Of a stretch of 64,000 nucleotides of DNA, positions 1-64,000 are shown in pieces (the first letter of the stretch is position 1; every line of letters begins with the position of its first letter). Source of the DNA: Flavobacteriales bacterium. GTDB lineage: Bacteria > Bacteroidota > Bacteroidia > Flavobacteriales_D > Crocinitomicaceae. Location: assembly GCA_947470515.1 (NCBI GenBank), contig CANITF010000008.1, positions 1 through 64,000 on the forward strand, in the 5' to 3' direction. Both the position numbers and the translations under genes were made by a program. The notes beneath the pieces were generated by a model, which saw only the letters and a program-made list of their open reading frames with translations, was not told where the DNA came from and searched no databases.

Positions 1-31
1 ATTTGCTAGAGCTATCAAGTCCCTACGGGAC
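1..31 (-). repeat. REP-like palindrome, left copy, inverted
   Basis: The palindrome GTCCCTACGGGAC (5-bp stem, 3-nt loop) at 19-31 is preceded by ATTTGCTAGAGCTAT at 1-15. This is the reverse complement, with small changes, of the copies at 244-274 and 960-992, so the transposase gene at 404 lies between inverted copies. The element may start before the window. Confidence 0.7.
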
Positions 32-150
32 TTTTGTTCTTTAAAAAAGATGTTGTTTTTAGCATTTTTTTTATCATGAATATTGAATTTACATGATATT
101 TTGGGATGTGTATTTGGGCTTTTATGAACTTCAATAAAATTGAATTAATT

Positions 151-200
151 TTTGTTTGTTTGTTTGTTTGTTTGTTTGTTTGTTTGTTTGTTTGTTTGTT
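151..200. repeat. (TTTG)n microsatellite, 12 copies plus TT
   Basis: A perfect tetranucleotide tract of 12 TTTG units starts at 151 and ends with a partial unit at 200. It lies in non-coding DNA between the left REP-like palindrome and the transposase gene. The open frames across it translate only to monotonous repeats on either strand and are not believable genes. Such tracts are prone to slippage. Confidence 0.85.
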
Positions 201-243
201 CAGTTTTGGAATGCATTTACTATTGTTTTTATTGTGGGTATCT

Positions 244-308
244 GTCCCGTAGGGACTGCATAGCTCTAGCAAATGGTTTTCCATTTGCGATATTGTCCCT
301 TAGGGACC
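244..308 (+). repeat. REP-like palindrome cluster upstream of the transposase
   Basis: GTCCCGTAGGGAC at 244-256 is followed by TGCATAGCTCTAGCAAAT up to 274. A second hairpin follows, with arms GCAAATGG (269-276) and CCATTTGC (281-288). A third palindrome, GTCCCTTAGGGAC, lies at 295-307. The first unit matches the copy at 960-992 in orientation and the copy at 1-31 in reverse. Confidence 0.7.
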
Positions 309-403
309 ATGCAACATTTCGATTATTTGTAAAATATCGGGTTATTGTATCAAAAAATAATCGTATCTTCAGTTAGAAACTTTTATACATCAATAATTAT
401 TAA

Positions 404-865
404 ATGCCAAACACCTACACCCAAATTTACATTCAATTTGTATTTACTGTGAAATACAGAAATGGAGTAATAGAAAAGCATTGGAAAGATCAGTTATATA
501 AATATATTACAGGAACTGTAAATGCTTTGGGACATAAATTAATTGCAATAAATGGGTTGGAGGATCATATACATATTTTAGTTGGATACAAACCAGTTCA
601 ATCTTTTTCAGATTTGATGAAAGCAGTAAAACAAAATTCATCTAAATGGATTAATGATAACAATTTCACGAAAAGAAAATTTGAATGGCAAGAAGGTTAT
701 GGTGCTTTTTCCTATGGTCAGTCTCAATTATCTAGAATTGTAAAATACATTGACAACCAGGAAATACATCATAAAAAAACAACATTCCTTGATGAATACA
801 TCACCTTTCTTGAAAAATTTGAGATTGATTACAGTGAAAAATATATTTTTCAAGAATTGATTTAA
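404..865 (+). CDS. IS200-like / RAYT-type Y1 transposase
   Basis: A 153-aa single-strand DNA transposase of the HUH superfamily (Y1 transposase, IS200/IS605 TnpA fold). The HUH metal-binding pair is H55-I-H57. The likely nucleophile is Tyr115 in a Y-x-x-x-Q helix motif (Tyr115, Gln119). Length and the motif around FEWQEGYGAFSY are usual for the intact Bacteroidota family. It stands alone, flanked by short palindromes at 1-31, 244-307, 911-923 and 960-992. That arrangement suggests either a single IS200-like element or a domesticated REP-associated transposase (RAYT). No tnpB follows. The gene looks complete; I cannot tell whether it is active. It starts at ATG after an AT-rich leader with no Shine-Dalgarno sequence. 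Confidence 0.88.
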   Translation: MPNTYTQIYIQFVFTVKYRNGVIEKHWKDQLYKYITGTVNALGHKLIAINGLEDHIHILVGYKPVQSFSDLMKAVKQNSSKWINDNNFTKRKFEWQEGYGAFSYGQSQLSRIVKYIDNQEIHHKKTTFLDEYITFLEKFEIDYSEKYIFQELI

Positions 866-910
866 CTTATTATTTTATGAAAATTCTATTTGATTTTTTT
901 TTACTCAATA

Positions 911-1002
911 GTACCTAAGGGACATTTGTGATACTAAATAATTTCATTATACAACTAATGTCCCGCAGGGGGACTGCATAGCTCTAGCAAATTTCAATTT
1001 GC
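911..1002 (+). repeat. REP-like palindromes downstream of the transposase
   Basis: A degenerate palindrome GTACCTAAGGGAC at 911-923 is followed by GTCCCGCAGGGGGAC with the TGCATAGCTCTAGCAAAT arm at 960-992. A small hairpin, GCAAAT-TTCA-ATTTGC, closes the element at 987-1002. It matches the copies at 1-31 (inverted) and 244-274 (direct). Confidence 0.7.
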
Positions 1003-1028
1003 AGAGTTTTTGGGAATGGAATGAATCC

Positions 1029-2399
1029 TTAAAACCGTATAATTTCAATTTTTTCGTTTTTGCGTAAGAATAAATTCAAGATTGTTCGTGCGTCACGATC
1101 TTCTGTCGATTGCTCGATATACCGTTTCCATTTAAAAATTGGCTGATTCTGGAAGTTGAAGTGAGCAAACCCAAAACCAACGATAGAACCACGTTCAATT
1201 AAAACAAGGCTCTTTTCGCTTTTATTACGCCCTTTATCTACAATATAGAAGCTGTCACCATTAAAACTTAAATCATTCAGCAGACGTTCTACTTTTGCAT
1301 TGTAATCAATTGCCGTTTCTTCTTGAACACAAGCACCATTACATTTCTTGATAGAATGGTGAAAACATGCTGCTTTTGTTGGGTATAATTCACACAATTT
1401 CTGGCATAAATTATATTGTTCCACCATTCGTTCTAAATGTAAAACACCTTCTTTCTTTGATGAAAAACTTAAGAATGGAATTTCTGTCCTTTTTGATGTT
1501 AAACTGAGATGTAAACGCAAATAGCCATTGTCATCTAAATAATCGAACAAGCCATAAGGAAAGCGACTCTTTTTTAATTGATGATTATAAACTGGAGTAT
1601 GGTGTTTTATTAATTGAGATTCCTTGAGTAAGGCAATTAATTCTGAACCTGTCAAATCGTATTCGATACGTGTAATTTCACCACGCATTTGAATCCCCTT
1701 TTTGGTTTTGGTATTGCGTAAATGCTGGTCAACACGGTTCTTTATTTGCTTGCTTTTTCCGATATAAATCAATTGATTGAATTCATTGTAAAATTGATAA
1801 ACTCCAGTTTTACTTGGAATTTCGTCTAAAACTTCTAAATCTAAATTCGGGTGTAATATTTTTGGATTTACTTCTTGTTGAATGAACGTTTGCAGATTCG
1901 CTGCGTCCTTTTCAATGAGCATTGTGAATAAATGCGCTGTTGCCAACGCATCACCTCCAGCTCGGTGTCGACCAATAATTTCAATTCCTAAACTTCGTGA
2001 TAATTTGCCTAAACTATACGAATCTAAACCTGGCAATACATAACGAGAAGCGCGAACTGTGCATAAATGTGGACGACGAAAATCAAATCCTAAAGATTTA
2101 AATTCATGCCGTAAAATACCATAATCAAAACCAACATTGTGGGCAACAAAAATACATCCTTCCGTAAATTCAATTATTTGCTTTGCTATTTCGTAGAATT
2201 TTGGCTGATTTTCAACCATGCGATCACTAATACCAGTTAAGCGCACAATAAACTCAGGGATTTTCATTTCAGGATCTACCAAACTCGAAAATTCATCGAT
2301 AATAGAAACACCGTTATGCTTATAAATAGCAATTTCGGTAATTTTGGAGGCTTTTGGACTTCCTCCGGTTGTTTCTATGTCGACAATTACGTAATCCAT
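1029..2399 (-). CDS. DEDDh 3'-5' exonuclease fused to UvrC-like GIY-YIG nuclease
   Basis: A 456-aa fusion. Residues 1-165 are a DnaQ/PolC epsilon-type exonuclease: ExoI DIETTG (D7, E9), ExoII around AHNVGFD (86-92) and ExoIII H145 with D150 of the DEDDh class. Residues about 195-275 are a GIY-YIG nuclease domain as in UvrC/Cho (G199-V-Y201 and Y212-I-G214). The remaining ~180 residues hold several cysteines (CQKLCELYPTKAACFHH) and resemble the Cho/UvrC-associated region. Homologues of this architecture are annotated as exonuclease domain-containing proteins and are thought to act in DNA repair; the exact substrate is unknown. Start is ATG at 2399. It stands alone and is transcribed away from the DUF4476 gene. 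Confidence 0.88.
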   Translation of the reverse strand: MDYVIVDIETTGGSPKASKITEIAIYKHNGVSIIDEFSSLVDPEMKIPEFIVRLTGISDRMVENQPKFYEIAKQIIEFTEGCIFVAHNVGFDYGILRHEFKSLGFDFRRPHLCTVRASRYVLPGLDSYSLGKLSRSLGIEIIGRHRAGGDALATAHLFTMLIEKDAANLQTFIQQEVNPKILHPNLDLEVLDEIPSKTGVYQFYNEFNQLIYIGKSKQIKNRVDQHLRNTKTKKGIQMRGEITRIEYDLTGSELIALLKESQLIKHHTPVYNHQLKKSRFPYGLFDYLDDNGYLRLHLSLTSKRTEIPFLSFSSKKEGVLHLERMVEQYNLCQKLCELYPTKAACFHHSIKKCNGACVQEETAIDYNAKVERLLNDLSFNGDSFYIVDKGRNKSEKSLVLIERGSIVGFGFAHFNFQNQPIFKWKRYIEQSTEDRDARTILNLFLRKNEKIEIIRF

Positions 2400-2482
2400 A
2401 TTCGAGTTCTAATTTACAAATATTTCAATGTGTGATGAAGGTTTTAAAGCTTTCTTTTGAAAATTGGAGAGAAACGTTTAAC

Positions 2483-2499
2483 TTGGCACTGTTATAGCA
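2483..2499 (+). promoter_or_regulatory. Candidate sigma-54 (-24/-12) promoter
   Basis: TTGGCAC followed by five bases and then TAGCA gives the invariant GG-N10-GC spacing (GG at 2485-2486, GC at 2497-2498). It differs from the RpoN consensus TTGGCACG-N4-TTGCA by the unmatched G and one T-to-A change. It lies 26 bases before the ATG of the DUF4476 gene. No TAnnTTTG box is apparent in this gap. Confidence 0.4.
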
Positions 2500-2524
2500 A
2501 AAGCGACCGAAAAAAAATAAACCT

Positions 2525-3865
2525 ATGAAAAAAATAACTACCCTTTTATTCTTATTGATTGGCCTTGCGTCTTTCTCCCAAAGTAATTTAACCATTTTTA
2601 ATAATGGTGGACAACAATTTTATGTTATCCTGAATGGTATCAAACAAAATTCTGTACCAATGACAAATGTGTCTGTTGGTGGAATTAAAAACGGTTCTTA
2701 TTCTGTAAAAATGATTTTTGCCGATGGAAAAACAGCTGATATTGATAAAAATTTCTTCATTGATGCACCGTCAGATATTACAACTCGAGTTATTTTCAAG
2801 AAAGGAAAAGGAAAATTACAATTGATTGGAATGGAGCCAACTATTGGAGCAAATACAGCACAAGGTGTTATAACGTATCGTCCAGATAATACAGCAATAT
2901 ACAGTGATGCTGTTACAACACAAACTGTTACAACACAACAAACTACAACGACAACTAATTCTGGCACAACCAACGGATCAAACGGAAATGTTGCCATTAT
3001 CCAAAGTGGGAATACACAATCTGGGTCGACTCAAAATGGTTCTGTTAATATGAATGGGACAATCAATACAAATACAAGTGGTCAAGGAGTGAATCAAACA
3101 GTAACGGTAACTGATCCAAATAATCCCAATGGAAATGTTAACATGAATATGAATGTGAACGGCACAATCAATACAAACGGTCAGGCGGTGAACCAAACTG
3201 TTACAGTTACAGATCCAAATAATCCAAATGGAACTGTTGGAATGAATGTTTCAATCAATGTTTCTGATCCTCAAATGGGCGGGGAAAATGTAAACATGTC
3301 TGTGAATATGAATGGAATGGGCACAGATACGCAAACGAATGGAGAAAATGTAAACATGTCTGTGAATATGAATGGAATGGGAGCAGGAACTCAGACAAAT
3401 ACAAATACGACCAATACAAATAATCAATCAAACCAAGGAAATACGCAGTATTCACAAAACACGACTGTGACAACTACGACCACCACCACAACGTCAGGAA
3501 CTCAGACAAATAATACTGCTGTCAATACAAACAACACGAATATTAATACTTCTACGAATACTGTTCACCCAGTTGTAACGTGTAAAAACATCGTAAATGA
3601 CGAAAATACATTTATTACAGAAATGAATTCCATCATGATGGATGATGAGAAAACGGAATTTATTTTATCTCAATTGACTAATTTTTGTTTAACGGCAAGT
3701 CAAGCATATAAAATTACCGAAGTTTTGAAGTTTGAAGATGACCGATTGGTTGTTGCGAAATTTTTGTATGATAGAATGATCGACAAAGACAAATCAAATT
3801 CTTTATTGCCATTGTTTAAATTTGACGATTCAAAAATGGAATACGCAGCTTATTCGAGAAAGTAA
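2525..3865 (+). CDS. Secreted DUF4476 protein with Asn/Thr-rich repeats
   Basis: A 446-aa exported protein. Residues 1-19 form a Sec signal peptide ending SFSQ. Residues 20-110 look like a small beta domain. Residues ~120-350 are low-complexity Asn/Thr/Gly sequence with internal repeats (NVNMSVNMNGMG twice; VTVTDPNNPNG twice). The last ~95 residues (from CKNIVNDENTF) match the DUF4476 domain, a Bacteroidota family of unknown function. Two identical 38-bp DNA segments (3284-3321 and 3344-3381, 60-bp period) underlie one repeat, indicating recent duplication. It ends just before a bidirectional terminator shared with the convergent PspC gene. Function unknown. Confidence 0.8.
   Translation: MKKITTLLFLLIGLASFSQSNLTIFNNGGQQFYVILNGIKQNSVPMTNVSVGGIKNGSYSVKMIFADGKTADIDKNFFIDAPSDITTRVIFKKGKGKLQLIGMEPTIGANTAQGVITYRPDNTAIYSDAVTTQTVTTQQTTTTTNSGTTNGSNGNVAIIQSGNTQSGSTQNGSVNMNGTINTNTSGQGVNQTVTVTDPNNPNGNVNMNMNVNGTINTNGQAVNQTVTVTDPNNPNGTVGMNVSINVSDPQMGGENVNMSVNMNGMGTDTQTNGENVNMSVNMNGMGAGTQTNTNTTNTNNQSNQGNTQYSQNTTVTTTTTTTTSGTQTNNTAVNTNNTNINTSTNTVHPVVTCKNIVNDENTFITEMNSIMMDDEKTEFILSQLTNFCLTASQAYKITEVLKFEDDRLVVAKFLYDRMIDKDKSNSLLPLFKFDDSKMEYAAYSRK
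3284..3381 (+). repeat. 60-bp-period coding tandem repeat
   Basis: Identical 38-nt segments at 3284-3321 and 3344-3381 encode ENVNMSVNMNGMG twice. They are separated by a 22-nt non-identical spacer encoding TDTQTNG. A looser repeat family (TDPNNPNG) lies just upstream at about 3094-3240. Confidence 0.75.
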
Positions 3866-3900
3866 TTTGCCAAATTCTGAATTCCAAATTCCGAATTAAA

Positions 3901-3940
3901 AAAAAGGTGGCTCATGTTAAAATGAGCCACCTTTTTTTTT
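3901..3940. terminator. Bidirectional rho-independent terminator
   Basis: Stem GGTGGCTCAT (3906-3915) and ATGAGCCACC (3922-3931) with a 6-nt loop. An A-tract precedes it and a T-tract of nine follows, so it can end both the DUF4476 gene (+) and the convergent PspC gene (-). Confidence 0.92.
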
Positions 3941-5483
3941 AGTCATGATGGTTGTATTCTCCATCGTTGTTGAGAACACCATGTTCTTCGTAGTTTTCAT
4001 CAATGATTTCTTCGTTGAATTCATCTGATCCTAGGCGAATAATTTGTCGGTTTATTTTGACTGATTTCCCTTCAGGAATTTCAATGATAATATACACTTC
4101 TTGGTCCCTTAATTTGTCGCTCATCGGGAAGGAATAATAGGCATTCACATTCAAAACAGTACTATCTAATGAAATTGAATGTTTGATGTTTTTAGCTTTA
4201 GCAACAGCCATTCTGTTTGACTGAGAATGCGCGCTTAAGTTTTGTCTGACGTGAAATAAACTGTCTTCCGATAAACAGTATTCAAAATGAATTCCTCCTT
4301 CTTCGATATTTTCACCTTTAATCGCTATGAAATTGAAATCATCGTCAGTTTTCACTTCAAAAGTCCCCGTTTTTCTGTTGTTTGAATGATGCGTTTGAAT
4401 GACTAATTGTTCGCACTGAACGCTGCCAACTAAGCGTTCGATTTCACCTTCATTTGTCATATCACGTCCAGTTTTTAGACCGATGAAAACACAAATAATT
4501 GCTCCAATAAATCCGGATAAAAACAGCAATATTAAAGCACGTTTCGACCATTTATTGTGAATCTTGAAAACGATTTTAATTCCCAATAGCAACATAAAAA
4601 AGATAGCAGATAACCCAACTGTTAATCCACCAATCCAGGCCATGGAATTATCACTTTCATCCGACAAAACTAGGTTACTTAAATCAGAAAGTGAGAGAAA
4701 ACCATTATCGCTTTGAACGGGAATAAATTGTAAACCAGCAGCTCCAAAGATTAATAGTATCACTAGCCAAAACAAGCCGGAAAGAATCAATCCAGTCCCA
4801 AAAAGCACAGAAATTAAGCGTCCAATTGAACTTACGCGTTTGTGAATAGTGTCATCATTTCTCAAGCGATTTGAAATTTTATTCGTCTCTTTTGTCAAGC
4901 GATTACCAGCATTTTCGACTTCTTCACGAACGCTGTCAACTGTAATCGCTTTTCCACGCATGCGTAATTTATCGATTGTAGAATTTGCCTTTGGAACAAT
5001 TACCCAGAGAATGATGTACAAGGGGAATCCAAATCCTCCGAATAAAAACAGCAAGATGAAGAACGCGCGAATGATGACCACATCAATCTTGAAGTAGTTG
5101 GCTATTCCGGCGCAAACTCCTGCGATTGTTGCATTATCGACATCCCGAAACAAATGTCTGTCTTTATTTTTGGCTCCATCAAACGGTTCTTTCGAAAATG
5201 TAGTTTTTGAGCTTTCTTCTTCGTCAATGTATTGAGAAGGATCACCCAATGTTTCCAAAATCGATTTGATATCCTCAATTTCGATTACTTGTTTTTTATC
5301 GTTGAGTATTGAAGTGCACAATTCTGCAATGCGCAATTCGATGTCTTCAACGATTTCTTTGTTTCCTTTTTCGTTGCGCAGACCATGGTTCAAGCGATCC
5401 ATGTAATCTTGCAACAATTCATAGGCATCTTCTTCGAACAGGAAATTCATTCCTTTGATGTGAATGGAAGTTGTCTTTTTCAT
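3939..5483 (-). CDS. PspC-domain membrane protein
   Basis: A 514-aa inner-membrane protein. Residues 1-90 are a soluble helical region. Residues 109-167 form a PspC domain (AGVCAGIANYF then a hydrophobic helix ending WVIVPKA). Two to three further membrane segments follow at roughly 220-340. The C-terminal ~160 residues are a beta-rich soluble region. PspC-like proteins sense or respond to membrane stress. The gene starts one base after the stop of the PadR regulator at 5485-5820, so the pair forms one operon; PadR-PspC pairing is a recurrent Bacteroidota arrangement. I infer that the regulator controls its partner. The exact signal is unknown. Confidence 0.85.
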   Translation of the reverse strand: MKKTTSIHIKGMNFLFEEDAYELLQDYMDRLNHGLRNEKGNKEIVEDIELRIAELCTSILNDKKQVIEIEDIKSILETLGDPSQYIDEEESSKTTFSKEPFDGAKNKDRHLFRDVDNATIAGVCAGIANYFKIDVVIIRAFFILLFLFGGFGFPLYIILWVIVPKANSTIDKLRMRGKAITVDSVREEVENAGNRLTKETNKISNRLRNDDTIHKRVSSIGRLISVLFGTGLILSGLFWLVILLIFGAAGLQFIPVQSDNGFLSLSDLSNLVLSDESDNSMAWIGGLTVGLSAIFFMLLLGIKIVFKIHNKWSKRALILLFLSGFIGAIICVFIGLKTGRDMTNEGEIERLVGSVQCEQLVIQTHHSNNRKTGTFEVKTDDDFNFIAIKGENIEEGGIHFEYCLSEDSLFHVRQNLSAHSQSNRMAVAKAKNIKHSISLDSTVLNVNAYYSFPMSDKLRDQEVYIIIEIPEGKSVKINRQIIRLGSDEFNEEIIDENYEEHGVLNNDGEYNHHD

Positions 5484-5484
5484 T

Positions 5485-5820
5485 TTAAAATGTTTTGTTT
5501 TGGGTTAATTTATTTACTGCTTCGCTCAATTCGCTCCAAGTGCTTTCTAATTCTTCTAAAAATGCTTTTCCCATTTTTGTTAGCACGTAGTATTTTCTTG
5601 GCGGACCAGAGGGTGATTCTTCCCATCGATAGGATAGAAGCTCGTCATTTTTTAAGCGCATGAGAAGGGGATAAAGGGTTCCTTCCACAACGATTAATTT
5701 TGCATCCTTCAATTTTTCCAGTATTTCTGAAGGATAAGCTTCGTTTTTATCTAAGATAGAAAGAATGCAATACTCCAAAATTCCTTTGCGCATTTGGGCT
5801 TGTGTATTCTCTAAACTCAT
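5485..5820 (-). CDS. PadR-family transcriptional regulator
   Basis: A 111-aa PadR-type winged-helix regulator. Landmarks are the N-terminal helix with GILEYCILSIL, the recognition region VEGTLYPLLMRLKNDELL (about 44-61) and the wing with PPRKYYVLTKMGK (about 72-84), followed by a short dimerisation helix. It is the first gene of an operon with the PspC protein; the intergenic distance is one base. PadR proteins are usually repressors that respond to small molecules or membrane stress and control adjacent genes. Its promoter and a candidate operator are visible at 5859-5903. Confidence 0.93.
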   Translation of the reverse strand: MSLENTQAQMRKGILEYCILSILDKNEAYPSEILEKLKDAKLIVVEGTLYPLLMRLKNDELLSYRWEESPSGPPRKYYVLTKMGKAFLEELESTWSELSEAVNKLTQNKTF

Positions 5821-5858
5821 TGTGTGTTATTTATAATATTAATATTGCCTGTGTAATT

Positions 5859-5903
5859 CTATGCAAAGATATATGTAAAAGATTGAACTATGCAATACAT
5901 AGT
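5859..5903 (-). promoter_or_regulatory. padR-pspC promoter with candidate autoregulatory operator
   Basis: On the minus strand a perfect -7 box TATCTTTG (plus strand 5864-5871) is preceded at 21 bp by ATTG (5893-5896). The -33 region is overlapped by a dyad with arms ACTATG and CATAGT (5887-5903). The octamer CTATGCAA occurs directly at 5859-5866 and 5888-5895, so one copy lies by each promoter element. This is where a self-repressing PadR would bind, by inference. Confidence 0.5.
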
Positions 5904-5998
5904 ACTATTATTTTATTTTTTTAACAATTGACAAAAAAAAAGCGCAACAAAATGCCTGTTTTCATATTTTCCACATTAACTATTTATAATCGACTATT

Positions 5999-6030
5999 TT
6001 CGGGTAAGTGCATTATTTACAGTATATTTG
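5999..6030 (+). promoter_or_regulatory. Bacteroidota-type promoter before the orphan lipoprotein gene
   Basis: A perfect -7 box TATATTTG at 6023-6030 has TTCG (5999-6002) as a -33-like element at 20-bp spacing. About 100 bp follow before the lipoprotein ATG at 6128. The gap 5821-6127 otherwise holds only the divergent padR promoter. Confidence 0.45.
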
Positions 6031-6127
6031 GATCAGCACTACTTTTGAAATGGACGAATTTATTGTTTAGAAATTTGGAGTAGTGGCGGTTAGCGATAAG
6101 TTATGCATAAATATACTCAAACCCAAT

Positions 6128-6520
6128 ATGAATTATTTACGATTATATTTATTACTGTTATCTGTTAGTCTTTTTTCATGCAACAATGTTGGATTTGTTG
6201 TAAGAATGAATAATAAATTCACAAAAGATTATCGAGAAAAAGGATACAATATTTATTCAGCTGAACAAGTAATTTCGTATGGTGGAGATAGTGTAGAATG
6301 CACATTCAAGAAAAATTTTCGACGTCTAAACAATCTTATTCCTATTGACTCAACGTTTTGGTGTAAGTATTATATTACTTATGATTATTTCAATAAAATG
6401 CAGGAATTTGTTGAGAAAGGAAACGCTAAAAAAGTCAAAAACCTTGATATTATTAGTGAAAATGAGTATCAAAGAATAAAACGACATTTTGACTCTTTAC
6501 AAATATTAAAGTATGAATAA
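6128..6520 (+). CDS. Small predicted lipoprotein, unknown function
   Basis: About 130 aa from the ATG at 6128. This start is chosen over 6083 because it places a classical lipoprotein signal (hydrophobic stretch YLLLLSVSLFSC, lipobox Cys about residue 18) at the N-terminus. The mature part is basic, Lys/Asn/Tyr-rich, with no domain I recognise. It is a single-gene island between AT-rich DNA and an attC-like inverted-repeat element at 6537-6661. Both flanks carry GTTAG motifs (6077-6082 and 6658-6663), so it may be a mobile cassette. Function unknown. Confidence 0.55.
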   Translation: MNYLRLYLLLLSVSLFSCNNVGFVVRMNNKFTKDYREKGYNIYSAEQVISYGGDSVECTFKKNFRRLNNLIPIDSTFWCKYYITYDYFNKMQEFVEKGNAKKVKNLDIISENEYQRIKRHFDSLQILKYE

Positions 6521-6536
6521 AACTGATCTATGCATA

Positions 6537-6663
6537 ACACACGCCTTGCAAAAAAGCCGAAATTTGAGTACCGAAAAACAATAAAGTATAAAATTTTCGA
6601 TTTATGGACGCAAAAAATATTAATTTTAAAAATCGGCTTCTTCGCAAGGCGCGAAAACGTTAG
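6537..6663 (+). repeat. attC-like 125-bp imperfect inverted repeat
   Basis: The left arm begins TAACACACGCCTTGC and continues through AAGCCGAAATTT. The reverse complement of the right arm reads TAAC, about 8 extra bases, then GCGCCTTGCGAAGAAGCCGA and TTTTT. The element runs from TAAC to CGTTAG, with an AT-rich centre of about 65 bp. TAAC...GTTA ends, extra-helical bases in one arm and overall length resemble integron attC sites (for example Vibrio VCRs). The core bases do not fit GTTRRRY perfectly and no integrase is in the window, so this is a structural resemblance only. Confidence 0.45.
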
Positions 6664-6690
6664 TGGTAATGATGCCCAAAGTATAATATT

Positions 6691-7029
6691 TTGAGTGAAA
6701 AGCGAAATACAAAATGGATAATTGAGCAATCAAAACTACTTTTTGGTGATAGTTTTGATTATCAAGCTACCGAATATAGGGATGCAAAAACTAAAATCAA
6801 TTTTCGTTGTAAAAAACACGACTATTCATTTGAACAAACCTCAAATAATCATCTAAATTCAAAACATCCTTGTAAATTCTGTCTTCAAGAATCACGACGC
6901 GAAGCGCTCTCTGATGGTATTGATATATTCAAGAATAAAATTCAAGCAATTTTCGGTGACCAATTTGATTTTAAGAATGCAAATTACATTAATCAAAGAA
7001 TTCCCAAAAGAATGCATCGACAAAGGTGA
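6691..7029 (+). pseudogene. Truncated zinc-ribbon repeat protein gene (5' part)
   Basis: The frame opens at a TTG (6691) after the AT-rich TATAATATT and encodes about 100 meaningful residues. One complete unit has FGDSFDYQATEY, then a zinc-ribbon-like set of Cys/His ligands (C-x-x-H followed by C-x-x-C). A second unit starts again (FGDQFDFKNANYINQR) but is cut after NQR and runs into unrelated sequence. Proteins with this unit are common in phage and mobile regions (DUF723-like, my recollection). The frame is joined near 7000 to a fragment of a cyclase gene in another frame, so I read it as the broken 5' remnant of a longer gene. Confidence 0.55.
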
Positions 7030-7288
7030 ACTTTACTTTGAATGTAGGCTCGGTATCAATACTGGGGAGGTAGTCGCAGGAGTAGTCGGTACAAAAAAGT
7101 TTGCATACGACATCTGGGGCGACACGGTAAATACCGCCAGCAGGGCAGAAAGCAACGGCTTGGTAGGTAAGGTAAATATTACCGAAAGCACCTACGAATT
7201 GGTAAAGGACATCTTCAGATGTGAATATCGAGGCGACATCGAAGTCAAAGGTAAAGGACAAATGAAAATGTATTTTGTATTAGAGTAA
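7000..7288 (+). pseudogene. 3' remnant of a class III adenylate/guanylate cyclase
   Basis: About 85 residues match the C-terminal half of a class III nucleotidyl cyclase catalytic domain: RLGINTGEVVAG, KKFAYDIWGDTVNTASR (containing the conserved Asn and Arg of the active site) and the terminal VKGKGQMKMYFVLE. The N-terminal half with both metal-binding aspartates is absent. The open frame upstream (6914-7000) belongs to the zinc-ribbon gene in a different frame. Base composition here is visibly richer in G and C than the flanks, suggesting different ancestry. It cannot encode an active cyclase. Confidence 0.7.
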
Positions 7289-7435
7289 AAGGCAGAAGTG
7301 TTTCGGTACTTCAACCTTTTAGAAAATGGACAATTGCATATAGTTCATGGAAGTGTGGTTTTAAAATTGAACGAGAAGAATAAGAAATTTAGACTGCTAA
7401 TGAAAATGAACCATATCTTTTTGATTAGTATCGTT

Positions 7436-7443
7436 TATATTTG
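7436..7443 (+). promoter_or_regulatory. -7 promoter box of the DUF1801/CDGSH gene
   Basis: Perfect TATATTTG, 21 bases before the chosen ATG at 7465. No -33 element at the usual 19-21-bp distance is clear. Confidence 0.4.
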
Positions 7444-7464
7444 CAAATTCGAACGTACCAATGT

Positions 7465-8100
7465 ATGAATTCCAAGGTTGATGAATTTCTAAATAAAGTT
7501 ACTAAATGGCACGATGAATTAGTGCAGTTAAGAGCAATTGTTCTCGAATGTCAACTCACAGAAGAATTGAAATGGGGCGTTCCATGTTACACTTTTCAAA
7601 AAGCAAACATTGTTTTAATACATGGATTCAAAGAGTATTGTGCACTGCTGTTTATGAAAGGTGCTTTACTGAATGATTCAGACGGTATTCTTATTCAGCA
7701 AACGGAAAATGTGCAAGGTGGTCGACAAATTCGTTTTACAAGTTTAGAACAAATAATTGAGCAAGAAGCGATTTTAAAGGCATACATCTTTGAAGCAATA
7801 GAAGTTGAAAAGGCAGGTTTGAAAGTTGCTCTTAAACCACATTCCGAATATGATATTCCAGAAGAATTTCAATCTAAAATGGATGGAGATTTAGCTTTGA
7901 AAACCGCATTTGAAGGATTGACTCCAGGAAGACAAAGAGCCTATATTCTTCATTTTTCGGGATCGAAACAAGCTAAAACACGAGAAGCAAGAATAGAAAA
8001 TTACACCCAACGAATCTTAATGGGAAAAGGCCTAAATGATTGTGTTTGTGGGATGTCCAAACGTATGCCGAATTGCGATGGTTCGCACAAGTTCATGTGA
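7465..8100 (+). CDS. DUF1801/YdeI-like protein with C-terminal CDGSH motif
   Basis: About 211 aa from the ATG at 7465, preferred over the TTG at 7441 because a -7 box overlaps that codon. The N-terminal ~110 residues match the DUF1801/YdhG fold (LKWGVPCYTF, VLIHGFKEYCALLFMKGA). A YdeI/OmpD-associated region follows (LTPGRQRAYILHFSGSKQAKTR). The last residues form C-V-C-G-M-S-x3-P-N-C-D-G-S-H, which fits the CDGSH iron-sulfur ligand pattern (three Cys and one His). Function of the family is unknown; the CDGSH tail would bind a 2Fe-2S cluster if intact. It is monocistronic as far as I can see. Confidence 0.8.
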   Translation: MNSKVDEFLNKVTKWHDELVQLRAIVLECQLTEELKWGVPCYTFQKANIVLIHGFKEYCALLFMKGALLNDSDGILIQQTENVQGGRQIRFTSLEQIIEQEAILKAYIFEAIEVEKAGLKVALKPHSEYDIPEEFQSKMDGDLALKTAFEGLTPGRQRAYILHFSGSKQAKTREARIENYTQRILMGKGLNDCVCGMSKRMPNCDGSHKFM

Positions 8101-8199
8101 TATTCAGCATGAATTAAAGTAAATCTATTATTTGTTGTACCTCATGTTTCTAATATGCATAAAGCACAGAATTTATAGGGATTTTCCATAACCGTTTGT

Positions 8200-8207
8200 T
8201 ATCTTTA
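8200..8207 (+). promoter_or_regulatory. -7 box four bases from the DUF983 ATG
   Basis: TATCTTTA (7 of 8 matches to TAnnTTTG) ends four bases before the ATG at 8212. If it is used, transcription would begin at or next to the start codon, giving a leaderless mRNA. Confidence 0.35.
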
Positions 8208-8211
8208 CTAA

Positions 8212-8577
8212 ATGAAATCGACCGTAAAAACCAAACGTTTTATTTTAAATACTTTTCAAGAAAAATGTCCTAAATGTGGCATTGGTCATGTGTTTCAACA
8301 AAAGGTGAGTTTATTGAAATTACCAATTATGAATGAAGAATGTGAAAATTGCAACTACCATTTTGATCGAGAACCTGGTTATTTTTTAGGTGCAATGTAT
8401 ATCAGTTATGGATTAGCAATTTTTCAAGGAATAGTTACTTTTTGTTCATTGCATTTCCTTTTCCCGGATTTATCGACCACTTGGCTGTCAATTAGTGTTA
8501 TCGCAGTAATTGCATTATGTGGACGCAAAAATTACAAGTTATCTAGAGTAATTTACATCCATATTTTTCCGTGGTAA
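8212..8577 (+). CDS. DUF983 membrane protein
   Basis: A 121-aa protein of the DUF983 family. An N-terminal zinc-ribbon-like pair of Cys motifs (CPKCGIGHVF and CENCNYHF, about residues 19-52) is followed by the family signature REPGYFLGAMYISYG and two hydrophobic helices. Length is usual for the family. Function is unknown; it sits in the cytoplasmic membrane. It is convergent with sucD, separated by a weak hairpin and a short heptamer repeat. Confidence 0.8.
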   Translation: MKSTVKTKRFILNTFQEKCPKCGIGHVFQQKVSLLKLPIMNEECENCNYHFDREPGYFLGAMYISYGLAIFQGIVTFCSLHFLFPDLSTTWLSISVIAVIALCGRKNYKLSRVIYIHIFPW

Positions 8578-8607
8578 TTACTTACAAGTATTTGGTAGCT
8601 AAAAAAA

Positions 8608-8640
8608 GGTGCAAGTTAAAAACTCACACCAATTATATTT
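8608..8640. terminator. Weak hairpin terminator between DUF983 gene and sucD
   Basis: Arms GGTGCAAGTT and AACTCACACC (8 of 10 pairs) at 8608-8630 with an A-tract upstream and an AT-rich TTATATTTTT downstream. It could serve both convergent genes. Confidence 0.45.
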
Positions 8641-8648
8641 TTAATTCC

Positions 8649-8674
8649 AAATCCCGAATCCCGAATCCCGAATA
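8649..8674. repeat. Short 7-bp-period repeat
   Basis: AATCCCG repeated about three times just after the sucD stop, in the DUF983-sucD gap. It belongs to the same class as the longer heptamer arrays at 10141, 13910 and 60957. Confidence 0.6.
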
Positions 8675-8677
8675 ATA

Positions 8678-9556
8678 TTATACTGTAACACCCATTATCT
8701 CAGCCATTTTAGCACCAATTTGAGCTGGAGAATCAACTACGTGAATTCCACATTCTCTCATGATCCGTTTTTTAGCTTCTGCTGTGTCTTCATCTCCACC
8801 AACGATCGCACCTGCGTGACCCATTGTTCTTCCTTTCGGAGCTGTTTCACCAGCGATGAATCCAACAACTGGTTTTCTAGGGTTTTCTTTGATCCAACGT
8901 GCAGCAATAGCTTCCAAGTTACCACCAATTTCACCAATCATCACAATTCCTTCTGTTTCTGGGTCATTCATCAATAACTCAACAGCTTCTTTAGTTGTAG
9001 TTCCAATGATTGGATCTCCACCAATACCAATTGCAGTTGTAATTCCTAAACCTGCTTTTGCAACTTGATCTGCTGCTTCATATGTTAATGTTCCAGATTT
9101 TGAAACAATCCCAATCGTTCCTTTCTTGAATACAAAACCTGGCATAATCCCAACTTTCGCTTCACCTGCTGTAATGATTCCCGGACAGTTAGGTCCAATC
9201 AATCGACAGTCAAATGCTCTGATGTATTCTCTTGCTTTAATCATGTCTTTCACAGGAATTCCTTCCGTGATGCACACAACAACTTTAATGCCTGCTTCCG
9301 CAGCTTCCATAATTGCATCTGCAGCAAAAGCTGGTGGCACAAAAATAATTGATACATCTGCACCTGTTTTAATTACAGCATCAGCGACAGTATTAAAAAC
9401 CGGACGATCTAGATGTAATGTTCCTCCTTTTCCTGGAGTTACGCCACCAACAACATTGGTTCCATATTCAATCATTTGTCCTGCATGGAAAGTACCTTCG
9501 CTTCCTGTGAAACCTTGAACAATTACTTTCGAATTTTTATTTACTAAAACGCTCAT
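8678..9556 (-). CDS. sucD: Succinyl-CoA ligase alpha subunit
   Basis: A 292-aa TCA-cycle enzyme. It converts succinyl-CoA, ADP (or GDP) and phosphate to succinate, nucleoside triphosphate and CoA, together with the beta subunit SucC, which is not in this window. Landmarks are the N-terminal CoA-binding region ([12 protein letters not shown], residues 15-26), [12 protein letters not shown] (121-132), the CoA/ligase core [14 protein letters not shown], and the phosphorylated histidine in GHAGA (His247, equivalent to E. coli His246). It is full length. It is monocistronic with its own promoter at 9593-9623. Confidence 0.98.
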
Positions 9557-9592
9557 TTTTGCTGATATTTTGAATCAATTAATTAAGTGCAT

Positions 9593-9623
9593 CAAAAATA
9601 TATGTTTGAATCCGTTTATCAAT
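9593..9623 (-). promoter_or_regulatory. sucD promoter
   Basis: On the minus strand ATTG (9620-9623) and TATTTTTG (9593-9600) are 19 bp apart, fitting the Bacteroidota -33/-7 pattern. A leader of about 30 nt precedes the sucD ATG. Confidence 0.5.
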
Positions 9624-9649
9624 GTTTTTAAACGATTATTCTTACTATT

Positions 9650-10096
9650 TTATTTAACACCTTTTATCTCCATTTCAAATACTAAAATTGAGTTTGGTGG
9701 AATATCTTCTAAATCTCGATCTCCATATCCTAAAGTTGGAGGAGCAACCAAAAATGCTTTCGATCCTGGTTTTAATTCCAACATGATTTCTTTCCAAGCC
9801 CCAATCAGGTCTTTTACGGCAAATTCAACAGGGTATTGATGGTTGTCAAATGTTTGTCCATTCATAAAAGATCCTTTATAACTGAACGAAACAATATCTG
9901 TAAATTGAATGAATTCTCCTGTTCCAGGCTCAATGATCTTGTAATATAATCCCGAATCAGTGCGCGTGCACTTAATATCTTTTTTCTTTAAGTAAGCTAC
10001 AATTTGTTGATCAAAGGATTTTTTTTGCTCTTCAGAATAGGTCCCACAAGAAAATAAAACAATTGGTAATATTAATAATGCGATGAGTTTTGTCAT
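9650..10096 (-). CDS. FKBP-type peptidyl-prolyl isomerase lipoprotein
   Basis: A 148-aa lipoprotein: signal sequence with lipobox LFSC (Cys17), then an FKBP fold in the last ~100 residues (SGLYYKIIEPGTG, FSYKGSFMNGQTFD, LKPGSKAFLVAPPTLGYGD, ILVFEMEIKGV). It should accelerate proline isomerisation during folding of envelope proteins on the periplasmic side. The architecture resembles GldI-type FKBP lipoproteins of gliding Bacteroidota, but I cannot assign it as GldI. An array of heptamer repeats lies upstream. Confidence 0.85.
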   Translation of the reverse strand: MTKLIALLILPIVLFSCGTYSEEQKKSFDQQIVAYLKKKDIKCTRTDSGLYYKIIEPGTGEFIQFTDIVSFSYKGSFMNGQTFDNHQYPVEFAVKDLIGAWKEIMLELKPGSKAFLVAPPTLGYGDRDLEDIPPNSILVFEMEIKGVK

Positions 10097-10103
10097 TTTC
10101 TTT

Positions 10104-10193
10104 TTAGTTATGAATTACAAGTTGCTAATTACAAGTTATTAGTTATGAGTTATGAGTTATGAATTATGAGTTATGAATTATGAATTATGAATG
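10104..10193. repeat. Heptamer repeat array (AGTTATG/AATTATG)
   Basis: Seven contiguous 7-bp units run from 10141 to 10189: AGTTATG three times, AATTATG, AGTTATG, AATTATG twice. Degenerate AATTACAAGTTGCTAATTACAAG-type units precede it from 10104. It occupies nearly the whole gap between the FKBP and TraB-like genes. Confidence 0.85.
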
Positions 10194-10240
10194 TGCTTTG
10201 CCTATGTGTTCTATGTTTCTATGTGTTTCAAAAAGAAATC

Positions 10241-11131
10241 TTACAATTTTACTGGCGTGAGCGTATACCCTTCTTTTTCCAATAATCTCAACACGCCATT
10301 CGGACCTCCTAAATGTCCTGCACCAACTGCAATAAAAGTCTTTTTATCAGCAATTAATTCTTTAATTTGTGGAACCCAATTTTTATTTCTTGAATCCAAA
10401 AAACTAGCTTGTTCTTCAGCTAAAACACCACCTTCTTGTTGGATCATTAAATAGAGTGAATCAACATTCTGGCGAACATACATTTTTTGCATGTTTTGAA
10501 TCATTTCAAGTGATTTGTTTTCATTTCGAATACCATCCATGACCATTTCAGTTTGCTGCGCATTCGTCAAATCATCAAATATCGCCATTTGCTGCGCTGC
10601 TGTTTCCAATCCTTTAATTGCAATATCATTTTCTCGTGCAATTTTTTCAAACGTCAGTTCATACGATTCCGTTTTTCCCATGAATTGCATTTGTGTTGCC
10701 ATTTGAACAACTACAAAAGGTTTCATTTTTGTCATGGTAGAACGAAAGGCAGGCTCTGATAAATTCATTTCCGACTGTGCCCATTGAATGATAGAATCCG
10801 TTTGTTCTTTTGTGAAGTAATCAAAGAAAGTTCCTTCTTTAAGCATCACCATTTTCATTACTTCGGATTGACTTGGCATCCCCGCAATTTCCATGACTAA
10901 TTGATCTGATTTTTTGACAAGTTTATCCAACTTATCTGGGAACAGGAAATATTCTTTTTCAATCAAATGCATGGATCCGAAAATGTATGAACCATTTGGA
11001 ATTCCTTGTCCTTCAATCTTCCACAACAATGAACTTTCTTTCATCGGGAAATCCACAAGTGCACTTTCTTGTGAAAAAGATGTTCCTGTTAGAACTAAAA
11101 AAAAGAAGAAAAGGAATTGTACTTTTTTCAT
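10241..11131 (-). CDS. TraB/GumN family protein, exported
   Basis: A 296-aa protein with a Sec signal peptide (about residues 1-21, ending SFSQ). The TraB/GumN (Tiki-like) fold is shown by GSYIFGSMHLIEKEYF near the N-terminus and AVGAGHLGGPNGVLRLLE near the C-terminus, which hold the conserved Gly-x-x-His motifs (SMH, GAGHL). Members are proposed metal-dependent peptidases; the bacterial substrate is unknown. It directly follows the methyltransferase gene: the ATG begins at the base next to that gene's stop, so they are co-transcribed. Confidence 0.87.
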   Translation of the reverse strand: MKKVQFLFFFFLVLTGTSFSQESALVDFPMKESSLLWKIEGQGIPNGSYIFGSMHLIEKEYFLFPDKLDKLVKKSDQLVMEIAGMPSQSEVMKMVMLKEGTFFDYFTKEQTDSIIQWAQSEMNLSEPAFRSTMTKMKPFVVVQMATQMQFMGKTESYELTFEKIARENDIAIKGLETAAQQMAIFDDLTNAQQTEMVMDGIRNENKSLEMIQNMQKMYVRQNVDSLYLMIQQEGGVLAEEQASFLDSRNKNWVPQIKELIADKKTFIAVGAGHLGGPNGVLRLLEKEGYTLTPVKL

Positions 11132-11845
11132 TTATTCAAGAATTAATTCTGCCAAATAATGATCTTCATTATCACAGATTTTTTTGGCTTTCAATCCAAC
11201 GTTTTCAGCAGCTTTATGAAGATTTTCAAAATCAACATATAACCAATCAAACCAAGGACCTTTTTCATTCTTGTGTTTCATCTGAAAATTAAAATTCCCA
11301 TAATATTCAGAATTTAAATCTACCCACATTGATCCGTCTTCATCTTGGTACAAATATTTGATATCAGAAGAATCACAAAGGATTTTACCACCTGGATTTA
11401 AAAGCGATTTAGCGTGTTGCAAAGTATGTTCCAAATTAGAAAGTTTACCAGCGATTCCAATTCCATTCATCAACATGAGAATGGTATCGTATTTTTCGTC
11501 TTTTAAATTGAAGAAATTTACTTTTCGGGCATTTAATCCCATTTGCTTCATGTAATTCACTGCTCCTTCAGAAATTTCAATTGGGAATACATCCATTCCT
11601 CTATCAAAAAGTTCTAATGAATGAACTCCAGCTCCAGCTCCAACGTCCAATACTTTACCCTTTGATCGTTCAATTGCGACTTGCTCTATTTCTGGCATTT
11701 GCTCATACTTCCGAAAAAGAATTTCAATTGGAATAATATCATCCTCACAAATTTTTGATGAGACAATAATGTCAAAAGGTTTTTTTCTAACTGAATATTC
11801 TAGGATTCCAGCTCCAACAGGATCACCAATTTTTATTTTCTCCAT
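11132..11845 (-). CDS. Class I SAM-dependent methyltransferase
   Basis: A 237-aa cytoplasmic protein with the Rossmann methyltransferase core: motif I VLDVGAGAGVHSLEL, the acidic post-I residue in VFPIEIS, and a motif IV-like YDTILMLMNGIG. Substrate is unknown. It is the middle gene of a three-gene operon: the upstream pRiA4b-ORF3-like gene overlaps by one base (TAATG junction) and the TraB-like gene follows without a gap. Confidence 0.88.
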   Translation of the reverse strand: MEKIKIGDPVGAGILEYSVRKKPFDIIVSSKICEDDIIPIEILFRKYEQMPEIEQVAIERSKGKVLDVGAGAGVHSLELFDRGMDVFPIEISEGAVNYMKQMGLNARKVNFFNLKDEKYDTILMLMNGIGIAGKLSNLEHTLQHAKSLLNPGGKILCDSSDIKYLYQDEDGSMWVDLNSEYYGNFNFQMKHKNEKGPWFDWLYVDFENLHKAAENVGLKAKKICDNEDHYLAELILE

Positions 11846-12393
11846 TAATAATCGTATTCGTCTAAATTTGAATAATCTTCATCTGACATACCGTCTTCGA
11901 AATCGTCAAAACCTAATTCATCCTCTTCTTCTAAATCTCCTGCAAACATATCTTCATTGTCTGCGGCAACTCTAGAATCTTCAGGCGGCGCCATTCCCAT
12001 TGAAAGTAGCACTTCAGGTTTTTCTGGACCTTCCTTTTCGTATCCGATTAGTTCCAAAAGGAAAATCCACATGCGCATGAAATCATACACCAAGATGAAT
12101 TTTTGATCTGGTTCTTCAATGAAATCTTTAATAAGCGCATCTTTCATAATAGCAGTTGGAGATTCAGTTAATTCATCATCGTAGGATAAATCCATTAAAC
12201 TGATTTCACTTCCCTTGTCCCAACTGTCATTTGAAACATAAAAACTCGCCATTTGATCGCCTTGAAAACGAAAAGAAGAAACAATTGCTTTGTACAACGA
12301 TTCGAAATTATCGGTGTCTTTGATTAAGATATCTCTGAAAATTTCACTACTGTTTTCAGAATCAAGTAGAACCCTGAATTTTAGTCCTGCCAT
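11845..12393 (-). CDS. pRiA4b ORF-3-like protein
   Basis: A 182-aa protein related to the plasmid pRiA4b ORF-3 family (LKFRVLLDSENSSEIFRDILI, FESLYKAIVSSF, ASFYVSNDSWDKGSEI, YDDELTESPT). It ends in a strongly acidic tail of about 45 residues rich in Asp and Glu, which is usual for Bacteroidota members. The molecular function is unknown. It is the first gene of the operon with the methyltransferase and the TraB-like protein. The family name comes from a plasmid, but this copy sits among housekeeping genes and shows no sign of mobility. Confidence 0.78.
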   Translation of the reverse strand: MAGLKFRVLLDSENSSEIFRDILIKDTDNFESLYKAIVSSFRFQGDQMASFYVSNDSWDKGSEISLMDLSYDDELTESPTAIMKDALIKDFIEEPDQKFILVYDFMRMWIFLLELIGYEKEGPEKPEVLLSMGMAPPEDSRVAADNEDMFAGDLEEEDELGFDDFEDGMSDEDYSNLDEYDY

Positions 12394-12433
12394 AATATTT
12401 TCTGTTGGTTTTGACTTTTCTGTAAAATTAAAA

Positions 12434-13870
12434 CTATTTGTTCAAAGTTGGCTCTTTCACAACCTTTAAACCTAATTCTTCTCCAATTTTTAGCATTAAT
12501 GCAATTGCATTTGCAGGCTCATTTGGAATTTCACCTTCTAATATTGCTTCCTTGATGCGGGCTTTAATTGAACCAATCTCAGCACAAGGAGCAAGATTAT
12601 AGGTTTGCATGATTAATTCACCACTCACAGGAGCTTGAAAATTTCGAATGCGATCTTTTTCTTCAACCGCTTTCAATTTCTCCATTACCATTTCAAAATT
12701 TTTCTTGTATTTCTTTACTTTGAATTCGTTTTTGGATGTAATATCAGCATTGCAAAGGGTCATTAAATCCTCAATATCATCATCTGCTTCACTTAATAAT
12801 CGTCTTATAGCAGAATCGGAAACGGACCCTTTTACTAGTGCTATCGGACGCAGATGAAGTCGAACTAATTTTTCGACGTATTTCATTTTATGATCCAATG
12901 GCAGTTTTAGACGTTTGAAGATTTTTGGAGTCATTCGCGCTCCCAGTTCTTCGTGACCATGAAACGTCCAACCAATCTCTCGATCTAATTTTTTTGTCGG
13001 TGGTTTTGCAATATCATGTAAAATTGCTGCCCAACGTAACCACAAATTGTCACTTTCCTTGGCGACGTTATCCAAAACTTCTAAAGTATGAAAGAAATTA
13101 TCCTTGTGCGTTTTTCCATCAATCGTTTCTACACCATGCAAATCAACCATTTCAGGAAAAAACTGGTGCAATAATTTTGTTGAAAAAAGCAATTTAAAAC
13201 CTCTAGATGGTTCAGCACAAAGTATGATTTTATTGCATTCATCCATGATGCGTTCGACGGAAATAATATCCAAACGCGCCGCATTGTCATAAATTGCTTG
13301 TAAACTTTCCCCTTCTATTTTAAAATCTAATTGAGCTGCAAAACGAACAGCACGCATCATGCGCAATGGATCATCACTATAAGTAGTGTTTGGATCTAGT
13401 GGAGTGCGCAATATTCCTTTTGATAAGTCTTCAACACCATTGAACGGATCAATTAATTCTCCGAAATTGGAAGCGTGAAGACTCAATCCCATTGCATTAA
13501 TTGTGAAATCTCTGCGGTTTTGATCGTCTATTAATGTCCCATTTTCAATTAACGGTTTTCTTGAATCTTGTCGATAGGATTCTTTTCTTGCTCCAACAAA
13601 TTCAACATCTAAGTCTTTATATTTAAATTGAGCAGTACCAAAATTATGAAAGAAGGATACTTTCTTTACTCTTAATCGTTCAGCACATTCTTTCGCTAAA
13701 TCCAATCCGTTTCCAATAACAACGATATCGATATCTTTTGACGGTCGCTCTAATAATAAGTCACGCACATAACCACCAATAACGTATGCCTCAAGGTTTT
13801 TCTCCGTTATAATTTGAGAAGCGACCTTAAAAACCGGGTGTGTAAGAAATGAAGCGTAATTATTCGACAT
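12434..13870 (-). CDS. cca: CCA tRNA nucleotidyltransferase (HD domain)
   Basis: About 478 aa, starting at the ATG at 13870 rather than the TTG three codons upstream. The class II nucleotidyltransferase head has GGYVRDLLL and the metal-binding DIDIVV, followed by RRDFTINAMG and DDPLRMMRAVRFAAQL. An HD phosphohydrolase domain follows (RWAAILHDIAKP; also FHGHEELGA). This combination is typical of the Bacteroidota CCA-adding enzyme, which repairs or adds the 3' CCA end of tRNAs. PcnB poly(A) polymerase belongs to the same superfamily, so poly(A) activity is the main alternative. Confidence 0.92.
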   Translation of the reverse strand: MSNNYASFLTHPVFKVASQIITEKNLEAYVIGGYVRDLLLERPSKDIDIVVIGNGLDLAKECAERLRVKKVSFFHNFGTAQFKYKDLDVEFVGARKESYRQDSRKPLIENGTLIDDQNRRDFTINAMGLSLHASNFGELIDPFNGVEDLSKGILRTPLDPNTTYSDDPLRMMRAVRFAAQLDFKIEGESLQAIYDNAARLDIISVERIMDECNKIILCAEPSRGFKLLFSTKLLHQFFPEMVDLHGVETIDGKTHKDNFFHTLEVLDNVAKESDNLWLRWAAILHDIAKPPTKKLDREIGWTFHGHEELGARMTPKIFKRLKLPLDHKMKYVEKLVRLHLRPIALVKGSVSDSAIRRLLSEADDDIEDLMTLCNADITSKNEFKVKKYKKNFEMVMEKLKAVEEKDRIRNFQAPVSGELIMQTYNLAPCAEIGSIKARIKEAILEGEIPNEPANAIALMLKIGEELGLKVVKEPTLNK

Positions 13871-13904
13871 GGGGAGCAAAGATAATGAATGATTCGGGAT
13901 TAAA

Positions 13905-14042
13905 TTGTTATGAGTTAATAGTTACAAATTGCTAGTTACAAATTACTAGTTATGAGTTAATAGTTATAAATTGCTAGTTCGAAGTTAAGAAATGTTAGAT
14001 GTTGGTTTGGCCCAAAAACTAGCAACTAATAACTTGTAATTA
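13905..14042. repeat. Degenerate heptamer repeat region
   Basis: Nearly all of the 13880-14039 gap consists of units such as AGTTATGAGTTAATAGTTAC and AAATTGCTAGTTAC with a 7-bp or 14-bp period. Inverted relatives (CTAGCAACTAATAACTTG) lie near 14018-14040. It has no coding potential. Confidence 0.75.
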
Positions 14043-14594
14043 ACCCCTAATTATTTTCACCGACCCATCCAAATCAATTTTAATAATTTGTGAAGGTGAA
14101 ATCATCTTTTCTGTCATTCGTTCTTCTAAAACGGCATCAACATCTTTCGAGATTGTAGTGTTAATTTCATTAAACGCAGTAGGTGAGGGCTGATTCGAAA
14201 GATTTGCCGAGGTACTAACGATTGGTTTTCGGATAGCACGAATGAGTTTCAAACAGATGGGATCTTTTGTTATTCTAATTGCTACGGAACCGTCTTTCCC
14301 CAAAACAGAAGGAGCTAAACCTTTGCTTGTTGGGTAGATTATAGTTAACGGTTTGTCAGCTAAATCGACCAAATCATAACATACTTCATTGAATTCAGGA
14401 ACATATTTTTCCAACATTTGAAAACTGTCCATTAGCAAAATAAAACTCTTTTCTTCCGGTCGATTTTTTAATTTCAAAATCTGTTGGCACGCTTTTTCAT
14501 TCGTTGCGTCGCACCCAATTCCCCATATCGTATCTGTAGGATAGAGGATGGTGCCACCGTTTTTTAATACTTCTATCGTTTGTTCTAATCCCAT
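14040..14594 (-). CDS. tsaC: Threonylcarbamoyl-AMP synthase (Sua5/YciO/YrdC)
   Basis: About 184 aa from the ATG at 14594. The longer frame starts within repeat-like AATTTGCAATT sequence and adds no conserved residues. The YrdC fold is shown by GGTILYPTDTIWGIGCDA, KNRPEEKSFILL and the nucleotide-binding KPIVSTSANLSNQP. It makes threonylcarbamoyl-AMP from threonine, bicarbonate and ATP for the t6A37 modification of ANN-decoding tRNAs. It follows trmD closely on the same strand, so both tRNA-modification genes may be co-transcribed. Confidence 0.93.
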   Translation of the reverse strand: MGLEQTIEVLKNGGTILYPTDTIWGIGCDATNEKACQQILKLKNRPEEKSFILLMDSFQMLEKYVPEFNEVCYDLVDLADKPLTIIYPTSKGLAPSVLGKDGSVAIRITKDPICLKLIRAIRKPIVSTSANLSNQPSPTAFNEINTTISKDVDAVLEERMTEKMISPSQIIKIDLDGSVKIIRG

Positions 14595-14628
14595 AATTTG
14601 TAATTCGCAATTTATAATTTGCAATTAA

Positions 14629-15306
14629 TCACTCCTCCAATAAATCCGGTCTTCTTTCCCGTGTCCTTTTCAACGCTTGTTCTTCGCGCCATTGTTCAAT
14701 CTTACTGAAATCTCCTGAGATCAATACTTCTGGAACTTTCCACCCATTAAATTCGGGAGGACGTGTATAAACAGGAGGTGAAAGTAAATTATCTTGAAAA
14801 CTATCTGTTAATGCGGAAGTTTCATCGTTCAAAACACCTGGAATTAAACGAGCAATTCCATCAACTAAAACCGCTGCTGCTAGCTCGCCACCTGATAAAA
14901 CGTATGAACCTATTGATATCTCCTTGGTGATGTAATGTTCGCGAATCCGCTCATCAACTCCCTTGTAATGACCACATAAGATCATCAGGTTTTCACTCAA
15001 AGAAAGCGCGTTACAATGAGCTTGTTCTAAGATTTCTCCATCTGGAGTCATGTAGATGATTTCATCGTATTGTCGCTCCGATTTTAATTTTTCGATAATT
15101 GCCGCAATTGGCTCAATCGACATCACCATTCCAGCACCACCACCATATTGGTAATCATCCACGTTTTTGTGTTTGTTCGTTGAATAATCACGGATATTGT
15201 GGATATGAAGTTCTAAATGACCTTTATCTTGAGCACGTTGCATGATAGAAGCCGAAAATGGGCTTTCCAATAATTGTGGAAGAATCGTTAATATGTCAAT
15301 TCGCAT
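14629..15306 (-). CDS. trmD: tRNA (guanine37-N1)-methyltransferase TrmD
   Basis: A 225-aa SPOUT methyltransferase. Its hallmarks are the [11 protein letters not shown] region, [13 protein letters not shown], the knot residues [16 protein letters not shown] and the C-terminal tRNA-binding segment [10 protein letters not shown]. It methylates G37 in tRNAs to prevent frameshifting. It is full length with ATG at 15306. A divergent frame overlaps its 5' end but is not a real extension of the M14 peptidase gene. Confidence 0.97.
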
Positions 15307-15407
15307 GGTGCAAAGTTATGAAATTGTTGCAAGTTGCGTTTTGTGAATATCAATTTATCTTTTTGATTCCTTATTGGAGACAAAACGGATTTGATTATTT
15401 TAGTCGA

Positions 15408-17162
15408 ATGATTCTTTCAAATTTTAAATTCACAGGCGCTTCAAAGCTTAGTATCTATGTTCCCTTCGGCAAGCTCAGTGCATCGCTATGCTTTATGTTT
15501 TATGCTCTATTCTCCAACGCTCAATGGTCCGAAAACACGTCTCCTACCTACACCGAATTAATAGCTTATTACCAGAAATTAGACAAAAATCATAAGGAAA
15601 TAGAACTCTATTCGATGGGTAATTCTGATTACGGTTTGCCAATTTATGTGTGTATCGTAAATGGCGCTCAGGATTCTTTGAAAACGTTCAGTAAAGCGAA
15701 AAATGAAACGACAATTCTGATTAATAATGCGATTCATCCAGGCGAACCAGATGGTGTAAATGCGTGTTTGATCTGGATCGACAATTGGATTAAAAATGGG
15801 AAAAAGACAAAAGATTTACCTGTTATTGCGATAATTCCAGCGTATAATGTTGGTGGAATGTTTAATAGAAATTCAACCAGTCGAGCGAATCAAGATGGTC
15901 CTGAAGAATATGGGTTTAGAGGAAATGCACAAAATCTCGATTTGAACAGGGATTTCATCAAAATGGATTCTGAAAATGCGTATACATTTGTCACAATTTA
16001 TCAAGCTTTAGATCCTGATGTATTTGTCGATACACACGTTTCAAATGGCGCGGATTATCAGTATACTTTGACCTATATAGCCAATATGAAAGAACGCATG
16101 TCACCGAGTATGCGATCGTTGACGTATGAGGGAATGTTGCCAGCGATTTCAAAAAAGTTAAAACAGAAAAAATGGGACTTATTTCCCTATGTTGAATTGG
16201 TTAAAGAAACACCAGAAGAAGGGATTCATGCTTTCAATGATTTACCGAGATATGCGATGGGTTATGCTGCATTGTTTGACGCAATTGGAATCACAATTGA
16301 AACGCATATGTTGAAACCATTTCCACAAAGAGTTCAAGCGACACATGACATGTTGTACGAAATGATCAATTGGATGAGTGATAACAAAGGAAAAATCGAA
16401 AAGGCTCGTTTATTGGCAAGAAATTATCGGGAAAATCAGACGGTTTTTAATTTTGATTATGAATTAACCGACAAAAAAGATTCTATTTTATTCAAGGGTT
16501 TTGAATTTTCTAATCCATTAAGTCTTGTTACAGGATTACCACGTTTGAAATACCACACAGATAAACCATACGAGAAATTTGTCCCTTATTTTCAAACATA
16601 TTTACCGAAGGATTCTGCTGAAATACCTGCTTATATCATTCTCGGAAGTCAAAACAAGGAAATAGTAGAACGGTTAAAACACAACGGTGTAGCGTTTACT
16701 TATCTTCCAAGTGATACTACGATTGAAATGTCGATCGAAAGACTGAGTGAATTTAAAAGTTTGACGAAGCCGTATGAAGGACATTTTTACCACAATGAAG
16801 TGAAAGGGAAATATGAATTCGCAAACGTATCCTTTAAAAAAGGTGATATTATGATTGACCTTCATCAAAATCATCGGTTTTTCATCCTGTCTAGTTTAAT
16901 ATCGAGAGCAGAAGATAGTTATTTCCGTTGGAACTTTTTTGATAGCTATTTGCAACAAAAAGAAGGGTTCTCGCCCTATGTTTTTGAAGAAAAAGCATTG
17001 GAGATTCTCAAAGAAAAACCTTGGCTGAAAGAAGAATTAGAAGTCCTAAAAGCCGCGAACAAAGAATTCAGAGAATCTTCCTATGAACAATTGTATTTCA
17101 TTTACAAAAACAGTGATCTTTTTGAAGAAAGTTACTATTTAGTACCTGTTTACATGAATTGA
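15408..17162 (+). CDS. Secreted M14-family zinc carboxypeptidase
   Basis: About 584 aa from the ATG at 15408. The frame runs back to 15258, but that part overlaps trmD. A hydrophobic signal (LCFMFYALFSNAQ) precedes the mature start. The M14 signature is complete: H-P-G-E in NNAIHPGEPDG (zinc His and Glu), NLDLNRDFIKM (substrate Arg), DTHVSNGADYQ (third zinc ligand) and a catalytic Glu in TIETHMLKPF. It should cleave C-terminal residues from peptides outside the cytoplasm. The stretch encoding the region before the signal (15460-15486) matches the widespread CCTTCGGCAAGCTCAG REP motif, which makes the true N-terminus uncertain. Confidence 0.85.
   Translation: MILSNFKFTGASKLSIYVPFGKLSASLCFMFYALFSNAQWSENTSPTYTELIAYYQKLDKNHKEIELYSMGNSDYGLPIYVCIVNGAQDSLKTFSKAKNETTILINNAIHPGEPDGVNACLIWIDNWIKNGKKTKDLPVIAIIPAYNVGGMFNRNSTSRANQDGPEEYGFRGNAQNLDLNRDFIKMDSENAYTFVTIYQALDPDVFVDTHVSNGADYQYTLTYIANMKERMSPSMRSLTYEGMLPAISKKLKQKKWDLFPYVELVKETPEEGIHAFNDLPRYAMGYAALFDAIGITIETHMLKPFPQRVQATHDMLYEMINWMSDNKGKIEKARLLARNYRENQTVFNFDYELTDKKDSILFKGFEFSNPLSLVTGLPRLKYHTDKPYEKFVPYFQTYLPKDSAEIPAYIILGSQNKEIVERLKHNGVAFTYLPSDTTIEMSIERLSEFKSLTKPYEGHFYHNEVKGKYEFANVSFKKGDIMIDLHQNHRFFILSSLISRAEDSYFRWNFFDSYLQQKEGFSPYVFEEKALEILKEKPWLKEELEVLKAANKEFRESSYEQLYFIYKNSDLFEESYYLVPVYMN
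15460..15486. repeat. REP-like CCTTCGGCAAGCTCAG motif within the M14 gene 5' end
   Basis: CCCTTCGGCAAGCTCAGTG followed by CATCGC matches a motif that, from memory, recurs as intergenic palindromic repeats in many bacteria. Here it lies in frame between the likely start codon and the hydrophobic signal core. Confidence 0.4.
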
Positions 17163-17209
17163 ACATAACTATTCACAGCGTTTAGTTTGGAAGGTTAAAA
17201 GTCTATTCA

Positions 17210-17231
17210 AATCTTCAAATATTTGAAGATT
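17210..17231. promoter_or_regulatory. Perfect 22-bp palindrome upstream of the PNGase F-like gene
   Basis: Arms AATCTTCAAAT and its complement abut with no loop (17210-17220 and 17221-17231). It lies between the M14 peptidase stop and the promoter at 17348. No T-tract follows, so it looks more like an operator for a dimeric regulator than a terminator. Confidence 0.4.
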
Positions 17232-17347
17232 AACGACATGCAGAATAAAGCAGGGTTCAAAGGTATATTGACACTTCGAATTCTTAGCATTTCAACATTA
17301 ACTTTATTTTTTAAGACAATCAATTTTTAATTAGACAATGTTTGGCC

Positions 17348-17355
17348 TATATTTG
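17348..17355 (+). promoter_or_regulatory. -7 box of the PNGase F-like gene
   Basis: Perfect TATATTTG, 19 bases before the ATG at 17375. No good -33 match at 19-21 bp. Confidence 0.45.
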
Positions 17356-17374
17356 CTTGCAAAATACTATCCTC

Positions 17375-20300
17375 ATGTTCAAACAATTAATATTCGCAAC
17401 GACACTTTTATTAAGTGCAGTAACATTTTCTCAAGATACAACTTGGGTGCAAACTTTTACATTCGATTCAATAACTTCAAGAAGAGCCAATTTTGAATTT
17501 CCAGCAACATTGGATACAATGCGCTTTGAAAAAGTTTTAATGTATTACAAGTTGAAATGTAGTCCTTTGACAACGTGGGATAGCTACAATTGTGGAGAAT
17601 GGGATTATTTGACATACACACAAGTAATTGACCATACTGGAATATTTGATTCAGTTCAAGTTGACGGAAACAGGTATCTAGCGAATACGTTGTCGCCACT
17701 TTCTATAAATTATGCACCATATCCTGCAGTTTATCATGATACATATGTAAGACAAGAAAGTAATCGATCAGGAGCAATGACGACAACATCAGTCTTGAAT
17801 TCAACTAACGGAACAACTGCTTTTCCTTTTGATGTAACAAATAATGGAGGTCGTTTTCAAATGCTTCTATCAGCAGCGGAATTAACAACAGCAGGAATTA
17901 CTGCTGGAAATATAGAATCGTTGTCTTTGTATTTGAATGCTTTAACTGTAAATGGTGAATTAAAGTACCCGTCAATTTCATTGAAATCTACCACAAATAC
18001 TGCACTAACTTCATTCGAAAATACTGGTTTTACACAAGTTTATAATGCTTCGCACTGGGCGAGTGGAAGTCAATCTGAATTAGTAGTTGGTCAAAATGAG
18101 TTATTGTTTTACCAATCATTTGCTTGGAATGGAACTGACAATATTATAGTTGAATTTTATTTTGAGAATTCACAAGATGCGCTAAATTCACTTTTATTTG
18201 ATGGTGAAACAATTGCTTCTCAAACAGCATTGAATTACAATTCAAATAATGGTTGTATTGAATTTGATGCAACAAATCATGCTCTTTTAGAATTGTCAGA
18301 TTTTGACTTGGGCGATGAAATGACACTTACTTTTTGGTCAAAAGGAAATGGATCTGCAGGTACACAAACTTCGATTTTAGAAGCATTTGACACACTTGGT
18401 AACCGCGTAATCAATATTCACATGCCATGGAGTGACAATAACATGTACTTTGATGCTGGAGAAGGATCCGGTTATGATAGAATCTCAAAATTGATGACAG
18501 TTGCAGAAATTGATAACAACTGGAATCATTGGGCATTTGTGAAAAAGCAAAGTACGGGCGAAATGTTCGTATACAAGAATGGTATTCTTTGGCATTCAGG
18601 AACAAATAAGAATTTATCAATCGGAAATATTCACCGCTTTGTTTTAGGTTCAAACATGAATCAAGCATTTAATTGGAAAGGAAAAATTGACGATTTTCAA
18701 TTATATAATGTTGCGTTAGATCAAACAACAATTCAATCTTGGATGACCGCTAAACCAGATGTTTCGCATCCTAACTGGTCAAATCTTCTTGCTTTTTATG
18801 ATTTCGATAATAAATTATGGGCTGAAGACATGTCTCAAAATGACAATTTATTGATGCCTTCTGAACTTGGGATGATTAAGTTTGGTGAATATCCAAATGC
18901 TGGAATTCAACAAGCAACAATGAGACCGATGATTGGTTTAGGGCAAGGAATGGCAATGGGATCTCTTGTGATTTCGGAACATCCTGAAAATCGCTTAAAA
19001 GAACCAACCGTAATTTTTGAAGAGCAAGCTTTGGACAATTATTTTGATATCATTAGCTCTGATTTAGGAATTCTTGGAGGAAATGAAACTGTTTATAACA
19101 ATTTAGGAAATGTTGTTTCGCAAACTCCTTTTGTTGGATCAACAACGTTTAATAATTCTACAATAACCTATTATCAACAACCGTATGAAATATTTAAAAA
19201 TGTTGAAATTGCGCGTTACATTACACCTTATGGTATTCAATTTGATTTAGGTCCAAATGGTTTTTATTGGATTTATGACGTTACAGATTATCAAGATTAT
19301 TTAAAACATACGGTTGATTTAGCAGCACATAACACGCAAGAATTAATTGATTTGAAATTTGCATTCATTGAAGGAATTCCTCCAAGAGATGTGCATAAAA
19401 GAGAACCTGTTTGGAGCAATTTTAGAAGTTATTCATTTGCAAATTTGGCGAATGATACAGATATGGCAGCAACAAATGTTGTATTGTCTGACAGTTCAGA
19501 AATGTTTAAAATTAAAACCCGTTTTTCTGGTCATGGACAAGTTGGTAATCAGGCGTGTTGCGAATGGGTGCCAAATGATCACTCATTTAAAGTAGACGGT
19601 GTTTCTCGATTCGCTTGGAATATTTGGGAAGAGTGTGGTGATAATCCAAATACAGAGCAAGGTGGAACATGGCCATACGATAGAGAAGGCTGGTGTCCGG
19701 GTGATATAGTGAAAGAATATGAATTCGAATTAACACCTTTCGTTACACCTGGAACAACAACTTCGTTGGATTATGCTATAAATGCAGTTCCAGCAAGTGA
19801 TCCAGGTCAGGCTAGTGGGAATTATATTGCTGCGATTGATTTAATTTCATATTCAGCTCCGAATTTCCAGAACGATGCAGCTTTGATTGATGTTTTAAAT
19901 CCAAATAGTTGGGAGTATTATAGAAAATGGAATCCAAGTTGTTCTAATCCGCGTGTAGTTCTTCAAAATACGGGTGCATTGCCTTTAACAAGTTGCAAGA
20001 TTCGTTGTTGGATTTCTTATGGTGACTATTTGGAATATACTTGGACAGGAAATTTAGCTTTCTTAGAAAAACAAACAGTAGAAATACCTGTTACAGATTT
20101 AGGTTGGTGGAGAGACTATAGCGGTGAGCAAACGTTTCACGCTCAAGTATACGATATTCAAGGAACACCGAACTTAGACGAATATGACAATAATAATGTT
20201 GTTAAAACACAATTCAATGCTCCAGAAGGTATAAATGGACCTTTCTTTGTTTGGCTTACAACAAATAATAAAGCGTCTGAAAACAACTACAGACTAGAAG

Positions 20301-20839
20301 ATGCAAGTGGAAATGTTATTTTCTCAAGAAGTAATATGACGAATAACACCAATTACAAAGATACATTTGATTTATCCCCAGGATGTTATTCAATCATTAT
20401 TGAAGATACGGATAGCGACGGTTTAGGTTTTTGGTATTCTGCTCAAACGGAAGGAGAAACAAATGGTAATATGCGCTTGCGTCTAGTTGGCGGAACTTAT
20501 ATATCTTTTTTCCCTGTTGATTGGGGGGGCTATTATCGCTACGATTTTTCAGTTGGATTTACCTTAGATGTTGAAGATAAAGTTTTAGATCATGAAGTAA
20601 TGATTTTCCCAAACCCAACGACTGGACAATGTACAATTGAAGTTAGTGGATTCGTAGATAATCAAGCAGATTTAGCTATATATGACTTAATGGGTAGAGA
20701 AGTTTATGCTGGAGCGATGAACGCAACGTCGAATTTTGCAGATACATATTTGGACTTGTCTCATCTACCGAAAGGACAATATATCGTGAAAATTGTGACT
20801 AATAATCAGGTTTACACGAAGAACATGATTAAGCAATAA
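17375..20839 (+). CDS. PNGase F-like T9SS-secreted protein with inserted LamG domain
   Basis: About 1154 aa from the ATG at 17375, which opens a good signal peptide (LIFATTLLLSAVTFSQ). The N-terminal PNGase F-like part begins at once (TFTFDSITSRRANFEFP, NCGEWDYLTYTQV). A LamG/concanavalin-type domain lies at about residues 310-480. The PNGase F N-terminal fold resumes (EIARYITPYGIQF, YDVTDYQDYL), then the C-terminal PNGase F domain (FSGHGQVGNQACCEW, EQGGTWPYDREGWCPGD). The last ~80 residues are a type A T9SS sorting domain (IFPNPTTGQ, LPKGQYIVKI). The likely role is binding or cleaving N-linked glycans at the surface. I could not confirm all catalytic acids, so activity is open. Confidence 0.82.
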   Translation: MFKQLIFATTLLLSAVTFSQDTTWVQTFTFDSITSRRANFEFPATLDTMRFEKVLMYYKLKCSPLTTWDSYNCGEWDYLTYTQVIDHTGIFDSVQVDGNRYLANTLSPLSINYAPYPAVYHDTYVRQESNRSGAMTTTSVLNSTNGTTAFPFDVTNNGGRFQMLLSAAELTTAGITAGNIESLSLYLNALTVNGELKYPSISLKSTTNTALTSFENTGFTQVYNASHWASGSQSELVVGQNELLFYQSFAWNGTDNIIVEFYFENSQDALNSLLFDGETIASQTALNYNSNNGCIEFDATNHALLELSDFDLGDEMTLTFWSKGNGSAGTQTSILEAFDTLGNRVINIHMPWSDNNMYFDAGEGSGYDRISKLMTVAEIDNNWNHWAFVKKQSTGEMFVYKNGILWHSGTNKNLSIGNIHRFVLGSNMNQAFNWKGKIDDFQLYNVALDQTTIQSWMTAKPDVSHPNWSNLLAFYDFDNKLWAEDMSQNDNLLMPSELGMIKFGEYPNAGIQQATMRPMIGLGQGMAMGSLVISEHPENRLKEPTVIFEEQALDNYFDIISSDLGILGGNETVYNNLGNVVSQTPFVGSTTFNNSTITYYQQPYEIFKNVEIARYITPYGIQFDLGPNGFYWIYDVTDYQDYLKHTVDLAAHNTQELIDLKFAFIEGIPPRDVHKREPVWSNFRSYSFANLANDTDMAATNVVLSDSSEMFKIKTRFSGHGQVGNQACCEWVPNDHSFKVDGVSRFAWNIWEECGDNPNTEQGGTWPYDREGWCPGDIVKEYEFELTPFVTPGTTTSLDYAINAVPASDPGQASGNYIAAIDLISYSAPNFQNDAALIDVLNPNSWEYYRKWNPSCSNPRVVLQNTGALPLTSCKIRCWISYGDYLEYTWTGNLAFLEKQTVEIPVTDLGWWRDYSGEQTFHAQVYDIQGTPNLDEYDNNNVVKTQFNAPEGINGPFFVWLTTNNKASENNYRLEDASGNVIFSRSNMTNNTNYKDTFDLSPGCYSIIIEDTDSDGLGFWYSAQTEGETNGNMRLRLVGGTYISFFPVDWGGYYRYDFSVGFTLDVEDKVLDHEVMIFPNPTTGQCTIEVSGFVDNQADLAIYDLMGREVYAGAMNATSNFADTYLDLSHLPKGQYIVKIVTNNQVYTKNMIKQ

Positions 20840-20858
20840 GCAATTCAATTTAGATGAA

Positions 20859-20885
20859 AAGGTCGGCTATTGTCGGCCTTTTTTT
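20859..20885 (+). terminator. Rho-independent terminator after the PNGase F-like gene
   Basis: A 9-bp stem with two G-T pairs, arms AAGGTCGGC and GTCGGCCTT, loop TATT, followed by a T-tract. Confidence 0.85.
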
Positions 20886-21041
20886 GGTTAATAAAACGGG
20901 ACAATGAAAAAATCGAAAGGTTATTAAAAATTGAATTCAAATAGTTGATCCAATATGATTAATCTGCGTTTTTTGCGGGAACTTTTTTTGACACTTTTTC
21001 TCCCGCTGTTCTCACTGAAATACGCGGATGACTTTCATCAA

Positions 21042-22187
21042 TTACCTAAAATACCTTTTCAAACCCAATAACGGCTTCTCAAAATACTTCATGCTTAAAT
21101 AAGCCGTTGCATATGTGCTGATAAAAACAACCAGAATATAAAGAATGAATTGCCACACAGAATTGGTGAAACCATTATTAGCAAAGAATATGCTCCAATA
21201 ATAGATGAAAACACAATGAAACATGTAAAAGCCGTATGTCAATTTTCCCGATTGAAAGAAATAAGGAACCTTGTCTATTTTGTAAAATGAGTGATCAGAA
21301 TAAACCTGTTCTAAAATTACAAAAGCAAAAAATAAACCGATAACAACTTTTTCAATAGAAACGAGCGCACCTTTAAAAATTACATTAGATGCTACAATGA
21401 GTGAAATTCCAATAGCGTAAATAAATAACAAGTGTATTTTTTTGATTGGTTTTAAGATCTTTTGAATGGAATACTTTTGAACCAAATAAGCTAGAAGTCC
21501 ACCAATAGCTAAATCACTTATTACAGCGAAGGTATGGAAGTAGAGCGTGCGTTCATCTGTCAAATTCAAAAAACGAAAACAGATTGAAATCATAATTAAC
21601 AGGATAAAATAAAGTTGAAAATACTTCCCTTTTCGAAAGAAGGGCAAAACGGCCATTAAAAACATCCAACTCAAATAAAATTGCTCTTCAATACTTACGG
21701 ACCAAGTAACTGTAAGAAAATTCAAACTATCTGTTAAACCAACAGCAATTTCATCCATATTGGAAAGGAAACCTCCGTACATTAAAAGAGAATGATTAGT
21801 CGACTGACCATAAGGTAAATGTGGGAAAATGAAAAACCCAAAGAGCACAATAAGGAAATAAAGTGGCCAAATGCGCAAAACGCGACGCATGAAAAAATGT
21901 TTCACATTGATACTTCCATTTTTCGAAATTTCATTGAGCAATAAGAAAGTGATTAAAAATCCACTTAGTACAAAAAACAATCCTACGCCGTGATGCCCTT
22001 TTGAAGCAATTTTGTAGCTGATTTTAAATATGTTACCATTCGTGAAATCTCCCCAAATATTTCTGTTCAGCGTGAAGCAATGGAAGATAAAAACCATCAA
22101 CGCACCAGTAAAACGTAAACCATTTAAATTTTCAAAAAAAGGTCTTTCAGATAAAATGCTTTTCTTTTGCCGTTCCAAAGTTTGCAA
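21042..22187 (-). CDS. Acyltransferase 3 family membrane protein (OafA/YrhL-like)
   Basis: A 381-aa integral membrane O-acyltransferase with about ten hydrophobic helices. The family signature is NLNGLRFTGALMVFIFHC near the N-terminus with its conserved Arg and His, then GVGLFFVLSGFLI and RRVLRIWPLYFLI. It likely acetylates surface polysaccharide or another envelope glycan. The start appears to be TTG at 22187, since no ATG occurs in frame before the signature. It is monocistronic and divergent from lhgO. The downstream gap (20886-21041) shows nothing beyond AT-rich sequence. Confidence 0.88.
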   Translation of the reverse strand: MQTLERQKKSILSERPFFENLNGLRFTGALMVFIFHCFTLNRNIWGDFTNGNIFKISYKIASKGHHGVGLFFVLSGFLITFLLLNEISKNGSINVKHFFMRRVLRIWPLYFLIVLFGFFIFPHLPYGQSTNHSLLMYGGFLSNMDEIAVGLTDSLNFLTVTWSVSIEEQFYLSWMFLMAVLPFFRKGKYFQLYFILLIMISICFRFLNLTDERTLYFHTFAVISDLAIGGLLAYLVQKYSIQKILKPIKKIHLLFIYAIGISLIVASNVIFKGALVSIEKVVIGLFFAFVILEQVYSDHSFYKIDKVPYFFQSGKLTYGFYMFHCVFIYYWSIFFANNGFTNSVWQFILYILVVFISTYATAYLSMKYFEKPLLGLKRYFR

Positions 22188-22227
22188 TGATTAATTTTAC
22201 GCCAAACTTAATGTAAATCTCAGAATT

Positions 22228-23442
22228 ATGGCATTTGATATCGCAATTATTGGTGGAGGAATTGTTGGAGCAGCAACTTTATACAAACTTCAACTGAAAT
22301 ATCCAGACTTAAAAATCGTGTTGATTGAAAAAATGGATATTTTGGCGGATCATCAAACTGGTCATAATTCAGGTGTTATCCACTCAGGATTGTATTACAC
22401 ACCAGGTTCGTTAAAAGCGAAAAACTGCATTCAAGGAAGACATGAATTAGTTGCTTTTGCAAAAGAGCATGGGATTCCTCACGATATTTGTGGAAAAGTG
22501 GTCGTTGCGACAGATGCCTCTGAGTTGGAGAACATGGAAAAGGTTTATAAAATTGGCCTTGAAAATAAAATTGAAGGAATCGAATGGATCACCGCAGAGC
22601 AAGTAAAAGAGCATGAACCATTTGTTGAAAGTATCGGTGGGATCTGGGTTCCATGTACAGGAATTATCGACTTTCGCGCTGCAACAGCAAAAATGGTTGA
22701 ATTAGCACTTGCACTCCAACCAGAAAGTAAATTAGAACTTGGGCATGAAGTTCTTTCAATCGAAAAAGGAGAAAAAACTTCTAAACTTATTACAAACAAA
22801 GGATCATTTGAAGCAGAGTATCTTGTTTTCTGTGCCGGATTGCAAGCTGATCGTTTGGCTCGCAAAGATGGCGTAGATCTAAAAGAACAAGTAGTTGGTT
22901 TTAGAGGTGATTATTACGAATTAACAGATTCAGCAAAGCATAAAATCAAAAACTTAATATATCCTGTTCCAAATCCTGATTTCCCATTTTTAGGCGTTCA
23001 TTTTACACGCATGACAGATGGAGAAATAGAATGTGGTCCAAATGCGGTGTTTACCTTTAAAAGAGAAGGATACGGAAAAACAGATTTTTCATGGAAAGAT
23101 ACATGGGACGCTTTAACATACGGTGGAACTTGGAAATTATTTTTCAAAAATATGTCGTTTGGAATCGCAGAATACCGTCGTGCATTTTCGAAACGCTTAT
23201 TTTTAAAAACGTTGCAAAGAATGATTCCTTCATTAACGATGGAAGATCTTAAACCGGGTAGAGCAGGAGTTAGAGCTTTGTTATTAGCCAGAGATGGTGA
23301 TACACGTGACGACTTTAGAATCGAATACCACGGTAAATCTATTCACGTTTTAAATGCTCCTTCACCAGCTGCAACAGCATCACTAGCAATCGGTGGGTAT
23401 ATCGCAGAAGAAGCAGAGAAACACTTTGAGTTGAAGAAATAG
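22228..23442 (+). CDS. lhgO: L-2-hydroxyglutarate oxidase
   Basis: A 404-aa FAD-dependent oxidoreductase of the DAO/LhgO family. The dinucleotide-binding motif IIGGGIVGAATLY opens the protein, followed by HQTGHNSGVIHSGLYYTPGS and KAKNCIQG, hallmarks of L-2-hydroxyglutarate dehydrogenase/oxidase. The C-terminus contains GRAGVRALLLARDG and the FAD-contacting NAPSPAATASLAIGGYIA. It oxidises L-2-hydroxyglutarate to 2-oxoglutarate, a metabolite-repair or lysine-catabolism step. It is convergent with the SDR gene at 23510. Confidence 0.95.
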   Translation: MAFDIAIIGGGIVGAATLYKLQLKYPDLKIVLIEKMDILADHQTGHNSGVIHSGLYYTPGSLKAKNCIQGRHELVAFAKEHGIPHDICGKVVVATDASELENMEKVYKIGLENKIEGIEWITAEQVKEHEPFVESIGGIWVPCTGIIDFRAATAKMVELALALQPESKLELGHEVLSIEKGEKTSKLITNKGSFEAEYLVFCAGLQADRLARKDGVDLKEQVVGFRGDYYELTDSAKHKIKNLIYPVPNPDFPFLGVHFTRMTDGEIECGPNAVFTFKREGYGKTDFSWKDTWDALTYGGTWKLFFKNMSFGIAEYRRAFSKRLFLKTLQRMIPSLTMEDLKPGRAGVRALLLARDGDTRDDFRIEYHGKSIHVLNAPSPAATASLAIGGYIAEEAEKHFELKK

Positions 23443-23509
23443 AAAAGCTTCTTTAATTGAATTAACTGATTTTGAAAATTGAGTGTGAATTGAACTTTTA
23501 AAATCTTTT

Positions 23510-24208
23510 TTATACTCTTAGGGTTGACATCCCACCATCTACATGCAAAATTTGCCCTGTAATCCAACTTGCTTTGGAAGAGAGTACAAACTCAACAATA
23601 TCGGCAATGTCATCTGTCGTTCCTATTCTTTTGAGTGGATGCCGCAATGCATTAGCTTCTTTTTTCTGATCAGTATTTAATAACGATACAGCCAAAGGAG
23701 TATCGGTAAGAGATGGTGCTATGCAATTAACTCTGATTTTTGGCGCATATTCCGCTGCCAATGCTTTCGTTAACCCTTCAATTGCTCCTTTTGAAGCAGA
23801 AACTTGTGTGTGAAAAGGTAAACCTGTTTGTACTGCAAGCGTTGAAAATAAAAGTATCGCAGCATTCTCGGTGTTTTTTAATTTTGAAACAACGGCTTGA
23901 ATCGTTTTTATAGCACCCACAACTTGTAAATTATAGTCATGCGCAAAATCAACTGGTTTGATTCTCTCGAAAGGTCGTAGATTGATCGTCCCCGGGCAAT
24001 AAATAACACCAGCTAAATTTTCTGGCAAATAATCAAATGAAAGATTGTCATCCAAAACATTCAATTGGGCGTAGTGAATTAACGGATTGTCAGATTGAAT
24101 TTCATGGGTATTGTACGTTCCATAAACTTGGTGCCCATTCTCAGCCATTTTCAATGCGAGTGTTCTTCCAATTCCTGATGAAGCGCCGATAATGAAGTAA
24201 TTTGCCAT
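23510..24208 (-). CDS. SDR-family oxidoreductase, catalytic Tyr replaced
   Basis: A 232-aa short-chain dehydrogenase/reductase fold. The cofactor motif GASSGIGR is at residues 8-15, the structural Asn in NLQVVGAIKT (about 93), Ser122 in FSTLAVQ, and Lys140 in VSASKGAIEG. The usual YxxxK tyrosine is Val136 here. The C-terminal RVNCIAPSLTDTPLA and ITGQILHVDGGMSTL are typical. Classical SDR proton transfer would need the tyrosine, so this may be a non-classical enzyme or a binding protein. The substrate is unknown. The small DUF2805 gene lies upstream on the same strand, about 60 bp away. Confidence 0.85.
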   Translation of the reverse strand: MANYFIIGASSGIGRTLALKMAENGHQVYGTYNTHEIQSDNPLIHYAQLNVLDDNLSFDYLPENLAGVIYCPGTINLRPFERIKPVDFAHDYNLQVVGAIKTIQAVVSKLKNTENAAILLFSTLAVQTGLPFHTQVSASKGAIEGLTKALAAEYAPKIRVNCIAPSLTDTPLAVSLLNTDQKKEANALRHPLKRIGTTDDIADIVEFVLSSKASWITGQILHVDGGMSTLRV

Positions 24209-24270
24209 TTTATTTTTTTTAGAAGTAAGAAACTGATGAATCCTTTTAGGAAATCTTAAATTATTGCTTT

Positions 24271-24540
24271 TTACCGTTTACTTATTTTATTCATTGAAAT
24301 GGATTTTTGACGGCTACATTTAAACCGATTGATTTCTGGATTTCTTTTAAATGCATGTTTTTGACTCGTTCCACTGTTTACGCGCTTACGCCACAAATTA
24401 AAACTGCTTCTCTTTAATTCTTTCCGCATTAGTTCAATTACAGCAGATTCAGAAAATCCAAATTGTAGCTCAATTGCTTCAAACGTCGTGCGGTCTTCCC
24501 AGGCCATTTCAATTATCCTATCAATATCATTTGGTTCCAT
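24271..24540 (-). CDS. DUF2805/TIGR03643 small protein
   Basis: An 89-aa protein of the DUF2805 (TIGR03643) family, recognised by DRIIEMAWEDRTTFEAIELQ, the helix-turn-helix-like GFSESAVIELMRKELK and SFNLWRKRV. The C-terminal half is basic and may bind nucleic acid. Function is unknown. It precedes the SDR gene on the same strand, probably as one transcript. Confidence 0.85.
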   Translation of the reverse strand: MEPNDIDRIIEMAWEDRTTFEAIELQFGFSESAVIELMRKELKRSSFNLWRKRVNSGTSQKHAFKRNPEINRFKCSRQKSISMNKISKR

Positions 24541-24783
24541 TCTTTTGCTTTTTAAAAGGAATCTTTTCCAAAAAAAAACTTCGGATTAGACTTCCAAACT
24601 GATAACAGTTTTTAAGCACAAATTGTTTTGGTAATCGAAAGCTATTTAAAATTTAAAGGGGTGATAGCAAAGGAGAATTGTAGTGAAAAGGAGAAGTGGT
24701 TTCATTAATCTAATTTTTAATAAATTTACTGTATTTTCAATTTTGTGTATCTTTCAACTCGAAATAAATTTTCAAGACAAAAA

Positions 24784-25737
24784 ATGAAAAGCCATTTTTA
24801 TGCCATATTCGTTGGCTTAATTTTATTTACAAGTTGTGTTTCAGAAAACAAAATGAAAATTACAATCGAATCGCGTAAATTATTGGAGCAAATTCCTTCC
24901 GCCTCTGGAATAGAATTTATGGATAATAAATTTTGGATTGTTGGGGATAATTCCCCCTGGCTTTTTGAATTGAACCAAGATTTTTATATTCAAAATAAGT
25001 ATGCGATTTACTCCATGAAAGAATTGGAAAATGACATCCTCCCAAAGAATAAAAAACACGATTTTGAAGCATTAACATCCATAATGTGGGAAAACGATTC
25101 TGCCCTTTTTATTTTTGGTTCTGGTTCTAAATTAGAACAAAGAAATTATGGAAGATTGATCCAATTCGGTTTAGAACCATCGGTAACAGAATTTGATTTG
25201 GTTGACTTTTATGCTAAAATTAAGGATGAAGCAAAATTGGACGATGATGAGTTCAATCTTGAAGCCGCAACAATAATTGACGATAAATTGTACCTTCTAA
25301 ACCGTGGAAAAAATAAGGTTATATCCATGAAAACCGCTGATTTTATATCATTCCTTCTAAAAGACAAAGAAAAGTTAAAAATGAAAGTAACCAATATTGA
25401 CCTTCCCTCAATTGATGGCGTTCAAGCAGGTTTTTCTGGAGCGTCAGCCGATGTCTTAAACGGAAATTTAATTTTTACGGCTTCCGTGGAAAATACTTCA
25501 GATTGGATAAATGACGGCGCTGTATTAGGAAGTTACATTGGTGTCATCGAAATTGATAAGCTCCGAGATCATTATATTCCACATTTTTCTTTGCTTACAA
25601 AAAATGGAGTAGCAGATCACTTAAAGGTTGAATCAATTGCTGTTGTATCTTCTGTGAATAAAACCTTGAAATGCGTTATCGTAACCGACAGCGATGGCGG
25701 TAATTCTGAATTACTCAATATCACAATCGAATATTGA
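24784..25737 (+). CDS. Predicted beta-propeller lipoprotein (DUF6929-like)
   Basis: About 317 aa from the ATG at 24784, the codon that starts a lipoprotein signal (AIFVGLILFTSC, Cys18); the frame upstream to 24745 is just open. The mature protein has repeated beta-strand blocks such as ASGIEFMDNKFWIVGDNSPW, HDFEALTSIMW, FNLEAATIIDDKLYLLNRG and VKVESIAVV-like motifs, consistent with a propeller as in the DUF6929 family. The binding partner or substrate is unknown. The gap before it (24541-24783) holds only an AT-rich TATCTTTC box near 24752. Confidence 0.7.
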   Translation: MKSHFYAIFVGLILFTSCVSENKMKITIESRKLLEQIPSASGIEFMDNKFWIVGDNSPWLFELNQDFYIQNKYAIYSMKELENDILPKNKKHDFEALTSIMWENDSALFIFGSGSKLEQRNYGRLIQFGLEPSVTEFDLVDFYAKIKDEAKLDDDEFNLEAATIIDDKLYLLNRGKNKVISMKTADFISFLLKDKEKLKMKVTNIDLPSIDGVQAGFSGASADVLNGNLIFTASVENTSDWINDGAVLGSYIGVIEIDKLRDHYIPHFSLLTKNGVADHLKVESIAVVSSVNKTLKCVIVTDSDGGNSELLNITIEY

Positions 25738-25901
25738 TGACTTAATTCAAATCTTTAAACTATTAAACTTCTGGCAAAAATATTAATTAGCGTGTTAATT
25801 GATTGAAAGAATTTTTGAACTGTTATTTAGGAAAAAAATAACATTATTAAAACAATAGATTGAGTTTATTTAGTCAATTTTGTAATTGATTAAATTGTTT
25901 T

Positions 25902-26261
25902 ATGAAAATTCACGTTGCAAAAGTTTTTTGTTTTTTAACTGTTCTCTTACTGAGCTGCAATGTCGTTTTTTCTAATAGTCAGTCAATTAAAGCCGTTTCT
26001 CATAAAAAAGAAATTGTAAAATCGTTAGTTGATAAAATACAATTAAGAACATCCCAACCAACTGATAATCACTTTAATTATTTAACTGAAAATGATCCTT
26101 TTGAAGAAGATGTTGAATTTATATCTGAAAAACCGCAGGAATTTGTTTTCTCTTTTACTTCAATTGTTCATTATGAGCAATTATTATCCTTTTATATCCC
26201 CCAATTTTGCTTTGAATCGAAAAACCCAATTTGGTTGGTAGTTCGGCAAATTAGAATATGA
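25902..26261 (+). CDS. Small exported protein upstream of dabA, unknown
   Basis: A 119-aa protein with an N-terminal export signal (VFCFLTVLLLSCNVVFS); the Cys in LLLSC could be a lipobox. The mature part is Phe/Tyr-rich with an acidic centre and ends WLVVRQIRI. I do not recognise a family. It lies 154 bp before dabA on the same strand with the two hairpins of the dab leader in between, so it may be co-transcribed and could be an accessory of the uptake system. This is inference from position only. Confidence 0.6.
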   Translation: MKIHVAKVFCFLTVLLLSCNVVFSNSQSIKAVSHKKEIVKSLVDKIQLRTSQPTDNHFNYLTENDPFEEDVEFISEKPQEFVFSFTSIVHYEQLLSFYIPQFCFESKNPIWLVVRQIRI

Positions 26262-26272
26262 TTCCTATAGAA

Positions 26273-26318
26273 GTTTACTGCTCCTAAGTAAACAATTTCT
26301 GATTCCTATATCAGAAAT
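26273..26318 (+). promoter_or_regulatory. Two adjacent hairpins in the dabA leader
   Basis: Hairpin 1: arms GTTTACT (26273-26279) and AGTAAAC (26287-26293), loop GCTCCTA. Hairpin 2: arms ATTTCTGA (26295-26302) and TCAGAAAT (26311-26318), loop TTCCTATA. Both loops contain TCCTA, and ATTCCTATAG occurs once more just upstream (26261-26270). No T-tract follows directly, so simple termination is not the obvious role. They may form a regulatory RNA or a protein-binding site before dabA. Confidence 0.5.
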
Positions 26319-26415
26319 GATTGATCATCTTATTTTTCTTAAAATCAGTTTTTTTATTGATAAATAAAGATTTTCAATCAGATTTTAAATGATTTATTCA
26401 ATCTATAAAATTCTT

Positions 26416-28932
26416 ATGGAAACACACACAGGTGAATTTAGTGTTCACTCAAGTATTGAATCGTTAAAACATTATCTACCTTCTCAAGCTCCTTTAAAGG
26501 ATTTCATCCATCACAATACGTTACATGCTTTTCAGCATGATTCGTTTCATGATGGCGTAAAAAAAGCGGCTGAAATTTTTGGGTATAAAGTATATTTATC
26601 TGTACCTGAATTTAGAAATTTGTATGCCAAGAAAGAGATCAAAGAGCAAGTCTTAGATCAAGTTCTTAAAGCTAAAAAAGAAGGGAAAGAAGGGGAATGG
26701 AAAAATAAATTAATCAATGAAAAGATAGAGGAAGAACAAATTCCTAGAATAGGTCAATTACGTTCTTTCTGGAAAGAACATTTTAAAATTGATTTAGATT
26801 CGTTGGTTCATCCAATCTTATTTCGAATCATTGGCAGTTATTTAGATCAAGGGGTTTCAATTTGGAATTTTCCTGCATCAAGCAATGGTTTTTTAGCATC
26901 AATTCGAGAGCTAGAAAGAAACAGTTTAATAAGTTTTTTCAAAACAAAAAGAGCCAAAGAATTATTACTTAATGGTGATTGTTCTTTGGAGAACTTGCTT
27001 CAAATTACCGTTGGACGAAAAGAGTTATTCGAACAATATATGTTTGATCAACAATTTGCACATCCAGGATGGTCAGGTATTTCAGCAGTAATTGAAGATA
27101 ATCCATTTAGTTTAATTGATGAGAAAAAGATAACGTTAGAAGAAGTTATCCAATTTGAACTGCTTTTGGAAATTGATGCACTTGATGATCGATACGGCGA
27201 AATATGGTCTCCTATCGGTTTAAAATTAACCGAAGATCCTGTTAAATTGTTTTTAGACATTTCCTATAATGAAGCAATGGAAGTGAAAATGATTTGGCAA
27301 GAGGCTTATGAATGGTCTTATTATGACAAGGTATTAAAAGGAATTCAATTACAAACGTGCGAAACTCAAGAAAACCAAATTGATTCTTTTCAAGCACTTT
27401 TTTGCATTGACGACAGAGAATGTTCTATTCGACGCCATATTGAAGAAGAAGATCAAAAATGTAAAACTTTTGGTACTGCAGGATTTTTCAATGTTGAATT
27501 TTATTTTCAACCAGAACACAGTGACTTTTACACTAAAGTTTGTCCTGCTCCGATGACTCCGAAATATTTGATTCGAGAAGTTGAAAACACAAACCGACAA
27601 TCTTCTGATTTTCACTTTGGGAAACATTCTCATGGTTTACTTTCGGGATGGATTTTAACACATACTTTGGGATTCTGGTCAGCTTTGCGCTTGTTTTTCA
27701 CCGTTTTCAAACCTACTCAGAATGCTGCATCTGTGACTTCTTCTAAGCACATGGATAAACATTCGGTTTTGTCAATTGAAAACAAAGTAGGCGATGAATT
27801 GATTGATGGATTGCAAATTGGTTACACCATCGATGAAATGGCGAATCGATTGGAAGGTTTGCTGCGCACTATTGGTCTTATAGACAATTTTGCAACACAC
27901 ATTTATGCAATTGGTCATGGTTCAAGTAGTGTGAATAATACACATTACGCTGGTTATGATTGTGGCGCATGTTCAGGACGACCTGGTTCTGTTAATGCAA
28001 GAGTTATTTGCCACATTGGAAATCATGCCGGAGTCAGAGAAATTCTAAAAGAAAGAGGGATTGTAATTCCAGAAACAACTCAATTTATTGGTGCTTTACA
28101 CGATACATCGAGAGATGAAATGATGTTTTATGATTTAAAAGTTCTTTCGGATTCGAATTTCAAATTTCACCATGAAAATGTTTTAAAATTCAATAGAGCA
28201 CTTTCTAAAAATGCTAAAGAAAGGTCGCGAAGATTCATGTCAATCAACACGAAAAAATCCGCAAAATCTATTCATAGTAAAGTGAAGGTTAGAACAGTTT
28301 CCTTGTTTGAACCACGACCAGAATTAAATCATGCTACAAATACACTTTGTATTGTTGGGAACAGAGACTTTTCTAAAAATCTATTCTTGGATAGAAGAGC
28401 ATTTATGAATTCATATGACTATTCAATAGATCCAAATGGTACATTCCTACTTGGTATTCTGAATGCTGTTGCTCCAGTTTGTGGAGGAATAAATTTAGAA
28501 TATTATTTCTCAAGAGTTGACAACCAAACACTCGGTGCTGGAACAAAATTACCACATAATGTCATGGGTTTGATTGGTGTAGCAAATGGCATAGATGGTG
28601 ATTTAAGGACTGGACTTCCAAGTCAAATGATTGAAGTGCATGATCCATTAAGATTACTGGTAATAGTAGAACATTATCCAGAAGTTTTGTTGGAAACAAT
28701 TAAACGTAATCCGGCAACTTTTGAATGGTTTGAGAAAGATTGGGTGAAATTGGCTGCTGTGAATCCTGAAACCAAAGAGATCTATATATTCAATAAAGAT
28801 CAATTCGAGACATACATTCCTTTACTAAAGGACATTAAAGCAATTCAAGATACCGAAGGACTTTTTGAATCATCTCATGATAATTTGCCAGTTTATTTAA
28901 TAAAAGAAAGATCGCATGGAACAGTTAATTAA
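26416..28932 (+). CDS. dabA: DabA: inorganic carbon transporter, Zn-dependent subunit (DUF2309)
   Basis: About 838 aa from the ATG at 26416. It belongs to the DUF2309/UPF0753 family, the cytoplasmic beta-carbonic-anhydrase-like subunit of the DAB pump that hydrates CO2 with the energy of the proton (or cation) gradient. The predicted zinc site is intact: Cys330 and Asp332 in CIDDRE, His501 in GHGSSS, Cys516 in DCGACSG. The spacing agrees with the Halothiobacillus residues C351, D353, H524 and C539 as I recall them. Its 3' end overlaps dabB by 17 bases. Position and composition show no sign of recent transfer. Confidence 0.95.
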   Translation: METHTGEFSVHSSIESLKHYLPSQAPLKDFIHHNTLHAFQHDSFHDGVKKAAEIFGYKVYLSVPEFRNLYAKKEIKEQVLDQVLKAKKEGKEGEWKNKLINEKIEEEQIPRIGQLRSFWKEHFKIDLDSLVHPILFRIIGSYLDQGVSIWNFPASSNGFLASIRELERNSLISFFKTKRAKELLLNGDCSLENLLQITVGRKELFEQYMFDQQFAHPGWSGISAVIEDNPFSLIDEKKITLEEVIQFELLLEIDALDDRYGEIWSPIGLKLTEDPVKLFLDISYNEAMEVKMIWQEAYEWSYYDKVLKGIQLQTCETQENQIDSFQALFCIDDRECSIRRHIEEEDQKCKTFGTAGFFNVEFYFQPEHSDFYTKVCPAPMTPKYLIREVENTNRQSSDFHFGKHSHGLLSGWILTHTLGFWSALRLFFTVFKPTQNAASVTSSKHMDKHSVLSIENKVGDELIDGLQIGYTIDEMANRLEGLLRTIGLIDNFATHIYAIGHGSSSVNNTHYAGYDCGACSGRPGSVNARVICHIGNHAGVREILKERGIVIPETTQFIGALHDTSRDEMMFYDLKVLSDSNFKFHHENVLKFNRALSKNAKERSRRFMSINTKKSAKSIHSKVKVRTVSLFEPRPELNHATNTLCIVGNRDFSKNLFLDRRAFMNSYDYSIDPNGTFLLGILNAVAPVCGGINLEYYFSRVDNQTLGAGTKLPHNVMGLIGVANGIDGDLRTGLPSQMIEVHDPLRLLVIVEHYPEVLLETIKRNPATFEWFEKDWVKLAAVNPETKEIYIFNKDQFETYIPLLKDIKAIQDTEGLFESSHDNLPVYLIKERSHGTVN

Positions 28933-30784
28933 TTTATTTATACTGCTTCCATTAGTCGGATTTATTTTAAGTCTGGTTTTTCCGAGGCGGAATGAAAACA
29001 TGCTTTCATGGGTTTCATTTACTACAGTTGGTATTCAATTGTTTGCGGCACTAATATTTATTGTTGTTTGGATGTTTTATGGTGGAAACGTCATTGATTT
29101 GAAGGAATTCTCCATTTTTCAGGCTCGTGGGTATGATTTCTATATTGATTTTTATTTTGATAGAATCACTTTAACTTATCTTATGATCGGTGCAATGCTA
29201 ACCTTTATTATTACTGTTTACAGTAGATATTATTTGCACAGAGAAGAGGGGTATAAGCGATTTTTTAATATCATTTTATTCTTCTACTTAGGATATAACA
29301 TTGTGATTTTCTCAGGAAACCTAGAAACGCTGTTTATTGGTTGGGAAATTTTAAGTGTGTCTTCCTTTCTCTTAATTGCATTTTATCGCGACCGATATTT
29401 ACCAGTTAAGAATGCTGTAAAAGTGTTCTCTATTTATAGAATTGGTGATGTCGGATTGATTCTAGCAATGTGGTTAAGTCATCATTTGTGGCATGAAAAC
29501 ATTTCGTTTTATAAATTATCGAACTATGAATTAGTGCATGAACACCTTGCTGAGCATAGTATGATTGGTTTTGCAATTTCATTTTTAATCTTCATTTCCG
29601 CAGCTGCAAAATCGGCACAATTGCCATTCTCTTCATGGTTACCGAGAGCAATGGAAGGTCCAACGCCTTCAAGTGCTATTTTTTATGGTTCATTGTCTGT
29701 GCATATTGGTGCGTTTATTTTAATGAGAACGTATCCTTTTTGGGAATTCCAAACTTCGTTTAGAGTTTTTGTTGTCATAGCAGGACTTACAACTGCGATT
29801 CTAGCAACATTTACATCACGGGTTCAATCTTCGATAAAAAGTCAAATTGCATATTCTTCAATCGCGCAGATTGGACTTATTTTTATTGAAATAGCCCTTG
29901 GTCTTGAGGCAATCGCTTTAGTGCATGTCGCAGGAAATGCATTCTTGAGAACATATCAATTGTTGGTTTCGCCTTCAGTAGTGAGTTATAAGATAAGAGA
30001 GCAATTCTATAACTACGTTCCAAGACCTAAAACGATTGAAGATTCATGGCCTAAACGTTTTGAGTATTCTTTGTATATCATTAGTTTGAAAGAATGGAAT
30101 TTGGATTCATTAATGTATAAATACATGTGGAATCCATTAAAAAGGTTAGGTTCAAAATGGGTTTTTTTTACATTTAAAAATTTCTATTTTTTCTTTGGAA
30201 TCGGTTTCTTAGCTGGATTGATATTATCGTTAAATCCACAAATCATTTCTCCTAAATGGGCTTTTTACTTGCCACTAATTTTCAGTTTTCTAGGATTGTT
30301 AATGGTTATAAAAGCATTTACAGAAAGAAATAGTGTTCGTTTGAGTTGGACATTAATTATCACCAACCATTTAACGATTGCACTCGCAATTTCATTCAAT
30401 GAACATTTTGATATAACGCATCATATTTGGTATTTGAGCGGAGTAATTGTTGCTGGAATGGTTGGTTATTTCTGTATCCAGCGATTAAGAGGATTGGAAA
30501 AAAGGGTAAGCTTAGACAAATTCTATGGTCATGTCTACGAACATCCAAAAATTGCTTTGGTATTTCTAATTGCATGTTTAGGGATAGCAGGTTTTCCAAT
30601 TACTCCAACATTCATAGGTGAAGATTTAATATTCTCGCACATTAAAGAAAATCAAGTTCTCTTAGCATTTTTCATTGCAATGAGTCTTATTATTAATGGT
30701 TTAGCAGCAATTCGGATTTATGCTCGAATTTTCCTCGGACCACATGTTAAAACGTATCACGGATCAGCAAAGCGCTCATCTTAA
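28916..30784 (+). CDS. dabB: DabB: NADH-dehydrogenase-5-like membrane subunit
   Basis: A 622-aa polytopic membrane protein of the NuoL/MrpA proton-conducting transporter family (GWEILSVSSFLLIAFYRDR, AKSAQLPFSSWLPRAMEGPTPSSA, SSIKSQIAYSSIAQIG). It carries about 14 or more hydrophobic helices. Linked to DUF2309 genes it serves as DabB, the membrane partner that couples ion flow to DabA. It starts at the ATG at 28916 inside the dabA 3' end (17-base overlap), which indicates translational coupling. A SulP gene follows 24 bases after its stop. Confidence 0.93.
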   Translation: MEQLINLFILLPLVGFILSLVFPRRNENMLSWVSFTTVGIQLFAALIFIVVWMFYGGNVIDLKEFSIFQARGYDFYIDFYFDRITLTYLMIGAMLTFIITVYSRYYLHREEGYKRFFNIILFFYLGYNIVIFSGNLETLFIGWEILSVSSFLLIAFYRDRYLPVKNAVKVFSIYRIGDVGLILAMWLSHHLWHENISFYKLSNYELVHEHLAEHSMIGFAISFLIFISAAAKSAQLPFSSWLPRAMEGPTPSSAIFYGSLSVHIGAFILMRTYPFWEFQTSFRVFVVIAGLTTAILATFTSRVQSSIKSQIAYSSIAQIGLIFIEIALGLEAIALVHVAGNAFLRTYQLLVSPSVVSYKIREQFYNYVPRPKTIEDSWPKRFEYSLYIISLKEWNLDSLMYKYMWNPLKRLGSKWVFFTFKNFYFFFGIGFLAGLILSLNPQIISPKWAFYLPLIFSFLGLLMVIKAFTERNSVRLSWTLIITNHLTIALAISFNEHFDITHHIWYLSGVIVAGMVGYFCIQRLRGLEKRVSLDKFYGHVYEHPKIALVFLIACLGIAGFPITPTFIGEDLIFSHIKENQVLLAFFIAMSLIINGLAAIRIYARIFLGPHVKTYHGSAKRSS

Positions 30785-30808
30785 AAAAAATATTTAAAAA
30801 ATAAATTT

Positions 30809-32947
30809 ATGTCAACTATATCTATAAAATCAGGGTTAAAACATTTGAAAAATCATTGGAAGGATGATTTACTTTCAGGATTCAGTGTTTCACTTATTGC
30901 ACTTCCTCTGTGCTTAGGAATTGCAATTGCATCGGGTTTCCCGCCAATAGCAGGAATTTTTGCAGCAATCGTAGGTGGAATATTTGTCTCAAGATTTAAC
31001 GGTTCGTATTTAACAATTGCTGGTCCAGCTGCAGGTTTAATTGTAGTGAATTTGGGAGCAATTGAAAGTCTTGGAGGCGTTTGGACTGAGTCAAATCCGG
31101 GAGGGTTACCATTTGCTCTCGCCGCTTTTGTTGTGGCAGGAGGAATAATAGCCTTATTTGGACTTTTGAAGGTTGGGAAATTAGGTGACTTTTTCCCCAC
31201 AGCTGCAGTTCATGGAATGCTTGCTGCCATTGGAGTGATAATCATTGTTAAACAACTTTTTCCAGCATTGGGTGTTAAAGCAATGGGCAAAGAATTTTAT
31301 GAAATTCTCGCTGAAATTCCTCATGCTTTCAAAAATATGGATTGGCATGAAGGTTTAATCGCTGGATTGAGTTTTTTAATTTTGTTTGTGCACACAAAAA
31401 TGAAATCAAAGCTGATTAAAAAAATACCGGCTCCATTAATTGTGCTTTTAATTGCTGTTCCAGTTGCTGAATTCTTCCATTTACATGGAAATACTTTCGT
31501 GGATTTACCGAATGATATTTCAAAAAGTTTAGTAGCACCAAATTTTGGAAAAATTGCTACATCTGCATTTTGGATTGCGGTGGTTACAATTGCCTTGGTT
31601 TCATCCATTGAAAGTATTTTAAGTGCTTTGGCTGTTGATCAATTAGATCCAAAGAAAAGAAAATCAAATTTCAATCAAGATTTAATTGGCCTAGGTGGTG
31701 GAACAGCTATTGCAGGAGCGATAGGTGGTTTGCCTATGATTTCAGAAATTGTTAGAAGTTCAGCAAACATTGGATATGGTGCTAAATCTCAATGGTCCAA
31801 CTTCTTTCATGGTGTTTTCTTATTGATTTTCATTCTTCTATTAAAACCAATTATTGAAATGATTCCTCTTTCTGCTTTGGCCGGAATGTTGATTTTTACT
31901 GGATTCAGACTTGCTTCTCCAAAGGAATTTAAGCACATGTGGGCAGTTGGTAAATCACAATTCATCGTTTTTGTCGTAACATTAATAGTTGTTCTTGCAA
32001 CTGATTTATTAATAGGAATTGGAGTCGGAATTTTATTAAATATGGTTTTCGTTGTTTCAAAAGGTCAGCCAGTAAAAAATCTATTTAAAGTTTGGTATGA
32101 AGAAAAAGGAGATACACTTTATTTGAAAGGTGGGCTGTCTTTTTCAAATTATTTGGGATTAAAAAAGAAAATCGCATCAAAATTTACAACGGGAAAACTA
32201 ATCTTAGATTTTTCAAACGTAGATTTTGTAGACCATAATGTAATGCACCATCTAGAAGGAATTCAAGAAGATTGGAAACGAGAAAATAAATCAATTGAAT
32301 TAGTAACATTGGAACAATTGACACCAGTGAGTGAATACCCAACTGCAGGAAGGAAAAGAGGTGGTAAATTTGAGATTTCTTTGTCCAGACGTGATATTGA
32401 CCTTCAAAAGTTGTCAGATAAATACAATTTCAAATACAACCCAGGTTCTATCTTTGGCTATGAATTTAAAAATTTCAAATTATTGTCGAATATGACAGTA
32501 GATAGAGCCCAAAATATTATCATGGGTTCCAATTTTCAAATTGCCGACGTTCAAGCGACAGAAAGATTGAATTTGGACGGTGGAACAATAAATTTCACTG
32601 CGTTTGTGATGCCTAAAACAGATAAACCATTATTCTGTTTGGGAAATTTGAGTTTCTTCGATAGTTTGACAGATTACTTTTCACCGAAAGATATCCGTTT
32701 CGATAGTCATCCCGATTTCTCCAATTTCTATTTATTGACAAGTGAATATGAGGATGAAACGCGTAAATTATTTACACCTAATGTTCTTGACTTTTTAGAG
32801 AAAAATAAAGATTATAAAATTGAAGTGAATTATCAATTTATCCTGATTTTTAAAGAACAAAAAGTGTTAAGTATTCTAGAAATTGAAGAATTATTGACTT
32901 TTAGTAGGGAATTACTTCCGATGTTTGTTGAAAATCTTAAGAAATGA
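30809..32947 (+). CDS. SulP-family anion transporter with STAS domain and C-terminal extension
   Basis: A 712-aa protein. Residues ~15-410 are the SulP/SLC26 transporter (GFSVSLIALPLCLGIAIASG, FNGSYLTIAGPAAGLIVV, LSALAVDQLD). A STAS domain follows (~430-530: TGKLILDFSNVDFVDHNVMH). The last ~180 residues form an extension that I cannot assign (ISLSRRDIDLQKL to the C-terminus; RKLFTPNVLDFLEKN). Members carry sulfate, bicarbonate or other anions. Placement after dabB and overlap with the DUF2490 gene suggest bicarbonate transport here. That is inference; sulfate remains possible. Confidence 0.88.
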   Translation: MSTISIKSGLKHLKNHWKDDLLSGFSVSLIALPLCLGIAIASGFPPIAGIFAAIVGGIFVSRFNGSYLTIAGPAAGLIVVNLGAIESLGGVWTESNPGGLPFALAAFVVAGGIIALFGLLKVGKLGDFFPTAAVHGMLAAIGVIIIVKQLFPALGVKAMGKEFYEILAEIPHAFKNMDWHEGLIAGLSFLILFVHTKMKSKLIKKIPAPLIVLLIAVPVAEFFHLHGNTFVDLPNDISKSLVAPNFGKIATSAFWIAVVTIALVSSIESILSALAVDQLDPKKRKSNFNQDLIGLGGGTAIAGAIGGLPMISEIVRSSANIGYGAKSQWSNFFHGVFLLIFILLLKPIIEMIPLSALAGMLIFTGFRLASPKEFKHMWAVGKSQFIVFVVTLIVVLATDLLIGIGVGILLNMVFVVSKGQPVKNLFKVWYEEKGDTLYLKGGLSFSNYLGLKKKIASKFTTGKLILDFSNVDFVDHNVMHHLEGIQEDWKRENKSIELVTLEQLTPVSEYPTAGRKRGGKFEISLSRRDIDLQKLSDKYNFKYNPGSIFGYEFKNFKLLSNMTVDRAQNIIMGSNFQIADVQATERLNLDGGTINFTAFVMPKTDKPLFCLGNLSFFDSLTDYFSPKDIRFDSHPDFSNFYLLTSEYEDETRKLFTPNVLDFLEKNKDYKIEVNYQFILIFKEQKVLSILEIEELLTFSRELLPMFVENLKK

Positions 32948-33696
32948 GAAAAATAATTTTGTATTTGATGGTTTTGATAATTAGTCCATCTTATTCTTTC
33001 TCTCAAAAGGAAATATCACCACAAAATAACGCGTGGGTGATGTATTATGGCAATCATAAAGTATCTGAACAATGGGGTTTACATACCGAATACCAATGGA
33101 GAAGAGCAGATATATTTAATGATTGGCAACAATCGCTGTTGCGTTTAGGTGTTGATTACTATAGCAAGCAAAATGCACAATATACGCTTGGATATGGTTG
33201 GATCAAGTCATTTCAATATGGCGATCAACCAATTGCACACAACTTGAATGAGCATAGAATCTGGGAACAATTTATCATAAAAAACAAAGTTGGTAGAGTC
33301 GATATACAACATCGTTACAGATTAGAGCAGCGTTTCATTGAAAATTGGATAAAAGATGCAAATTCAGTTTATGCGCAGGATGGTTTTGTCTTTCGTCAAA
33401 GGGTGAGATATCGCTTTATGGCAACTGTTCCTTTGTCACGAAAAGAAATGAAAGATAACACGTTGTTTTTGGCAGTTTACGACGAACCTTTTTTAGGGTT
33501 TGGGAAAGGAATAGGTAAAAATATTCTTGATCAAAACAGGTTATATGGAGCCATTGGTTGGAGATTTAATAAGGACTTCAATGTGCAATTAGGTTATTTG
33601 AATCAATATGTTGTTAAAATAGATGGCATAAAGGCAGAGCGAAATCATACGCTTCAAATTGGTGTAACGTATAACATTGATTTCACAAAAAAATAA
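32944..33696 (+). CDS. DUF2490 protein, predicted outer-membrane beta-barrel
   Basis: A 250-aa protein with a signal peptide (residues 1-20, ending SFS), then alternating aromatic/basic strands typical of an outer-membrane barrel (EQWGLHTEYQWRRADIF, GRVDIQHRYRLEQRFI, FRQRVRYRFMATVPLS). It ends with strand-like HTLQIGVTYNIDF. DUF2490 proteins are of unknown function. Its ATG overlaps the SulP stop (ATGA), so it is the fourth gene of the dab operon. It could provide an outer-membrane route or assembly site; this is inference from position. Confidence 0.82.
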   Translation: MRKIILYLMVLIISPSYSFSQKEISPQNNAWVMYYGNHKVSEQWGLHTEYQWRRADIFNDWQQSLLRLGVDYYSKQNAQYTLGYGWIKSFQYGDQPIAHNLNEHRIWEQFIIKNKVGRVDIQHRYRLEQRFIENWIKDANSVYAQDGFVFRQRVRYRFMATVPLSRKEMKDNTLFLAVYDEPFLGFGKGIGKNILDQNRLYGAIGWRFNKDFNVQLGYLNQYVVKIDGIKAERNHTLQIGVTYNIDFTKK

Positions 33697-33710
33697 AATA
33701 TTTCATTTTT

Positions 33711-33756
33711 AAGTCGAAAGTCGGGTCGTACAAACAGTTCGACTTTCGACTTTTCT
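33711..33756 (+). terminator. Terminator of the dab operon
   Basis: A perfect 13-bp stem, AAGTCGAAAGTCG (33711-33723) and CGACTTTCGACTT (33740-33752), with a 16-nt loop and a T-rich tail. It isolates the dab operon from the FKBP genes. Confidence 0.85.
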
Positions 33757-33767
33757 ACTTATTTTTG
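33738..33767 (+). promoter_or_regulatory. Promoter of the FKBP pair
   Basis: A perfect -7 box TATTTTTG (33760-33767) lies 18 bp after TTCG (33738-33741). It overlaps the terminator tail of the dab operon, and the ATG follows at 33784. Confidence 0.4.
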
Positions 33768-33783
33768 TCGAAAATTTTAGAAC

Positions 33784-34383
33784 ATGACAGAAGAAATTAA
33801 AGCAGTAAGTTACTGCGTTGGAATGAGTATCGCAGGAAGCTTGATGGAACAAGGTTTAGAGGGTATTTCTCCAGAAACTATGGCACAAGCAATATCAGAT
33901 GCGTTTTCAGGAAAACAACCACAATACACACCCGAAATGGCAAATACAATAATTCAAAATTATTTGCAAAATGCAGGTGAACAAAAATATGCTCAAAACA
34001 AAGAAGTTGGAGAAGCTTTTTTACATGAAAATAAGACGAAACCAGGAATTCATACAACTACTTCTGGACTTCAATATGAAATAGTAACGGAAGGTAATGG
34101 TGCGAAACCAACTGCGGATCAAACTGTTTCAGTGCATTATCATGGTTCATTAATCGACGGTACAGTTTTCGATAGTTCAATCGAACGCGGACAGCCAGCA
34201 ACATTTGGTGTACACCAAGTAATTCCAGGATGGACAGAAGCTTTACAATTGATGAATGTTGGGTCAAAATACAGATTGTATATTCCACAAGAATTATCTT
34301 ACGGAGCAAATCCACATCCAGGTGGACCAATCAAACCATTTAGTGCGTTGATTTTCGACGTTGAACTTTTAGAAATTATCTAA
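33784..34383 (+). CDS. FKBP-type peptidyl-prolyl isomerase (FkpA/Mip-like), no signal
   Basis: A 199-aa protein. Residues 1-90 form a helical dimerisation region as in Mip/FkpA. Residues ~95-199 form an FKBP domain (SGLQYEIVTEGNGAKP, VSVHYHGSLIDGTVFDSS, VIPGWTEALQLM, YRLYIPQELSYGA, ALIFDVELLEI). No signal peptide or lipobox is visible, so it should act in the cytoplasm. The next gene overlaps by one base (TAATG junction), so the pair is co-transcribed. Confidence 0.9.
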   Translation: MTEEIKAVSYCVGMSIAGSLMEQGLEGISPETMAQAISDAFSGKQPQYTPEMANTIIQNYLQNAGEQKYAQNKEVGEAFLHENKTKPGIHTTTSGLQYEIVTEGNGAKPTADQTVSVHYHGSLIDGTVFDSSIERGQPATFGVHQVIPGWTEALQLMNVGSKYRLYIPQELSYGANPHPGGPIKPFSALIFDVELLEII

Positions 34384-35324
34384 TGAATAAGTTATTCTTT
34401 TTAATCTTCCCAGTTCTATTGTTTAGCTGTGGAGAAAATACCAACGAAGAAGTTGAAGAAGTTGTAAAACTTGAAACACAAAAAGACCGTTTGTCATACG
34501 TTTTAGGAGCAATGAATGCAAAAACAATCGTTGGAACGCAAGATCCAAATATTGATAAATTGGATTTAGAGCAAATTGCAATTGGTTTTGGTAACAATTT
34601 GAATGGAAATAAGCCAACAGATTGTGAAGCAACGTTAATTAAATTATTTGGACCTAATTTCCAAGATTTCGATTCAACATATGCCAAAGAAGGTGCTCAA
34701 TGTTTAGGTAAATTAACTGGTTATGCATTTTATCAAGATATGATTAAAATGGATGGTCTTGAGTCTGTTGACATGAACATGGTTAAAATTGGATTCAGAC
34801 AGGGATTATTGAAAAAAGACACCCTGATTGCAGAAACTGAAAAACAAACAATTATTCAAAATTTCATCAAAGACTTAAATGTTAAAAATGGAAAAAGAAT
34901 GATGGACAAAGCTCGTAAAATCACAGGTGCTCAAGTCTTTGAAAATGGCATTGTAATGGAAGTTATTTCTGAAGGTAAAGGCGGGAGTCCGAGCGCAACA
35001 GATGATGTGAAAGTTGAATATATTTTAACTTCTGCAATGGGTGATACTGTTCAAAGTTCATACGAAATGAAAAAGAAACCAGGAGCTCCCCAAGAAGCTG
35101 TTGCTTTGAAATTGAATGGTGGAGTAATTCCTGGATGGTCATTCATTGTTCCAAAAATGAAAAAAGGAGGAAAGTATAGAATTTATGTTCCTTGGGAATT
35201 AGCTTATGGCGAAGATATGGGTAGAGAATCTTTATGCTTTGTAATTGAACTTATTGACTATGCGAAAGAAGGAAGTTTCGTAAAGCCAAAAGCTCCAGCG
35301 GTTAATCCTGCACAAGGGTTTTAA
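34383..35324 (+). CDS. FKBP-like lipoprotein
   Basis: A 313-aa lipoprotein: signal MNKLFFLIFPVLLFSC with lipobox Cys16. It then carries a long helical segment (about 40-190) like the N-terminal part of Mip/FkpA, and an FKBP domain in the last ~110 residues (VKVEYILTSAMGDTVQSSY, GVIPGWSFIVPKMKKGGKY, YVPWELAYGE). It probably folds envelope proteins. It follows the cytoplasmic FKBP gene with a one-base overlap. A terminator at 35344-35370 closes the pair. Confidence 0.87.
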   Translation: MNKLFFLIFPVLLFSCGENTNEEVEEVVKLETQKDRLSYVLGAMNAKTIVGTQDPNIDKLDLEQIAIGFGNNLNGNKPTDCEATLIKLFGPNFQDFDSTYAKEGAQCLGKLTGYAFYQDMIKMDGLESVDMNMVKIGFRQGLLKKDTLIAETEKQTIIQNFIKDLNVKNGKRMMDKARKITGAQVFENGIVMEVISEGKGGSPSATDDVKVEYILTSAMGDTVQSSYEMKKKPGAPQEAVALKLNGGVIPGWSFIVPKMKKGGKYRIYVPWELAYGEDMGRESLCFVIELIDYAKEGSFVKPKAPAVNPAQGF

Positions 35325-35343
35325 ATAAAATAAAGATGTTTAT

Positions 35344-35370
35344 AAGGGGTTTCGCAAGAAGCCCTTTTTT
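35344..35370. terminator. Terminator between the FKBP pair and a convergent gene
   Basis: Arms AAGGGGTT and AAGCCCTT (one mismatch) with loop TCGCAAG, followed by TTTTT at 35365-35370. The convergent minus-strand gene ends at 35372. Confidence 0.7.
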
Positions 35371-35371
35371 A

Positions 35372-35998
35372 TTACCACGTCTCTTCAACTGGTTCTTTTT
35401 CTGTTTTTTTCGACTTCGATTGTTTCTTATTGTGCGTCAATGGAAAGAAAAAAGATATTCTATAAATTAATGGGATATATTTTACTATTTGTCCATTAAC
35501 ATCTTTTGTAGTCAGAAAATAAGCTTGTCTGAAAGGGCTGTTTTTGCTATTAATTACATCATAATAAGCACCAACATTTATTCTAACAATTCCATTAAAT
35601 TCTTTCGAAAATCCAGCGCAAATAAATAGTGTGGGTACAATTTTCTTAAATACAGCACTTGTGTCAATGAATGTATTTGAAGTTTTTAATACTTCCAACT
35701 CAGCCCCGCCAAAGATGACATTCTTATATCTTGCATGTAGAAAAAAACCTCCACCAAAATTATTGTAACTAGCTTTCTGCCCGGCCAAATTATTTGCCCA
35801 AGTTCGTTGATATCGAATGGATGGGCCTAAAATTAAATTTTCATTCATCACAAAACCAAATTTCGGTCCAATACCATAAGATCCTCCAAATGTTGAAGCT
35901 CCAAAAAATCCATCAAAACCAATTTCTGTTCCCTCAATTTTTTGAGCAAAGGAGAGACTAGAAGCGAAAAACAAATAGATTAAAATAATTCTTTTCAT
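35372..35998 (-). CDS. Predicted outer-membrane beta-barrel protein, unknown
   Basis: A 208-aa protein with a clean signal peptide (residues 1-18, ending SFAQ). It then has glycine- and aromatic-rich strands (DGFFGASTFGGSYGIGPKFG, NLILGPSIRYQRTW, GGGFFLHARYKNVIFG) typical of small outer-membrane barrels. The C-terminus is lysine- and serine-rich (KKQSKSKKTEKEPVEETW), unusual for a barrel end. I do not recognise a named family. It is transcribed toward the FKBP genes and divergently from folD. Confidence 0.65.
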   Translation of the reverse strand: MKRIILIYLFFASSLSFAQKIEGTEIGFDGFFGASTFGGSYGIGPKFGFVMNENLILGPSIRYQRTWANNLAGQKASYNNFGGGFFLHARYKNVIFGGAELEVLKTSNTFIDTSAVFKKIVPTLFICAGFSKEFNGIVRINVGAYYDVINSKNSPFRQAYFLTTKDVNGQIVKYIPLIYRISFFFPLTHNKKQSKSKKTEKEPVEETW

Positions 35999-36082
35999 AC
36001 TCTTGTGTTTTTTTACAAAGATATGGCTTATTTATTTTTTAAAAGAATTGAATAGTTTCTTTTAATTATAGGTTCACAATCC

Positions 36083-36090
36083 TATATTTG
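36083..36090 (+). promoter_or_regulatory. -7 box of folD
   Basis: Perfect TATATTTG, 15 bases before the ATG at 36106. Its last three bases form the TTG that would open a longer frame, so the ATG is the better start. Confidence 0.5.
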
Positions 36091-36105
36091 TTTAAAATAA
36101 CTTCC

Positions 36106-36984
36106 ATGATTCTACTAGACGGTAAAACTACATCTGAGAACATTAGAAAAGAGCTTGGTGAAGCAATTCAACTTCGAAAAAGTAAAGGAATGAAAATTCC
36201 TCATCTAGTGGCTATCTTAGTTGGGAATGATGGTGGATCTAAAACCTATGTCGAAGCAAAAGTTAAAGCGTGCGAACAAATTGGTTTCGAAAGTTCTTTG
36301 ATTAGATACGATGAAACAATTTCTGAAAAGGAGTTGTTGGACAAGGTTCATTCGTTAAACATAGATGATGATATTGATGGATTTATTGTGCAATTGCCAC
36401 TTCCAAAGCATATTGATGAAATGAAAGTCACAGAAGCAATCGATCCTAAAAAAGATGTCGATGGTTTTCATCCAATGAATTTAGGAAATATGGTGTTAAA
36501 TCTGCCTGGTTTCCTTCCTGCAACTCCAGCAGGAATAATTGAATTATTGAAAAGATATAAGATAGAAACTGAAGGGAAAAATTGCGTAGTTATCGGCCGA
36601 AGTAATATTGTAGGAATGCCCTTAAGTATTATGCTCGCTAGAAATACAAACCCCGGAAATTGCACCGTTACGTTGACACATAGTAAAACAAAAAACATCA
36701 AAGAAATTTGTCGGAATGCAGATATCCTTATTGCCGCAATAGGGAAGCCTGATTTTGTTACAGCTGATATGGTTAAAAATGGAGCTGTAGTAATTGACGT
36801 TGGAACCACAAGAGTTGAGGATCCAACCAAACTAAGTGGTTGGAAATTAAAAGGCGATGTAAAATTCGACGAAGTAGCTGAAAAATGTTCTTATATTACA
36901 CCTGTTCCCGGTGGAGTAGGCCCAATGACAATTGCGTCATTAATGATCAATACTTTAAGAGCAATGGAACTTAAAGGAATTTAA
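36106..36984 (+). CDS. folD: Bifunctional methylenetetrahydrofolate dehydrogenase/cyclohydrolase
   Basis: About 292 aa from the ATG at 36106 (MILLDGK). It converts 5,10-methylene-THF to 10-formyl-THF in one-carbon metabolism. Landmarks: [17 protein letters not shown] with the catalytic Tyr and Lys, [27 protein letters not shown], the NADP-binding [14 protein letters not shown], and the C-terminal [11 protein letters not shown]. It is complete. Intergenic bases before the next gene are few, but co-transcription with the YqaE-like gene is uncertain. Confidence 0.97.
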
Positions 36985-37011
36985 ATTTTTAACCAATTAA
37001 TAATTAATATA

Positions 37012-37644
37012 ATGAAAACCAATGCAATTATTTTTTTGAGCTTATTAACCACGTTAATTCTAGGTTCATGTTCTACTTCTAATGAAGTCGTAGGAGGAGG
37101 AATTTTTCAAAAGAGAAAATACAATGATGGAGTTTATTGGAATAGAACTTCCAACTTAAAAGAATCATCTGGAAAAAATGAGAAAGGTCATGATATTTTT
37201 AAAGATGAAGAAAAATCGTCTGTTAGTTTGTATAATGAATCAACAAAAGATTTAACAAGCTTCGCGGTTAATCAAAAAGTTGCAGATGAAATTCAAATTG
37301 ATGAAGCTAATTCTTCGGAATTAAATTCTAGTTTCATTTTAGTTGATAAAAATGAATTGCCAGAAAATAATTCTTCTTCACAAGCTGATAATCAAAAAAC
37401 AAGTGTGATTGAAAAAACGAAAGAGTATAGAAATACTGCAAAAAAGGAAAACAAACGAAAAAATAATAAAGCAGATGATATGTTTATTATTGCTGTTATT
37501 TTAGCATTATTGATTCCACCTTTAGGAGTAGCCGTTCATACTAATATTGATTGGACAAAAGTTTTGATTTGTTTACTACTAACATTTTTATTCTTTTTAC
37601 CAGGGATGATTTATGCTCTTTTAGTGGTATTTGATAAAATATAA
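37012..37644 (+). CDS. Lipoprotein with C-terminal YqaE/Pmp3-like membrane domain
   Basis: A 210-aa protein. The N-terminus is a lipoprotein signal (LLTTLILGSC, Cys20). Residues 21-150 are polar, Lys/Asn/Ser-rich and probably disordered. The last ~55 residues match the YqaE/Pmp3 proteolipid family (ILALLIPPLGVAVHT, LICLLLTFLFFLPGMIYALL). This domain usually stands alone as a 50-60-aa membrane protein linked to stress and ion homeostasis. The combined form is frequent in Bacteroidota. Topology is odd, because a lipidated N-terminus and two helices would both anchor it. Confidence 0.75.
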   Translation: MKTNAIIFLSLLTTLILGSCSTSNEVVGGGIFQKRKYNDGVYWNRTSNLKESSGKNEKGHDIFKDEEKSSVSLYNESTKDLTSFAVNQKVADEIQIDEANSSELNSSFILVDKNELPENNSSSQADNQKTSVIEKTKEYRNTAKKENKRKNNKADDMFIIAVILALLIPPLGVAVHTNIDWTKVLICLLLTFLFFLPGMIYALLVVFDKI

Positions 37645-37660
37645 AAAGAAATATTCAATG

Positions 37661-37688
37661 AAAAGGAGCTTTTTTAAGCTCCTTTTTT
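37661..37688. terminator. Bidirectional terminator between YqaE-like and flavoprotein genes
   Basis: Arms AAAAGGAGCTT and AAGCTCCTTTT with loop TTTT, followed by T bases on the plus strand and preceded by A bases for the minus-strand gene ending at 37692. Confidence 0.92.
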
Positions 37689-37691
37689 GTT

Positions 37692-39182
37692 TCACAACCT
37701 TTCCAACGGTGTTTTGACTCCTTCAACCAATGAATAACAAGATAGTTTATCTTTAAAAACGGAAGATTTAAAAACCGATTTTTTTAAAAGCATTCGAACA
37801 CACTCTTGTATCCCTTCAACTATTGATGGGTGAGGATGAATTAATTCAGATAAAACTTCAATCGACATGTTTAATTTAATCAATAATCCAACTGCTTGAA
37901 TTGCAGATGATGCATGCTCTCCAACAGCTCTCATGCCTAATATTTTCATTTCCTTATCATTGGTAACAATAATCTTAAAAAAACCTTGTGTTTTACGCAT
38001 CGCAATTGCCCGTGCAATTACTGAAAAGTCTAATTTCACAACTTTTACAGGAATATTGTTTTGTATACAAGTTTGTTCGTTCATTCCAACAGCCGCCACT
38101 TCAGGATGCAAAAACATGATTGTACAAATATTGTCATAACTTAATCGCTCAGTTTTTTGACCAAACATTTTTTCGACCGCATGTCGCGCTTCAATTTCGC
38201 CCATGTTCACCAATGCAATTCTGCCACTAACATCTCCAACAGCATATATATTAGGGATATTGGTTTTCGTATCATCGTCACCGATATGTATTCCCCGTTG
38301 CGACATTTCAACTCCTGCTGTTTCCAAACCTAAATTCTCAACATTTGGAATTCGACCAATTGACATCAATGCTTTTTCAACGCGAATGATTTCCTTTCTG
38401 CCATCAGAATAGGCAAGTTCATATTCTACTTCTCCATCAATTGTTTCTATTCGTTCCAATTTTGCATTAGAATGAATAACAACTCCTTTTTCAATCAAAT
38501 TTCCAGCTACCAATTTTGAAATATCTTCGTCTTCAAATGGTAATATACGCTCTGCTCTATCTATAATATGAACTTTTGTCTTTCCGAAATTTGAAAAAAT
38601 AGTTGCGTATTCACAACCTATAACTCCAGCTCCAACGATTACTAAACTTTTCGGATAATCTTCTATTTGATCAATTCCATCGCTCGTCATAATCGTTTTT
38701 TCATCAACAATTATTTTAGGGTCTTTTCTCGGTCTACTGCCTGTTGCAAGAATTATATTCTCCCCCCAAATAACTTTTTGTTCACCTTCATGATCAATTA
38801 TAACCTCATTTTTTGATTTTAAACTTCCTGCACCTCTTTCATAGTGTAGGAGTTTCTGCATTGTTTCTGTTTGAAGTAATTTAATATGACAAGAGTATTG
38901 AAACTTGCGTTCAAAAATGGCTTCGTCTAATGTTTTTTTGACATCTTTCCATGATAACTCAAATTTCGAGCGCCCACTAGAAACTATCATTTCATTAATT
39001 CCAGATACTTTGTTCGCAATTTCCCAAAGTGTTTTAGATGAAAGCGCACCGTTGTATACTCCTGCACCCCCAACTTTATCTTTTTCAATTAAGCAAACGC
39101 GTTTTCCGTAATCTACTGCTCGCATAGCTCCTGCATATCCTGCGGGACCACCACCTATAATTATTAAATCAAATTTATCCAT
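37692..39182 (-). CDS. Dihydrolipoamide dehydrogenase-like flavoprotein lacking redox cysteines
   Basis: A 496-aa class I pyridine nucleotide-disulfide reductase fold: FAD motif LIIIGGGPAGYAGAMRA, NAD(P) motif IVGAGVIGCEYATIFSNFG, second FAD contact IYAVGDVSGRIALVNMGEIEA, and the C-terminal interface motif HPHPSIVEGI. At the site of the CxxxxC disulfide the sequence reads GGAGVYNGALSSK, so both cysteines are replaced (by Gly41 and Ala46). It therefore cannot act as a dithiol reductase. A pyridine nucleotide transhydrogenase-like or other flavin-only activity is conceivable. It is monocistronic. Confidence 0.88.
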   Translation of the reverse strand: MDKFDLIIIGGGPAGYAGAMRAVDYGKRVCLIEKDKVGGAGVYNGALSSKTLWEIANKVSGINEMIVSSGRSKFELSWKDVKKTLDEAIFERKFQYSCHIKLLQTETMQKLLHYERGAGSLKSKNEVIIDHEGEQKVIWGENIILATGSRPRKDPKIIVDEKTIMTSDGIDQIEDYPKSLVIVGAGVIGCEYATIFSNFGKTKVHIIDRAERILPFEDEDISKLVAGNLIEKGVVIHSNAKLERIETIDGEVEYELAYSDGRKEIIRVEKALMSIGRIPNVENLGLETAGVEMSQRGIHIGDDDTKTNIPNIYAVGDVSGRIALVNMGEIEARHAVEKMFGQKTERLSYDNICTIMFLHPEVAAVGMNEQTCIQNNIPVKVVKLDFSVIARAIAMRKTQGFFKIIVTNDKEMKILGMRAVGEHASSAIQAVGLLIKLNMSIEVLSELIHPHPSIVEGIQECVRMLLKKSVFKSSVFKDKLSCYSLVEGVKTPLERL

Positions 39183-39314
39183 CTTTTAATTAAATTCGCA
39201 CTGATTTTATTCTATAATGACACTTCAAAAGATAGGAAACTTTTATAGATGTAATTAGAAGCTATAAATATAAAAATATAAGCCAAGTTGAACATTAACT
39301 AATGCCTAATTAAT

Positions 39315-39806
39315 TTGAAAGAAGAATTCAACCAATCTATTGAAAATGCTAAAATTGAAAAGGATATCATTAAAAAATCCTTTGTTAAATTAAAGCAAAA
39401 AAAGCCGAAAGATTTAGACCAAGTATTTGAATCTCTGCATACGAAAGTTTTTCAGAAAATTGATTGTCTGGATTGTGCAAATTGCTGTAAAACAACAAGT
39501 CCAATCTTTAGAGATATTGATATCAAAAGAATTGCTAAATATTTCAGAATGAAAGAACATCAATTCATTGACCAATATTTGTTTATGGATGCAGAAAGTG
39601 ATTACGTTTTAAAAAAGTCACCTTGTGCTTTTTTAGGTAATGACAACAAATGTTCCATCTATGAATACAGACCTTTGGCATGCAGAGAATATCCACATAC
39701 CAATCGAAAAAATATGTACCAAATCCTTGAATTAACTCAAAAAAACACAGAGATATGTCCGGCTGTAGCAAGAATCGTAAATGAAATAGTTTTAAAATAT
39801 AAATAG
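39315..39806 (+). CDS. YkgJ-family cysteine cluster protein
   Basis: A 163-aa protein of the YkgJ/UPF0153 Fe-S or zinc cluster family. The cysteine pattern is CLDCANCCKTT near the middle, then SPCAFLGNDNKCSIYEYRPLACREYP, and a last Cys in EICPAVARI. Function is unknown; such proteins are thought to bind a metal cluster. The start is probably TTG at 39315, as no ATG lies in frame upstream of the conserved part. The adhesin gene follows 51 bases later on the same strand. Confidence 0.85.
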   Translation: MKEEFNQSIENAKIEKDIIKKSFVKLKQKKPKDLDQVFESLHTKVFQKIDCLDCANCCKTTSPIFRDIDIKRIAKYFRMKEHQFIDQYLFMDAESDYVLKKSPCAFLGNDNKCSIYEYRPLACREYPHTNRKNMYQILELTQKNTEICPAVARIVNEIVLKYK

Positions 39807-39857
39807 AGCCAACTATTTTATGATTATTTTCGTCTAAAACTGTGAAAAACACAAACT

Positions 39858-42800
39858 ATGAAAATTAAACTGGCAAAAATACTGCTGGCTTTTATTAGCT
39901 TCTCTCCATTAATTTCCTTTGCTCAAAAAGGCAAGGATAGCACCTACACAACGGTTTCAGTTACAAATACTATTGTAAATACGTATACTTATCTTATGTT
40001 AAATGCCACTGCTGGTGGCACATCTATTAATGTAAATGGTAATGCAATGGCTGGTGGTGCGTTCTCAGGTAATTTGGCTCCTGGTGATCTCATCATGATT
40101 ATTCAAATGCAGGGAGCATCAATGGATATTGATATTACAATACCTACTGATCCATCTTTTGGACCAGGGAATTATACTACTCCAAATGGGCATACATATG
40201 ATGGGTCTTGGCCACAATATCAAGATCTTTGGGGACAAATCACAACGGTTGCACCTTTTAACAATTATAACAATGCTGGGAAACATGAGCTCAGAGAAGT
40301 ACTAAGTATTTCAGGTGGAAATATCATAAATTTAACTTGTGCGTTACAAAATTCTTACACAGCAACTGGGCATACACAAATTGTGCGGATTCCTAGATTT
40401 AAAAATTTAACATTAACTGCAGGTGCCTCCTCAATTGTTCCAGTTGCTTGGAATGGTCAAACTGGCGGAGTTGTAGCAATAGAAGTTAATGGAAATTTAG
40501 TAATCAATGCTGGAGCAAAAATCTCCGCAAGCGCAATGGGTTCGAGGGGAGCACTTGCAAATAATCTAGGTGTTGGAACAGGTGCCGCAACTGCCCATAC
40601 TAATGGAAATGGTTACGGAAGCACTTTTTTAGGAACATTTAATGGTGCCGATGGTGCACGAAAAGGAGAAGGAATTGGAGGTTATACAACTGAATATGCT
40701 GCTTTATACTCGGAATTTGGACGAGGAGCTCCTGCCAATGGTGGAGGTGGTGGCGGCCATTCAAATTCTGGCGGTGGCGGTGGTGCCAACGTCGGTGCAG
40801 GGGCATACACAGGGAAAGGTGTTCCAACAACTACCTTTGGAAATGGTCCTTGGAATCTTGAATTAGCTGGTTTTGGAGGTTCCTCAAGTTCAGGCGGTGG
40901 TAGAGGCGGTTATTCATTATCTTATGTAAATCAAAGCCCATTGGCTTTTAAACCAAATTTGGCAAGTTGGGGTGGAAATGCACGAAGAGAAAATGGTGGT
41001 TTAGGTGGTCATCCTTTAGCGTATGATGCTACCCGATTATTTATGGGCGGTGGCGGTGGCGCTGGTGAAGAAGATTCTGGTCAAGCAGGGGATGGAGGAA
41101 ATGGTGGAGGAATTGTATATGTCGTTTCATACGGAACTATTAGTGGAACTGGCAGTTTAGAATCTAACGGAGCTGTTGGTCAAAATTCAAATCCATTAAA
41201 TCAAAGTACAAATCCTTTACCTTCAAGTACAAATAAAAAAGGAAATGATGGTGCTGGTGGAGGAGGTGCAGGAGGATCAATTTACATTAAAAATAGTAAT
41301 ACTATTCCAGCAACAATTTCACTTACAGCAAATGGAGGAGTCGGTGGTAACCATGCGTTATTAGTTGGTCTTGGCGCCTCATCAGAAGCATCTGGCCCAG
41401 GTGGAGGTGGAGGTGGTGGTAACATCACTTTGACATCTGGTACACCAGTTCAATCTCTTATTGGCGGAGTTTCTGGGACTTCAAGTTGTTCACCAACTCC
41501 TACACAAATCAGTTCATTATTCAACGTAAATGGTGCAACAAATGGTGCTGCTGGAGTTGTAAATCCTGCTAGTACTATTTTCAATTATACAGCTAATAAT
41601 GTAAGTATTTGTCAAGGAACGAATCCAACTTTAACGGCTGTTGTAACTGGTACTTTACCTGGTGTATTAAATTGGTATTCAGTACCATTTGGTGGAACTT
41701 CTTTAGGAACGGGCACAACGTATACTATTCCATTACCGCTTCTTGCCGCAGGAGTTTATACATATTACGTTGGTGTTTGTCCAGGTACATTTCGAGTTCC
41801 AGTTAAAGTAACTGTAAATCCAAGACCAGTTATCAATGGTGTTGCTGTTTTGACAAATCCAAATTGTATTTCGGCAGGTTCAATTACAGGTTTAACTGTG
41901 AGTGGAGGAACGCCAGGTTATACATACTCATGGAATGGGACATCAACTGCTGGACCTAATTATACAAATATTCCTGCAGGTACATATAATTTAACTGTTA
42001 CAGATATTAACGGATGTACTGATACTGATGGTCCTCATACATTGGTTGGAACATCGGGTCCAATTATTAATGCTACTGCAGTAGTTGTCCAAAATCAATT
42101 GTGTAATGGTACATTCGGTTCTATTACAGGAATCACTGCAACAGGGACAAGTTTGACTTATTCATGGTCAAATTCAGGTGGTACCTCATTAAATGCATCA
42201 AATTTAGTGGCGGGAGCATATACTTTAACAGTTACCGATGGAATTGGTTGTACAGCTACTTCAGGTCCTTATAATGTTGGGTTTACTGCAGGTCCAACAG
42301 TCGATGCAACTGGAATAGTTATTACACCTGAAACATGTGGAAATGCAAACGGTGCTATTTCTGGAATCACAGCAACTGGATCGGGTTTAACGTATACGTG
42401 GAATGCGATTACTAATCCATCAATAAATATTTCATCTCAAGTGGGTGGGTCTTATTCCTTAGTAATTTCAGATGTAAATGGTTGCACTGTTTCATCTGGG
42501 CCTCATGTGATTCCTTCTATTACTGGTCCGACAATAAGTACAATGGCAATCAGTGTTTTAAATGAGAATTGCAGTCAAGGAAACGGAAGTATTAGCGGAT
42601 TAACGATTGTTGGTGGAACTCCAACTTACACTATTAGCTGGTCCAATACTGCACAAACAACTTTGGATATTTCCAATTTAGTAACAGGGCAATATACATT
42701 AACAGTAACTGATTTCAACAATTGTGTTGCAACTTCTGGACCTTATGATATTGCAAATTTATCTGGACCAGTATTAGATGTTACAGCCGTTACTATCCAG

Positions 42801-44924
42801 GATGAACTTTGTAATGGGACAATGGGTTCTATTTCAGGAATTACAGCTACAGGCTCAGGATTAATTTATTCTTGGTCAAATTCTGGTGGAGCTGCATTAA
42901 ATGCTACTAATTTAACAGCTGGATCTTATACGTTAACCGTTACTGATGGGGCAGGATGTGCAGCAACTGCAGGGCCTTACGTTATTTCGTTTGTTGCAGG
43001 TCCAACAGTTGATGCTTCGAATATTGTCATAACTCCAGCGACTTGCGGACTTGCCAATGGTTCTATTAATGGAATTACCGCAACAGGAAATGGATTAATT
43101 TATACTTGGAACGCTATTGTTAGTGCTACAGTGAATTTAGCCAATCAAAACGGAGGGAATTATACACTTATTGTGACTGATAATAATGGATGTACCGCTG
43201 CAACTGGTCCTCATATTATTCCAACAATAACGAGCCCTACAATTTCTATAGCTAGCAGTATTATCGTTCCTGAAAATTGTAATTTGGCTAATGGCAGCAT
43301 TAGTGGAATTACAATTTCAGGTGGAAGCCCTGGTTATTCCTATGCATGGACTGGAACGAGTCAAACAACCTTAGATATTACAAATTTATCTGCAGGAAGT
43401 TATTCTTTAACAGTTACAGATATAAGCGGGTGTGTGGTGAATGGCGGTCCTTACTCAGTAGCTAATTCAGGGGGACCAAATTTGGATGAAACGAATGCGG
43501 TTGTTACAAACTTACTTTGTGACGGAACACTTGGAACAATTTCTGGAATTACTTCGACAGGAACAGGGTTGAGCTATAGCTGGTCTAATGGAGGAGGAAA
43601 TTCACTTGATGCAACAGGATTAGCAGCAGGAACATACATCCTTACGGTAACAGATATTAACGGTTGTACTTATAATTCATTGCCGTATACAATAAATCCT
43701 TTAGTGCCTTTTGATTTAGATTTATTAGGCATCTTGGTAACTCAAACATCGTGTACATCAAATACAGGAACGGTTACTGGAGCCATTTTAGTAGGAGGAG
43801 TTAATGCTGTCGTTTCATGGACAAATAGTACTGGGACATTCAGCGCAAACACATTGGATATTGCAAATTTACCATTCGGAACTTACACAATAACGGCTAG
43901 CGATGACCAAGGATGCTCAGAATCATTTACAATTTACATAACCCAGTTAAATGCGCCAATGATTGATTTAAGTTTGATGGTTCTAACTCCTGAACATTGT
44001 GGTCAAAGTGATGCTACAATTACCGGTGTTTCTGCAGTTGGAGGGTTCGGAGCATATACATATATGTGGAACAATGATCCATTGATTAATACTCCAGACT
44101 TGACTGGTTTAACAGCAGGTTCTTATGTTCTTACAGTGACAGATATTGCTGGTTGTTTTGATCAGCAAACAGTAACTGTAACTGGATCAACTTTGCCAGT
44201 TATTGCAATAAATAATCTTGATGTAAACGCAATTACATGTTTAACGAACGGCTCAATTTCAGGAATTCAAGTTTCAGGTGCGCAACCAATTACTTATTCT
44301 TGGACAGGAACAACTGAGACAACTTTGGATCTCTCCAATTTAACTGCTGGAAGTTATAGTTTAACAGCTACGGATAATTTTGGTTGCACGAGTACTTATG
44401 GTCCAATAGATTTTGTTGACCCAACTCCGCCAATTGCAGCATTTACTTGGAGCCCGAATGAACCAGTCATATTTGAAAATGTAAACTTTACAAATACATC
44501 AATTGGATCAACTTTAACTTCTACTTGGACAATTGATGGACAGCAGTTCAATTCTGAAGATGCTCAATATGCTTTCAATGATGTCGGCGCCATGATCGTC
44601 ACTTTATCAATAGTAGATGGAAATGGATGTGTTTCAAGTGTTTCAAATATAATTTCCGTTTTTGGAGAGCTTATAATACCAAATGTTATTACTGTAAATC
44701 AAGATGACGTCAACGAAAATTTTGTCATTCAAGGATTAAAACCTAATTCTAGCTTGGTTATTATTAATAGATGGGGAGAAGTAGTTCTTGATACTGATAA
44801 TTATTTGAACGATTGGGAAGGAAAGGATAAATCTGCTAAAGAATTGACCGATGGCGTTTATACTTATTTGCTAAAAGAACCAGATGGTAATTTAAAGCAT
44901 GGTATTATTCATTTGATTCGATAA
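39858..44924 (+). CDS. SprB-repeat adhesin with T9SS type B-like C-terminus
   Basis: A 1688-aa exported protein. A signal peptide (ending SFAQ, about residue 22) is followed by a beta region (30-190) and a glycine-rich part (~220-560, with runs such as GGGGGGHSNSGGGGG). Eleven SprB-type repeats of ~78 aa lie at about 656-1525, each with SGITATG-x-YSW and TLTVTD-GC signatures. A PKD-like domain follows (PIAAFTWSPNEPVIFENV), and the C-terminal ~80 residues resemble the CHU_C/gliding-associated type B signal (INRWGEVVLDT, ELTDGVYTYLL). It is probably a long surface adhesin or gliding-related filament. Confidence 0.88.
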   Translation: MKIKLAKILLAFISFSPLISFAQKGKDSTYTTVSVTNTIVNTYTYLMLNATAGGTSINVNGNAMAGGAFSGNLAPGDLIMIIQMQGASMDIDITIPTDPSFGPGNYTTPNGHTYDGSWPQYQDLWGQITTVAPFNNYNNAGKHELREVLSISGGNIINLTCALQNSYTATGHTQIVRIPRFKNLTLTAGASSIVPVAWNGQTGGVVAIEVNGNLVINAGAKISASAMGSRGALANNLGVGTGAATAHTNGNGYGSTFLGTFNGADGARKGEGIGGYTTEYAALYSEFGRGAPANGGGGGGHSNSGGGGGANVGAGAYTGKGVPTTTFGNGPWNLELAGFGGSSSSGGGRGGYSLSYVNQSPLAFKPNLASWGGNARRENGGLGGHPLAYDATRLFMGGGGGAGEEDSGQAGDGGNGGGIVYVVSYGTISGTGSLESNGAVGQNSNPLNQSTNPLPSSTNKKGNDGAGGGGAGGSIYIKNSNTIPATISLTANGGVGGNHALLVGLGASSEASGPGGGGGGGNITLTSGTPVQSLIGGVSGTSSCSPTPTQISSLFNVNGATNGAAGVVNPASTIFNYTANNVSICQGTNPTLTAVVTGTLPGVLNWYSVPFGGTSLGTGTTYTIPLPLLAAGVYTYYVGVCPGTFRVPVKVTVNPRPVINGVAVLTNPNCISAGSITGLTVSGGTPGYTYSWNGTSTAGPNYTNIPAGTYNLTVTDINGCTDTDGPHTLVGTSGPIINATAVVVQNQLCNGTFGSITGITATGTSLTYSWSNSGGTSLNASNLVAGAYTLTVTDGIGCTATSGPYNVGFTAGPTVDATGIVITPETCGNANGAISGITATGSGLTYTWNAITNPSINISSQVGGSYSLVISDVNGCTVSSGPHVIPSITGPTISTMAISVLNENCSQGNGSISGLTIVGGTPTYTISWSNTAQTTLDISNLVTGQYTLTVTDFNNCVATSGPYDIANLSGPVLDVTAVTIQDELCNGTMGSISGITATGSGLIYSWSNSGGAALNATNLTAGSYTLTVTDGAGCAATAGPYVISFVAGPTVDASNIVITPATCGLANGSINGITATGNGLIYTWNAIVSATVNLANQNGGNYTLIVTDNNGCTAATGPHIIPTITSPTISIASSIIVPENCNLANGSISGITISGGSPGYSYAWTGTSQTTLDITNLSAGSYSLTVTDISGCVVNGGPYSVANSGGPNLDETNAVVTNLLCDGTLGTISGITSTGTGLSYSWSNGGGNSLDATGLAAGTYILTVTDINGCTYNSLPYTINPLVPFDLDLLGILVTQTSCTSNTGTVTGAILVGGVNAVVSWTNSTGTFSANTLDIANLPFGTYTITASDDQGCSESFTIYITQLNAPMIDLSLMVLTPEHCGQSDATITGVSAVGGFGAYTYMWNNDPLINTPDLTGLTAGSYVLTVTDIAGCFDQQTVTVTGSTLPVIAINNLDVNAITCLTNGSISGIQVSGAQPITYSWTGTTETTLDLSNLTAGSYSLTATDNFGCTSTYGPIDFVDPTPPIAAFTWSPNEPVIFENVNFTNTSIGSTLTSTWTIDGQQFNSEDAQYAFNDVGAMIVTLSIVDGNGCVSSVSNIISVFGELIIPNVITVNQDDVNENFVIQGLKPNSSLVIINRWGEVVLDTDNYLNDWEGKDKSAKELTDGVYTYLLKEPDGNLKHGIIHLIR
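42060..43709 (+). repeat. 708-bp higher-order repeat in the adhesin gene (ABC-ABC-A)
   Basis: Consecutive ~78-aa repeats fall into three subtypes. A starts at 42060, 42768 and 43476; B starts at 42294 and 43002; C starts at 42528 and 43236. Like subtypes are exactly 708 bp (236 codons) apart, with no indels. The copies have diverged at many synonymous positions, so the block duplication is old but its register is preserved. Confidence 0.85.
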
Positions 44925-44968
44925 GTTAGATTTATTGTTGTAGCTTAATCTCCAAGTTGAAAAATTAA

Positions 44969-45553
44969 ATGGTAGATACCTTAAATAGTGCAATTGCTTC
45001 AGATATTCGAAATTCATATTTGCGGTATTTGGAGAAATTTTCTACTGAAGAACAGCGCAATATTGCTGTGAACCATTTTGGTGTTTTTTCTCAAGATTTA
45101 ATCAATAGTATTGCCAACGGGGTTGAAGAAATTATGGTCTCAAGTGGAGATCAAAAGAAATTAATAAAACGTGTTTTCTCAATTTTAATAGAAGGACTGC
45201 AAAACATTCGTTCACATGGTGAAAAGGATGAGTTAAATAGAAAATTGGCATTCTTGTTTCTTTGCAAGAATACTGCTTCATATAAAATAGTTTTTGGAAA
45301 TATTATTCAAAATGAAGACCTAGATCTAATAATTGAATATTTAGACAAAATTAACGGTCTTGAAAATCAAGAATTAAAAGATTTATATATGAATGTTCTC
45401 ACTAATGGGTTTTTATCTGAAAAAGGAGGCGCTGGCTTGGGCTTCCTAACGATGCGCATTAAGTCAGAAACCGTTTTAAAGTATTCTATTGAAAATTTAG
45501 ACAACAATAAATCACTTTTTATTGTTGAAGTAGTTTTAAAACGTGATGTCTAA
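44969..45553 (+). CDS. SiaB-like / DUF6272 kinase-fold protein
   Basis: A 194-aa protein with a degenerate GHKL histidine-kinase ATPase fold, as in SiaB and DUF6272 proteins. The N-box-like segment is SILIEGLQNIRSHG (E75, N79, H83). The G-box-like segment is GGAGLGFLTMRIKSE. In SiaABCD-type switches such a kinase phosphorylates a STAS protein (SiaC), which a PP2C phosphatase reverses. No SiaC or phosphatase lies beside it. A STAS protein is encoded at 50072, about 4.5 kb away. It may be co-transcribed with the adhesin gene that ends 44 bases upstream. Confidence 0.7.
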   Translation: MVDTLNSAIASDIRNSYLRYLEKFSTEEQRNIAVNHFGVFSQDLINSIANGVEEIMVSSGDQKKLIKRVFSILIEGLQNIRSHGEKDELNRKLAFLFLCKNTASYKIVFGNIIQNEDLDLIIEYLDKINGLENQELKDLYMNVLTNGFLSEKGGAGLGFLTMRIKSETVLKYSIENLDNNKSLFIVEVVLKRDV

Positions 45554-45595
45554 TAAAATTATTGAGTAATTGTTCTCATACCACTAGACGTATTT

Positions 45596-45621
45596 TACCC
45601 CTTTAGGGGTATTATTTTTTT
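45596..45621 (+). terminator. Terminator after the SiaB-like gene
   Basis: Stem TACCCC and GGGGTA around TTTA, followed by TTATTTTTTTAG. The rest of the gap to 45799 is AT-rich with no gene. Confidence 0.8.
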
Positions 45622-45799
45622 AGATGGATATCAACCAATGAAAAAAAACATGTAATAATTTCGTTTTTACCATGTATCCGAAAACCGGCAGATCATGCCA
45701 AAAAGATTTTGTGGAAACAAAGCGATAAGTCAATAAAATTTTCCTTTTAAAAGAAAAAACATAACAAAAAATACTACTATTTTTCTCGATTAAACAAAA

Positions 45800-46222
45800 T
45801 TAAAGCGCACCCAATTTAGCAACAGTCATCTTTAATGTGCTCATATCTGTAATACGCAATAAATAATTTTCTGCTGGATATGCAGTTAAATCAAAATTTA
45901 GTGACGTATTAGGATCAAGACTAAAGTCCATTATTGTTTTACCATTATTGTCTTTTAAATTTACAGTATATGCATTGTTAGAATTATTAGACGATATAGT
46001 AAGACTTAGAAAATTAATTTTAGATTCTATTTGAACATCAAGTGTATTTTGAAGTTCGTCTATTAATTTTGTTAAGACAAGTTCATTTTTTTCATTTGCA
46101 TTATCTACAATTGTAGTTTGTTCCATTGACTTAGACTCAGAATCAAATGAAGTGTTGTTTTGAGCATTTGCAGAAGCATTTAATAAAATAAATAAACTTC
46201 CTAATAAGTAAACCTTTTTCAT
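45800..46222 (-). CDS. Small exported protein with T9SS-like C-terminal region, unknown
   Basis: A 140-aa protein. The signal peptide ends ASANAQ (about residue 21). The last ~70 residues have the look of a type A sorting domain (AYTVNLKDNNGKTIMDF, FDLTAYPAENYLLRITD), with strand-like hydrophobic alternation and little else between. There is no room for a passenger domain of known type. It could be a small secreted or surface-anchored protein, or a stand-alone sorting-like domain. It is divergent from the cysteine-rich gene at 46424. Confidence 0.65.
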   Translation of the reverse strand: MKKVYLLGSLFILLNASANAQNNTSFDSESKSMEQTTIVDNANEKNELVLTKLIDELQNTLDVQIESKINFLSLTISSNNSNNAYTVNLKDNNGKTIMDFSLDPNTSLNFDLTAYPAENYLLRITDMSTLKMTVAKLGAL

Positions 46223-46369
46223 AATTATTGTTTTTTCAATTTGTATGAGTCAAAGAAAGGTAAGATCTCCTTTGAATTTATTTATTTTTAGTCAATTAAA
46301 ATCAAAATACATGTTATTCAATAAGCTGAACTAAGTGTTTCTACTTATCAATTTTATTTTTGTTTCATT

Positions 46370-46401
46370 TTTGTTAATGTAAAAATAAAACAATACCTTT
46401 G
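46370..46401 (+). promoter_or_regulatory. Consensus Bacteroidota promoter of the 46-aa protein
   Basis: TTTG (46370-46373), a 20-bp spacer and TACCTTTG (46394-46401) match the -33/-7 consensus exactly. The ATG follows at 46424. Confidence 0.75.
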
Positions 46402-46423
46402 TTTGGAATTATTCTAAATAAGG

Positions 46424-46564
46424 ATGGAGCAAGAAATAAAATTATCTCAGAACAAATTACAACAGCATTCTTCCTGCGCTAATTGTTCCTGTGACAAGAA
46501 AAAAGACTGCTGTAAGAAATACAAAAAGCACGGTATACATTGCAAAAAGTGTCCAAAACTTTAA
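46424..46564 (+). CDS. 46-aa Cys/Lys-rich small protein
   Basis: A short gene of 46 codons. After a polar N-terminus the protein has eight cysteines arranged as SCANCSCDKKKDCCKKYKKH then HCKKCPKL, flanked by lysines. It resembles small Cys/Lys-rich Bacteroidota proteins that end KxCPxL. It may bind a metal; the function is unknown. Support for expression is a consensus promoter at 46370-46401, AAGG just before the ATG, and a clean frame ending before the next gene's -7 box. It lies between two exported-protein genes. Confidence 0.65.
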   Translation: MEQEIKLSQNKLQQHSSCANCSCDKKKDCCKKYKKHGIHCKKCPKL

Positions 46565-46584
46565 ATCACATCTAATTCTTTCCC

Positions 46585-46592
46585 TATCTTTG
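46585..46592 (+). promoter_or_regulatory. -7 box four bases from the ATG at 46597
   Basis: Perfect TATCTTTG ends four bases before the ATG; TTTA at 46560-46563 is 21 bp upstream. If used, the mRNA would be leaderless. Confidence 0.45.
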
Positions 46593-46596
46593 GTTC

Positions 46597-47109
46597 ATGA
46601 GATATTTCTTATACCTAACGATATTCTTTCTTTTTAATTCAATCCAAGCAAAATCTCAAGATTCTCTGAATAATTCAATAGGTATCCAACTTGGTATGAC
46701 GCGTCTCGACTTTTTTACTGGATTCCGATATGCACGATCATTTGACAAGTTGGTTCCTTTTTGCACGGCTGAAATGGGAATTAATAGAACAATTTTCCAA
46801 TCTCGATTTTTTCCAAAGTTAGGAATTGGCACTTCGTATTTCCTATTGAATAAACCCAAACTTAAAATTGGCCCCCAATTATCTTATGGTCATTCGGTAT
46901 TAAAAGTTAATTCAGCTTCAAATCATTATCATAACTGGAATGAATTATATATGGGAGGAAGATTGGAAATTGGCTCAAAAATTCGCTTAACAATTGAAGC
47001 AAATAGTGGACTTTTAAATGAGCGTTATTACAATCAAATTAGTAAAAAAAAAGAAGGATTGAATTCTTTGGGTTTTAATGGTAATATCGGATTATTGTAT
47101 GTTTGGTAA
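46597..47109 (+). CDS. Predicted outer-membrane beta-barrel protein
   Basis: A 170-aa protein with a signal peptide (ending AKSQ, about residue 20). It is followed by amphipathic beta-strands (NSIGIQLGMTRLDFFTGFRY, GIGTSYFLLNKPKLKIGPQL, YMGGRLEIGSKIRLTIEA) and a terminal strand ending LGFNGNIGLLYVW, typical of an outer-membrane barrel. No named family is recognised. The next gene (GDPD lipoprotein) starts inside its last 11 bases, so they form an operon with the SUI1 gene. Confidence 0.65.
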   Translation: MRYFLYLTIFFLFNSIQAKSQDSLNNSIGIQLGMTRLDFFTGFRYARSFDKLVPFCTAEMGINRTIFQSRFFPKLGIGTSYFLLNKPKLKIGPQLSYGHSVLKVNSASNHYHNWNELYMGGRLEIGSKIRLTIEANSGLLNERYYNQISKKKEGLNSLGFNGNIGLLYVW

Positions 47110-47896
47110 AATAGTATTGATGTCAATTTTGCTTGTTTCTTGTTCTAAGAAAAAAGAATTTGACCAAATCAAGGTGGTTGGTCATGCTGCAACAGGTCTA
47201 GAAATTCTAAATTCCGTTTACCATGACAATTCGGAAGAGGCAGTTGAAATGGCACTATCAATTGAAGGATGCGATGGCGTAGAAATAGATATACAGCTCT
47301 CTAAAGATGGAACATTGTGGTTGTTTCACGATGATCATTTGGATAAAGAAACAAATGGCACCGGTTGTATAAATGAATTAACGGATAGTCAATTATCATC
47401 TATTGAATATAAAACAATTCACAAAGAAAAACTCGCTCGTTTAGAAGATTTAAATTTAACTTTATTCAAAGGGAAAGAGTTGTTTTTAGACATACGCCAT
47501 GTTACTGCTTGTTCAGGAGATTTTGTAAATGTTTCGCAAGTAATTTCAAACTTAAACGAACTTGGTCTTCATGCAATAACGGATTTCAATGTTCATTGTA
47601 TCTTGTCATATAACCAATGGATTTCTCCTTTTATTGGAGCAGGATTTAAAGTAGATTATGCTATTTACAATTTGAATGAGTTCAATACCTGCATAAATCT
47701 TTACCCTTCAATTTCTGGTTTTGTTGTCCGGAATAGTGATTTTGAAAAAAATGAAATAGAAATGATTAAGAACGCAAACAAAGATCTTTATATCTTTGAA
47801 ATTCGCTCTCCAAAAGGAATTCGTTCTGCATTAAATAAAAATCCTGATGCAGTAATAACAGATGATATTCGTGCAACTCTAATTGAAAAGTACTAA
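47099..47896 (+). CDS. Glycerophosphodiester phosphodiesterase-like lipoprotein
   Basis: About 265 aa from the ATG at 47099, giving a lipoprotein signal MFGKIVLMSILLVSC. The GDPD TIM-barrel motifs are VVGHAATG (catalytic His), GVEIDIQLSKDGTLWLFHDD (Glu/Asp ligands and second His), and later LFLDIRHV. It should hydrolyse glycerophosphodiesters outside the cytoplasm, or a related phosphodiester. It overlaps the upstream barrel gene by 11 bases and the SUI1 gene by one base, so translation is probably coupled. The family shows wide substrate variety. Confidence 0.85.
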   Translation: MFGKIVLMSILLVSCSKKKEFDQIKVVGHAATGLEILNSVYHDNSEEAVEMALSIEGCDGVEIDIQLSKDGTLWLFHDDHLDKETNGTGCINELTDSQLSSIEYKTIHKEKLARLEDLNLTLFKGKELFLDIRHVTACSGDFVNVSQVISNLNELGLHAITDFNVHCILSYNQWISPFIGAGFKVDYAIYNLNEFNTCINLYPSISGFVVRNSDFEKNEIEMIKNANKDLYIFEIRSPKGIRSALNKNPDAVITDDIRATLIEKY

Positions 47897-48234
47897 TGGC
47901 AAAAAAGGAAAAATTAAACATCGTGTATTCTACGAACCCAAATTTTCAATACGAATTTGAGGAAGAAGAAAGTGTAGAGTCAAAACCAAACAACCAACAG
48001 AAATTATATGTTTCGATTGATAAAAAACAACGTGGAGGGAAAGAAGTGACATTAGTTGAAGGATTTGTTGGTCCTGAAGAAGAATTGAAAGAACTAGGAA
48101 AATTACTGAAAAGCAAATGCGGCGTTGGTGGTTCTGTAAAGGACAATGAAATATTGATTCAAGGAAATTTCAAAGACAAAGTGTACGATTTACTAGTGAA
48201 AGAAAATTATAAAGTAACAAAAAAAGGTGGGTAA
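47896..48234 (+). CDS. Translation initiation factor SUI1/eIF1-like (YciH family)
   Basis: A 112-aa protein of the eIF1/SUI1 fold. The N-terminal ~30 residues are a charged linker. The core is KLYVSIDKKQRGGKEVTLVEGF, LGKLLKSKCGVGGSVKDNEI and LIQGNFKDKVYDLLVKENY, which are hallmarks of bacterial YciH. YciH is reported to act as an inhibitor of translation initiation and to promote fidelity; no direct evidence exists here. Its ATG overlaps the GDPD stop (TAATG junction). Confidence 0.9.
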   Translation: MAKKEKLNIVYSTNPNFQYEFEEEESVESKPNNQQKLYVSIDKKQRGGKEVTLVEGFVGPEEELKELGKLLKSKCGVGGSVKDNEILIQGNFKDKVYDLLVKENYKVTKKGG

Positions 48235-48237
48235 AAA

Positions 48238-48294
48238 AATCGGTCTTCAATTATTCCTGTTGAAAATGCCAAAAGAACTAATTGAAGACCGATT
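48238..48294. promoter_or_regulatory. Long 16-bp perfect stem-loop after the SUI1 gene
   Basis: Arms AATCGGTCTTCAATTA (48238-48253) and its exact complement (48279-48294) enclose a 25-nt loop. Seven A bases precede it and no T-tract follows on the plus strand. On the minus strand it would resemble a terminator, yet no minus-strand gene points at it. It may act as an RNA-processing or end-protecting structure, or as an operator before pyrR. The rest of the gap to 48566 shows only the pyrR promoter. Confidence 0.6.
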
Positions 48295-48528
48295 AACCTA
48301 AACCAAAAACAAACGAAAACAATTTGTGGAAAATTTGTATTTCGCTACCACTACTAGATTAAAGATATTAAACCTTTAACGTTCTTTTTACAAAATAACT
48401 TCAACTGTTCTATTTGTTGATTGAAGGGAATGGATTTTTATGTGAAAGGGGTTTATTCGTTTTATTGTTTAGAAATCTTCAGTGTGAAATCTACATTTCT
48501 TTAAAAAACACGAAAAAGATTTCCAAAG

Positions 48529-48561
48529 TTCGAAGCTATAAAATGAAAACTCTTATCTTTG
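48529..48561 (+). promoter_or_regulatory. pyrR promoter
   Basis: TATCTTTG (48554-48561) lies 21 bp after TTCG (48529-48532). Only five bases separate the -7 box from the ATG at 48567, so the message would be leaderless or nearly so. This favours ATG 48567 over upstream in-frame starts. Confidence 0.5.
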
Positions 48562-48566
48562 TTGAA

Positions 48567-49115
48567 ATGGAAAAGCAAGTCATTCTAAACAAACGACATT
48601 TTGAATTAACACTCAACAGACTTTGCTATCAACTTATTGAATCTCATTCCGATTTCTCGAACACTGTTTTAATTGGACTTCAACCCAGAGGTGTAAACGT
48701 CGTTGCACGTTTGAAATCCCAATTAGAAGAAATTCTTGGGAAAGAAATCGTATGCGGAAATTTGGATATTACTTTTTACCGCGATGATTTTAGAAGAAGA
48801 GAAAAACCATTGATCCCAAGTGCAACAAACATCGATTTCGTCATTGAAAACAAGAATGTTGTTTTGGTAGATGATGTACTATACACTGGAAGAACAATTC
48901 GCTCTGGTTTAGATGCACTATTAGCTTTTGGTCGACCTAAAAAAGTTGAATTACTCGTGTTAATCGATCGCCGTTTTCAAAGAGATTTACCAATTCAAGG
49001 AGATTATGTTGGAAAATCTGTTGATACCTTGAATTCTGAAAGAGTATCAGTTGAATGGAAAGAAATAGAAGGAGAAGATAAAGTAGTTTTATACACAGCA
49101 GAAACAAATGAATAA
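48567..49115 (+). CDS. pyrR: PyrR: pyrimidine regulator / uracil phosphoribosyltransferase
   Basis: About 182 aa from the ATG at 48567. The frame runs much further upstream, but the conserved part starts at KQVILNKRHFELTLNRLC, and the -7 box rules out earlier starts. The PRPP loop is VVLVDDVLYTGRTIRSGLDAL, and GLQPRGVNVVARL and VLIDRRFQRDLPIQGDYVG are typical PyrR. In Firmicutes it controls pyr mRNA attenuation; whether it binds RNA here is not shown. It overlaps pyrB by eight bases, so the pair is translationally coupled. The 16-bp stem-loop at 48238-48294 lies upstream of this promoter. Confidence 0.93.
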   Translation: MEKQVILNKRHFELTLNRLCYQLIESHSDFSNTVLIGLQPRGVNVVARLKSQLEEILGKEIVCGNLDITFYRDDFRRREKPLIPSATNIDFVIENKNVVLVDDVLYTGRTIRSGLDALLAFGRPKKVELLVLIDRRFQRDLPIQGDYVGKSVDTLNSERVSVEWKEIEGEDKVVLYTAETNE

Positions 49116-50040
49116 TTTAAGTGTAGAACATCTTACAGGGATAAAAGACCTGACGCGGGAAGATATCGAATTGATATTCACAACTGCGGATAGTTTTAAG
49201 GAGGTAATTAACCGCCCAATCAAAAAGGTGCCATCTCTGCGCGATATGACGATTGCGAATCTATTCTTTGAAAATTCTACACGAACAAGACTTTCATTCG
49301 AATTAGCTGAAAAAAGATTATCGGCAGATGTTGTCAACTTTAGCGCCGCAAGTAGTTCTGTTAAAAAAGGAGAAACACTGATTGATACGGTGAACAATAT
49401 TTTATCTATGAAAGTAGATATGGTGGTAATGAGACATCCAAACCCAGGAGCGGCTAAATTTCTTTCAGAACGAATCAATGCGAAAGTTATCAATGCTGGC
49501 GATGGAACACACGAACACCCAACGCAAGCTTTATTAGACGCTTATTCTATTCGTGAACGTCTGGGTTCTCTAGAAGGTAAAAAAGTTGTAATTGTGGGTG
49601 ACATCTTGCATTCTCGTGTTGCGCTTTCAAATATTTATTGCCTACAAAAAATGGGAGCTGAAGTAATGGTTTGCGGACCAACAACACTGATTCCAAAATA
49701 TATTCATGAATTAGGAGTAAAAGTTGAACATAATTTGCGTGCGGCACTAGAATGGTGTGATGTTGCAAATATGTTGCGCATTCAACTTGAACGTCAAGAT
49801 ATAAAATTCTTTCCATCATTGCGTGAATATTCGATGCAATTTGGTTTAACAAAAGAAATATTGGATTCATTGCCTAAAGAAATCATTGTCATGCATCCTG
49901 GTCCAATCAACCGTGGAGTGGAAATAACAAGCGATGTTGCGGACTCAAAACAATCAATCATTCTGCAGCAAGTAGAAAATGGTGTTGCTGTTAGAATGGC
50001 CGTGATTTATTTGTTAGCATCGAAAATTGAACGTCAATAA
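49108..50040 (+). CDS. pyrB: Aspartate carbamoyltransferase catalytic subunit
   Basis: A 310-aa enzyme that joins carbamoyl phosphate and aspartate in the second step of pyrimidine synthesis. The signature STRTRLSFELAEKRL, MRHPNPGAAKFLSERI, GDGTHEHPTQALLDAYSIRE and VMHPGPINRGVEI are complete. No pyrI regulatory subunit is next to it. It starts inside the last codons of pyrR (8-base overlap). Pairing of pyrR with pyrB is a known arrangement for co-regulated pyrimidine genes. Confidence 0.97.
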   Translation: MNNLSVEHLTGIKDLTREDIELIFTTADSFKEVINRPIKKVPSLRDMTIANLFFENSTRTRLSFELAEKRLSADVVNFSAASSSVKKGETLIDTVNNILSMKVDMVVMRHPNPGAAKFLSERINAKVINAGDGTHEHPTQALLDAYSIRERLGSLEGKKVVIVGDILHSRVALSNIYCLQKMGAEVMVCGPTTLIPKYIHELGVKVEHNLRAALEWCDVANMLRIQLERQDIKFFPSLREYSMQFGLTKEILDSLPKEIIVMHPGPINRGVEITSDVADSKQSIILQQVENGVAVRMAVIYLLASKIERQ

Positions 50041-50056
50041 ATTTTAGTTACATTTG
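50026..50056 (+). promoter_or_regulatory. Promoter of the STAS-rnz operon
   Basis: ATTG (50026-50029) and a perfect -7 box TACATTTG (50049-50056) are 19 bp apart; the ATG is at 50072. The -33 element falls within the 3' end of pyrB. Confidence 0.6.
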
Positions 50057-50071
50057 AACAAACAGAACACA

Positions 50072-50413
50072 ATGAACTTCGAGTCTACTCAAAATAAAAA
50101 TGAAGCGGTTGTAAAAACGAACGTTGATAAACTTGACGCTTCAAACGCACCAGAATTAAAAGCAGAATTACTTTTGTTGAACAAAAATGGCGTGAACAAT
50201 ATTGTGATAGACATGAGTGCTACAAAATATTGTGATTCTTCAGGTTTGAGTGCTATTTTAACTGCAAATCGTTTATGCAAAGACACCAGTGGTAAATTTG
50301 TTTTATGCGGCTTGCAAGATAACGTAACGAAATTGATTCAAATCGCACAATTGGATAAAGTTTTATCAATTTCATCCAACCAAAAAGAAGCACTCGAAGT
50401 AATTCATTCGTGA
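50072..50413 (+). CDS. STAS-domain anti-sigma-factor antagonist
   Basis: About 113 aa from the ATG at 50072, chosen over the TTG at 50054 because a -7 box overlaps that codon. The STAS fold has the phosphorylation-site segment YCDSSGLSAILTANRLC and VLCGLQDNVTKLIQI. In SpoIIAA-type switches the Ser in DSSGLS is phosphorylated by a kinase-fold partner. It is followed by rnz with a GTGA overlap. A SiaB-like kinase-fold protein is encoded at 44969, but a direct link is not shown. Confidence 0.85.
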   Translation: MNFESTQNKNEAVVKTNVDKLDASNAPELKAELLLLNKNGVNNIVIDMSATKYCDSSGLSAILTANRLCKDTSGKFVLCGLQDNVTKLIQIAQLDKVLSISSNQKEALEVIHS

Positions 50414-51327
50414 GTTTTGAAGTAACAATTCTAGGGAGTGGAGCAGCTGTTCCAACTTCAAGAAGAAATCCAACATCCCAGTATGTAGTTTGTAATGATC
50501 GTCATATCTTAATTGATTGTGGGGAAGGAACACAAATGCAAATTCGTAAATTTGGAATCAAGTTTCAACGAATTAATCACATTTTAATTTCCCATCTGCA
50601 CGGCGATCATTTTTTTGGACTCGTTGGTCTTTTGAGTACGATGCATTTAATGGGACGTGATAAAGGTATTACGATTTATGGCCCTCATGAATTGGAGCTA
50701 ATAGTGCGCTCGCAATTAGAAGTTGGTGGAGCAAAGCTTAGTTTCGATTTAGTTTTTGTTTCAATAAATGGCGATGAATCAAAATTATTATTTCAGGATA
50801 AATTAATTGAAATTCACACATTTCCATTAAAACATCGTATTCCAACAAATGGTTTTCTAATCAAGGAAAAAGTGAGAGAACGCCAATTGTTGAGTGATAC
50901 GATAAAAGGCGCAGGACTGAAATTGAAATATTTGCCACGACTTAAAAAAGGCGAAGACGTCATAGATGAAAATGGCAATATTTTTTCATTTGAAGAATTT
51001 ACTGCTCCTCCAAAACCTAGTTATTCTTACGCTTATTGCTCGGACACCACTTATTGGGAAACGATTATTCCGCATATTGAAAACGCAACTGTACTTTATC
51101 ACGAAGCAACTTTTATTGAAAAAGACAAAGAACGTGCAAAAGCAACTTTTCACAGTACAGCTTCTCAAGCAGCTAAAATCGCAGCGAAAGCAAATGTACA
51201 CAAATTGCTTTTGGGGCATTTAAGTGCGCGTTACGACTCTACTGAAACTCATCTAGATGAAGCTAAAGTAATTTTTATTAATTCCATTGTTGTAGAGGAC
51301 GGAGAAAAGCACATTATTTCTCGATAG
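50410..51327 (+). CDS. rnz: Ribonuclease Z
   Basis: A 305-aa metallo-beta-lactamase-fold endonuclease that matures tRNA 3' ends. Motifs are ILGSGAAVPT near the N-terminus, the zinc motif SHLHGDHFFGLVGLL, FPLKHRIPTNGF, YCSDTTYWE, YHEATFIE and the C-terminal LLLGHLSARY. The start is GTG at 50410, overlapping the STAS gene stop (GTGA). It is full length for the short RNase Z form. Confidence 0.96.
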   Translation: MSFEVTILGSGAAVPTSRRNPTSQYVVCNDRHILIDCGEGTQMQIRKFGIKFQRINHILISHLHGDHFFGLVGLLSTMHLMGRDKGITIYGPHELELIVRSQLEVGGAKLSFDLVFVSINGDESKLLFQDKLIEIHTFPLKHRIPTNGFLIKEKVRERQLLSDTIKGAGLKLKYLPRLKKGEDVIDENGNIFSFEEFTAPPKPSYSYAYCSDTTYWETIIPHIENATVLYHEATFIEKDKERAKATFHSTASQAAKIAAKANVHKLLLGHLSARYDSTETHLDEAKVIFINSIVVEDGEKHIISR

Positions 51328-51392
51328 GCTTTTCAACCTTAAACCGTTCAAAAGTCCTAATAACTTCCTGTTAAACATCAGCTTCCTGTACT

Positions 51393-51400
51393 TATATTTG
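51393..51400 (+). promoter_or_regulatory. -7 box of parE-parC
   Basis: Perfect TATATTTG, 25 bases before the parE ATG at 51426. No clear -33 element. Confidence 0.45.
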
Positions 51401-51425
51401 TTTGTTATGCATTAATGCGTTTTAA

Positions 51426-53315
51426 ATGGCTGAAAATCAATATACGGAAGACAATATTCGTTCCCTCGATTGGAAGGAACATATTCGGTTGCGTCCAGGA
51501 ATGTACATCGGGAAGCTTGGCGATGGTGCTGCAGCAGATGATGGTATTTATATTCTAGTAAAAGAAGTAACGGATAACTGTATTGATGAGTTTGTCATGG
51601 GAAATGGTAAACGGATCGATATTAAAGTTCGAGACGGAAAAGTTACCGTTCGTGATTACGGACGTGGAATTCCTTTAGGTAAAGTTGTTGAGGTAGTTTC
51701 TAAAATGAATACCGGTGGAAAATATGATTCAAAGGCATTTAAAAAATCGGTAGGATTAAACGGTGTCGGTACGAAAGCAGTAAATGCTTTGTCGTCGCAT
51801 TTCATGGTTTATTCTGTTCGTGAAGGAAAAAAGAAACAAGCATCTTTCTCAAAAGGTGAGCTTATTGAAGATTTAGCAATCGTTGATACGGATGAACAAA
51901 ATGGAACATACGTTGAGTTTATTCCTGATGAGACAATCTTTAAAAAATATGCTTTTAAAACACCGTATATTGAGAAAATGATGTGGAATTATTGCTACCT
52001 GAATAGAGGTTTAGCAATGTATTTCAACGGAGAAAAATTTCAATCGAAAGATGGATTAAAAGACCTTCTTGAGAACAATATGGATGGTGATCCATTGTAC
52101 CCAATTATACACATTGAAGCAGAAGATATTGAAGTAGCTTTTACGCATGGAAAAACGTACGGTGAAGATTACTATTCTTTTGTCAATGGACAACATACAA
52201 CACAAGGAGGAACGCACCAAAGTGCTTTTCGTGAATCTGTAGCCAAAGTAATCCGTGATTTTTACAACAAGAACTACGAAGCATCCGATATCCGTCAATC
52301 AATTGTTGCAGCAATATCAATAAAAGTAGTTGAACCTGTTTTTGAATCTCAAACAAAAACGAAATTGGGTTCTCAAGAAATGGAGCCTGGAGGGAAATCT
52401 GTAAGAACATTTATCAATGATTTCTTGAAAGAGAAATTGGATAACCATCTGCACAGAAACCCTGAAGTGGCTGACTTAATTGAACGAAAAATAAAGCAAT
52501 CTGAAAGAGAGCGTAAAGAGCTTTCTGGGATTAGAAAAATAGCGCGTGACAGAGCGAAAAAATCAAATCTTCACAATAAGAAATTAAGAGATTGCAGAAG
52601 TCACTTGACTGATTTGAAAGATGAACGTCGTGAGCAAACAACCTTGTTTATTACTGAGGGAGATTCTGCAAGTGGATCAATTACAAAATCGAGAGATGTG
52701 AATACGCAAGCTGTTTTTTCCTTGCGTGGTAAACCATTGAATTGTTATGGACTTACGAAGAAAATTGTATACGAAAACGAAGAGTTCAATTTAATCCAAG
52801 CAGCTTTAGACATTGAAGACGATATGGATAATTTGCGTTACAACAACATCGTTATTGCAACAGATGCCGATGTCGATGGAATGCATATTCGTTTGCTTTT
52901 ATTGACTTTCTTCTTACAATTCTTTCCTGATTTAGTGAAACGAAACCACGTTTATGTATTGCAAACTCCTCTGTTTCGAGTTAGAAATAAGAAGAAAACG
53001 ATTTACTGTTATTCAGAACAAGAACGTCGCAATGCAATTGAAGAATTGGGTAAGAATCCAGAAATCACACGATTCAAAGGATTGGGTGAAATTTCTCCAG
53101 ATGAATTCAAATATTTTATTGGTGATGATATCCGATTGGAACCAGTAATCCTGTCAAAAGACGCTTCAATTGATTCAATATTATCTTATTTTATGGGCAA
53201 AAATACTCCTGAGAGACAAGAATTTATTATTGAAAATTTACGTGTTGAGAAAGACATTGCTGAGATCATAGAGGAAAATGATACAGAAGATAATAACCTT
53301 GAAATTGCTTCATAA
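51426..53315 (+). CDS. parE: DNA topoisomerase IV subunit B
   Basis: A 629-aa type IIA topoisomerase ATPase subunit. The N-terminal GHKL ATPase has [22 protein letters not shown] and [20 protein letters not shown]. The TOPRIM part has [16 protein letters not shown] and [16 protein letters not shown]. It decatenates replicated chromosomes together with ParC. Length and the short C-terminal tail fit ParE rather than GyrB. The parC gene follows three bases after its stop. Confidence 0.93.
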
Positions 53316-53318
53316 AAG

Positions 53319-56018
53319 ATGGCTGAAGAAGATTTAGAAGATCAAAGTGAAAATCAAGGGGACGAAAATAATCCTTTTGAAAGTAAATCTGTTGACGACA
53401 AGATTGTTCCTGTTGGCGGACTCTACGAAAATTGGTTTTTAGATTATGCGAGTTACGTTATTTTAGAACGTGCTGTTCCTTCTTTACACGATGGATTGAA
53501 ACCTGTTCAACGTAGAATTTTACATTCTATGAAAGAATTGGATGATGGTCGATACAATAAAGTTGCGAACATCATTGGAAATACAATGAAATACCATCCT
53601 CATGGAGATCAATCTATTGGGGATGCTTTAGTGCAATTAGGTCAAAAAGATTTGTTAATAGATTGCCAAGGTAACTGGGGAAATACACTTACAGGTGATG
53701 GAGCTGCGGCGCCTCGTTATATTGAAGCAAGAGTTTCTAAGTTTGCTGCGCATGTTGTTTTTAATCCAAAAACAACCCAATGGCTTTCTAGTTACGATGG
53801 TAGAAATAAAGAGCCAGAGCATCTGCCAGTAAAATTCCCTTTGTTATTAGCGCAAGGAGCCGAAGGTATTGCTGTTGGTATGGCGTGTAAGTTTTTGCCA
53901 CATAATTTTATCGAATTGATTGATCAGTCAATCAATCACCTTAGAGGAAAAAAAGTAGAGCTCTTTCCTGACTTTCCAAATGGTGGAATGGCTGATTTTA
54001 CGAACTATAATGATGGGTTGCGTGGAGGAAAAGTTCGTGTTCGCGCAAAAATTAAAAAATTAGACAATAAAACCCTTGTGGTTTATGAAATTCCTTTTGG
54101 TACAACAACGGGTTCGTTAATTGAATCTGTGATTAAAGCCAATGACAAAGGGAAAATAAAAATCAAGAAAATTGAAGATAATACTGCTGCAGTAGCGGAG
54201 GTAATTATTCACATGGCACCTGGAGTTTCTCCAGATAAAACATTAGATGCGCTTTATGCTTTTACGGATTGTGAAGTTTCAATTTCTCCGAATTCATCTA
54301 TTATTGACAGAGATACACCACGCTTCTTAGGTGTGAGTGAAATCTTGCGTTTCAATACAGATAATACAGTTCGGCTATTAAAATTGGAATTAGAAATCCG
54401 ATTGGATGAATTAGAACGTCAATGGCATTTTTCAACCTTAGAGAAAATCTTCATTCGTGAAGAAATGTATATTGATTTTAAGCTTCACCATGATAAAGAC
54501 ACCTTATTCGAATATTTATATAAACGATTTGAGAAATTTAAAAAACAATTTATTCGTGAAATAACGGATGAAGATTTAAATAAATTGACTCAAATTCCAA
54601 TGATTAGAATTACCCGATTCGATTCCTCTAAGGCTGATGATGTGCTTTTGAAAATTGAAGAGGAAATGGAAGCCGTAAAAGAGAAATTGGCGAACCTAAT
54701 CGATTATTGTATTGAGTATTTCAAAGATTTGAAAAAACGATTCGGAGAAGGAAAAGAACGTAAAACAGAAATCAAAATATTCGATAATATCAGTGCCGCG
54801 AAAGTAATTATCGCAAACCGTAAATTGTATGTAGATTACGAAGAAGGTTTCATCGGTTACGGTTTAAAGAAAACAGATCCTATCAACGATTGTTCGGATA
54901 TTGATGATGTTATTATCTTCTTTGCTACAGGCAAAATGATGATTACCAAAGTAGCGGATAAGAAATTTGTTGGTAAAGGAATTGTTCATGCCGATGTCTG
55001 GAAAAAAGGGGACAAACGAACAATCTATCATTTGATTTATCAAGATGGTGTTGGCGGTTCAGCAATGATGAAACGGTTTTATGTGAACTCAATTACACGC
55101 GATACTGAATATGATTTATCACGCGGAACAAAAGGTTCTAAAATGCTTTATTTCTCTGTGCATCCAAACGGGGAGCGAGAGGTAATCAATATTTTATTGC
55201 GTCCAAGACCACATCTGAAGCGTTTGCGTTTTGACGTTGACATGGGCGAATTGTTAATTAAAGGACGTCAATCAGCTGGAAATAGAGTAACAAAAGAAAT
55301 CGTTCAAAAAATTACGCAAAAAGAAGTGGGTGGCTCAACACTTGCAGAACGTAAAATATGGTTTGATACAGTTGTCGGAAGATTAAATGATGAAGACAGA
55401 GGAAAGTTCCTTGGTTCATTCAAAGGTGAAGACCGAATTTTGACAGTTTATAAAACGGGTGAATACCGCTTGAGTAATTTTGACCTTGCGAACCATTTTG
55501 ATGAGGACATGATTCTGATTGAAAAATGGCATCCAAATCGACCAATTTCTGCAGTATATTATGATTCTGAGAAAGATATGCACTTCGTAAAGCGTTTCTT
55601 GTGTGAAGTAACTTCGGATAAAAAAGTATCTTTTATTAGTGAAGGCGAAGGATCGTATATGGATGTTGCATCAACTGCTTATCGTCCAAATATCAAAATC
55701 ATCTATAATAAGTTGTTGAAGGAAACGAAGAATCTTCCAGACAATGAAATTCAATTAGCTGATTTTATTGAGATCAAAGGAATGAAAGCACAAGGAAATC
55801 AATTGACAAAATTGAAAGTCAAAGAAATTGTCTTGACGCAACCGTTGGAAGGTGAAGAAACATGGCCAGTTGAGGAGAAACCATTGAAGTTGGAAGACGA
55901 CGATAGTGATGATGATGATGATGAAAGTGATGATGGCGAAGAGGGAAGCGATGGAACAACCATAGAATGGGATTTGACCAAAGACGATGAGGATGACGAT
56001 CAAATGAAATTATTTTAA
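53319..56018 (+). CDS. parC: DNA topoisomerase IV subunit A with long acidic tail
   Basis: An 899-aa topoisomerase A subunit. The breakage-reunion domain has YASYVILERAVPSLHDG and the catalytic Tyr in GDGAAAPRYIEARVSKFA. A tower and coiled-coil region lie around residues 330-480, followed by a divergent C-terminal beta-domain. The last ~45 residues are an unusually long Asp/Glu/Ser run (DDDSDDDDDESDDGEEGSDG) ending DDEDDDQMKLF. It pairs with the ParE gene just upstream to form topoisomerase IV. The acidic tail may modulate DNA binding; this is inference. Confidence 0.94.
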   Translation: MAEEDLEDQSENQGDENNPFESKSVDDKIVPVGGLYENWFLDYASYVILERAVPSLHDGLKPVQRRILHSMKELDDGRYNKVANIIGNTMKYHPHGDQSIGDALVQLGQKDLLIDCQGNWGNTLTGDGAAAPRYIEARVSKFAAHVVFNPKTTQWLSSYDGRNKEPEHLPVKFPLLLAQGAEGIAVGMACKFLPHNFIELIDQSINHLRGKKVELFPDFPNGGMADFTNYNDGLRGGKVRVRAKIKKLDNKTLVVYEIPFGTTTGSLIESVIKANDKGKIKIKKIEDNTAAVAEVIIHMAPGVSPDKTLDALYAFTDCEVSISPNSSIIDRDTPRFLGVSEILRFNTDNTVRLLKLELEIRLDELERQWHFSTLEKIFIREEMYIDFKLHHDKDTLFEYLYKRFEKFKKQFIREITDEDLNKLTQIPMIRITRFDSSKADDVLLKIEEEMEAVKEKLANLIDYCIEYFKDLKKRFGEGKERKTEIKIFDNISAAKVIIANRKLYVDYEEGFIGYGLKKTDPINDCSDIDDVIIFFATGKMMITKVADKKFVGKGIVHADVWKKGDKRTIYHLIYQDGVGGSAMMKRFYVNSITRDTEYDLSRGTKGSKMLYFSVHPNGEREVINILLRPRPHLKRLRFDVDMGELLIKGRQSAGNRVTKEIVQKITQKEVGGSTLAERKIWFDTVVGRLNDEDRGKFLGSFKGEDRILTVYKTGEYRLSNFDLANHFDEDMILIEKWHPNRPISAVYYDSEKDMHFVKRFLCEVTSDKKVSFISEGEGSYMDVASTAYRPNIKIIYNKLLKETKNLPDNEIQLADFIEIKGMKAQGNQLTKLKVKEIVLTQPLEGEETWPVEEKPLKLEDDDSDDDDDESDDGEEGSDGTTIEWDLTKDDEDDDQMKLF

Positions 56019-56042
56019 TAAGTCCAATTAATTACAAATTCT

Positions 56043-56774
56043 ATGAAACAATACATCAATACACTTATCATTGCTTTAGCTGTAATTATATCTGGTTATT
56101 TATTAGCTAACGGTTATAAAAATCGTGCAAAAGTAAGTCAGTCAATTAGCGTTACCGGTGCTGGAGAAGAAAATTTTTCGAGTGATTTAATTGTTTGGAG
56201 AGCCAATTTCTCTAAGAAAGACTATGAATTGAAAACGGCTTATGCTAACTTGAATAAAGATCAAAACACCATTCGTAAATACCTTATTTCAAAAGGAATT
56301 CAAGGTGATGAAATTGTTTTTGATGCTGTCGAAATTCAGAAAGATTATTTCAACGAATACGACGAAAATGGACAGCTGAGAAATTCAGTTTTTAATGGGT
56401 ATAGCTTGACGCAAAGTTTGAAAATTCAATCTAAAAACGTTGATCGCGTAGAAAGTATTTCTCGTGAAGTAACAGAATTGATTGACGCTGGAATTGAATT
56501 GAATTCATTTGCACCAGATTACTATTATACCAAACTGGCAACGTTAAAAATTAAAATGATTGAAGCTGCAACAAAGGATGCGAAGAATCGAGCTGATAAA
56601 ATTGCGTTGAATGCTGGTGGCGCTTTGGGAACGTTGAAAAGTGCTGAAATGGGCGTTTTTCAAATTACAGGAGAAAATACATCAGAAGATTTTTCTTGGG
56701 GTGGAAATTTCAATACATCGTCAAAAAAGAAAACAGCGAATATTACCATTCGTTTAAAGTATGATATTGATTAA
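56043..56774 (+). CDS. SIMPL-domain (DUF541) protein
   Basis: A 243-aa protein with an N-terminal hydrophobic anchor or signal (YINTLIIALAVIISGYLLA). It then has the SIMPL fold (VSQSISVTGAGEENFSSDLI, FNGYSLTQSLKIQSKNVDRV, EAATKDAKNRADKIALNAGG, ANITIRLKYDI). Members are periplasmic or membrane-associated and some affect oxidative or kinase signalling; the role in Bacteroidota is unknown. It lies 24 bp after parC and 12 bp before the porin gene, so it may share their transcript. Confidence 0.87.
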   Translation: MKQYINTLIIALAVIISGYLLANGYKNRAKVSQSISVTGAGEENFSSDLIVWRANFSKKDYELKTAYANLNKDQNTIRKYLISKGIQGDEIVFDAVEIQKDYFNEYDENGQLRNSVFNGYSLTQSLKIQSKNVDRVESISREVTELIDAGIELNSFAPDYYYTKLATLKIKMIEAATKDAKNRADKIALNAGGALGTLKSAEMGVFQITGENTSEDFSWGGNFNTSSKKKTANITIRLKYDID

Positions 56775-56786
56775 TTCGTAACAACA

Positions 56787-57968
56787 ATGATTAATATTCG
56801 CCATATTTCTTTTTACCTTTTTCTTTTTCTTTTAACTTTCTTACTTTTTCCTTTATTTTCAGTCAGTCAACTTCAAAAAGAGTTTATTAACCGAGATACA
56901 ACCGATTTAACATTAGGAACAAAAATTAATCCTTATGAAGTTGAATATGACACAACTGCCAAACTTACATTCTCAGGATATTTCGATACATATTATGCTT
57001 ATTATACTGATTCGATAAATCCAAATGGCTTTTGTAAATTCCCTACTTCTGCTCCACGAAATAATCAAGTAGGAATAAATATTATTCAATTATCAGTGAA
57101 ATATGAATCGAATAATTTTAGAGGAGTAGCAACAGTTTTTGGTGGCGATTGCCCTCAATCTTCGTGGTCCTCGCACCTCAATTTTATTCAAGAAGCAAAT
57201 GCTGGCTTTAGAATTGTTAAAAAATTGTGGTTAGATGCAGGGTTTTTTAGAACTCATTTGGGATTGGAATCAATTCAAGCCAGAGAAAATGTCACTATGA
57301 GTATTTCAACAACGAATTATTATGAGCCTTATTTTTTAAGCGGAGCAAAATTGACATGGCAACAATCGAAAAAATTACTGGTTCAAGTAAATGCTTTTAA
57401 TTCGTTTAGCCAATACCTAGAAACGAATAAGAATAAGGTTATCGGATTATCAATTGTTTACAATCCAACTTCAAAAATAGCTGGTGTTTTTACATCCATG
57501 TTTTGTGATGAAACGCCGAATGGAAAGCCACAAAAACACAAACGGTTGTACAATAATTTTTGTTTGACTTATAAATCCAAAAGATGGATAGTAGGATTAG
57601 AAGCGAATTTCGGTTTACAAACAAATTCTGTTTTGGCAGATTCAACAAAAACAGCTTTTGTATTTAGCAATTTACTGTTGGCGAAATACCGTATAACACC
57701 GCAATGGGCAATGTATGCCAGAGGTGAGATTTTTTCAGATCCAAATGAAATACTTACAGGACCAGTTGAAAATCAAAACCATGAAATTATTGGATTAGAT
57801 GCTGCAGGAGCAACGTGTGGTATAGAATTCAAACCTATTCCAAATAGTTATTTAAGAGTTGAATCGCGGTATTTACAAACAAAGAAATCTGAGTCTATTT
57901 TCTATTATAACAACACTCCACAAAATTACCGATTGGAATTTATTGTTGGTTTAGGATTGTGGTTTTAA
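56787..57968 (+). CDS. BBP2-like outer-membrane porin
   Basis: A 393-aa protein with a signal peptide (hydrophobic LFLFLLTFLLFPLFSVSQ). A beta-barrel follows whose strands match the putative BBP2/OmpL-like porin family (LTFSGYFDTYYAYYTDSINP, GINIIQLSVKYESNNFRGVA, VKKLWLDAGFFRTHLGLESI), with a terminal aromatic strand LEFIVGLGLWF. It should form an outer-membrane channel; the solute is unknown. It may be co-transcribed with the SIMPL gene upstream. The rocD promoter starts inside its 3' end. Confidence 0.82.
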   Translation: MINIRHISFYLFLFLLTFLLFPLFSVSQLQKEFINRDTTDLTLGTKINPYEVEYDTTAKLTFSGYFDTYYAYYTDSINPNGFCKFPTSAPRNNQVGINIIQLSVKYESNNFRGVATVFGGDCPQSSWSSHLNFIQEANAGFRIVKKLWLDAGFFRTHLGLESIQARENVTMSISTTNYYEPYFLSGAKLTWQQSKKLLVQVNAFNSFSQYLETNKNKVIGLSIVYNPTSKIAGVFTSMFCDETPNGKPQKHKRLYNNFCLTYKSKRWIVGLEANFGLQTNSVLADSTKTAFVFSNLLLAKYRITPQWAMYARGEIFSDPNEILTGPVENQNHEIIGLDAAGATCGIEFKPIPNSYLRVESRYLQTKKSESIFYYNNTPQNYRLEFIVGLGLWF

Positions 57969-57987
57969 ATTTTTCGGCTTAAATTTG
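57956..57987 (+). promoter_or_regulatory. rocD promoter
   Basis: ATTG (57956-57959) and a perfect -7 box TAAATTTG (57980-57987) are 20 bp apart. The expected start of transcription is about 57994, just inside the first direct repeat. Confidence 0.65.
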
Positions 57988-57990
57988 CTC

Positions 57991-58045
57991 AGGATGATTT
58001 CTCTCCAGCATGAAATGAGGAAAGGATAGTTGCTCTCCGGGATGA
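57991..58045 (+). promoter_or_regulatory. Two direct repeats in the rocD leader
   Basis: AGGATGATTTCTCTCC-AGCATGA (57991-58013) and AGGATAGTTGCTCTCC-GGGATGA (58023-58045) share 18 of 23 bases and begin 32 bp apart, about three helical turns. They start right where transcription should begin. An operator for a regulator of arginine/ornithine use, or a leader RNA element, are both possible. Confidence 0.5.
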
Positions 58046-58075
58046 GCGGCAGTCAACGAATCTAATTTTATTTTT

Positions 58076-59356
58076 ATGAACGCAACACTTACAGCTATGA
58101 CATCAGACCAATATATCCAGTTAGAAGACAAGTACGGCGCACATAATTATCATCCACTTCCAGTTGTATTGTCAAGAGGAGAAGGAGTATATGTTTGGGA
58201 TACTGAAGGGAAAAGATATTTCGATTTTCTTTCTGCTTATTCAGCCGTAAATCAAGGTCATTGTCATCCAAAAATAATACAAGCTTTAATAGAACAAGCA
58301 CAAACATTGACGTTAACATCTCGAGCGTTTTACAACGATTCTTTAGGTGAATACGAAAAATACATTTCCAACTATTTCGGCTTTGACAAAGTTTTACCTA
58401 TGAACACGGGAGCTGAAGCAGTTGAGACAGCGATTAAATTGTGCCGTAAATGGGCGTATGAGAAAAAAGGAATTCCAGAGAATGAGGCGAAAATAATCGT
58501 ATGTGAAGGAAACTTTCATGGTCGTACAACCACAATTATTTCATTTTCTAGTGATCCAGATGCTAGCAAGAATTTTGGACCTTATACTCCTGGTTTCATT
58601 CGCATTCCTTATGACGACACTGACGCTTTAGAAAAAGCACTACAAGAACCAAATGTTGCTGGTTTCTTAGTTGAACCAATTCAGGGTGAAGCAGGTGTTT
58701 ATACGCCAGCAGTTGATTTTTTATCAAAATCACGTGAATTATGCTCAAAGTACAACATATTATTTATCGCAGATGAAGTTCAAACAGGAATTGCTCGAAC
58801 AGGAAGTTTATTAGCTGTTTGTGGGAATTGTACGTGTGAAAACCACTGTGAAAAACAAACAACATATAGTAAACCAGATATTTTAATTTTAGGAAAAGCA
58901 CTTTCAGGTGGCGTTTATCCAGTTTCGGCTGTTCTTGCAAATGATGAGGTGATGATGGTCATTAAACCAGGTCAACATGGGTCAACTTTTGGTGGAAATC
59001 CGATTGCAGCAAAAGTCGGAGTTGCAGCTTTAGAAGTTGTTTTGAATGAACAATTAGCGTTGAATGCGCGTAAACTTGGGATTCTTTTCCGTAAAGAAAT
59101 GCAACGAATCGTTGATAATACAGATTTAGTTGTAAAAGTACGTGGAAAAGGATTACTGAATGCAATTATTGTGAACGATACAGAAGACAGCACTACAGCA
59201 TGGGATTTGTGCATGCAATTGAAAGAAAATGGTTTGTTAGCAAAACCAACGCATGGAAATATCATTCGTTTTGCTCCACCGTTGGTTATGAACGAAGAAC
59301 AATTGATGGAATGTGTTGCAATCATTGAAAAAACTATTCTAGGGTTTAAAAAGTAA
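58076..59356 (+). CDS. rocD: Ornithine--oxo-acid transaminase
   Basis: A 426-aa PLP-dependent aminotransferase class III that converts ornithine and 2-oxoglutarate to glutamate semialdehyde and glutamate. Evidence: [48 protein letters not shown], the PLP-lysine motif [16 protein letters not shown] and [14 protein letters not shown]. An insertion [13 protein letters not shown] before the PLP lysine carries four cysteines; similar insertions occur in other Bacteroidota. It has its own promoter, with two direct repeats in its leader at 57991-58045. Confidence 0.95.
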
Positions 59357-59516
59357 AACCCTCATTAAATTGAGAGAGAAATCTAACACTTAATAAAAAT
59401 AAATAATAGGATTCTTCAGCTTTTTAAATGGTTGAGCTACTTTTTTAATAGCACATTATTAAAGAGAAAAGGGAAACTAAAATTCCTATAAATCAAGTTA
59501 TTTACATCGGACTTAT

Positions 59517-59524
59517 TATATTTG
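59517..59524 (+). promoter_or_regulatory. -7 box of the phosphohexomutase gene
   Basis: Perfect TATATTTG, 23 bases before the TTG start at 59548. The remainder of the 59357-59547 gap is AT-rich with no other signal seen. Confidence 0.45.
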
Positions 59525-59547
59525 TCTGTATTTAAAAATTAAAAAAA

Positions 59548-60957
59548 TTGGCACAAAAAATCAAGTTTGGAACAGACGGTTGGAGAGCAATAATTGCAGA
59601 AGAATTTACAACTGAAAATGTTGCACGTGTATCATACGCTACGGGCGTTTGGTTGAAAGATAATTACGATAAACCAAGTGTGGTTGTTGGACATGATTGC
59701 CGATTTGCTGGTGAACTTTTCATGGAAACGGCTGTTAAGGTGTTTTTAAGTCAAGGAATTCAAGTGAAAATGTCACGTGGTTTTGTTTCAACCCCAATGA
59801 TTTCTTTGGCTGCAAAACAATTTGATTGTGGAATTGGTGTAATTATCACAGCAAGTCACAATCCGCCATCTTACAATGGTTTTAAATTAAAGGCATTCTT
59901 TGGTGGACCTTTAGCTCCAGAACATGTGCAAGAAGTGGAAGACATGATTCCAGATCTTTGTCCCATTGACTTATCTACTATTTCTATTGAAGGAGCAATT
60001 TCTGCAGGTCAATTGGAAATAGTTGATATTGAAACGCGTTATGTCGATCACGTTAAGGCAAATTTTGATTTAGAAGCGATTGAAAAATCAGGGTTAAATT
60101 TTGTCTATGATGCAATGTATGGCGCTGGACAAAACGTAATGAAGCGTTTATTGCCAAATATTCAGTTCTTGCATTGTGATCACAACCCTTCATTCATGGG
60201 GCAAGCGCCAGAACCGATTGGTAAAAATCTGAAAGAATTAGAAGCTTACATAAAAGCAAAAGGAAATATACATTGCGGACTAGCAACGGATGGTGATGCG
60301 GACCGTATTGGTTTATACAATGGAAAAGGGGATTTCGTGGATTCTCATCATATCATTTTGTTGTTGATTCATTACATGGTGAAATACAAGCAAATGACAG
60401 GTAAGGTAGTAATTGCTTTTTCTGTTACACCACGTGTTGAGAAATTGTGTAAACATTATGGTTTGGAATTGGAAACAACTAAAATTGGTTTCAAAGAAAT
60501 CGCATCAATCATGGTGCACGACGATGTTTTACTTGGTGGTGAAGAATCAGGTGGAATTGCTGTTAAAGGACATATTCCTGAACGTGATGGTATTTGGATG
60601 GGATTGATCATTTGGGAATTCATGGCGAAATCTGGAAAAACGTTGGATCAACTAATTGATGAAGTGTATGAAATTGTTGGTGAATTCAAATTCGAACGAA
60701 ATGATTTGCACATCACCGAAGAATTGAAACAAAAAATTATTGCAAATTGCAAAGCAGATAATTATAAATCATTTGGTAAATACCAAGTTCAAGAAGTGAA
60801 AACAATTGACGGGTTCAAATACTTTTTTGACGAAAACCGATGGTTGATGATTCGTCCTTCAGGAACGGAGCCAGTTTTAAGAACATACGCTGAAGCACCA
60901 ACATTAGAAGAAGTAAGAGAGATTTTAAAGATAACAGAAGAAACGATTTGTGTTTAG
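59548..60957 (+). CDS. Phosphoglucomutase/phosphomannomutase family protein
   Basis: A 469-aa alpha-D-phosphohexomutase. The phosphoserine loop is VIITASHNPPSYNGFKLK, the metal loop GLATDGDADRIGL, the sugar-binding loop GGEESGGIAVKGHIPERDG and the phosphate-binding loop RPSGTEPVLRTYAEA. It interconverts hexose 1- and 6-phosphates; glucose, mannose or glucosamine specificity cannot be told from motifs alone. The start is TTG at 59548, since KFGTDGWRAI follows immediately and no ATG precedes it. A heptamer repeat array follows. Confidence 0.93.
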   Translation: MAQKIKFGTDGWRAIIAEEFTTENVARVSYATGVWLKDNYDKPSVVVGHDCRFAGELFMETAVKVFLSQGIQVKMSRGFVSTPMISLAAKQFDCGIGVIITASHNPPSYNGFKLKAFFGGPLAPEHVQEVEDMIPDLCPIDLSTISIEGAISAGQLEIVDIETRYVDHVKANFDLEAIEKSGLNFVYDAMYGAGQNVMKRLLPNIQFLHCDHNPSFMGQAPEPIGKNLKELEAYIKAKGNIHCGLATDGDADRIGLYNGKGDFVDSHHIILLLIHYMVKYKQMTGKVVIAFSVTPRVEKLCKHYGLELETTKIGFKEIASIMVHDDVLLGGEESGGIAVKGHIPERDGIWMGLIIWEFMAKSGKTLDQLIDEVYEIVGEFKFERNDLHITEELKQKIIANCKADNYKSFGKYQVQEVKTIDGFKYFFDENRWLMIRPSGTEPVLRTYAEAPTLEEVREILKITEETICV

Positions 60958-60998
60958 AATTACGAATTACGAATCACGAATCACGAATCACGAATTAA
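60957..60998. repeat. Heptamer repeat array (GAATTAC/GAATCAC)
   Basis: Six contiguous 7-bp units: GAATTAC twice, GAATCAC three times, GAATTAA once. It fills most of the 56-bp gap between the phosphohexomutase gene and aroC and starts within the phosphohexomutase stop codon. Confidence 0.9.
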
Positions 60999-61013
60999 TC
61001 AATTATACTATCA

Positions 61014-62081
61014 ATGGCAGGATCAACGTTTGGTACTCTTTTTCGTTTAACTACATTCGGTGAATCTCACGGAGTTGCAATTGGCGGTATTATTGACGGA
61101 GTACCTTCGAATATCCAATTAGATTTTGATAAAATTCAACTTGAATTAGATAGAAGGAAGCCAGGTCAATCGGCAATCGTTACCCAACGAAAAGAATCAG
61201 ATACTGTACAATTTCTTTCTGGAATTTTTGAAGGAAAAACAACTGGAACGCCAATCGGTTTTGTGATTCCAAACGAAGATCAAAAATCAGGAGATTACGA
61301 GCATTTAAAAGAAGCTTATCGTCCTTCGCACGCTGATTTCACCTTCGATAAGAAATATGGAATCCGTGATTATAGAGGTGGTGGACGATCAAGTGCACGT
61401 GAAACGGCAAGTAGAGTAGTGGCCGGAGCAATTGCAAAACAGATATTAGATACGTTGGGAATTGAATTTTCCACATACGTTGACCAAGTAGGGTCAATTC
61501 GATTGAATGATTCAGCTTTCTTCCTGTTGGATGCAATCGAATCGAATCCAGTTCGCTGTCCAGATTTGAAAACGGCTGAACGGATGGAAGAATTAATTCG
61601 AGAAGTTCGAAAAGACGGTGACACAATTGGTGGATGTGTAAAATGCATGATTGTCAATGTTCCTATCGGTTTGGGCGAACCTGTTTTTGACAAGTTACAC
61701 GCTGAGTTAGGAAAAGCAATGTTTTCAATCAACGCAGTAAAAGGAGTTGAATTTGGAAGTGGTTTCTCTGCTGTGGAAATGCGCGGATCTGAACACAATG
61801 ATTTGTTCAATGCGGATAGTACAACAAAATCGAATCACAGTGGTGGGATCCAAGGTGGAATTTCAAACGGAATGCCAATTGAATTTCGAGTAGCATTTAA
61901 ACCTGTCGCAACGCTGATAAAAACACAATCAACCATAAATTCTAAAGGAGAAAATTTAGAATTAGAAGGTAAAGGTCGTCACGATGCATGTGTTGTTCCA
62001 AGAGCAGTTCCAATAGTAGAAGCAATGGCAGCAATCGTGATTTTGGATTTCTATTTGAGAAATAAAGCTGTATCTTTGTAA
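61014..62081 (+). CDS. aroC: Chorismate synthase
   Basis: A 355-aa FMN-dependent enzyme that converts 5-enolpyruvylshikimate-3-phosphate to chorismate, the last common step to aromatic amino acids. Signatures are [59 protein letters not shown] and the C-terminal [18 protein letters not shown]. It is full length. The heptamer array upstream lies between it and the phosphohexomutase gene. Confidence 0.98.
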
Positions 62082-62102
62082 GCGAATTTTCAAGTAAAAC
62101 AA

Positions 62103-62570
62103 ATGATTCAACGTAAACAAACACTCTTTTTTTTAGCAGCACTTATTTTAGTTATGTTGCCATTAATTGGTACATCTTTCTTTAATTATTTCTCAGAACA
62201 AGGAATGGAATATTGTTATAATGCTTTTAACTTTAAACAAGTTGGAAGTGGACCAATAGTTCTAAATAAAGGGTTTGAATGGATGTTGATTCTTGTTATA
62301 AGCTTAATTCTAGTTTTAGCAATCTTCTCTTTTAAAAATAGAAAAAGACAAATCCAACTTGGTTGGTTAGCTTTTGTTTTGAATGTTTTAACTTCTGCAA
62401 GCATCGTTTTTCATGCTTTCTTGTTTGAATCGGCGCATAAAACAGAAGCATCACTAGTTATTGAAATGACCTTTTTTGCATTTGCTTCAGCTTTCCTATT
62501 TATTTTGGCTGGAATTCAAGGTGTTCGAAAAGACAAAAAATTGGTCGACTCTCTTAATCGTTTGCGTTAA
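62103..62570 (+). CDS. DUF4293 membrane protein
   Basis: A 155-aa protein of the Bacteroidota DUF4293 family: MIQRKQTLFFLAALILVMLP and four hydrophobic helices, with the typical RKRQIQLGWLAFVLNVL between helices 2 and 3 and a basic C-terminus ending DSLNRLR. Function is unknown. The ABC-F gene starts two bases after its stop, so they share a transcript. Confidence 0.88.
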   Translation: MIQRKQTLFFLAALILVMLPLIGTSFFNYFSEQGMEYCYNAFNFKQVGSGPIVLNKGFEWMLILVISLILVLAIFSFKNRKRQIQLGWLAFVLNVLTSASIVFHAFLFESAHKTEASLVIEMTFFAFASAFLFILAGIQGVRKDKKLVDSLNRLR

Positions 62571-62572
62571 AC

Positions 62573-64000
62573 ATGAATTATCTTTCAGTTGAAAATCTCA
62601 CCAAATCATTTGGTGACCGTGTTATTTTTTCAGATTTAACGTTCGGAATTGACCTCGGTCAAAAAGTTGCTATCGTTGCAAAAAACGGAAACGGAAAAAC
62701 TACGTTGCTTCGCTGTTTAATGGAGTTAGAACAATATGATTCTGGTCGAATAGTTTACAGAAATGACATTCGTGTTGCTTTCATGGAGCAAAGTGAAAAT
62801 TTGGATGAAACACACACCATCATGGAAGCTGTGTTCTCTCATGATTTACCGGAATTGCAAGTCATCAAAAAGTACAATCAAGCAATGCGTGAAGGAAATG
62901 AAGCAGTTATTCATGAATGTTACGATGAATTAACGGAATTGAATGCCTGGGACATTGAGGTAAAAGTGAACCAGATTTTATCTGTATTAAAATTGGATGA
63001 TACAAGTAAACTAATTGGAAGTTTATCTGGTGGACAAAAAAAGCGTGTAGCATTAGCACAAGTGTTAATAGCTGAAGCAGATTTCTTAATTCTTGATGAA
63101 CCTACTAATCACTTGGATTTGGACATGATTGAGTGGTTAGAAGAATATTTATCAAAATCAAAATCAACGATTTTAATGGTAACGCACGACCGTTATTTCT
63201 TGGAAGTTGTATGTGATACTATTTTTGAATTAGAAGACAAAACACTTTATAAATACAAAGGAAATTTCTCTTATTATTTAGAGAAAAAAGCGGAACGACA
63301 AGAACAATTAGGTTCTACTATCGAGAAAGCCAAAAACACCTTTAAGAAAGAACTGGATTGGATTCGACGCCAACCAAAAGCAAGAAGTGTAAAGCAAAAA
63401 GCAAGAGTTGGAAATTTTGACGAGGTTAAAAAAGCTGCAAGTCAGCGTGTGGATGATTCTGAAGTCGAAATTCCGGTAAAAATGGAACGTTTGGGTTCTA
63501 AAATTTTGGAATTGCATAAAATTGGGAAAGCATACGGACCTAAAGTAATTCTGGATAATTTTACCTACAATTTTCAAAGAAAAGAGCGTTTGGGAATTGT
63601 TGGAAATAACGGCACTGGAAAATCTACTTTTCTAAATGTGATTCAAGGCAGAGAAGAAGTTGACCGAGGAAAAGTGGTAATAGGAGAAACGGTTGTTTTT
63701 GGCTATTACAGTCAGGAATTGATCAAGGTTGATGAAGATAAAAAAGTAATTGACGTAATTCGTGACATTGCTGAATTTATTCCATTAGAAAAAGGCCGAC
63801 AGTTATCTGCTGCTCAGTTTTTAGAGAAATTCTTATTTGATCGTAAAATGCATTACAACTTCGTTCACAAATTGAGTGGGGGAGAAAAGCGCCGTTTGAA
63901 ATTGATGACCGTGTTGATGTCAAATCCGAACTTCTTGATTTTAGATGAGCCAACAAATGATCTTGATATCTTTGTAATGACGGTTCTTGAAGATTATCTA
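62573..64000 (+). CDS. ABC-F ATPase (Uup-like), cut by window end
   Basis: Open from the ATG at 62573 to the last base (476 codons, partial). Two ABC domains without membrane segments: the first with AKNGNGKTTLL, LSGGQKKRVALAQ and LDEPTNHLDL; a charged linker rich in Lys/Arg (KELDWIRRQPKARSVKQKAR); the second with GNNGTGKSTFL, LSGGEKRRLKL and LDEPTNDLDI. ABC-F proteins act at the ribosome or in DNA repair rather than in transport. The linker and the WIRR motif point to the Uup type. It follows the DUF4293 gene by two bases. Confidence 0.93.
   Translation, partial: MNYLSVENLTKSFGDRVIFSDLTFGIDLGQKVAIVAKNGNGKTTLLRCLMELEQYDSGRIVYRNDIRVAFMEQSENLDETHTIMEAVFSHDLPELQVIKKYNQAMREGNEAVIHECYDELTELNAWDIEVKVNQILSVLKLDDTSKLIGSLSGGQKKRVALAQVLIAEADFLILDEPTNHLDLDMIEWLEEYLSKSKSTILMVTHDRYFLEVVCDTIFELEDKTLYKYKGNFSYYLEKKAERQEQLGSTIEKAKNTFKKELDWIRRQPKARSVKQKARVGNFDEVKKAASQRVDDSEVEIPVKMERLGSKILELHKIGKAYGPKVILDNFTYNFQRKERLGIVGNNGTGKSTFLNVIQGREEVDRGKVVIGETVVFGYYSQELIKVDEDKKVIDVIRDIAEFIPLEKGRQLSAAQFLEKFLFDRKMHYNFVHKLSGGEKRRLKLMTVLMSNPNFLILDEPTNDLDIFVMTVLEDYL

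Follow-up and report, generated by a model that had tools for sequence, protein, structure and literature searches.

The insertion domain of IntI is treated as a hallmark of integron integrases. Inverted integrons, such as those of Treponema, differ in that the integrase gene and the cassettes share a direction, and their integrases are likewise IntI with the insertion. Loot et al. (cited in PMC12690207) reportedly described, in 2024, the SALIN or attG type of insertion, in which an attC cassette enters the chromosome. In PMC9668308 the additional domain of IntI is reported to be necessary for integron recombination, and at least one survey (PMC8352920, which also names "inverted IntIs") gathered integrases by a profile of this domain; such a survey would miss any system that lacks the domain. 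The Bacteroidetes integrons on record have IntI according to PMC9024848, first an In0 and then a complete one (Salinibacter ruber). In the open-access literature, with preprints and most subscription journals lying outside it, we found no description of a class-level integron system without the IntI domain.

The window analysed here is a stretch of 64,000 nucleotides (G000:C8:1-64000) from a 2.99-Mb draft genome in 58 contigs, 99.94% complete. We conclude that the cassette in it is very probably a stray member of an integron-like exchange system of the Bacteroidia, served by a XerA-like recombinase without the IntI insertion. Like IntI integrons (classes 1-3 and chromosomal), this system has a tyrosine recombinase beside an attI and arrays of one-gene cassettes in a single orientation; its attC hairpins carry R and L boxes separated by unequal spacers, cassette boundaries fall at G^TT, and cassette starts are complementary to their own R''. 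It departs from them in an integrase that lacks the IntI insertion (64-65 vs 106 aa from the catalytic K to HxxR) and carries an N-terminal extension of ~95 residues, in an integrase gene co-oriented with the array, in its attI consensus (TATAwAcAA^GTT) and in the narrow range of attC length. The shared direction of integrase gene and cassettes is that of the Treponema inverted integrons, from which the system is again set apart by the missing insertion. In sequence and fold the recombinase is nearest to XerA/XerC-like enzymes (PDB 5hxy, 4a8e); unlike these, it is tied to cassette arrays and groups with IntI in a tree. The window cassette, and another on contig C15 of the same genome, resemble SALIN or attG insertions in being single attC cassettes at a chromosomal GTT with no adjoining integrase, but here they belong to a system without IntI, and the insertion point in the window resembles attI as well.

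The window cassette and its boundaries

Judged by its sequence, the stretch from 6101 to 6659 is a real one-gene cassette of integron type (Table 1). An earlier note on this DNA had described an imperfect inverted element with unequal arms and had proposed that this attC-like element closes a one-gene cassette lying between two recombination points. The unequal arms are present, with a spacer of 3 nt between R'' and L'' vs 7 nt between L' and R', and the proposal is borne out on all three counts: the hairpin has R and L boxes, a single ORF is enclosed, and the recombination points at the two ends match. The left end had to be moved: the motif GGTTAGCG, placed by the note at about 6077 and taken as the left recombination point, lies further to the right, and complementarity puts the point itself at 6100/6101. 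There, GTTATGCATA (6100-6109) is exactly complementary to TATGCATAAC (6529-6538), the cassette's own R'', and we therefore set the left boundary at G6100^T6101. Each of the two sequences occurs once in the window, and a 10-nt match between start and R'' is expected by chance 0.005 times within 5 kb upstream. Because the first bases and R'' pair in the whole site, complementarity of this kind would mark a formerly circular cassette.

Table 1. Coordinates of the cassette and neighbouring features in the window
Feature	Position	Strand	Remarks
Gene cassette, complete, 559 bp	6101..6659	+	TTATGC to ...AAAACG; 10-nt complement of start and own R''; 3' hairpin
Insertion point 5' of cassette, ends ...GATAAG	6067..6100	+	attI-like or attG-like; crossover presumably G6100/T6101
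Cassette ORF, 130-aa lipoprotein-like protein (MNYLRLYLLLLSVSLFSCNN...)	6128..6520	+	single ORF of cassette
attC site	6529..6666	+	R''/L''/L'/R' boxes; variable middle ~6561-6630
R'' box GCATAAC	6532-6538	+	window attC
L'' box CGCCTTGC	6542-6549	+	window attC
L' box GCAAGGCG	6644-6651	+	window attC
R' box GTTAGTGG	6659-6666	+	window attC
GGTTAGCG	6088-6095	+	motif of the earlier note; no cassette boundary
Probable truncated second cassette	6660..7029	+	begins TTAGTGGTAAT, as other cassette starts do

Under a de novo rule that combines a start/R'' complement with a hairpin, no other site in the window scored as high for its hairpin (15, runner-up 11), and 20 block-shuffled windows yielded one match scoring at least 13. 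A covariance model described below likewise recognised one significant attC in the window. The 130-aa protein had no match in Pfam or NCBIfam, an Rfam scan of the window gave nothing at the gathering threshold, and a tRNA scan of the window gave no hit. No recombinase ORF was seen near the cassette among the ORFs of the window, and the locus thus shows the SALIN feature of a lone attC cassette that no integrase adjoins.

Comparison with a relative, G005, bears on the insertion point. The two loci are 87% identical up to 6085 and keep ATAAGTT at equal spacing, after which the DNA differs, suggesting that the same point took different DNA in two species. The target, with the ATAAGTT common to G005, resembles attI, copies of which in the own genome read GGCGGTTATATATAAG^TTA. 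A plain attI copy was considered and rejected, as conserved consensus positions differ, and because of these mismatches we class the insertion point as attI-like or attG-like.

The probable second cassette contains a broken ORF (6691-7029), and its own R'' (ACCACTAAC) is missing from the 64,000-nt window. A piece at 6914-7288, overlapping that ORF, reads like the C-terminus of an adenylate/guanylate cyclase and appears to be gene debris.

Cassettes elsewhere in the genome and its relatives

A BLAST search with the window element returned three more copies in the genome (E values 9e-26, 2e-23 and 5e-16), two of which lie 1.4 kb from each other on contig C50. This contig carries an array of seven attC sites, mostly with single ORFs in between; C16 holds three more. 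A covariance model trained on the 11 sites of C50, C16 and the window gave 16 matches in the genome at E<0.01, namely the 11 training sites and five new ones. The earlier note had looked to multiple cassettes in the genome for support and to a unique element for its refutation. The 16 sites, mostly in arrays on other contigs, supply the former, and together with the three BLAST copies they dispose of the latter. The model matched at E<=0.01 in 34 of 60 relatives, the own genome counted in: 25 of the 26 within the genus, the exception being G013 (85% complete), and 9 of the 34 outside it. Over 25 loci it recognised 75 attC sites in addition to the one in the window.

Complementarity between a cassette start and its own R'' provides a test that works without the hairpin arms. 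The comparison took in 48 pairs of neighbours separated by less than 4 kb, leaving aside two wider gaps and those pairs whose start could not be read. In these the complementary run averaged 7.31 nt vs 4.55 nt for shuffled pairings, which reached at most 5.29 over 2000 shuffles. Runs of at least 8 nt were found in 27 of the 48, a set that includes poor pairs down to 1 nt. In one relative, a cassette of ~8.6 kb lies between two attC sites (L144:1521-10115, reverse strand), with a start/R'' complement of 9 nt.

Cassettes could also be followed between genomes. A 1.87-kb cassette, 88% identical in the two, lies directly 3' of an attI copy in G000 (L033:8006-9873) and 3' of an attC in G005 (L129:13873-15741); the match starts at GTTAGGCAC and continues past the cassette for 12 nt, into the start of the following one (GTTAGCAGTAAT), so that the block ends at GTT. 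On C15, a single 669-bp cassette sits between two chromosomal genes. Its site is empty in G007, where the alignment is ungapped over the junction, and also in G005, there with a small deletion inside short repeats, and the insertion is free of target duplication. As historical evidence, the start/R'' complements, together with one cassette found in two contexts with exact ends, indicate that array cassettes have moved as units.

In three pairs of gene-sharing cassettes (L131:5097-5802 and L135:4617-5319; L134, reverse, 1549-2281 and L141:6945-7682; L127, reverse, 1-4666 and L130:5229-9899), the match runs through R''AAC and one further base, after which the attC arms diverge. The arms look as if exchanged separately from the genes, which the simple model does not predict.

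Short motifs were poor guides to these sites. A scan for attC right ends by themselves gave mostly chance matches; the short pattern GTTANNNATAAGTTA with one mismatch was unspecific (33 matches vs 125 in the reversed control), and the 12-mer ATATATAAGTTA taken singly was weak (5 vs 3 matches). The 86-nt leader was specific, with 3 places. An attI-like leader followed by two hairpins was seen at the head of several G000 arrays (C16:53924, C21:51494, C28:39868 and, in reverse, C50:6148), one of which alone has a recombinase; none was seen beside the heads on C16, C21 and C50. The first hairpin of the leader differs on both arms between C16 and C21.

The recombinase and its arrays

The earlier note had asked for an IntI-type integrase. 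A recombinase does adjoin some arrays, but it is not of IntI type: the IntI profile gave nothing over its curated cut-off in the own genome, and the sub-threshold matches were to other tyrosine recombinases. The best of these, on C28, is a tyrosine recombinase of 374 aa; an attI-like leader and a cassette start follow 0.87 kb downstream of it. Its homologues precede co-oriented arrays in G005 (97% identity), G015 (46%) and G026 (53%, another genus). Between recombinase and attI lies a Bro-N gene in C28 (by Pfam) and in G005 (by eye), two genes in G026 (by eye) and none in G015.

The protein scored 224.4 bits against the XerA model of NCBIfam (NF040815), over the cut-off of 220, which gives it a name and not a function, and 192 bits against the IntI model TIGR02249, under the cut-off of 265. 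The IntI-specific additional domain is absent from it. The catalytic K and HxxR are 64-65 aa apart in all 80 loci, likewise in all 27 measured of a second set of 30, and 106 aa apart in the 26 IntI measured (from 31 loci, of which three had no ORF by motif and two no distance). Aligned with IntI4 (2a3v), only 19 of its residues face the stretch 181-242, so that ~43 residues are absent. R232, K257, K260, H321, R324, H347 and Y356, the catalytic residues of tyrosine recombinases, are invariant in 25 of 25 aligned sequences, and the N-terminal extension spans ~95 residues. The predicted structure (mean pLDDT 86, pTM 0.50) matched XerA with Z 23.9 (rmsd 13.4), a XerC-like archaeal enzyme with Z 20.6 (rmsd 8.0) and IntI4 with Z 20.4 (rmsd 4.8).

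As the outgroup branches of a first tree were long, a smaller and more careful tree of 35 rows was made. In it IntI (100/99) and the array recombinases (93/93) form a clade each, and the two stand jointly apart from the Xer rows (99/91). Since there are only three of these rows, two of them long, the placement of the recombinase clade as sister to IntI against Xer is provisional, a lead and not a result.

A contig scan with four recombinases gave at least 594 stretches, the best 80 of which were taken as Bacteroidota loci; one of them, L171, stands in a record labelled as an Azoarcus MAG and is probably a mis-binned Bacteroidota contig. The de novo rule, with a 9-nt start/R'' complement, found 144 sites on the same strand in 307 kb downstream of the recombinase vs 11 in 710 kb upstream. 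The downstream minus strand was tried as a control and dropped at 126 matches, since the rule is nearly palindromic, and the upstream side was used in its place. Where at least 1.5 kb lies downstream (42 of the 80 loci), the first cassette begins 60-140 nt past the recombinase stop in 32 and cassettes are chained head to tail in 23; the other 10 have none at the expected place, 4 of them without any downstream site. Over all 80 loci, 37 first-cassette junctions fall 84-103 nt past the stop and share TATAwAcAA^GTT, with TATA at -9 to -6 conserved in 36, 37, 37 and 36 of the 37 and A at -1 in every one. An attI beside the integrase gene is thus recognisable by position and by sequence.

A further 40 loci, some from organisms already sampled, comprised 20 lower-scoring copies, 10 of them with cassettes downstream, and 20 higher-scoring copies, of which 13 had them; upstream of the recombinase there was no match in any. 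In the seven higher-scoring misses merely 94-721 nt follow the gene; among the 10 lower-scoring misses, five have ~2.6 kb or more downstream and still no cassette.

The inner length of 126 de novo attC sites is narrow, with a median of 118 nt, and the fold is stabler on the bottom strand in 100 of 125 and on the top strand in 24; the sites have paired R''/R' and L''/L' boxes. By eye, the L'' and L' arms of the 126 sites (L145-L224) often differ at one position, which pairs as a T-G wobble when the top strand folds and leaves an A-C mismatch when the bottom strand does.

Mechanism, alternatives and occurrence

Cassette anatomy, the position and consensus of attI, chaining, exact block ends and the one cassette at a site empty in relatives are what the DNA itself offers; we infer the recombinase as the acting enzyme, the bottom strand as its substrate and a crossover within GTT. 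The integrase of the system is probably the enzyme without the ~41-residue IntI insertion, and the missing part would account for the system having been overlooked in surveys. By analogy with integrons, it would bind the folded bottom strand of the attC of a circular cassette and exchange strands, at G^TT, with the attI that follows the recombinase gene, as a rule at ~100 nt from the stop codon, an accessory gene intervening in C28 and G005. Replication would resolve the product, arrays would grow in the orientation of the integrase gene, and excision would be the reverse reaction between two attC sites. Cassettes may also land elsewhere, singly or a few in a row, where attI-like or non-att DNA offers a G^TT, and the window cassette would be one of these. 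The system would work like an integron, yet, because the defining IntI domain was looked for and is absent, it does not belong to the IntI integrons.

The recombinase profile (E<=1e-90) matched 116 of 296 Bacteroidia genomes, 107 of them with a single match, and the gene-collecting system seems to be widespread in this class. These counts bear on an improbable alternative, in which ordinary IntI integrons of other bacteria left the cassettes behind as relics (CALIN/SALIN) and the presence of the XerA-like recombinase nearby is a coincidence. The own genome has no IntI, integrase-less attC clusters are common elsewhere (PMC9024848), and donors exist, as IntI was over the cut-off in 85 of 296 genomes of a phylum sample, only one of them listed in class Bacteroidia. 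However, canonical IntI was over the cut-off in only 1 of the 296 Bacteroidia genomes, the stop-to-cassette spacing of 84-103 nt is near-fixed and the site conserved at 37 loci, and arrays also follow recombinases merely 46-53% identical to that of the own genome.

We consider it more improbable still that the recombinase serves the cell as its housekeeping Xer, with the leader as a dif-like site exploited by cassettes in the manner of IMEX. XerA is its best NCBIfam match (224 bits) and XerA structures are the closest, but an enzyme found in 116 of 296 genomes is not universal, it adjoins cassette arrays, the tree groups it with IntI apart from the three Xer rows (99/91), and other tyrosine recombinases of the own genome could act as Xer. 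The hairpins are palindromic, ~118-135 nt long and multi-copy, as dispersed repeats or terminators without a role in recombination would be, but such a role-free origin is the least credible of the three, since cassette starts complement their own R'' box, arrays chain, blocks end on GTT and an empty site exists.

Against our own reading of an exchange system run by the XerA-like recombinase stands the absence from this enzyme of the domain reported as necessary in PMC9668308. The 10 of 42 loci that lack a first cassette at the expected place, the five lower-scoring loci with ample downstream sequence but no cassette, the lack of a recombinase beside the window cassette and the C16, C21 and C50 heads, and the differing attC arms of gene-sharing cassettes also count against it. 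We lean slightly towards the broader view that the Bacteroidia have an integron lineage of their own, in which the IntI insertion was never present or was lost, that recombination of a folded single strand may need no such domain, and that a clade sister to IntI may show a step from Xer to IntI. Which part of integron recombination truly requires the IntI domain thereby becomes a testable question. About four in ten of the sampled Bacteroidia genomes have the recombinase, and if the system is active, this entire class has a cassette pool that is still uncharted.

Contig ends add a further observation. On the 3' side of minus-strand recombinase copies the contig ends less than 700 nt away in 19 of 63 cases, vs 3 of 62 for plus-strand copies at the contig end on the 5' side (Fisher p 0.0003), and five contigs (L196, L211, L217, L323 and L325) stop a few bases from the attI crossover. 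Strains differing in their first cassette would break an assembly at attI.

The cassettes themselves number 126, with a median size of 807 bp, and in 103 of the 110 with an ORF of at least 50 aa the longest ORF is on the array strand. Among 30 cassette proteins scanned, 21 had no Pfam match at E<=0.001, and among the domains matched by the remainder are RES, EcoRI-type methylase and lipocalin-like ones. Five of seven long cassette proteins, picked for their length, match PADLOC defence models, including those for type IIG restriction enzymes and the Orf5/SspE/HEC models. The first cassette of G026 (~L144:10115-11056, reverse strand) seems to carry a RelE/HigB-like gene paired with an HTH gene, by its look a toxin-antitoxin pair.
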